A stretch of DNA of 20,899 nt, from the IMG/VR virus record IMGVR_UViG_3300025276_000260, positions 1 through 20,899 of that record, one strand, 5' to 3'. Within the stretch, counting starts at the first letter, position 1, and each line of letters begins with the position of its first letter. Below the pieces are notes generated by a model. It was given only the letters and a program-made list of their open reading frames with translations. It was not told where the DNA came from and searched no databases. A program made the translations under genes and the position numbers. The DNA comes from a virus. This document shows, piece by piece, positions 1 through 20,899 of the stretch.

Positions 1-558
1 CTGCGGGACGACAGGCACGTGTGGAGCCTCAACCATGCGAGTGTCGACAACGGCTTCGTTAGGCTTAGCCTCGGAGCGCTTCGCCTGTAGTGCGGCGATC
101 ATTGCTTCCAACTCGTTACTTGTGGGATGCGATTTGATAAAGCGTTCGGCGGCTTTCTGGGCATCGAACGCAGGTGTATCTTTGTCCGCACGAAACGCTT
201 TGGCGAACTTAGGACCGCGCATAGACGCACCGTCGGCGTCCAGATCGTGCAGCGCCTTGACAGCGGCGTTAGACAGCGCAGCACCAGCGATCTTGATGCC
301 TACAAGCTTGCCGTTCTTTTTGGTAGCCTTGGCACCGACAAACACCTTGCCGAACGTAGACAGAATAAGACCAGCGATCTTGTCGTCCTTGCGTGCTTTG
401 GTTCGTTGGTACAGACGTGTGATGACGGTGGTATCACGTTCGGCGATCACGTAGTTAAGCGCGGCCACGAAGTGCTCAGTCATTTTTGCACCGTTACCTA
501 CGGCGGACGCGAAGCTATTGACGCACTTGTCGGCGTCGAATTTTACAGTATCAGACAT
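1..558 (-). CDS. Hypothetical phage protein, leftward, 3' end beyond window
   Basis: The reverse strand is open for 186 codons from an ATG at 558 to the left edge with no stop, so the C-terminus is missing. Upstream of the ATG in its own orientation is AAAGG about 8 bases away, a good ribosome site, which sets this start. The product begins MSDTVKFDADKCVNSFASA. It is Ala/Lys rich with a mixed-charge, soluble-looking composition. No signal peptide or membrane segment is visible, and the visible end is Pro/Val rich. I do not recognise a family. It is the only leftward gene seen and diverges from the packaging and head genes across 850 non-coding bases. This suggests it belongs to a separately controlled module, perhaps early or accessory genes (inference). 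Forward-strand ORFs over the same bases look like shadows. Confidence 0.8.
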   Translation of the reverse strand, partial: MSDTVKFDADKCVNSFASAVGNGAKMTEHFVAALNYVIAERDTTVITRLYQRTKARKDDKIAGLILSTFGKVFVGAKATKKNGKLVGIKIAGAALSNAAVKALHDLDADGASMRGPKFAKAFRADKDTPAFDAQKAAERFIKSHPTSNELEAMIAALQAKRSEAKPNEAVVDTRMVEAPHVPVVPQ

Positions 559-1064
559 GGTATTGACCTTTCGTTGAGGGTTATTGCGTAAGAGAACGCA
601 AGACAGTACCCACACAAGTCGTGCGGATACTCTCGATTTCATTCTCTTGCTTTTGCGTGCCCTGCGTTCCACACGTTCCCGACAGGCGGTCCCGTCAAGT
701 TCGCGTGCCGTACCATGCGGGGATATATAGTCGCCTATCCCGTTATCCGTTTAAACATAGTTTAACTGTGCCTATGTAGTACGCGGCATTTCACGCGCAA
801 CCCTACTGTTTTCGTCGGGTTCACTCTCTGGCTGTCCGGTCATGCAAGTTCGAATGTCCTCTACCAGCAAAGAGCTAGTCAGGTACCTATCCGCGCAATC
901 ACTTCACACCTCAAGTACACGTCCGCCGTTGACCGCGTGGCATAACCCTAAGGTTCACGGTCGCTGACTTCAGCGCGTCTCCGATACCTACCGATGCAGG
1001 CTGCAGTTTCCCCTTAACCGAACACGGTTTCCACTGGCAGAGACGGCACAGTGTAGGGTGATCT

Positions 1065-1093
1065 ATCCCATGCGCAGAGAGACCCTGCGGGAT
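1065..1093. other. Bulged 9-bp inverted repeat in the non-coding region
   Basis: ATCC (1065-1068) pairs with GGAT (1090-1093), and CGCAG (1073-1077) pairs with CTGCG (1085-1089). A 7-base loop and a 4-base bulge on one side separate them. It is the longest of several neighbouring stems (962-975, 1016-1029, 1032-1053). It could fold on either strand. No T-tract follows it, so it is not a typical terminator. It may be part of a structured RNA or a protein-binding site, or a chance fold. Confidence 0.4.
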
Positions 1094-1188
1094 GTACGAC
1101 CTTATCTAATAACGCGGCGTCCGCTTCGTCTATCGGCTTGCCTTACATAGATGGCGCGGCGTAAACGAGATGGGGGGAGGGACCGATG

Positions 1189-1202
1189 GGGGTGGCCACC
1201 CC
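1189..1202. other. 14-base perfect palindrome in a G-rich tract
   Basis: GGGGTGGCCACCCC is a perfect palindrome. It follows a purine-rich stretch with runs of six, three and five G (about 1170-1192). As RNA or single-stranded DNA it could form a 5-bp GC stem with a GGCC loop. It lies about 210 bases before the terminase genes, where phages often carry packaging or replication signals. That role is only a guess. Confidence 0.5.
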
Positions 1203-1264
1203 ACCCAGCCCTTATGTACATCATTCATCACAACCCCTATTTTTGACAATGCAACCTAAAGGAT

Positions 1265-1289
1265 AGTGGTGCACTTTTTGGTGCGCTCT
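1265..1289. repeat. 25-bp direct repeat, copy 1
   Basis: This copy is identical to 1340-1364, and the two start 75 bases apart. Its core GGTGCACTTTTTGGTGCG carries an internal inverted repeat (GCAC and GTGC around TTTTTG). A degenerate third element (AGTGCATTTTAAAAG) lies between the copies near 1300. Being upstream of the terminase genes, it could be an operator pair or a packaging-protein binding site. It lies just downstream of TTGACA near 1244, a possible -35 box without a convincing -10. Confidence 0.85.
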
Positions 1290-1339
1290 CTATTGCGCGG
1301 CGTAGTGCATTTTAAAAGTTGTTTTATTTCAAGTAGTTA

Positions 1340-1364
1340 AGTGGTGCACTTTTTGGTGCGCTCT
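1340..1364. repeat. 25-bp direct repeat, copy 2
   Basis: This is an exact second copy of 1265-1289, ending 45 bases before the first rightward start codon. The bases before it (TTAAGTGG) resemble the ATAAGTGG stretch at 3323-3330 upstream of the portal gene. Both may therefore share a regulatory module with the neighbouring dyad motif. Confidence 0.85.
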
Positions 1365-1383
1365 ACTTTCATTGACCCATGTC

Positions 1384-1399
1384 TGTTCACGTGTTAACA
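1384..1399. promoter_or_regulatory. Dyad motif, copy A (before terminase genes)
   Basis: TGTTCACGTGTTAACA is an imperfect palindrome with 6 of 8 pairs matching, ending 9 bases before the ATG at 1409. Downstream is GATTAAAG, close to GATATAAAG after copy C. TTGACC at 1372-1377 could be a -35 box. There is no clear ribosome site between the motif and the ATG, so a transcript starting here would be nearly leaderless. It could be a promoter, an operator, or both. Confidence 0.55.
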
Positions 1400-1408
1400 G
1401 ATTAAAGC

Positions 1409-1759
1409 ATGAGCAATCACGTGCAAAAAATCCTCCCCGACCAGAACCACAAGCCGTTGCTGTCAAAAGCGGACCTTGCTGCTATCGAGGCCGATCCCGC
1501 CCTGATGGAAACCTTCTCTCGGCTCTTGGGAGCGGTTAACCTGGATAATTTGTTTCGCACCATGCAAGAGCCAGACATCAACCCCGCGACACGCATAGAA
1601 TTTCAGAAGATGCTGAACAAAATGGGCAAGCTGGAGCCTGATTTAAAGGCTGCAAACAGCGGAGCCGGTCCTCAGGTCGTCATCAACATCACCCGGGCCA
1701 AGGATAACGAAGAACTTGTGATCGACGCGGCTATGGACACGGTAGAACATGCTCCATGA
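1409..1759 (+). CDS. Putative terminase small subunit
   Basis: This is a 116-aa protein ending 11 bases inside the large terminase gene. The order (small ORF, then terL, then portal) is the classic packaging order, and the length suits a small terminase, which binds the packaging-initiation DNA and hands it to TerL. Sequence support is weak: it is a mainly helical, charged protein with a C-terminal QVVINITRAKD strand-like stretch, and I see no unmistakable helix-turn-helix. The ATG is preceded by dyad copy A and has no good Shine-Dalgarno sequence. The overlap implies translational coupling to terL. The call rests mostly on context. Confidence 0.65.
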   Translation: MSNHVQKILPDQNHKPLLSKADLAAIEADPALMETFSRLLGAVNLDNLFRTMQEPDINPATRIEFQKMLNKMGKLEPDLKAANSGAGPQVVINITRAKDNEELVIDAAMDTVEHAP

Positions 1760-3164
1760 AATCAATTTTGAGGTAATTAAGAGCCTTGATGACTTTTTCT
1801 ACTCTGAAAAGTTCATTTCGTTAGCTGTAGGACCGGTCGGATCAACCAAAACCACCGCTGGAATCATGAAAATACTGCACCACGCTGCGTTAATGGCCCC
1901 GTGCAAGGACGGAGTACGCCGGTCTAGGGCCATTTGGGTGCGAAATACCCGCGAACAGCTGCGAGACACGTCAATTCCTGACTTTTTGAAGTGGATTCCC
2001 GACGGAGTTATGGGGTCTTTCCTCAAAACAGAGTACAAATTCATCATAAAAGTAGGCGATATTGAGTGCGAAGTGCTGTTTAGGGGGCTAGATGACGCCA
2101 ACGACGTGCGCAGATTGCTCTCATTACAGGCCAGTTTCTTCGTTTTCGACGAATTTAGGGAGATTCACCCCGATATTTACAACACTGCTCAAGGTCGTGT
2201 TGGTCGTTATCCCGACAAGATGATGAACGGTGTGGGGTGTAAAACCGACGATGGGGACATGAATATGCACGTTTGGGGCATGACAAACCCCCCTGACATG
2301 GACACTTTTTGGGAAACGCTGCTCACAGAGCCGCCAGATAACGTGCATGTTACGATCCAGCCCAGTGGTCTGGCCCCCGAGGCGGATTGGACGAAATTCC
2401 TGCCCGATGACTACTACGACAACCTAGCACACGGCAAAACCGAAGACTGGATAGACGTCTACATCCACGCTGAGTTTGGCAAGTCCCTAAGCGGCCAGCC
2501 TGTGTTCCGTTCGTTCGACAGGTCCGTGCACGCGTCTAGTGAAGAGCTAACGCCGATGTACTCCGATGATCCTCTTCTGATCGGTGTGGACGCAGGGCTG
2601 ACGCCAGCTGCTGTGATTGGCCAAGTTGCCTACGATGGACGGCTGGTCGTGTACGATTCACTGATCTCGGACGGTATGGGTGCCTTACGCTTCGTGAGAG
2701 AGCGCCTAAAACCCCTGCTTGCGAACAAATTTCCCGGTCGTAGTACCCTCGTAATCATTGACCCAGCGGCGTTTCAGCGTGCGCAGACGGACGAGCGCAC
2801 CGTGGCTGACATTTACAAAGCTGAAGGCTTTTTGGTCAAACCCGCAAAGACGAACTCGGTTGCTGCACGCATAGCCGCGGTAGAAAAATACCTGACACGC
2901 GTTGTCGACGGTAAATATTCCTGCGTGGTAGACTCGACCAGTGCGAACTCGCTCGTCCAAGCGTTGTCGGGGAAATATCGTTACAAAATAAACACCAAAG
3001 GCGCACGTGATGAAAAACCCGAAAAATCCCACCCTTGGTCAGATGTAGCCGATGCGTTCCAGTATATGTGCCTGCACGCTGACGGCGGCGAGACATTTGG
3101 TTCCGCGGCTTGGGGTGCGCAGCGTAAAGAAGTGACTAAAGTCTCAGCTGGTGGATGGACCTGA
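1749..3164 (+). CDS. terL: Terminase large subunit (ATPase and nuclease)
   Basis: This 471-aa protein is the motor that pumps DNA into the prohead and cuts it. The ATPase half has a variant Walker A, GPVGSTKTT, at residues 28-36, and a hydrophobic Walker B, FFVFDE, with D134 and E135. The nuclease half has an RNase-H-like fold with candidate metal-binding acids D281 (IGVDAG), D338 (VIIDP) and D432/D435 (WSDVADAF). The full length is normal for the family and all key motifs are present. It overlaps the small subunit gene upstream and the 54-aa gene downstream. No strong ribosome site precedes the ATG, so coupling to the upstream gene is likely. Confidence 0.95.
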   Translation: MLHEINFEVIKSLDDFFYSEKFISLAVGPVGSTKTTAGIMKILHHAALMAPCKDGVRRSRAIWVRNTREQLRDTSIPDFLKWIPDGVMGSFLKTEYKFIIKVGDIECEVLFRGLDDANDVRRLLSLQASFFVFDEFREIHPDIYNTAQGRVGRYPDKMMNGVGCKTDDGDMNMHVWGMTNPPDMDTFWETLLTEPPDNVHVTIQPSGLAPEADWTKFLPDDYYDNLAHGKTEDWIDVYIHAEFGKSLSGQPVFRSFDRSVHASSEELTPMYSDDPLLIGVDAGLTPAAVIGQVAYDGRLVVYDSLISDGMGALRFVRERLKPLLANKFPGRSTLVIIDPAAFQRAQTDERTVADIYKAEGFLVKPAKTNSVAARIAAVEKYLTRVVDGKYSCVVDSTSANSLVQALSGKYRYKINTKGARDEKPEKSHPWSDVADAFQYMCLHADGGETFGSAAWGAQRKEVTKVSAGGWT

Positions 3165-3319
3165 GTAGAGAAAAACGAAAAGAAGCCGACCGTATGATGC
3201 GGTTGGTAAAAGGCCGTGGCATACCCGAAGGTTGGAGTGACGCTGACATCGAAGCCATGTACGACGAATACTTCAAGAGGTTGTGGTACAACCAAGAGCG
3301 TACATATGTTGACATGTAA
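3155..3319 (+). CDS. 54-aa hypothetical protein between terL and portal
   Basis: A short frame starts at an ATG 10 bases inside the terL end and stops at 3319. It encodes a highly charged, probably helical protein beginning MDLSREKRKEADRMMRL, with WSDADIEAMYDEYF in the middle. No family is recognised. The terL overlap fits translational coupling, and its last codons contain dyad copy B. Position suggests a head-assembly or packaging accessory, but that is only an inference. It is short enough that a chance frame cannot be excluded, though the composition looks protein-like. Confidence 0.7.
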   Translation: MDLSREKRKEADRMMRLVKGRGIPEGWSDADIEAMYDEYFKRLWYNQERTYVDM

Positions 3320-3322
3320 GCA
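3307..3322. promoter_or_regulatory. Dyad motif, copy B (before portal gene)
   Basis: TGTTGACATGTAAGCA matches copy D at 15 of 16 positions. It overlaps the stop codon of the 54-aa gene and lies 45 bases before the portal ATG. It contains TTGACA, a consensus -35 box, but no convincing -10 follows at normal spacing. A 6-bp inverted repeat (CACATA at 3321-3326, TATGTG at 3351-3356) follows. It is a candidate promoter or operator for the portal gene. Confidence 0.55.
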
Positions 3323-3366
3323 CATAAGTGGTAGTGCACGCACGACGTTATATGTGAGAAAATAAT

Positions 3367-5403
3367 ATGGCGCTTGGCCCAGCATTAGTTCCCGTTGCAC
3401 GCGCCTCTGACCTTGAGGCAGAAGCTAACCGTGCTGCTACGGAGAAGCAGAACTCCCCGATGATGGAAGGACTTGCGTCCCACACCCGTCGTCGCTGGGA
3501 AACTATGCGCGATCACTACCGAGAAAATACAGAACTTCGCCTGTCGAAATGCGTTCGCGCCCGTAACATGGAGTACGAACCCTCCAAGATGGCTGAGATA
3601 CGCGAGCAGGGCGGCTCTGAAATCTTTATGGGCATTGTCAGCACGAAGTGCCGTACGGCCACTGCTTGGCTACGTGACACGCTCCTAGGCGTTGGTGCGG
3701 ACAAACCATGGGGCATATCCGCTACGCCGCTCCCTGAGGTACCCCCAGACGTCGAGACTGCGATGCAGGGCATCATGCAGCAGAATCTTATGCAGCACTA
3801 CGCAGCAGGCGGGGAACAGCCCGCAGAGGCCGATCTGAAGCAGCTGGCGTCGGGCATGAAAGACACAGCCATGCGTGCGATGAAGTTCGAGGCTGACAAA
3901 CGTGTCGAGCGCATGGAAACTAAAATGGAGGATCAGTTCGTAGAGGGCGGGTTCACCAAGGCTATGTTTGAGTTTACCAACGACATTGCGACGTTCCCCT
4001 ACGCGATCCTTAAAGGCCCGATCCCGCGCAAGCGCAAAACCATGAAGTACATGGATGGCGGTCTGGGTATAGTTGAGGTTGTACGCGACGAGTGGGAGCG
4101 CGTAGACCCGTTTAAGTTCTACTGGATGCCTTGGGGCGATGATGTCCAGAACATGCCTGTCATAGAGGTTCATCATCTGACCCGCTCAGACGTAGAAGAT
4201 ATGTTGGGCATGGAGGGCTACGACGAAGATTCTGTCCGCTCTATTCTGTCAGATTTTGGTGTTGGCGGCTTCGACTGGTTGGACCACGACACCAGTATTA
4301 TGGAAGACGTTACAGGCGTAGATTTCGATGACGTAAGCGGTGATCTTGTAGCTGCAATACAGCTGTGGGACACGATCCCGGGTGATATTCTGCTTGAGTG
4401 GGGCTTAGGCGAAGAAGAAATTCCAGATCCCCAAAAATCCTACCCCTGTGAAGTTTGGATGGTTAACAACACGGTCATTCGTGCTGTGCTGAACTACGAT
4501 CCGCTGGGTCGTAAACCGTATTACATCACTAGCTTTGAAAAAGTACCTGGGCGGATCGACGGCAACGGTGTTGCTGATCTCTGCATGGATGCGCAAAACA
4601 TGTGTAATGCGGCTGCGCGTAGCCTTGCCAACAACATGGGTATCTCCAGCGGACCTCAAGTCGGCGTAAATATCAGCAGACTTCCTGCTGGCGAAGACAT
4701 CACGCAGATGTACCCGTGGAAAATCTGGCAGTTCAAGCAGTCAGAATACGGCGATGCTAGCCCACCCATGACCTTTTTTCAGCCAAACTCTAACGCTGCG
4801 GAGCTTATGGGGGTGTTTGATAAGTTTATGGCTTTGGCCGACGAAGTTTCAGGTATCCCTCGTTATATGACAGGCCAGCATGTTCCCGGTGCGGGACGTA
4901 CTTCCTCGGGGCTGTCTATGCTGATGTCTAACGCTGGCAAAAGCATAAAACAGGTAATCAGTAACGTTGACCATGATGTGATCTCACCGATGGTGCAGCG
5001 TCAGTATCAAAGGAATCTAAGGTATTCAGAAGACCCCGATCTTATTGGCGATGTCCAAATTGTGGCACGCGGTGCGATGTCGCTTGTGGTTAAAGAAGCT
5101 GAAAGTGTCCGTAAGACTGAGTTCCTCCGTCTTGTTCTGGAAAGCCCTGTTGCACAGCAAATTGTTGGCTTGCCGGGTACGGCTGAATTACTCCGCGACT
5201 TGGCGGGTAATCTCAACACCAATGTCGATCGTCTTGTCCCTAGCCGAGAAGATGTTCAGAAGCAGCAAGCCATGGCCCAGCAGCAGCAGCAAGAGATGAT
5301 GCAGATGCAGCAGATGCAGGAAGCAGCACAGTTGCAAGAAGACGGCACGCAAATGGGCGGTCGGCAGGACAACACGATGAGTCCGCGGCCAAACGGTCGA
5401 TAG
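3367..5403 (+). CDS. Portal (head-tail connector) protein
   Basis: This 678-aa protein would form the dodecameric ring at the capsid vertex through which DNA passes. Support comes from its place after terL and before scaffold and capsid genes, and from a portal-like region near residues 495-560 (VSGIPRYMTGQ, then GAGRTSSGLSMLM and a helical stretch). The extreme C-terminus is Gln/Met rich (about residues 636-660), as in several podovirus portals, where it may form part of the barrel or be flexible. Length is in the large podoviral class. The ATG lacks an obvious Shine-Dalgarno sequence (only GAGAAAATAAT precedes it), which is odd for a highly expressed gene, and dyad copy B lies just upstream. 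Confidence 0.9.
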   Translation: MALGPALVPVARASDLEAEANRAATEKQNSPMMEGLASHTRRRWETMRDHYRENTELRLSKCVRARNMEYEPSKMAEIREQGGSEIFMGIVSTKCRTATAWLRDTLLGVGADKPWGISATPLPEVPPDVETAMQGIMQQNLMQHYAAGGEQPAEADLKQLASGMKDTAMRAMKFEADKRVERMETKMEDQFVEGGFTKAMFEFTNDIATFPYAILKGPIPRKRKTMKYMDGGLGIVEVVRDEWERVDPFKFYWMPWGDDVQNMPVIEVHHLTRSDVEDMLGMEGYDEDSVRSILSDFGVGGFDWLDHDTSIMEDVTGVDFDDVSGDLVAAIQLWDTIPGDILLEWGLGEEEIPDPQKSYPCEVWMVNNTVIRAVLNYDPLGRKPYYITSFEKVPGRIDGNGVADLCMDAQNMCNAAARSLANNMGISSGPQVGVNISRLPAGEDITQMYPWKIWQFKQSEYGDASPPMTFFQPNSNAAELMGVFDKFMALADEVSGIPRYMTGQHVPGAGRTSSGLSMLMSNAGKSIKQVISNVDHDVISPMVQRQYQRNLRYSEDPDLIGDVQIVARGAMSLVVKEAESVRKTEFLRLVLESPVAQQIVGLPGTAELLRDLAGNLNTNVDRLVPSREDVQKQQAMAQQQQQEMMQMQQMQEAAQLQEDGTQMGGRQDNTMSPRPNGR

Positions 5404-5411
5404 CTCACATG

Positions 5412-5427
5412 TGTTGACACGTTAACA
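5412..5427. promoter_or_regulatory. Dyad motif, copy C (before 77-aa gene)
   Basis: TGTTGACACGTTAACA has 6 of 8 palindromic pairs and is followed by GATATAAAGTATCTA. TTGACA (5414-5419) with TATCTA 17 bases later gives a plausible sigma70-type promoter, the best of the five copies. The next ATG (5449) has no Shine-Dalgarno sequence, as with copy A. Confidence 0.6.
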
Positions 5428-5448
5428 GATATAAAGTATCTAAACCGC

Positions 5449-5682
5449 ATGATAGACCTGAATCTTTGTGACCCGCAGCAAGCACAAGCGCTGCTTCAGA
5501 TTAAGGAAACAGGGAATGACCAACTGCCCAGCCTGCTTAGGGCTGAAGCGGAAACCGCCAAGACAATGCTTGTAGTAGCGACCGACACGGTAAGAATCCA
5601 CCGGTTGCAGGGCAGAGTAGAGGCATTTGAAGATTTACTGAGGGCGCTTGAAAACGCGCACAAAGTAGTGAAACGCCTCTAG
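5449..5682 (+). CDS. 77-aa hypothetical protein between portal and scaffold
   Basis: This is a small, Leu/Ala-rich, almost entirely helical protein (MIDLNLCDPQQAQALLQIKE). Its C-terminal half has a coiled-coil look (RIHRLQGRVEAFEDLLRAL). Similar small helical ORFs are often found between portal and scaffold genes in marine podoviruses, but no function is established to my knowledge. It follows dyad copy C with no ribosome site, so it may be made from a nearly leaderless transcript. A role in head assembly is inferred from position only. Confidence 0.75.
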   Translation: MIDLNLCDPQQAQALLQIKETGNDQLPSLLRAEAETAKTMLVVATDTVRIHRLQGRVEAFEDLLRALENAHKVVKRL

Positions 5683-5762
5683 GGGCATACGAAGCATACC
5701 AAGTACGGGATCAGCATACCCAAGGGCGCTGTGATACGGAGTTGACGCTTTAAGGAGACAAT

Positions 5763-6722
5763 ATGGCACTACCGAAGCAGGTGCAGGCACAGCTTGCAGA
5801 AGTCGAAGAGTACGAAAAAGCGCTAGAAGCCCAGCAAAACCCACAAGCGGTGGAGATGGATACGGAAGCGAAAGTAGGCACTGAGGCAGAAGCAGCACCC
5901 CCACCTGACAAAGTAGAGCCAGCTGACACGTCACCGACGGACGTAGAGGAAGAGACTTTTAAGCAGAAGTACGCAACCCTGTTGGGTAAGTACGACGCTG
6001 AAGTTCCCCGATTGCACCAGCAGGTGCGAGAACTAAACGGAGAACTTGGGCAAATCCGCAAGGATATAGCTGCTAAACCGGTCGAACCGACAAAGTCGAA
6101 GGAGAAAGTCAGTTTTGTAACCGATGAAGATCGAGCTGAGTATGGCGAAGAACTTCTGGACGTTCAGCGACGAGTTGCGCAAGAGGTCTCGCAAGATTAC
6201 GAAGACCGGCTTGAGCGACAAGACGCGGTTATTGCGAAGTTGCAGGAAAAACTTGCAACAACGGGTAGCCAAGTTGGCGAAATGGACTTTTCTCAGAGGT
6301 TGCAACAAGCAGTCCCTGACTGGTCGCAAATCGACAATGATGAACGCTGGGTAGCGTGGCTAAACGAGCATGATCCCATGCTTAGAGGCCAACGCCGGGT
6401 TCTAGCGCAGGCAGCATTTGACAACGGTGATGTAGAAGCAGTTTCGGACTACGTGAAACTTTGGAAAGCATCACTCGGTGAACCAGATGTAGCTAAGCAA
6501 AATCGCAAGACCGAGCTTGAGAAACAGGTTGCGCCAAATCGTTCTGCTAATTCTACCCGTACGCAGAGTGCCGCGCAAAACTCCAAGATTTACTCTACCC
6601 GTGAGGTAGACAACGCTTGGACTAAAGTTCGCACCTTGAATACCAGAGGGCAGTACGCAGAGGCGGAAAAACTTGAAGCAGAGTTAACCGTTGCGTATAT
6701 GGAAGGCCGCGTTAGACAGTGA
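5763..6722 (+). CDS. Scaffolding protein
   Basis: This 319-aa protein sits directly before the major capsid gene. It is highly charged and predicted to be helical. The acidic N-terminal part (to about residue 70) is rich in Glu, Ala and Pro; central coiled-coil segments run from about 80 to 150; the C-terminal end is basic and mixed-charge (TKVRTLNTRGQYAEAEKLEA). This is the usual make-up of phage scaffolds, which fill the prohead, template coat assembly and leave before or during packaging. A strong AAGGAG ribosome site lies 6 bases before the ATG. The family is called from composition and position, since scaffolds diverge quickly. Confidence 0.85.
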   Translation: MALPKQVQAQLAEVEEYEKALEAQQNPQAVEMDTEAKVGTEAEAAPPPDKVEPADTSPTDVEEETFKQKYATLLGKYDAEVPRLHQQVRELNGELGQIRKDIAAKPVEPTKSKEKVSFVTDEDRAEYGEELLDVQRRVAQEVSQDYEDRLERQDAVIAKLQEKLATTGSQVGEMDFSQRLQQAVPDWSQIDNDERWVAWLNEHDPMLRGQRRVLAQAAFDNGDVEAVSDYVKLWKASLGEPDVAKQNRKTELEKQVAPNRSANSTRTQSAAQNSKIYSTREVDNAWTKVRTLNTRGQYAEAEKLEAELTVAYMEGRVRQ

Positions 6723-6729
6723 TCTAATG

Positions 6730-6745
6730 TGTTAACATGTAAGCA
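6730..6745. promoter_or_regulatory. Dyad motif, copy D (before capsid gene)
   Basis: TGTTAACATGTAAGCA lies 37 bases before the major capsid ATG. It shares a 12-base core (GTGTTAACATGT) with copy E and differs from copy B at one base. The capsid gene, unlike those after copies A, B and C, also has a strong TAGGAGG ribosome site. The motif would suit a separate promoter boosting capsid expression. Confidence 0.6.
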
Positions 6746-6782
6746 GCTGTTAAGTCTTAAAACAACTTAGTAGGAGGCCAAA

Positions 6783-7790
6783 ATGGCTGCTGTATTCCCC
6801 GTCGTCGGTTCAGGCGCATTCGACACCGACCCATCATACTCCGGTGCGTTTATTCCACAGTTGTGGTCAAACAAGCTGAACGCAAAGTTCTATGCTAACA
6901 CCATGATGACTGAAATTTCCAACACCAGTTGGGAAGGCGAGATTAAAAACCAAGGCGATACCATTCGTATTCGCCAAGCACCGTCGATCACCATCAACGA
7001 CTACGCAGGCGCAGGTACTACCCTGACATCTGAAGTACCCGTACCGATCTTCCAAGACATGCAGATCGACCAGGGTAAATATTTCAGCGTACAGGTCAAC
7101 GACGTACTCGCGCACCAAGCGGACATGGATTTGATGAACATGTTCACTGACGACGCTGCCAAACAGCTGAAGATCACTATCGAAAACGAGACGTTCTTCA
7201 ACTGGTACGTCACAAACGGTGCCCACGCGTCCAACAAAGGCGCTACAGCCGGTGCGATCTCTGCCGCGTACAACCTTGGTACAGACGTAGCTCCCATCAA
7301 CCAAGCAACACCCGCAAATGTGCTTAACTGCATCCTGCAAATGTCGTCTGCGCTTGATGAGCAAAACGTACCTGAAGATAATCGTTGGTTGGTTATCTCC
7401 CCACGTGACCGTCAGCTGCTGATGCAAACCGACATCGCCCAAGCGTACTTCACTGGCGACCAGTCCAGCGTTATCCGCACAGGTAAAATTGGTATGCTGG
7501 ATCGCTTCACCGTTTATGTGAGCAACCTGTTGCCCAAAGGCGCAGCGGCTAAAGCTCTCGTTCCCGGTCTGTCTGCGACTGCTACTGGTGCAACAGTGTC
7601 TAACGCCAAAGCCCGTCGCATGATGGTTGCTGGCACAAACACTGCTTGCTCGTTTGCTTCGCAGATCAACAAAACTGAGCCTCTGCGTAACCAGACTGAC
7701 TTTGGCGACATCGTTCGCGGCCTAGCCGTATATGGACGCAAGGTCGTTAAGCCAGAAGCGCTGGTAACAGCTCTGGTCGGCACAGCTTAA
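6783..7790 (+). CDS. Major capsid protein
   Basis: This 335-aa protein is the expected shell protein with an HK97-type fold. It follows the scaffold and starts MAAVFPVVGSGAFDTD; a conserved-looking early segment (AFIPQLWSNKL, then FYANTMM) is typical of coat proteins related to the P22/N4-like podovirus groups. Length is right for a major capsid protein without a delta domain. Translation should be strong: TAGGAGG is followed 6 bases later by ATG. Dyad copy D precedes it and a stable hairpin follows, so the gene is bracketed by its own control signals. Exact family assignment is uncertain, the role much less so. Confidence 0.92.
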   Translation: MAAVFPVVGSGAFDTDPSYSGAFIPQLWSNKLNAKFYANTMMTEISNTSWEGEIKNQGDTIRIRQAPSITINDYAGAGTTLTSEVPVPIFQDMQIDQGKYFSVQVNDVLAHQADMDLMNMFTDDAAKQLKITIENETFFNWYVTNGAHASNKGATAGAISAAYNLGTDVAPINQATPANVLNCILQMSSALDEQNVPEDNRWLVISPRDRQLLMQTDIAQAYFTGDQSSVIRTGKIGMLDRFTVYVSNLLPKGAAAKALVPGLSATATGATVSNAKARRMMVAGTNTACSFASQINKTEPLRNQTDFGDIVRGLAVYGRKVVKPEALVTALVGTA

Positions 7791-7801
7791 ACTTAACAGC
7801 G

Positions 7802-7825
7802 TAGGGGGAGGTCCGCTTCCCCCTA
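7802..7825 (+). terminator. Hairpin after the capsid gene (terminator or mRNA stabiliser)
   Basis: TAGGGGGA (7802-7809) and TCCCCCTA (7818-7825) form a perfect 8-bp stem with an 8-base loop, 12 bases after the capsid stop. No run of T follows (TTCCCC instead), so it is not a textbook intrinsic terminator. It could be a leaky terminator, or a 3' structure that protects the capsid message and lowers expression of the tail genes. Confidence 0.65.
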
Positions 7826-7847
7826 TTCCCCGGCAGAGGAGCTTACC

Positions 7848-8555
7848 GTGGCTACTGTTAAAGTAATCGACATTATTGAGCGTGTAGAACACGTCTTGCA
7901 AGACACAAGCATTCGCTGGCCTCGCACTGAACTTCAAAGCTGGATCAACGAAAGCTATCTGGCCATTACGTTGTTGCGCCCTGACGCTAATGCCAAAGCA
8001 GATACGTTTACATGTGCGGCGGGTTCGCGGCAAGTCTTGACAAAAACTGGAGGCGGCGGGTTTCCTTCGGCTTTGCAGCTGTTAGACGTTACGCGAAACA
8101 TGAAATCCGGGTCTACGCTGAAAGCAGTACGTTTAGTATCTCGCGCAGTGTTAGACGACCAACGACCCACATGGCACGCTGAAACCCAAAGCGATAACAT
8201 ACAGCATTACATGCATGATCCGCGTCAACCCAAAGAGTTTTTTGTTTACCCCCCCGCAACTGCAACGGCGCAGGTCGAAGTCATTTATGCTGATGCGCCA
8301 GCCGCGCACGCTTTAACTGAAAGCCAACTTGACCCTGCTGCCAGCTCGCCCGACACTACCGTAATAAATCTCGACGACATCTACATGTCTCCGATGATCG
8401 ACTGGGTACTGTATCGTGCGTACAGCAAAGACGCGGAGTACGGAGCAAACGAGCAACGCGCCCAAGCGGCTTACGGGGCGTTTAATGCCGCTATAGGGGC
8501 AAAATCGCAAACTGACTCGGCTGTATCGCCGAAGATAGCTACGTCGGTGACATAA
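7848..8555 (+). CDS. Head-tail adaptor protein (DUF6682-like)
   Basis: This 235-aa protein uses a GTG start with GAGGAG 8 bases upstream. The N-terminus (VIDIIERVEHVLQDTSIRWP, then ELQSWINESYLAITLLRPDA) matches my recollection of the DUF6682 family, small helical adaptors that bind below the portal in short-tailed phages. The C-terminal half (YMSPMIDWVLYRAYSKDAEYG and AYGAFNAAIG) also fits that family. As the first gene after the capsid it is positioned to encode the adaptor that extends the portal channel. I am fairly sure of the family and less sure of the exact structural position. Confidence 0.75.
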   Translation: MATVKVIDIIERVEHVLQDTSIRWPRTELQSWINESYLAITLLRPDANAKADTFTCAAGSRQVLTKTGGGGFPSALQLLDVTRNMKSGSTLKAVRLVSRAVLDDQRPTWHAETQSDNIQHYMHDPRQPKEFFVYPPATATAQVEVIYADAPAAHALTESQLDPAASSPDTTVINLDDIYMSPMIDWVLYRAYSKDAEYGANEQRAQAAYGAFNAAIGAKSQTDSAVSPKIATSVT

Positions 8556-8556
8556 A

Positions 8557-9186
8557 ATGGCTGTTGTATGGGATAAATTCTACCCCTACATACAGCCCTA
8601 TTTGCCGGGTTGTCCTGAGGTTGTGATCGAGGCGCACCTGAAAGAAGCCGCCGCAGACTTCTTTGCGCGTAGCGAAATCTGGCGTTTTGACATCGACCCA
8701 GACTTTACCAGTGCGTCGACCAAAGATTATGAGCTAGACACCCCAACAAACGCGGTCTTGGAAAACATCTATGAGTTGCTACTAGGCGATCAGTGTCTCA
8801 CTCGTATCAGCGACAGGCACGTAAACATTTCGCGTTTTACTACAAACGGCAAGCCAGTTTACTACGCAGTTTATCAAGATACTTCGGTGCGATTTTACCC
8901 AACACCAGATAAAAAATACACGTTTCGCGGCGTAGGGGTTTTAAAACCAAGCCTGTCGGCCACGGGCGTAGAAGACTGGATTTACGAAACGAACGGACGC
9001 TGTATTTCGTATGGCGCAATTTCTCGTCTCGCAGAAGTACCCGGCAAAGAGTGGTCTAACCCAGAGCTTGCTAGCTACTACCGCAGCAAATTTGACATGG
9101 ACGCCGACATGGCGAAGTCCCGCGACTATAGGCGGGTAAACCTGCGGGTCGGCAGTCGCAGTTTTGACGGTTCTCGGAGGTACTAA
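8557..9186 (+). CDS. Putative second connector or tail-tubular protein
   Basis: This 209-aa protein starts one base after the adaptor's stop. It opens with a helical adaptor-like segment (residues 1-45; VVIEAHLKEAAADFFARSEIWR). Next come a beta-rich middle (YELDTPTNAV...YYAVYQDTSVRFYP) and a C-terminal helical part ending in GSRSFDGSRRY. The layout recalls connector proteins of the T7 gp11 type, but I do not recognise a named family. Tight spacing to both neighbours implies co-translation. The role as head-tail joining or tail-tubular protein is inferred. Confidence 0.6.
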   Translation: MAVVWDKFYPYIQPYLPGCPEVVIEAHLKEAAADFFARSEIWRFDIDPDFTSASTKDYELDTPTNAVLENIYELLLGDQCLTRISDRHVNISRFTTNGKPVYYAVYQDTSVRFYPTPDKKYTFRGVGVLKPSLSATGVEDWIYETNGRCISYGAISRLAEVPGKEWSNPELASYYRSKFDMDADMAKSRDYRRVNLRVGSRSFDGSRRY

Positions 9187-9512
9187 TGGCTGACACCTAT
9201 AAATATGTGCAAGGCGACACCGGACCCCAAATTCAAGTCACTATAACTGGCGCAGACGGTACGGCTACTAACTTAACTGGAGGGTCAGTTACTTTGCATT
9301 TTCGGGCTGTGGGAACAACTACCGTTTTGTTTTCTCGCGTTTTAGTGTTTGCAGATGCACCAAACGGCAAAGCAGTTTTGCAATGGCAGACCGGCGACTT
9401 AGATGTCGACGCAGGTAATTACGAAGGCGAACTAGAGGTGGTTCTGTCTTCCGGTTTGCGCCAAACGCGGTTTGAACTCCTCAAGTTTAAAATACGCGAG
9501 GATTTTGCATGA
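9186..9512 (+). CDS. BppU N-terminal-domain-like small structural protein
   Basis: This 108-aa protein begins MADTYKYVQGDTGPQIQVTI and continues with DGTATNLTGGSVTLHFRA, then a G-x-Y-x-G-E strand (GNYEGELEV). This pattern is characteristic of the N-terminal domain of the baseplate upper protein BppU (PF10651), which anchors receptor-binding proteins to the tail in lactococcal phages. Here the domain stands alone, so it is probably an attachment or adaptor piece for the fibres encoded next. Its ATG overlaps the previous stop (TAATG) and its end overlaps the next gene. Confidence 0.7.
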   Translation: MADTYKYVQGDTGPQIQVTITGADGTATNLTGGSVTLHFRAVGTTTVLFSRVLVFADAPNGKAVLQWQTGDLDVDAGNYEGELEVVLSSGLRQTRFELLKFKIREDFA

Positions 9513-10231
9513 CACTTCTTTACACAATCAAAACCCTAGATTTAGAATTTTCTCTGAGCCAAGGTCAGTTTTTACAGGCATCTGAGTTGTTTGAAAACCC
9601 GAAAACTACTGACGCTCAAGTTCTAGCTTTCTTTAAAACGCTGACTGACAGTTCGATCGCCGCAGACGCTGCGGCTGTTTCCTTTGCTACGGCCAGGGCG
9701 GACACGACGACGACGACTGACGAAAAAATCATGTCGGTGTTTAAAACCCTAGCAGACGTCGCTTCGGTGACTGACTTAGCAAGTTTAGCCCCCGAAAAGT
9801 TTTTCTCGGACTCTGGAACCGTTACAGACAGTTTAATTTTTGCTCGAAGCAGGAGCTTTTCGGACCTTGCGTACCCCACGGACACATTTGCGTCTCAGGC
9901 GGCGTTCTCTCGCTCCTTTACCGACACAGCTTACCCCACGGACACATTTGCGTCTCAGGCGGCGTTCTCTCGCTCCTTTACCGACACAGCTTACGCTACC
10001 GACAATTTCGACGGCGAAGCATCTATCCTCGACGATCAGGAGATGCAGTTTTTAAAGTCTCTCACAGACATAGCGTCTGTGTCCGACAGTATTATTGTAC
10101 TTAAAACAATCCCGTTAGTGCTTACCGAAACACCCTCGGCTACCGACGCAGGGTCTCTACGGAGTCAGGGTTTTGCTGACTTCACTTACTTTGCGGAAGA
10201 CTTCGTCGGTGCTTCCCGAACCTTTACCTAG
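9509..10231 (+). CDS. Repeat-rich putative tail protein with tandem 20-aa units
   Basis: The 240-aa product is built from degenerate repeats of about 20 residues containing F.(K/R)(T/S)L(T/A)D... or FTDTAYPTDTF-type units, rich in Ser, Thr, Asp and Ala. Two units are exact copies at the DNA level. Similar low-complexity repeats occur in fibre-like and adhesin-like virion proteins, where they form extended stalks. The ATG overlaps the BppU-like gene by 4 bases (ATGA), and the fibre genes follow. No family is recognised; a tail-associated fibre or stalk role is inferred from composition and position. Confidence 0.65.
   Translation: MTLLYTIKTLDLEFSLSQGQFLQASELFENPKTTDAQVLAFFKTLTDSSIAADAAAVSFATARADTTTTTDEKIMSVFKTLADVASVTDLASLAPEKFFSDSGTVTDSLIFARSRSFSDLAYPTDTFASQAAFSRSFTDTAYPTDTFASQAAFSRSFTDTAYATDNFDGEASILDDQEMQFLKSLTDIASVSDSIIVLKTIPLVLTETPSATDAGSLRSQGFADFTYFAEDFVGASRTFT
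9872..9991 (+). repeat. Exact 60-bp tandem duplication inside the repeat protein gene
   Basis: 9872-9931 and 9932-9991 are identical, adding a perfect 20-residue unit in frame (YPTDTFASQAAFSRSFTDTA). A diverged third copy begins at 9992. Perfect identity next to diverged units points to recent duplication by slippage or unequal recombination. In-frame gain or loss of units would change stalk length without breaking the gene. Confidence 0.95.
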
Positions 10232-10240
10232 GAGATCGTT

Positions 10241-10696
10241 ATGATCCATGAAAATTTAAAGCTATCCGGTCAGCTTAACATCGTCCTGAAGGACAAGGCC
10301 GGGAACGTAAAAGACACCAGAGAAGTAAAAAACCTTGTTGTTGACACGGGGCTAGTGTTTATCGCCAGCCGTATGACTGGCACGTCTAAGGCTGTTATGA
10401 GTCACATGGCTCTAGGGTCTAGCACAACAGCCGCAGCAGCGGGGCAAACCGACCTTGTTAGCGTGCTTGGTTCGCGTGAAGCGATAGATTCAACAACGAT
10501 TACGGGTTCCAATAAGGCTGTCGCGTACGCCTCATCGTTCGAAGCAGGGGACGCCACCGGTGCGGTAACAGAGGCCGGTATTTTCAACGCATCTAGTTCC
10601 GGTGATATGCTCTGCCGTACAGTGTTTAGCGTCGTTAACAAAGCCGCAGATGACACTATGTCCATCACTTGGACAGTAACACTCGCAGCATCTTAA
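10241..10696 (+). CDS. Putative virion structural protein of the fibre module
   Basis: This 151-aa protein begins MIHENLKLSGQLNIVLKDKA and has a GNVKDTREVKNLVVDTGL segment, then MSHMALGSSTTAAAAGQTDL and a beta-rich C-terminal half ending TMSITWTVTLAAS. This arrangement (a beta 'message' segment, then a 'lG.g...a....t.L' region) recurs in small tail-fibre-associated proteins of many marine phages. It sits 9 bases after the repeat protein with an AGGAG ribosome site and is followed by two fibre genes. Function in detail is unknown. Confidence 0.6.
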   Translation: MIHENLKLSGQLNIVLKDKAGNVKDTREVKNLVVDTGLVFIASRMTGTSKAVMSHMALGSSTTAAAAGQTDLVSVLGSREAIDSTTITGSNKAVAYASSFEAGDATGAVTEAGIFNASSSGDMLCRTVFSVVNKAADDTMSITWTVTLAAS

Positions 10697-10713
10697 TTTG
10701 AAGGGGGCGGCTT

Positions 10714-11595
10714 ATGGCTACCATAGTAACACGATCAGGCAAAGGCTCGCCCCTTACAAATGTAGAGGTGGACGCCAATTTTACTAATCTAAATAATGAC
10801 AAACTAGAGACCAGCGCTGCGTATACAAACGCCAACGCTGTTGCGGCAGTCGTTGCTTCAGACCTTGATATGGGCGGCAACAAAGTCCTGTTTGGGAACC
10901 TCTATTCGGCTGTGTCAGATTTGCCTAACGCATCCACATACCACGGTATGTTTGCTCACGTTCATGCAACGGGCCTTGCTTATTACGCACACTCTGGCGC
11001 TTGGGTTCCGCTGGCGCGTTCGTCGGATGTCTACACGCATCCTAATCACACTGGTGAGGTTACATCTACAGCCGATGGCGCAACTGTTGTTGCTGACAAT
11101 GTGATTGACGAAGCTAACCTTAAAATAAGCAACACACCAACAAACGGCTACGTTCTTACAGCTCAAAGCGGCGATACAGGCGGCTTAACGTGGGCGGCAG
11201 ATAGCACTACAGACAGCACTAAGTTACCACTGGCTGGCGGCACGATGACAGGTGCGCTTAAAACTTTAACTCTGCAAGAAACTAAAGTTGACGCATCATA
11301 TTCAAGCAACGCCACGACACTAAATTTAGCTACAGCTAACGTGTTTAATTCTGCGCCTAGCGGAAACGTGACCTATACATTTAGCAACCCACCAAGTAGC
11401 GGGACTGCGTTTGGTTTTGCTTTGAAAGTCACACCTTCTGCGACGGCAAGTCTAACATGGCCTTCTACTGTTGACTGGGCCTCCGCGACTGCTCCCGATG
11501 CGCCCGCAAGCGGGGCTACTAACGTCTACACTTTTTACACTGTTGATGGAGGCACAATTTATTACGGCTTTCTCGCAGGGGCGGCAATGGCATGA
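10714..11595 (+). CDS. Tail fibre protein 1
   Basis: This 293-aa protein has an N-terminal motif (MATIVTRSGKGSPLTNVEVD, then ANFTNLN) often seen at the start of cyanophage and other marine phage fibres. It also has a YTHPNHTGEVTS segment and a LPLAGGTMTGAL motif, both common in trimeric fibre shafts. The C-terminal third is beta-rich and Ser/Thr/Ala rich, ending in GGTIYYGFLAGAAMA. It probably attaches to the tail by the N-terminus and contributes to host binding. AAGGGGG precedes the ATG, and the gene ends 4 bases inside the next fibre gene. Confidence 0.75.
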   Translation: MATIVTRSGKGSPLTNVEVDANFTNLNNDKLETSAAYTNANAVAAVVASDLDMGGNKVLFGNLYSAVSDLPNASTYHGMFAHVHATGLAYYAHSGAWVPLARSSDVYTHPNHTGEVTSTADGATVVADNVIDEANLKISNTPTNGYVLTAQSGDTGGLTWAADSTTDSTKLPLAGGTMTGALKTLTLQETKVDASYSSNATTLNLATANVFNSAPSGNVTYTFSNPPSSGTAFGFALKVTPSATASLTWPSTVDWASATAPDAPASGATNVYTFYTVDGGTIYYGFLAGAAMA

Positions 11596-13520
11596 GCGTA
11601 GCAAAATTATTACTCCAAGCCGCCGCTGGAAATGCTGGTGGTGCTGGTCTGGATATTACAGATGTGTTCAGCACTTATTTGTATAATGGTAACGATTCCA
11701 CACAAGCAATCAACAACGGAATTGACCTTGATGGGGAGGGTGGTTTGCTTTGGATAAAACCCCGTGACCTAGCTCTTTCACACAGACTAATGGATTCCGC
11801 CAGAGGCCCCACAAAGTATTTAGTCTCGGATACAACTGGCCAGCAACAGGCTGGTGCTCCTTTTTCCTTTGGTTCTAATGGCTTTTCTCTGACGGGTGGC
11901 GGGTCTAGTTGGAATCAAAATACTAATACCTACGCCTCTTGGACATTCCGCAAGGCTAAGAAATTCTTTGATGTGGTGACATGGACGGGGGATGGCTCTG
12001 GAAACAGACAAATCTCCCATAATCTAGGCTCAACTCCGGGCATGATGTTAATTAAAATTACCAGTGAGGCTGGTGGTTGGGCAGTTTATCATAGAGGAAA
12101 TACTGCTAACCCTGAGACAGATAAATTGCAACTTCATACCAATGCTGCTACGTCTGATCAAAATGATTATTGGGCAGATACAGCCCCAACAAGCGCTAAT
12201 TTTACTGTCGGATCAGACGGTGATGTAAATCAAAATTATGCAACCTACGTAGCCTACCTCTTCGCCCACAACGATGGTGACGGTGAGTTCGGCCCTGATG
12301 GCGACCAAGATATTATCAAGTGTGGGAGCTATACTGGTAATGCTACCAGTGTAGACTTAGGTTTTGAGCCACAGTTTATTATAGTTAAAAGAACAGATGC
12401 CGCAGAAAATTGGATGATGTTTGACACTATGCGTGGTTGGGCTGCTGACGGTAGCTCTTTAGGTTGGCTAATGCCTCATAGGTCAAGCCCAGAATATGCT
12501 CTAACTAATGGTAACTTTGGTTTAACTAGCACTGGTTTTAGTATGTCTAGTGGATACACTCCGTTAAATAGTGGCAGTTCTAATCATAAGTACATCTACA
12601 TGGCAATCCGCCGTGGCCCTCTTGCTCCACCTGAAGCTGCGACTGAGGTGTTTGATGTGGGTCTTGCTAGTGAGACAGGATCATCCGCACCAGAATATGT
12701 GGGTGGCTTTGTTGTAGACATGGCTATTAAACGTATCTTGTCAGCAAGCAATTCCAATTATGTCGTTGATAGATTGCGAAGCGGGCGAAGTCTAACAACT
12801 AATACAAATGGTGCTGATGACGCCTTTGGTTCAGCCGCATTTGATTACATGACGGGCTACTACAATGGTACATCCACAGCTAGTGCTGGTTGGTCAGCTA
12901 TGTGGAAACGTGCGCCAAGCTTCTTCGATGTGGTGGCTTTTTTGGGGAACGGAACAGCAGGACGCACTGTAAGCCATAATCTTGGTGTTGCACCCGAAAT
13001 GATGTGGGTAAAAGTCAGGTCAATAGTTGAGCCTTGGGTTATTTATCATAAAGGCATGAATGGAGGAACTACGCCTGAAAAATACCACATGAGATTGACA
13101 AGTGGTGCAGAGTCTGAAGATTCTGACATATGGAACAATACTGCACCTACTTCTAGTGTATTTACAACAGGAGGAAATGACAAAGTAAACGCAAACAACC
13201 AAACTTACATAGCCTACCTTTTTGCAACCGTAGCTGGTATTTCTAAAGTAGGCTCAGTAACTAAATCAGGAAGTTCCGTAGACGTTAACTGTGGATTTAG
13301 CAATGGTGCTAGGTTTGTAATGCTTAAAAGTACTGCTTCTGGTAACTGGAATGTTTGGGACAGTCTTAGAGGTATCGTGAGTGGAAATGACCCCTTTTTT
13401 AAGCTAGACAGTGATGCAGCACCATCCACTAACGGGGACTACATAGACCCATTAGCATCAGGCTTTACAATTACAGGCGACTTTGGGAACGGCGACTACA
13501 TCTTCTACGCAATCGCATAA
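11592..13520 (+). CDS. Tail fibre protein 2 with duplicated FFDVV/SHNLG domain
   Basis: The 642-aa product has two copies of a fibre domain. Copy 1 starts near residue 124 (FFDVVTWTGDG, ISHNLGSTPGMMLIK) and copy 2 near residue 443 (FFDVVAFLGNG, VSHNLGVAPEMMWVK). Each is followed by an AVYH/VIYH strand and a TYVAYLFA or TYIAYLFA strand. This is the DUF7483-like domain common in cyanophage tail fibres and is likely the receptor-binding part. The gene is much more AT-rich than its neighbours (21 and 23 GC in two sampled 60-base lines, against 30 in lines elsewhere). This suggests acquisition from another phage. It starts at ATGA overlapping the previous stop. Confidence 0.8.
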   Translation: MSVAKLLLQAAAGNAGGAGLDITDVFSTYLYNGNDSTQAINNGIDLDGEGGLLWIKPRDLALSHRLMDSARGPTKYLVSDTTGQQQAGAPFSFGSNGFSLTGGGSSWNQNTNTYASWTFRKAKKFFDVVTWTGDGSGNRQISHNLGSTPGMMLIKITSEAGGWAVYHRGNTANPETDKLQLHTNAATSDQNDYWADTAPTSANFTVGSDGDVNQNYATYVAYLFAHNDGDGEFGPDGDQDIIKCGSYTGNATSVDLGFEPQFIIVKRTDAAENWMMFDTMRGWAADGSSLGWLMPHRSSPEYALTNGNFGLTSTGFSMSSGYTPLNSGSSNHKYIYMAIRRGPLAPPEAATEVFDVGLASETGSSAPEYVGGFVVDMAIKRILSASNSNYVVDRLRSGRSLTTNTNGADDAFGSAAFDYMTGYYNGTSTASAGWSAMWKRAPSFFDVVAFLGNGTAGRTVSHNLGVAPEMMWVKVRSIVEPWVIYHKGMNGGTTPEKYHMRLTSGAESEDSDIWNNTAPTSSVFTTGGNDKVNANNQTYIAYLFATVAGISKVGSVTKSGSSVDVNCGFSNGARFVMLKSTASGNWNVWDSLRGIVSGNDPFFKLDSDAAPSTNGDYIDPLASGFTITGDFGNGDYIFYAIA

Positions 13521-13546
13521 TCAACTGACACAGGAGATTATCAATC

Positions 13547-14041
13547 ATGTCAGAATACCGCAACAGAACAACAGGCGAAGTGAAAACCCAAGGGCAATGG
13601 CGAGCAGCTAACCCAAATATGTCTTTACCTAGAGTGTGGAACAGCAATGTCCTAGATGCTCTTAACATAGACGCAGTGCTGCGTAGTCCCGCAGCTACTA
13701 CAACACAGTACCAAACATCAGTGCGTGATGGAGTTAAGCAAGATTCATTAGGCAACTGGGTAGAAAAGTATGTCGCCAGAGACATGTATGCTGATACTAC
13801 TGAGGATGGAGTAACAACGACCAAAGCAGAACATGAGACAGCATATCAGGCAAGACTGGACGCAACGGCTGGCGAAGCCGCACGCTTCGAGCGCAACACG
13901 CTGCTGGCTGGGACAGATTACTTCGCCCTGACGGATGTGACTATGAACGCCGACATGACGTCATATCGGCAAGCGCTGCGCGACATCACGACACAATCGG
14001 GTTTTCCAAACACAATTAGTTGGCCAGCGGAACCTAGCTGA
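13547..14041 (+). CDS. Putative tail-fibre assembly chaperone
   Basis: The C-terminal part of this 164-aa protein (RNTLLAGTDYFALTD, then YRQALRDITTQSGFPNTISWP) is the signature of phage tail-fibre assembly or chaperone proteins that help fold the adjacent fibre. The N-terminal part (MSEYRNRTTGEVKTQGQWRA) recalls the segment that precedes this domain in cyanophage versions. CAGGAG precedes the ATG. Base composition changes inside the gene near 13850: the upstream part is like the AT-rich fibre, while the chaperone signature is GC-rich (39 of 60 in one line). It may therefore be a recombinant gene. It ends in TGATG with the next start. Confidence 0.75.
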   Translation: MSEYRNRTTGEVKTQGQWRAANPNMSLPRVWNSNVLDALNIDAVLRSPAATTTQYQTSVRDGVKQDSLGNWVEKYVARDMYADTTEDGVTTTKAEHETAYQARLDATAGEAARFERNTLLAGTDYFALTDVTMNADMTSYRQALRDITTQSGFPNTISWPAEPS

Positions 14042-14274
14042 TGGGTGCCGAAGTTCTCTGGAGTGCGCTGCTCACAATAGGTCTGGGCTTTATTGTGTGG
14101 TGGGCCAAAAACCAACACGATGAACTAAAACGGGTTCAGATTCTACTCAACCGAACAAGGGAGGAAATGGCAAAGGAGTATTCGACGAAAGTCGAGAGCA
14201 ACACGTCCATCGACCGCGTTATAACTAGGTTGGATGCCCTCGACGCAAAAATGGATAGGATGCTGGAACGATAG
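14041..14274 (+). CDS. 77-aa membrane-anchored coiled-coil protein
   Basis: An N-terminal transmembrane segment (residues 4-21) is followed by about 55 charged helical residues (KNQHDELKRVQILLNRTREE ... LDALDAKMDRMLER). One membrane helix plus a long coiled coil is typical of small lysis-associated proteins in phages, such as antiholin or spanin-like pieces, but no named family can be assigned. The ATG overlaps the chaperone stop (TGATG). It is the first gene of the train leading to the lysis genes. Confidence 0.75.
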   Translation: MGAEVLWSALLTIGLGFIVWWAKNQHDELKRVQILLNRTREEMAKEYSTKVESNTSIDRVITRLDALDAKMDRMLER

Positions 14275-14291
14275 ACAGAAGGAGCGGCTAA

Positions 14292-14777
14292 GTGATTGAT
14301 CCCGTCACGGCATATACTGGCGCAGTGTTGGCCTATAAAACCGTGACCAAATTGGTTCAGGCTGGCCGCGAACTCAGCGAGGTTACAGGTCAATTATCAG
14401 AGTGGTACGGCTGCGTAGCTGACCTCCAGAAAGCGGGTGAACTTAAAAAGTCGCCGTCGTTGTTTGAGAAGGCTAGTCAGGGCGCGGATACGATAGAAAA
14501 AGAAGCTCTGGACATCGTCATTCGACAGAAAGAAATGTTCCAAAAGGAAAAAGAGCTTAAATTCCTACTTGATTACAGATTTGGTCCTGGTACGCACCAA
14601 CAGGTGCTTGATCTTAGACGCAAGATTAAAAAAGAGCGCGAAGAAACGGTGTATAGGCAGATGGAAGCTAAGCGAGCCATCATAAACAACATAGCAATCA
14701 CTGGGCTGTCGACGGGTATTATTGGAGTTGTAGGAGCGGGTTCTTATTTTGTTGGCGTAGGAGCAGGAGCGTGGTAA
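14292..14777 (+). CDS. 161-aa hypothetical protein with hydrophobic C-terminus
   Basis: It uses a GTG start with AAGGAG 7 bases upstream. The N-terminus (MIDPVTAYTGAVLAYKTVTK) is a recurrent opening for a marine phage protein family of unknown function. The middle is strongly helical and charged (about 85-130: KEMFQKEKELKFLLDY ... LRRKIKKEREE). The last 30 residues are Gly/Val/Ile rich, suggesting a membrane-inserting or glycine-zipper segment (IGVVGAGSYFVGVGAGAW). This layout could suit a lysis or internal virion protein. The end overlaps the next gene by 7 bases. Confidence 0.75.
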   Translation: MIDPVTAYTGAVLAYKTVTKLVQAGRELSEVTGQLSEWYGCVADLQKAGELKKSPSLFEKASQGADTIEKEALDIVIRQKEMFQKEKELKFLLDYRFGPGTHQQVLDLRRKIKKEREETVYRQMEAKRAIINNIAITGLSTGIIGVVGAGSYFVGVGAGAW

Positions 14778-15052
14778 ACGTGTTAACATGTGCACACATA
14801 TTACTGGCGGGGTCTCTGCTTAACCCTGACTACATAGACTGCCACCTATGGAAGAGGATCACGGATGTCACAGGCCAAAAGATATGTGTCTACCGGGGGA
14901 AGAACAGCGTGATGGCGTACCACTATGTAACCGACAACGGCAGCTTAAATCAGTGGTCGCAGTGCCCCAAGACCATACGCTGTGTCTACGACCCGAAGAA
15001 CAAACGTCCGACGCTCTCTGAGATCATGGACTCGATCAAAGGAAATTTCTGA
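14771..15052 (+). CDS. 93-aa hypothetical protein opening the small-gene cassette
   Basis: It starts at GTG (14771) with GGAG upstream and overlaps the previous stop. The product begins MVNVLTCAHILLAGSLLNPD, a short hydrophobic stretch that could be a weak signal or a buried strand, and has four further Cys and several aromatic residues (YIDCHLWKRITDV, QWSQCPKTIRCVYDP). No family is recognised. It is less basic than the genes that follow. It joins the next gene through TGATG, and dyad copy E overlaps its first codons. A GTG at 14780 is an alternative start. Confidence 0.65.
   Translation: MVNVLTCAHILLAGSLLNPDYIDCHLWKRITDVTGQKICVYRGKNSVMAYHYVTDNGSLNQWSQCPKTIRCVYDPKNKRPTLSEIMDSIKGNF
14781..14796. 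promoter_or_regulatory. Dyad motif, copy E (at start of the small-gene cassette)
   Basis: TGTTAACATGTGCACA lies within the first codons of the 93-aa gene and shares 12 contiguous bases with copy D. As part of a coding frame it could be chance, but it lies exactly where the basic-protein and lysis genes begin. A promoter here would allow separate control of those genes. Confidence 0.45.
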
Positions 15053-15336
15053 TGGGCGACAAACCAATCCGCAAAACCACCGGCAAGGGCGGCAACTACC
15101 GCAAGACCAAGTCAGGTGCAGGCATGACCGCTAAAGGTGTCGCCGCGCACAGAAGAGCTAACCCCGGGTCAAAGTTAAAAACTGCGGTGACGGGCAAGGT
15201 CAAGCCGGGAAGCAAAGACGCCAAGCGGCGCAAGTCGTTCTGCGCACGTTCAGCCGGTCAGATGAAGCAGTTTCCGAAAGCAGCGAAAGACCCGAACAGT
15301 CGTCTGCGACAAGCTAGAAAACGGTGGAAGTGCTGA
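15052..15336 (+). CDS. 94-aa extremely basic small protein
   Basis: 29 of 94 residues are Lys or Arg and only 3 are acidic. The sequence is glycine/lysine rich (KTTGKGGNYRKTKSGAGMT, GSKLKTAVTGKVKPGSK, RRKSFCARSAG). The same GKGGNYR...SGAGMT...GVAAHRRANPGSKLKTAVTGKVKPGSK...RRKSFCARS pattern is common in marine phage genomes as a protein of unknown function. The composition suggests nucleic-acid or membrane binding. It overlaps the previous stop (TGATG) and its end overlaps the next start. No membrane segment is seen. Confidence 0.75.
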   Translation: MGDKPIRKTTGKGGNYRKTKSGAGMTAKGVAAHRRANPGSKLKTAVTGKVKPGSKDAKRRKSFCARSAGQMKQFPKAAKDPNSRLRQARKRWKC

Positions 15337-15524
15337 TGTCGAAAGCCAAGCCAACAAACGCAGCCCTGTGGTCAAAAGCTAAGTCTGCGGCCAAAGCGAA
15401 GTTCAAGGTCTACCCATCCGCATATGCCAACGCTTGGGCGTCCAAATGGTACAAATCCAAAGGCGGTGGCTGGTCGGGCGGCAACAATAAGGTGGCGAAA
15501 CGTGGCAGTAGCAAAAAAGGGTAA
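15336..15524 (+). CDS. 62-aa extremely basic small protein
   Basis: The product (MSKAKPTNAALWSKAKSAAK) has about 15 basic residues and no acidic ones. It has an aromatic core, VYPSAYANAWASKWYKSKGGGW, that recurs in small proteins of marine phages and bacteria. The start is set by TGATG overlap with the previous gene and by GTGGAAG upstream. A GTG at 15324 would add 4 residues. A short compact fold around the Trp/Tyr pairs with basic tails is plausible. Function is unknown. Confidence 0.7.
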   Translation: MSKAKPTNAALWSKAKSAAKAKFKVYPSAYANAWASKWYKSKGGGWSGGNNKVAKRGSSKKG

Positions 15525-15756
15525 GGGCGGTCTTGGCAAGTGGTTTGGCGAAGAATGGACCGACGTTAAGACAGGCAAGGCTTGTGGCCGAAAGTCGGCT
15601 AAAGGCAAATCTAAAAGGCCGTATCCTGCCTGCCGTCCAAAGAAAGTTGCGTCGAAGATTACGAAGTCGGAAGCGAAGAAAAAGACCGGACCGAAACGAG
15701 TGAAGTGGTCCACAACAGCAAGCGGAAGGAACCGCCGTGAAAAAGCCAAAACCTAG
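15502..15756 (+). CDS. 84-aa basic small protein (GLGKWF...YPACRP family)
   Basis: It starts at GTG (15502) with AAGGTGG upstream and overlaps the previous gene by 23 bases. It reads VAVAKKGKGGLGKWFGEEW, then DVKTGKACGRKSAKGKSKRP and YPACRPKKVA. The order GGLGKWFxExWxDxKTGKxCGR...YPxCRP defines a small protein family of unknown function (DUF5872-like, from memory) widely found in viruses and bacteria, with two Cys that could bind metal or form a disulfide. Net charge is about +23. Overlap implies coupled translation. Confidence 0.7.
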   Translation: MAVAKKGKGGLGKWFGEEWTDVKTGKACGRKSAKGKSKRPYPACRPKKVASKITKSEAKKKTGPKRVKWSTTASGRNRREKAKT

Positions 15757-15907
15757 CACAAAATTAACTCCCAGACAGGAGACCATATTGAAGAAACACT
15801 CGGTTCACCACACGACTAAACACATGACCATGATGCGACGGCTGATGAAAAACGGCACCACTTTTAGCGCCGCCCACAAGAAAGCTCAAAAGAAAGAGAG
15901 TAAGTAA
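15737..15907 (+). CDS. 56-aa basic small protein (LTPRQ...LKKHS family)
   Basis: It starts at GTG (15737), 20 bases inside the previous gene. It reads MKKPKPSTKLTPRQETILKK, then HSVHHTTKHMTMMRRLMKNG and TTFSAAHKKAQKKESK. This LTPRQ..LKKHSxHH..KHM..M...M..G.TF..AHK.A pattern is a small marine phage family of unknown function. Five His, many Met and about +14 charge suggest nucleic-acid, metal or membrane interaction. It ends in TAATG with the next start. Confidence 0.7.
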   Translation: MKKPKPSTKLTPRQETILKKHSVHHTTKHMTMMRRLMKNGTTFSAAHKKAQKKESK

Positions 15908-16056
15908 TGCCCAACGTAGGAAAGAAAACTTTTGGTTACAACGCGGCAGGTAAAAAAGCAGCGAAATCATATGCGGCTAAAACCGGCAAGCCCATGGCTG
16001 TAAAAAAAGCTATGCCTAAGAAGGCTAAGGCTAAGTCTAAGGGTATGTATAAGTGA
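15907..16056 (+). CDS. 49-aa Lys/Ala-rich mini-protein
   Basis: MPNVGKKTFGYNAAGKKAAK is followed by Lys/Ala-rich repeats (KTGKPMAVKKAMPKKAKAKSK). It has 15 Lys, no Arg and no acidic residue, and resembles the tail of histone H1 or a protamine-like peptide. It shares its ATG with the previous stop (TAATG), and its stop overlaps the next GTG. Function is unknown; DNA condensation or membrane activity are possibilities inferred from composition. Confidence 0.7.
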   Translation: MPNVGKKTFGYNAAGKKAAKSYAAKTGKPMAVKKAMPKKAKAKSKGMYK

Positions 16057-16271
16057 CAATCGAGGAGCGCCAACACCTTGATATGAAAACCTACCAAGAA
16101 AACAGGCGTAGGATGTGCTGGTGTGCTCTTGGCATGATGGTCGCGGCTACCGTGGCTGTCATTGTCGACCCTGCGCGAATGGCGCTGGCTTCTGCACAAA
16201 TGATGATGATGTACGGCTCACTCAGTGCCTTGGTGGGCGCTTATTTTGCCGTGGGCCAAAAGGAGGGTTAA
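16053..16271 (+). CDS. Putative holin, two membrane segments
   Basis: The 72-aa product starts at GTG (16053), overlapping the previous stop by 4 bases. Two hydrophobic segments lie at about 21-38 (CWCALGMMVAATVAVIV) and 50-67 (MMMMYGSLSALVGAYFAV). The N-terminus is charged and the C-terminus short and polar. Size and topology fit a class II holin, which opens holes in the inner membrane and lets the endolysin out. The next genes are a second holin-like protein and the endolysin, strongly supporting a lysis role. Confidence 0.75.
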   Translation: MTIEERQHLDMKTYQENRRRMCWCALGMMVAATVAVIVDPARMALASAQMMMMYGSLSALVGAYFAVGQKEG

Positions 16272-16272
16272 G

Positions 16273-16662
16273 ATGCTGCAAGCTCTAATCGGACCTATAA
16301 CTCAACTGGCGGGGTCTTGGCTCAACGGCAAGGTCGAAACCAAAGCTGCTGAAACGCGGATGAAAGTGTCCGAGGCGGACGCACGGGCGAAGATCATGGT
16401 CTCGGCTGCAAACTCGGAAGCGGACTGGGAAAAGATCATGGCCCAAGGTTCGCAGAACAGCCTCAAGGACGAGTATCTGGTTTTACTTTTCAGTATTCCC
16501 CTTGTGCTTTCGTTCTGCGGAGAAAAAGGCCGCAAGATCGTCGAAGACGGGTTCGCCGCGCTTTCCACTATGCCCGACTGGTACAGCTACACCTTGGGCA
16601 TAATCGTGGCGAGTAGCTTCGCGGTTAGGTCAGCCACCAAGTTCTTTGGGGCAAGAAAATGA
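16273..16662 (+). CDS. GTA-type holin (GTA_holin_3TM-like)
   Basis: This 129-aa protein begins MLQALIGPITQLAGSWLNGK. Its central amphipathic charged helix is followed by KDEYLVLLFSIPLVLSFCG (about 65-83) and a C-terminal hydrophobic stretch (about 103-118). The 'DEy...fSiP' segment is the signature of the holin of gene-transfer-agent and alphaproteobacterial phage lysis systems (PF11351-like). A perfect AGGAGG ribosome site lies 6 bases before the ATG. A longer in-frame start at 16225 is unlikely, as it would overlap the previous gene. Two different holin-like genes in a row could be a holin and its regulator. Confidence 0.8.
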   Translation: MLQALIGPITQLAGSWLNGKVETKAAETRMKVSEADARAKIMVSAANSEADWEKIMAQGSQNSLKDEYLVLLFSIPLVLSFCGEKGRKIVEDGFAALSTMPDWYSYTLGIIVASSFAVRSATKFFGARK

Positions 16663-17603
16663 CTGTAGTCGCCTTTCCAGTCTTGTCTGATACCGACGTG
16701 CAGTTCGTCGCTTTGGAGAAGCAGCGAGAGGCGATTTCCGCGCAAAGGCGCATGATAGAGGAACGACGTACTATGATTTTATCTAGCTCACAGGTCGAGC
16801 AGCTGCTGCATGGCAACAAAGACTGGGAAGCGTGGGTCAAGCCCCTTCAGGAGTTGCTGCCTCGGTACCAGATTAACACGCCCCAGCGCGTGGCTATGTT
16901 TACTGCGCAGTGTGGGCATGAAAGCCTTAACTTTCGCGTACTAGAAGAAAACCTGAACTACTCTGCCGATGGGCTGAACTCAGTCTTTTCAAAGTATTTT
17001 AAACGCGCAGGGCGAGATGCAAAGGCGTTTCACCGCCAGCCAGAACGTATAGCTAACGTGGTGTATGCGGACCGCATGGGCAACAGCAATGCAGCGTCAG
17101 GCGATGGATGGAAGTACCGTGGTCGCGGAGTCATACAGTTAACTGGAGCGCATAACTATGTGATGTTTGCGGAGGCGGTTGAAAAGACAATATCTGCTAC
17201 GATTAAGTATCTCGGCACCAAAGAAGGTGCGCTGGAGTCGGCTTGCTGGTTCTGGACTAAAAATCAAATTAACACCGAGGCCGACAGCGGAGACGTACGT
17301 TCGGCGACCAAGCGCATCAACGGTGGGTACAACGGCCTGTCTGACCGAGAGCATCACTACAAAGAGGCCATGAAGATACTGGGCGGGGACTACACACCGA
17401 TGAGTCGTCCAGTAATGCTTAGGCTAGGCTCGACCGGCGACGAAGTTAAGACAGTCCAAGAAGCACTAGGTTTAGACGCGGACGGTCATTTCGGCAAAGT
17501 AACACAATCTGCTGTCGTCGTATGGCAGACAAACAACGACCTTCACCCCGATGGAATTGTAGGCCCGAAAACTTACCGCGCCATTGCAGAGCTATCTGCT
17601 TAG
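16659..17603 (+). CDS. Endolysin: GH19-type muramidase with peptidoglycan-binding domain
   Basis: This 314-aa protein overlaps the holin by 4 bases (ATGA). Residues 45-230 match the phage GH19 (chitinase-like) lysozyme domain, with catalytic Glu88 in CGHES and Glu97 in ENLNYSA, 9 residues apart as in the known phage GH19 endolysin SPN1S. A GRGVIQLTG motif follows. Residues about 250-312 are a PG_binding_1 domain (LRLGSTGDEVKTVQEALG ... DGIVGPKTYRAI). It cuts the cell wall at the end of infection. Odd: about 44 charged, helical N-terminal residues precede the usual domain start, and no strong Shine-Dalgarno sequence is present. A start at Met32 or Met39 is possible. Confidence 0.92.
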   Translation: MTVVAFPVLSDTDVQFVALEKQREAISAQRRMIEERRTMILSSSQVEQLLHGNKDWEAWVKPLQELLPRYQINTPQRVAMFTAQCGHESLNFRVLEENLNYSADGLNSVFSKYFKRAGRDAKAFHRQPERIANVVYADRMGNSNAASGDGWKYRGRGVIQLTGAHNYVMFAEAVEKTISATIKYLGTKEGALESACWFWTKNQINTEADSGDVRSATKRINGGYNGLSDREHHYKEAMKILGGDYTPMSRPVMLRLGSTGDEVKTVQEALGLDADGHFGKVTQSAVVVWQTNNDLHPDGIVGPKTYRAIAELSA

Positions 17604-17613
17604 GAGTTAACAC

Positions 17614-20184
17614 ATGGCTGTCATCAAAATAAGTTCTTTCGCGGGTATAGCCCCTAAGATACCTCCGCGTTATTTGAAAGACGGCTACGCTCAGATTGCG
17701 TTGAACTGCCCTGTGTTTAACGGCTCTTTGCAGCCTTTAACTGATGTAGGCGCGTCGATCCTTACACTACCCAAAACGGTGACGCCCAAGTCAATCTACC
17801 GATACGGGCAAGATACGGAAGTTGACAACAATTACTGGTTTCACTGGCCGCAGGAAGTTGATGTTTGCCGCAGCCAAATAGCCGGTGATGTATCCGAATG
17901 GACGTTTTTTACTGGGGATGGTGGGCCTAAGGCTACTTACAATTCTATAGCTCTAGGGTCGTCGGGTAACTACCCTACTGAAACTCGTCCTTTGGGTCTC
18001 CCCTCGCCGTCAGCCGCCTGCGCTGTTTCGCCTAATACATTTACACCAGCCGCTCATGCTGCCGAAGTTATACTTAGTGAAACACAGGTTGGTCAGCTGA
18101 CTACAGCTGACGGGATTAAAATAAGCATCACGACGGACGTCGACGATCAATACACGGCAGTGACACTTAGCGGGACTATTACAGCAAGCAGCGCTGCCAC
18201 GGCGATTAGTGCGGTTAGCGGAGTGACTGCTACGGAAAAAAGCGGAACGGTAAGCATAAAGACCGACGCGACCGGCGCCACCGCAAAGCTGTTCGTTAAG
18301 TTTAAAACGGGCACCACGCCCAATACTGATGGCACTCTTTCGGCTTCAACCCCGCCCAACCTAAGTGCAACAGGGACTACGGACACCGTTCCCTACGTGG
18401 TGATTGACGATTCCGAGATAGGTTCGATTACATCTGGGGACGCGATTTCCGTTCTTACTGAAGACGGCACACACATGGACGCCAGCACCTACTCGTTTTC
18501 AGGAAATACAACAGCGACTCTTTTTGCTGCGTTTTTGAACACGGCGCTTGGGACGAACGTAACGGCCACCAAATACGGCACGTCGGTTGTTTTGACCCCA
18601 GATCAGGCAGGCACTGGGACTGACGGGTTTATTGACTACTTACGCACTTCGGAGAGTGTTGTTGTAACTACCCTTTCTAGCAGCGGATCAGAGTCAGCTG
18701 GCCCCGCAAGGCTTTTTGTCACTCAAACGGACATCGACGCGCTAGAGGGCAAGTACCTTAAATTAACCGTTAACGGGACTGAAAATATCATACCCATAGG
18801 CACACCTTCTTACGTGTCGAGCCTGTCTACGTTAACCGGTTATGGGGTTACGGTTGAGACGTATGGTGCTGTAACTCCGTTTGCCGTCGTAAGTACCAAC
18901 GCTGTTGGCAGTTCTGCAACTTTGGCTATGCAGGGCGGGACTTATCCTAGCGTCGATGTTTTTTCGAAGCAAAACGCTGAAGGGTACTCCGACGAGGACA
19001 CTACGTTGGAGACGCGGGTCTACACGTACACGTGGGTTAACAAAGAAGCAGGCTTTGAGTTTGAATCTGCACCAGCTCTCGCTTCGGGCGATGTAGAAGT
19101 GCGGGACGGGCAAACGGTTTCTGTCTCGGGTATGCAGACGACCCCCGGTGGTGCATATATAGTAACGCACAAGCGCATATACCGTTCGGTGTCTGGGGTA
19201 TTTTTGTTTGTGGCCGAAGTAGACGCTGCGGTCCCTAGTTTTACCGACGACGTTAAGCCTGATCTGCTGGGGGAGCAGCTGCCGACACTTACCTGGTCGG
19301 AGCCACCGCAAACGCTAACTGGGTTAATCAACTTACCTAACGGTTTGATGGCCGGGTTTACCGGCAGAGACGTATATTTCTGCGACCCTTACCACCCACA
19401 CGCTTGGCCAGAGCAGTACATTCAAACTATAGACTACCCTGTTGTGGGTTTGGGGCGCATGGACACCACGTTAGCCGTGCTGACGAAAGGCACACCGTAC
19501 CTCATCCAAGGCACGCACCCTGATAGTATGGCCGTGGTGAAGTCGGACCTTGAGCAAGCCTGTGTATCTAAGGAGAGCATCGTAAGTCTGGGGGGTTCTG
19601 TTGTTTACGCTGCACCGGACGGGTTGATGTTACTGTCGTCTGGCGGGTCCAGAATTATTACGCAGAACATATTTAGCTACAAACAGTGGCAATCGTACTT
19701 TAAACCCGAGTCGATCCACGCGTATCAGCAGGACAACAAGTATATTGGTTTCTACGACAACGGTACGACGCAAGGCGGGTTTATTTTCGACGTAGCCAGC
19801 GGACAGTTTATCCTACACAACATCTACGCCACGGCAGGGTACCACGACCTGCGACGAGACAAGTTGTTTTTGGCGTACTCAGACCGGTCCCTCAAGGCTT
19901 GGGAGCAAGGCACTTCACCTTTGTCGTACACGTGGAAGTCTAAGAAATTTACAATGCCCCAGACTATGGGCTTTTCTTGCGCCCAACTAGAAGCCGAAGC
20001 GTATTCGATGACCGTAAAAATATACGCGGACGGAACGCTCATCCACACGCAAACCGTATCGTCCCGAGACCCGTTCAGGCTACCCTCTAAGGTCGGTCGA
20101 GATTGGGAGTTTCAGATAGAAGGGTCGCATGAGGTCTTTTCGTTTGCGGTGGCGAACTCAATGACGGAGCTAGCAAATGGCTAA
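17614..20184 (+). CDS. Large tail or nozzle-like structural protein
   Basis: The 856-aa product starts with a TAGGAG site 7 bases before the ATG. The N-terminus (ISSFAGIAPKIPPRYLKDGY) and the C-terminal core (VGLGRMDTTLAVLTKGTPYL at about 611, then QACVSKESIV and YAAPDGLMLLSSGG) match a widespread phage structural family whose members sit near tail genes. A nozzle or tail-tube-tip role, like P22 gp10 or T7 gp12, is plausible but not proven. Between them lies an insertion (about 145-400) of two related beta domains rich in Thr/Ser/Ala: one has SETQVGQLTTADGIKISI, the other DDSEIGSITSGDAISVLT. These may be surface decoration. The end overlaps the next gene by 8 bases. Confidence 0.65.
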   Translation: MAVIKISSFAGIAPKIPPRYLKDGYAQIALNCPVFNGSLQPLTDVGASILTLPKTVTPKSIYRYGQDTEVDNNYWFHWPQEVDVCRSQIAGDVSEWTFFTGDGGPKATYNSIALGSSGNYPTETRPLGLPSPSAACAVSPNTFTPAAHAAEVILSETQVGQLTTADGIKISITTDVDDQYTAVTLSGTITASSAATAISAVSGVTATEKSGTVSIKTDATGATAKLFVKFKTGTTPNTDGTLSASTPPNLSATGTTDTVPYVVIDDSEIGSITSGDAISVLTEDGTHMDASTYSFSGNTTATLFAAFLNTALGTNVTATKYGTSVVLTPDQAGTGTDGFIDYLRTSESVVVTTLSSSGSESAGPARLFVTQTDIDALEGKYLKLTVNGTENIIPIGTPSYVSSLSTLTGYGVTVETYGAVTPFAVVSTNAVGSSATLAMQGGTYPSVDVFSKQNAEGYSDEDTTLETRVYTYTWVNKEAGFEFESAPALASGDVEVRDGQTVSVSGMQTTPGGAYIVTHKRIYRSVSGVFLFVAEVDAAVPSFTDDVKPDLLGEQLPTLTWSEPPQTLTGLINLPNGLMAGFTGRDVYFCDPYHPHAWPEQYIQTIDYPVVGLGRMDTTLAVLTKGTPYLIQGTHPDSMAVVKSDLEQACVSKESIVSLGGSVVYAAPDGLMLLSSGGSRIITQNIFSYKQWQSYFKPESIHAYQQDNKYIGFYDNGTTQGGFIFDVASGQFILHNIYATAGYHDLRRDKLFLAYSDRSLKAWEQGTSPLSYTWKSKKFTMPQTMGFSCAQLEAEAYSMTVKIYADGTLIHTQTVSSRDPFRLPSKVGRDWEFQIEGSHEVFSFAVANSMTELANG

Positions 20185-20899
20185 AAACCTGCCCAGCGTT
20201 ACTAGCCCGCTCCCCCGTGATTTGCAGACGTTTATTCAGCGTGTTCGGGAAGCAATCGACGGAGGAGGACTCGACGGTCTTGTTACCGCACGTCAGATGG
20301 TTGCTGCGGGTATAGCCTCATTTTCAAACGGGTCAGTTTTATCGGCTGGCTCTTCAACTATTGATACACCTCGACCCCCAACAAACTTAGCCGGGTCTGG
20401 CGCACTGGCTAGTGTTATTCTTACATGGGGCGGACCCGCGTACTCAGGCCATGCTTACACAGAAATATGGGCCGCAACACAGACCGTCGCTCAGGTGGCG
20501 GCGAGTGAAGCCCCGGTTATTTCTCAAGCCGAGTTAGTCGGCATGACCGCAGGTAATAATTTCTCGCATACCATCGGTAATTCGGGAACTCGGTACTACT
20601 GGGTAAAAAACGTAAACAAAAACGGTCTTGCCAGCGCTTTTAATGCAACCAACGGTTTGGCGGTTTCAACGGGTGATAATCCTGCATACCTGCTGGAACT
20701 TCTGACCGACGAGATAACGTCGTCCCAACTGCACACGGCCCTCGGAACCCGTATTGATTTGATTGACGCTGCCAGCTCGGTTACAGGTTCCGTCGCTTAT
20801 CAAGTTGCACAAGAAGCACTTGCCAGAGCCACCGCGGACGGAACCAACTCAGTAGCCATTACCGGTTTAGACACTCGACTTACAACGGCAGAAGGGTCT
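20177..20899 (+). CDS. J-like tail tip protein, 3' end beyond window
   Basis: The frame is open from the ATG at 20177 through the right edge (241 codons, no stop). Residues about 55-150 look like a fibronectin type III domain (PRPPTNLAGSGALASVILTW ... TRYYWVKNVNKNGLASAF). Residues about 190 onward (YLLELLTDEITSSQLHTALG, TRIDLID, then VTGSVAYQVAQEAL) match the central region of phage lambda gpJ-like host-specificity proteins (DUF1983-type). It begins with MAKNLPSVTSPLPRDLQTFI. It probably forms the tail tip or a fibre attachment and helps recognise the host. The C-terminal receptor-binding part is not visible. Confidence 0.7.
   Translation, partial: MAKNLPSVTSPLPRDLQTFIQRVREAIDGGGLDGLVTARQMVAAGIASFSNGSVLSAGSSTIDTPRPPTNLAGSGALASVILTWGGPAYSGHAYTEIWAATQTVAQVAASEAPVISQAELVGMTAGNNFSHTIGNSGTRYYWVKNVNKNGLASAFNATNGLAVSTGDNPAYLLELLTDEITSSQLHTALGTRIDLIDAASSVTGSVAYQVAQEALARATADGTNSVAITGLDTRLTTAEGS

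Follow-up and report, generated by a model that had tools for sequence, protein, structure and literature searches.

Overlapping, strongly basic mini-genes in a T7-like phage probably encode cationic proteins of the virion interior

Why would a phage carry five very small, strongly basic genes in a row, each overlapping its neighbor? The question arises from a 20.9 kb virus record (IMGVR_UViG_3300025276_000260, 20,899 nucleotides, hereafter the window), a fragment of a T7-like podovirus, in which five overlapping plus-strand open reading frames (ORFs), here genes B to F, form a cassette at 15052-16056 (Table 1). The positions, lengths and net charges (K+R-D-E) are exactly those counted in a first-pass annotation of this DNA. 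The pI of the five proteins lies between 10.5 and 11.8, and by charge density they are the top five of the 30-gene window list (0.24-0.31 per residue; the next gene has 0.135); by chance, the top five of 30 genes would lie side by side with a probability of ~2e-4. Neighbors overlap by 1 (B/C), 23 (C/D), 20 (D/E) and 1 (E/F) bases, which suggests that the five genes are plausibly made together.

Table 1 The basic mini-gene cassette and its surroundings in the window
Feature	Position	Strand	Description
Head module of the same phage	1749..9186	+	terminase large subunit, portal/head-tail adaptor, phrog_13678 gene in scaffold position, major head protein, tail tubular-type proteins
Upstream gene, outside the basic set	14771..15052	+	93 aa, +4; recurs with ORF 14292 in relatives
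Gene B	15052..15336	+	94 aa, net +26; DUF6321; C-terminus ...RKRWKC
Gene C	15336..15524	+	62 aa, net +15; N-terminal half of DUF5872
Gene D	15502..15756	+	84 aa from GTG 15502, net +23; C-terminal half of DUF5872
Gene E	15737..15907	+	56 aa, net +14; phrog_31838; optional member
Gene F	15907..16056	+	49 aa, net +15, no Asp/Glu; phrog_33179; optional member
Small membrane-type (holin-like) gene, downstream context	16053-16271	+	outside the cassette
Small membrane-type (holin-like) gene, downstream context	16273-16662	+	outside the cassette; phrog_2524
Endolysin-like gene, context	16659..17603	+	weak Glyco_hydro_19 match, PG_binding_1

Comparison with relatives of >60% identity gave a low median pN/pS for B (0.11, n = 128), C (0.21, n = 136), D (0.11, n = 133) and E (0.19, n = 63), and a value of 0.32 for F on n = 4 only; each set includes one row that is the window's own copy. 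Because synonymous changes far outnumber non-synonymous ones against many relatives, we take the frames of B to E to be real genes. The concern raised in the first pass, that the frames might not be translated, is thereby eased: the cassette genes look translated and under purifying selection, with four rows for F. The longest ORF containing D opens at 15424; since relatives of D begin near the equivalent of 15502, the GTG at this position was taken as its start.

Two of the cassette's proteins turn out to be halves of one family. B is a member of DUF6321 (PF19846; 46.3 bits against a cut-off of 28.5, E 7e-12). C and D both match DUF5872 (PF19197, curated cut-off 27.5), C at positions 1-39 of 116 (22.4 bits, E 2e-4) and D at positions 50-106 (25.1 bits, E 3e-5), i.e., in complementary, non-overlapping halves. 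Natural single-ORF fusions of C and D cover both halves (contigs L196, L197, L220 and L221), and the two that were scanned exceed the cut-off (45.6 bits for L196 and 43.7 for L220). Because C and D match separate halves and single-ORF fusions exist, the five-gene set includes one split family: judged by these profile matches, C and D together are DUF5872, divided over two overlapping genes in different frames, and other stand-alone phage genes divide it likewise. A combined C+D alignment was dropped, as D was misaligned in it. The PHROG families of E and F have no assigned function. AlphaFold2 models of B (pLDDT 87.7, four helices) and C (pLDDT 77.7) had no significant match among PDB folds and tied neither protein to any established DNA-binding fold; searching PDB sequences with a profile of B found nothing. 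Relatives of DUF6321 occur in 391 of 50,697 phage records; among the open-access papers searched we found none on this family, and DUF5872 appears there only as a table row for a haptophyte (algal giant) virus.

The first-pass annotation had considered the clustering itself to be the notable point and had asked whether homologues stay together in order. Scans of viral contigs recovered at least 600 relatives each of B and D, hundreds of C and 311 of E. Among 317 sequences, C was present in 205, D in 204, both in 201, and B with C in 122; the commonest arrangement was B-C-D in order (77), followed by C-D (69) and C-D-B (10). C and D were separate ORFs in 185 of 190 pairs, nearly always in different frames. 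E lies near B, C or D in part of its loci, and 10 of the 15 loci with F also have B, C and D. The exact order B-C-D-E-F was found only in the window and in its own copy (L001), and no further basic mini-gene was chained after B/C/D in 150 of 192 loci; 37 loci had a single one and 5 had a pair. The linkage thus held for B-C-D, across hundreds of marine phage contigs, and failed for the full set: we rejected all five genes as a conserved unit, with E and F as optional members. By this comparison, the window's cassette is an extreme case of a common B-C-D core.

Because the genes directly downstream are holin-like and endolysin-like, the proteins had also been proposed to permeabilize membranes or neutralize lipopolysaccharide (LPS) during lysis, jointly with the holins and endolysin and much like phage cationic outer-membrane disruptors. 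"Holin-like" is here a reading of the sequence that no family match states. In line with lysis helpers, no spanin was recognized in general family scans of the window, which is a fragment. Homologous cassettes, however, sit in other surroundings. In a descriptive tally, most neighbors of separate cassettes are members of unknown families. Where a family was recognized, it was mainly that of a major head, head maturation protease, portal, head-tail adaptor, terminase or tail gene, and endolysin/amidase matches were rare. One contig that shares the window's head genes has the order terL-portal-C-D-scaffold-MCP-TTA-TTB (L159); in the T7-like Prochlorococcus phage P-SCSP2 the modules lie between scaffold and capsid, with a relative of E adjoining D, and in the T7-like cyanophage P-SCSP1o they lie between MCP and a tail tubular gene. 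Among the relatives mapped, holin/endolysin neighbors are kept only in L119. Cassettes elsewhere thus lack the conserved holin/endolysin linkage expected of disruptin-type proteins, adjacency having been seen only in the window and its nearest relative, and we rejected proximity to lysis genes as meaningful. Fusion of the modules into proteins detected in virions (see below) and the listing of DUF5872 for an algal giant virus also speak against a lysis role, which we regard as highly improbable. Since relatives of B, C and D are joined within larger proteins from purified particles of other ocean viruses, packing of DNA in the head, rather than bursting of the host cell, is the most likely role.

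Other genes around these cassettes recur as well. The phrog_2524 family adjoins cassettes in other contigs, upstream in 2 and downstream in 4. ORFs 14292-14777 and 14771-15052 have 48 and 15 loci in relatives, and in L090 and L113 they lie away from the cassette. The Prochlorococcus phage P-SCSP1o encodes a further polycationic mini-protein (MAKKKGLYANIHAKRKRIKAGSGEKMRKPGAKG...; L007:6201-6377) after its DUF6321 gene, between capsid and tail genes.

The same modules also occur as beads of single long proteins. ORFs of up to 1077 aa join D, C and B; annotated examples are the T4-GC 119 proteins of T4-like cyanophages and their relatives, several of them encoded near the terminase small subunit gene. 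The order is mostly D-C-B (38 of 57 proteins before redundancy removal, which left 54). The T4 prohead protease gp21 cleaves after L/I-x-E (PMC9026906), a rule that we widened to V and M. In the 54 bead proteins, the resulting motif [LIVM]xE occurs 0.51 times per 100 aa inside modules, 4.79 times in the 22 aa that lead up to a module, and 1.94 times elsewhere. A site precedes 33 of 47 B, 41 of 44 C and 35 of 37 D modules, against 14.2, 12.7 and 10.5 expected from linker shuffles, and 0 of 1000 shuffles reached the observed number for any module type. In a Glu-independent check using the W[TQ] anchor of the B module, a Glu lay 2-6 residues before the anchor in 44 of 44 cases. Stand-alone proteins start about where beads would after a cut: gene C of the window begins M-SKAKPTNAALW, and beads read ...LISE/ANKPTNSKLW and ...LEE/KNKPTNPELW (slashes mark the predicted cut). 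The S-CREM2 major capsid protein carries LLTE/AP at the place where its N-terminal cut would be expected.

The T4-type protease family PF03420 was found in 10 of 16 bead-format contigs versus 0 of 24 separate-gene contigs (Fisher p 9e-6), a correlation that is confounded with phylogeny or phage type and includes some contigs that are fragments. No prohead protease was seen in the window's head module (1749..9186) or among the window proteins scanned against families, and the cassette proteins carry no N-terminal propeptide of the kind cut by a gp21-type protease. Our search of open-access papers, with many subscription journals outside its scope, found none that links these modules to prohead processing.

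Similar features appear in other proteins of these cyanophages. A DUF3008 module is a separate gene, labeled virion protein, in S-SCSM1 (S-SCSM1_93, L325:31627-31836), and the N-terminal bead of the S-SSM7 precursor (L317:3688-6672) resembles DUF3008, giving a second gene/bead switch. In addition, S-CREM2 ORF160 (L411:3943-4836) and S-SCSM1_97 (L325:33122-33307), which are reported or labeled virion proteins, contain the peptides GFTGAAAPEGPVAGYDPLM and GFTGSSAAEGPTAGYDPLM; these closely resemble GFTGAAAPGGPNAGFDPVM, which lies in the S-CREM2 capsid protein (L410:3982-5352) just after the predicted cleavage site. Given this resemblance, the peptide is possibly a mimic for capsid docking.

We infer the virion location of the window's proteins from homologues in other phages. 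Mass spectrometry of CsCl-purified S-CREM2 virions detected ORF137 (4 unique peptides, 4.1% coverage) and ORF160 (7 peptides, 13.1% coverage; PMC10665884 Table 3). ORF137 has a DUF6321 module at its end, and ORF160 contains D and C modules (HMM E 6e-18 and 2e-21). S-SCSM1_29, with D, C and B modules, bears the annotation "virion protein" in its record, and the S-SCSM1 paper reports 45 virion proteins detected by mass spectrometry. The S-SM1 homologue SSM1_115 (T4-GC 119) has no structural label, in a phage with 41 detected virion proteins. The detected peptides span a small part of the bead proteins, too little to tell which segments survive, and both the S-CREM2 and S-SCSM1 papers allow that some proteins may be co-purifying contaminants. 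E and F have no link to beads or mass spectrometry. A check of the P-SCSP1u cryo-EM paper for internal proteins yielded nothing.

Low coverage of the homologues would also suit late nucleic-acid binders that act inside the cell, nucleoid-like or RNA-binding, and are left unpackaged or packaged by accident; any nucleic-acid binder could be this small and this highly charged. Module-bearing proteins are nevertheless present in two independent virion proteomes, and processing inside the prohead is the best account of the protease-type sites that mark the bead borders; purely intracellular binders are thus quite unlikely. Another reading places the proteins in the procapsid core as partners of an acidic scaffold, acting in head assembly, mostly lost later and with no role on DNA. 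The window's scaffold-position gene is indeed acidic (-18), and relatives of the cassette lie between portal, scaffold and capsid genes. Homologues are detected in mature virions, however, and phages without a prohead protease have no known route for removing such partners; we consider this reading very unlikely.

Taken together, the cassette probably encodes late virion proteins that reside inside the head in association with DNA, as cationic analogues of the internal and core proteins of T4. The virion-internal location is likely on this comparative evidence, and direct association with DNA, argued by analogy, is somewhat less so. The first-pass suggestion that the proteins bind phage DNA or pack inside the capsid is supported to this extent by homologous modules on virion-detected proteins, by head-morphogenesis neighborhoods and by the prohead-protease-type sites of T4-like phages. 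We propose that small cationic proteins would enter the procapsid or travel with the genome, partly neutralize and condense the packaged DNA, and possibly leave with it at ejection. In T4-like cyanophages, D, C and B would be made as beads on a single precursor and cut apart by the prohead protease at [LIVM]xE; in the window's T7-like phage, where no such protease was seen, the already "mature" pieces would be made from separate overlapping genes. Three parts of this model we infer: that the beads are cleaved, that the window's five proteins lie inside the head, and that they bind DNA. The five charges sum to +93, and by simple arithmetic 100 copies of each would balance ~1/10 of the phosphate groups in a 40 kb genome, taking a hypothetical copy number and a genome length assumed from T7-like phages; T4 packages ~360 copies of each internal protein (IP) per head (PMC9026906).

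Proteins in the same place could have a different function. T4 IPI sets the precedent for effectors that are packaged, ejected with the DNA and then active in the newly infected cell, e.g., by countering restriction, instead of packing DNA (PMC9026906), and the gain and loss of cassette members between genomes recalls accessory internal proteins. A defence-system library, which covers defence and not counter-defence, gave no match to the cassette. Host-specific effectors would not be expected to show the strong conservation that B, C and D have among phages with widely differing hosts, and we judge an effector role unlikely.

Several known systems resemble the proposed capsid-core role. T4 IPI-III and core peptides are likewise small head-packaged proteins, and the gp21 rule matches sites in the T4-like relatives of the window's modules; the likeness is one of features, since the window's Pfam and PHROG matches are to other families, and the window's genes differ in having neither a propeptide nor a visible protease, just as the cyanophage form differs in being a multi-bead precursor. 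The cyanophage T4-GC 119 proteins (e.g., S-SSM7_236, P-SSM4_160 and S-SM1 SSM1_115) and relatives such as Syn30 CPRG_00197 share DUF6321 with B, and most have D and/or C, but they are several hundred to about 1000 aa long, carry [LIVM]xE sites between beads and come from phages with a T4-type prohead protease. Head-internal proteins of phiKZ and SPN3US are processed by a prohead protease that cuts after Glu, and those of phiKZ are DNA-associated (PMC9026906); compared by description, they share the internal location and the cut after Glu, but belong to giant phages and, in phiKZ, use an S/A-x-E motif. Polyvalent proteins (PMC5512222) also place many domains on one phage-delivered polypeptide, but the domains are of other kinds, and the words cyanophage and marine are absent from that paper. 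Internal head proteins are therefore a known kind; what is new is the identity of the modules, the division of DUF5872 over two genes, and a switch of format, with mini-genes in some phages and a precursor bearing prohead-protease-type sites in others. We found no open-access paper that states these points.

More broadly, and with slightly less than even confidence, we suggest that marine viruses may draw on a common set of interchangeable cationic modules for the capsid core (DUF6321, the DUF5872 halves and others), deployed according to lineage as separate overlapping mini-genes or as a protease-cut precursor, so that podoviruses, T4-like phages and, via DUF5872, algal giant viruses would arrive at the same particle chemistry by two routes. 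Judged by the scans for B and D and by the DUF6321 count, these proteins are among the more frequent small proteins of ocean phages that lack an explanation. If true, the capsid-core assignment would be the first function for two function-less Pfam families, and would provide a clean case of modules that one phage type encodes as separate genes and another strings into a precursor with protease sites; the cationic head contents of marine phages would then be testable with existing cyanophage isolates.
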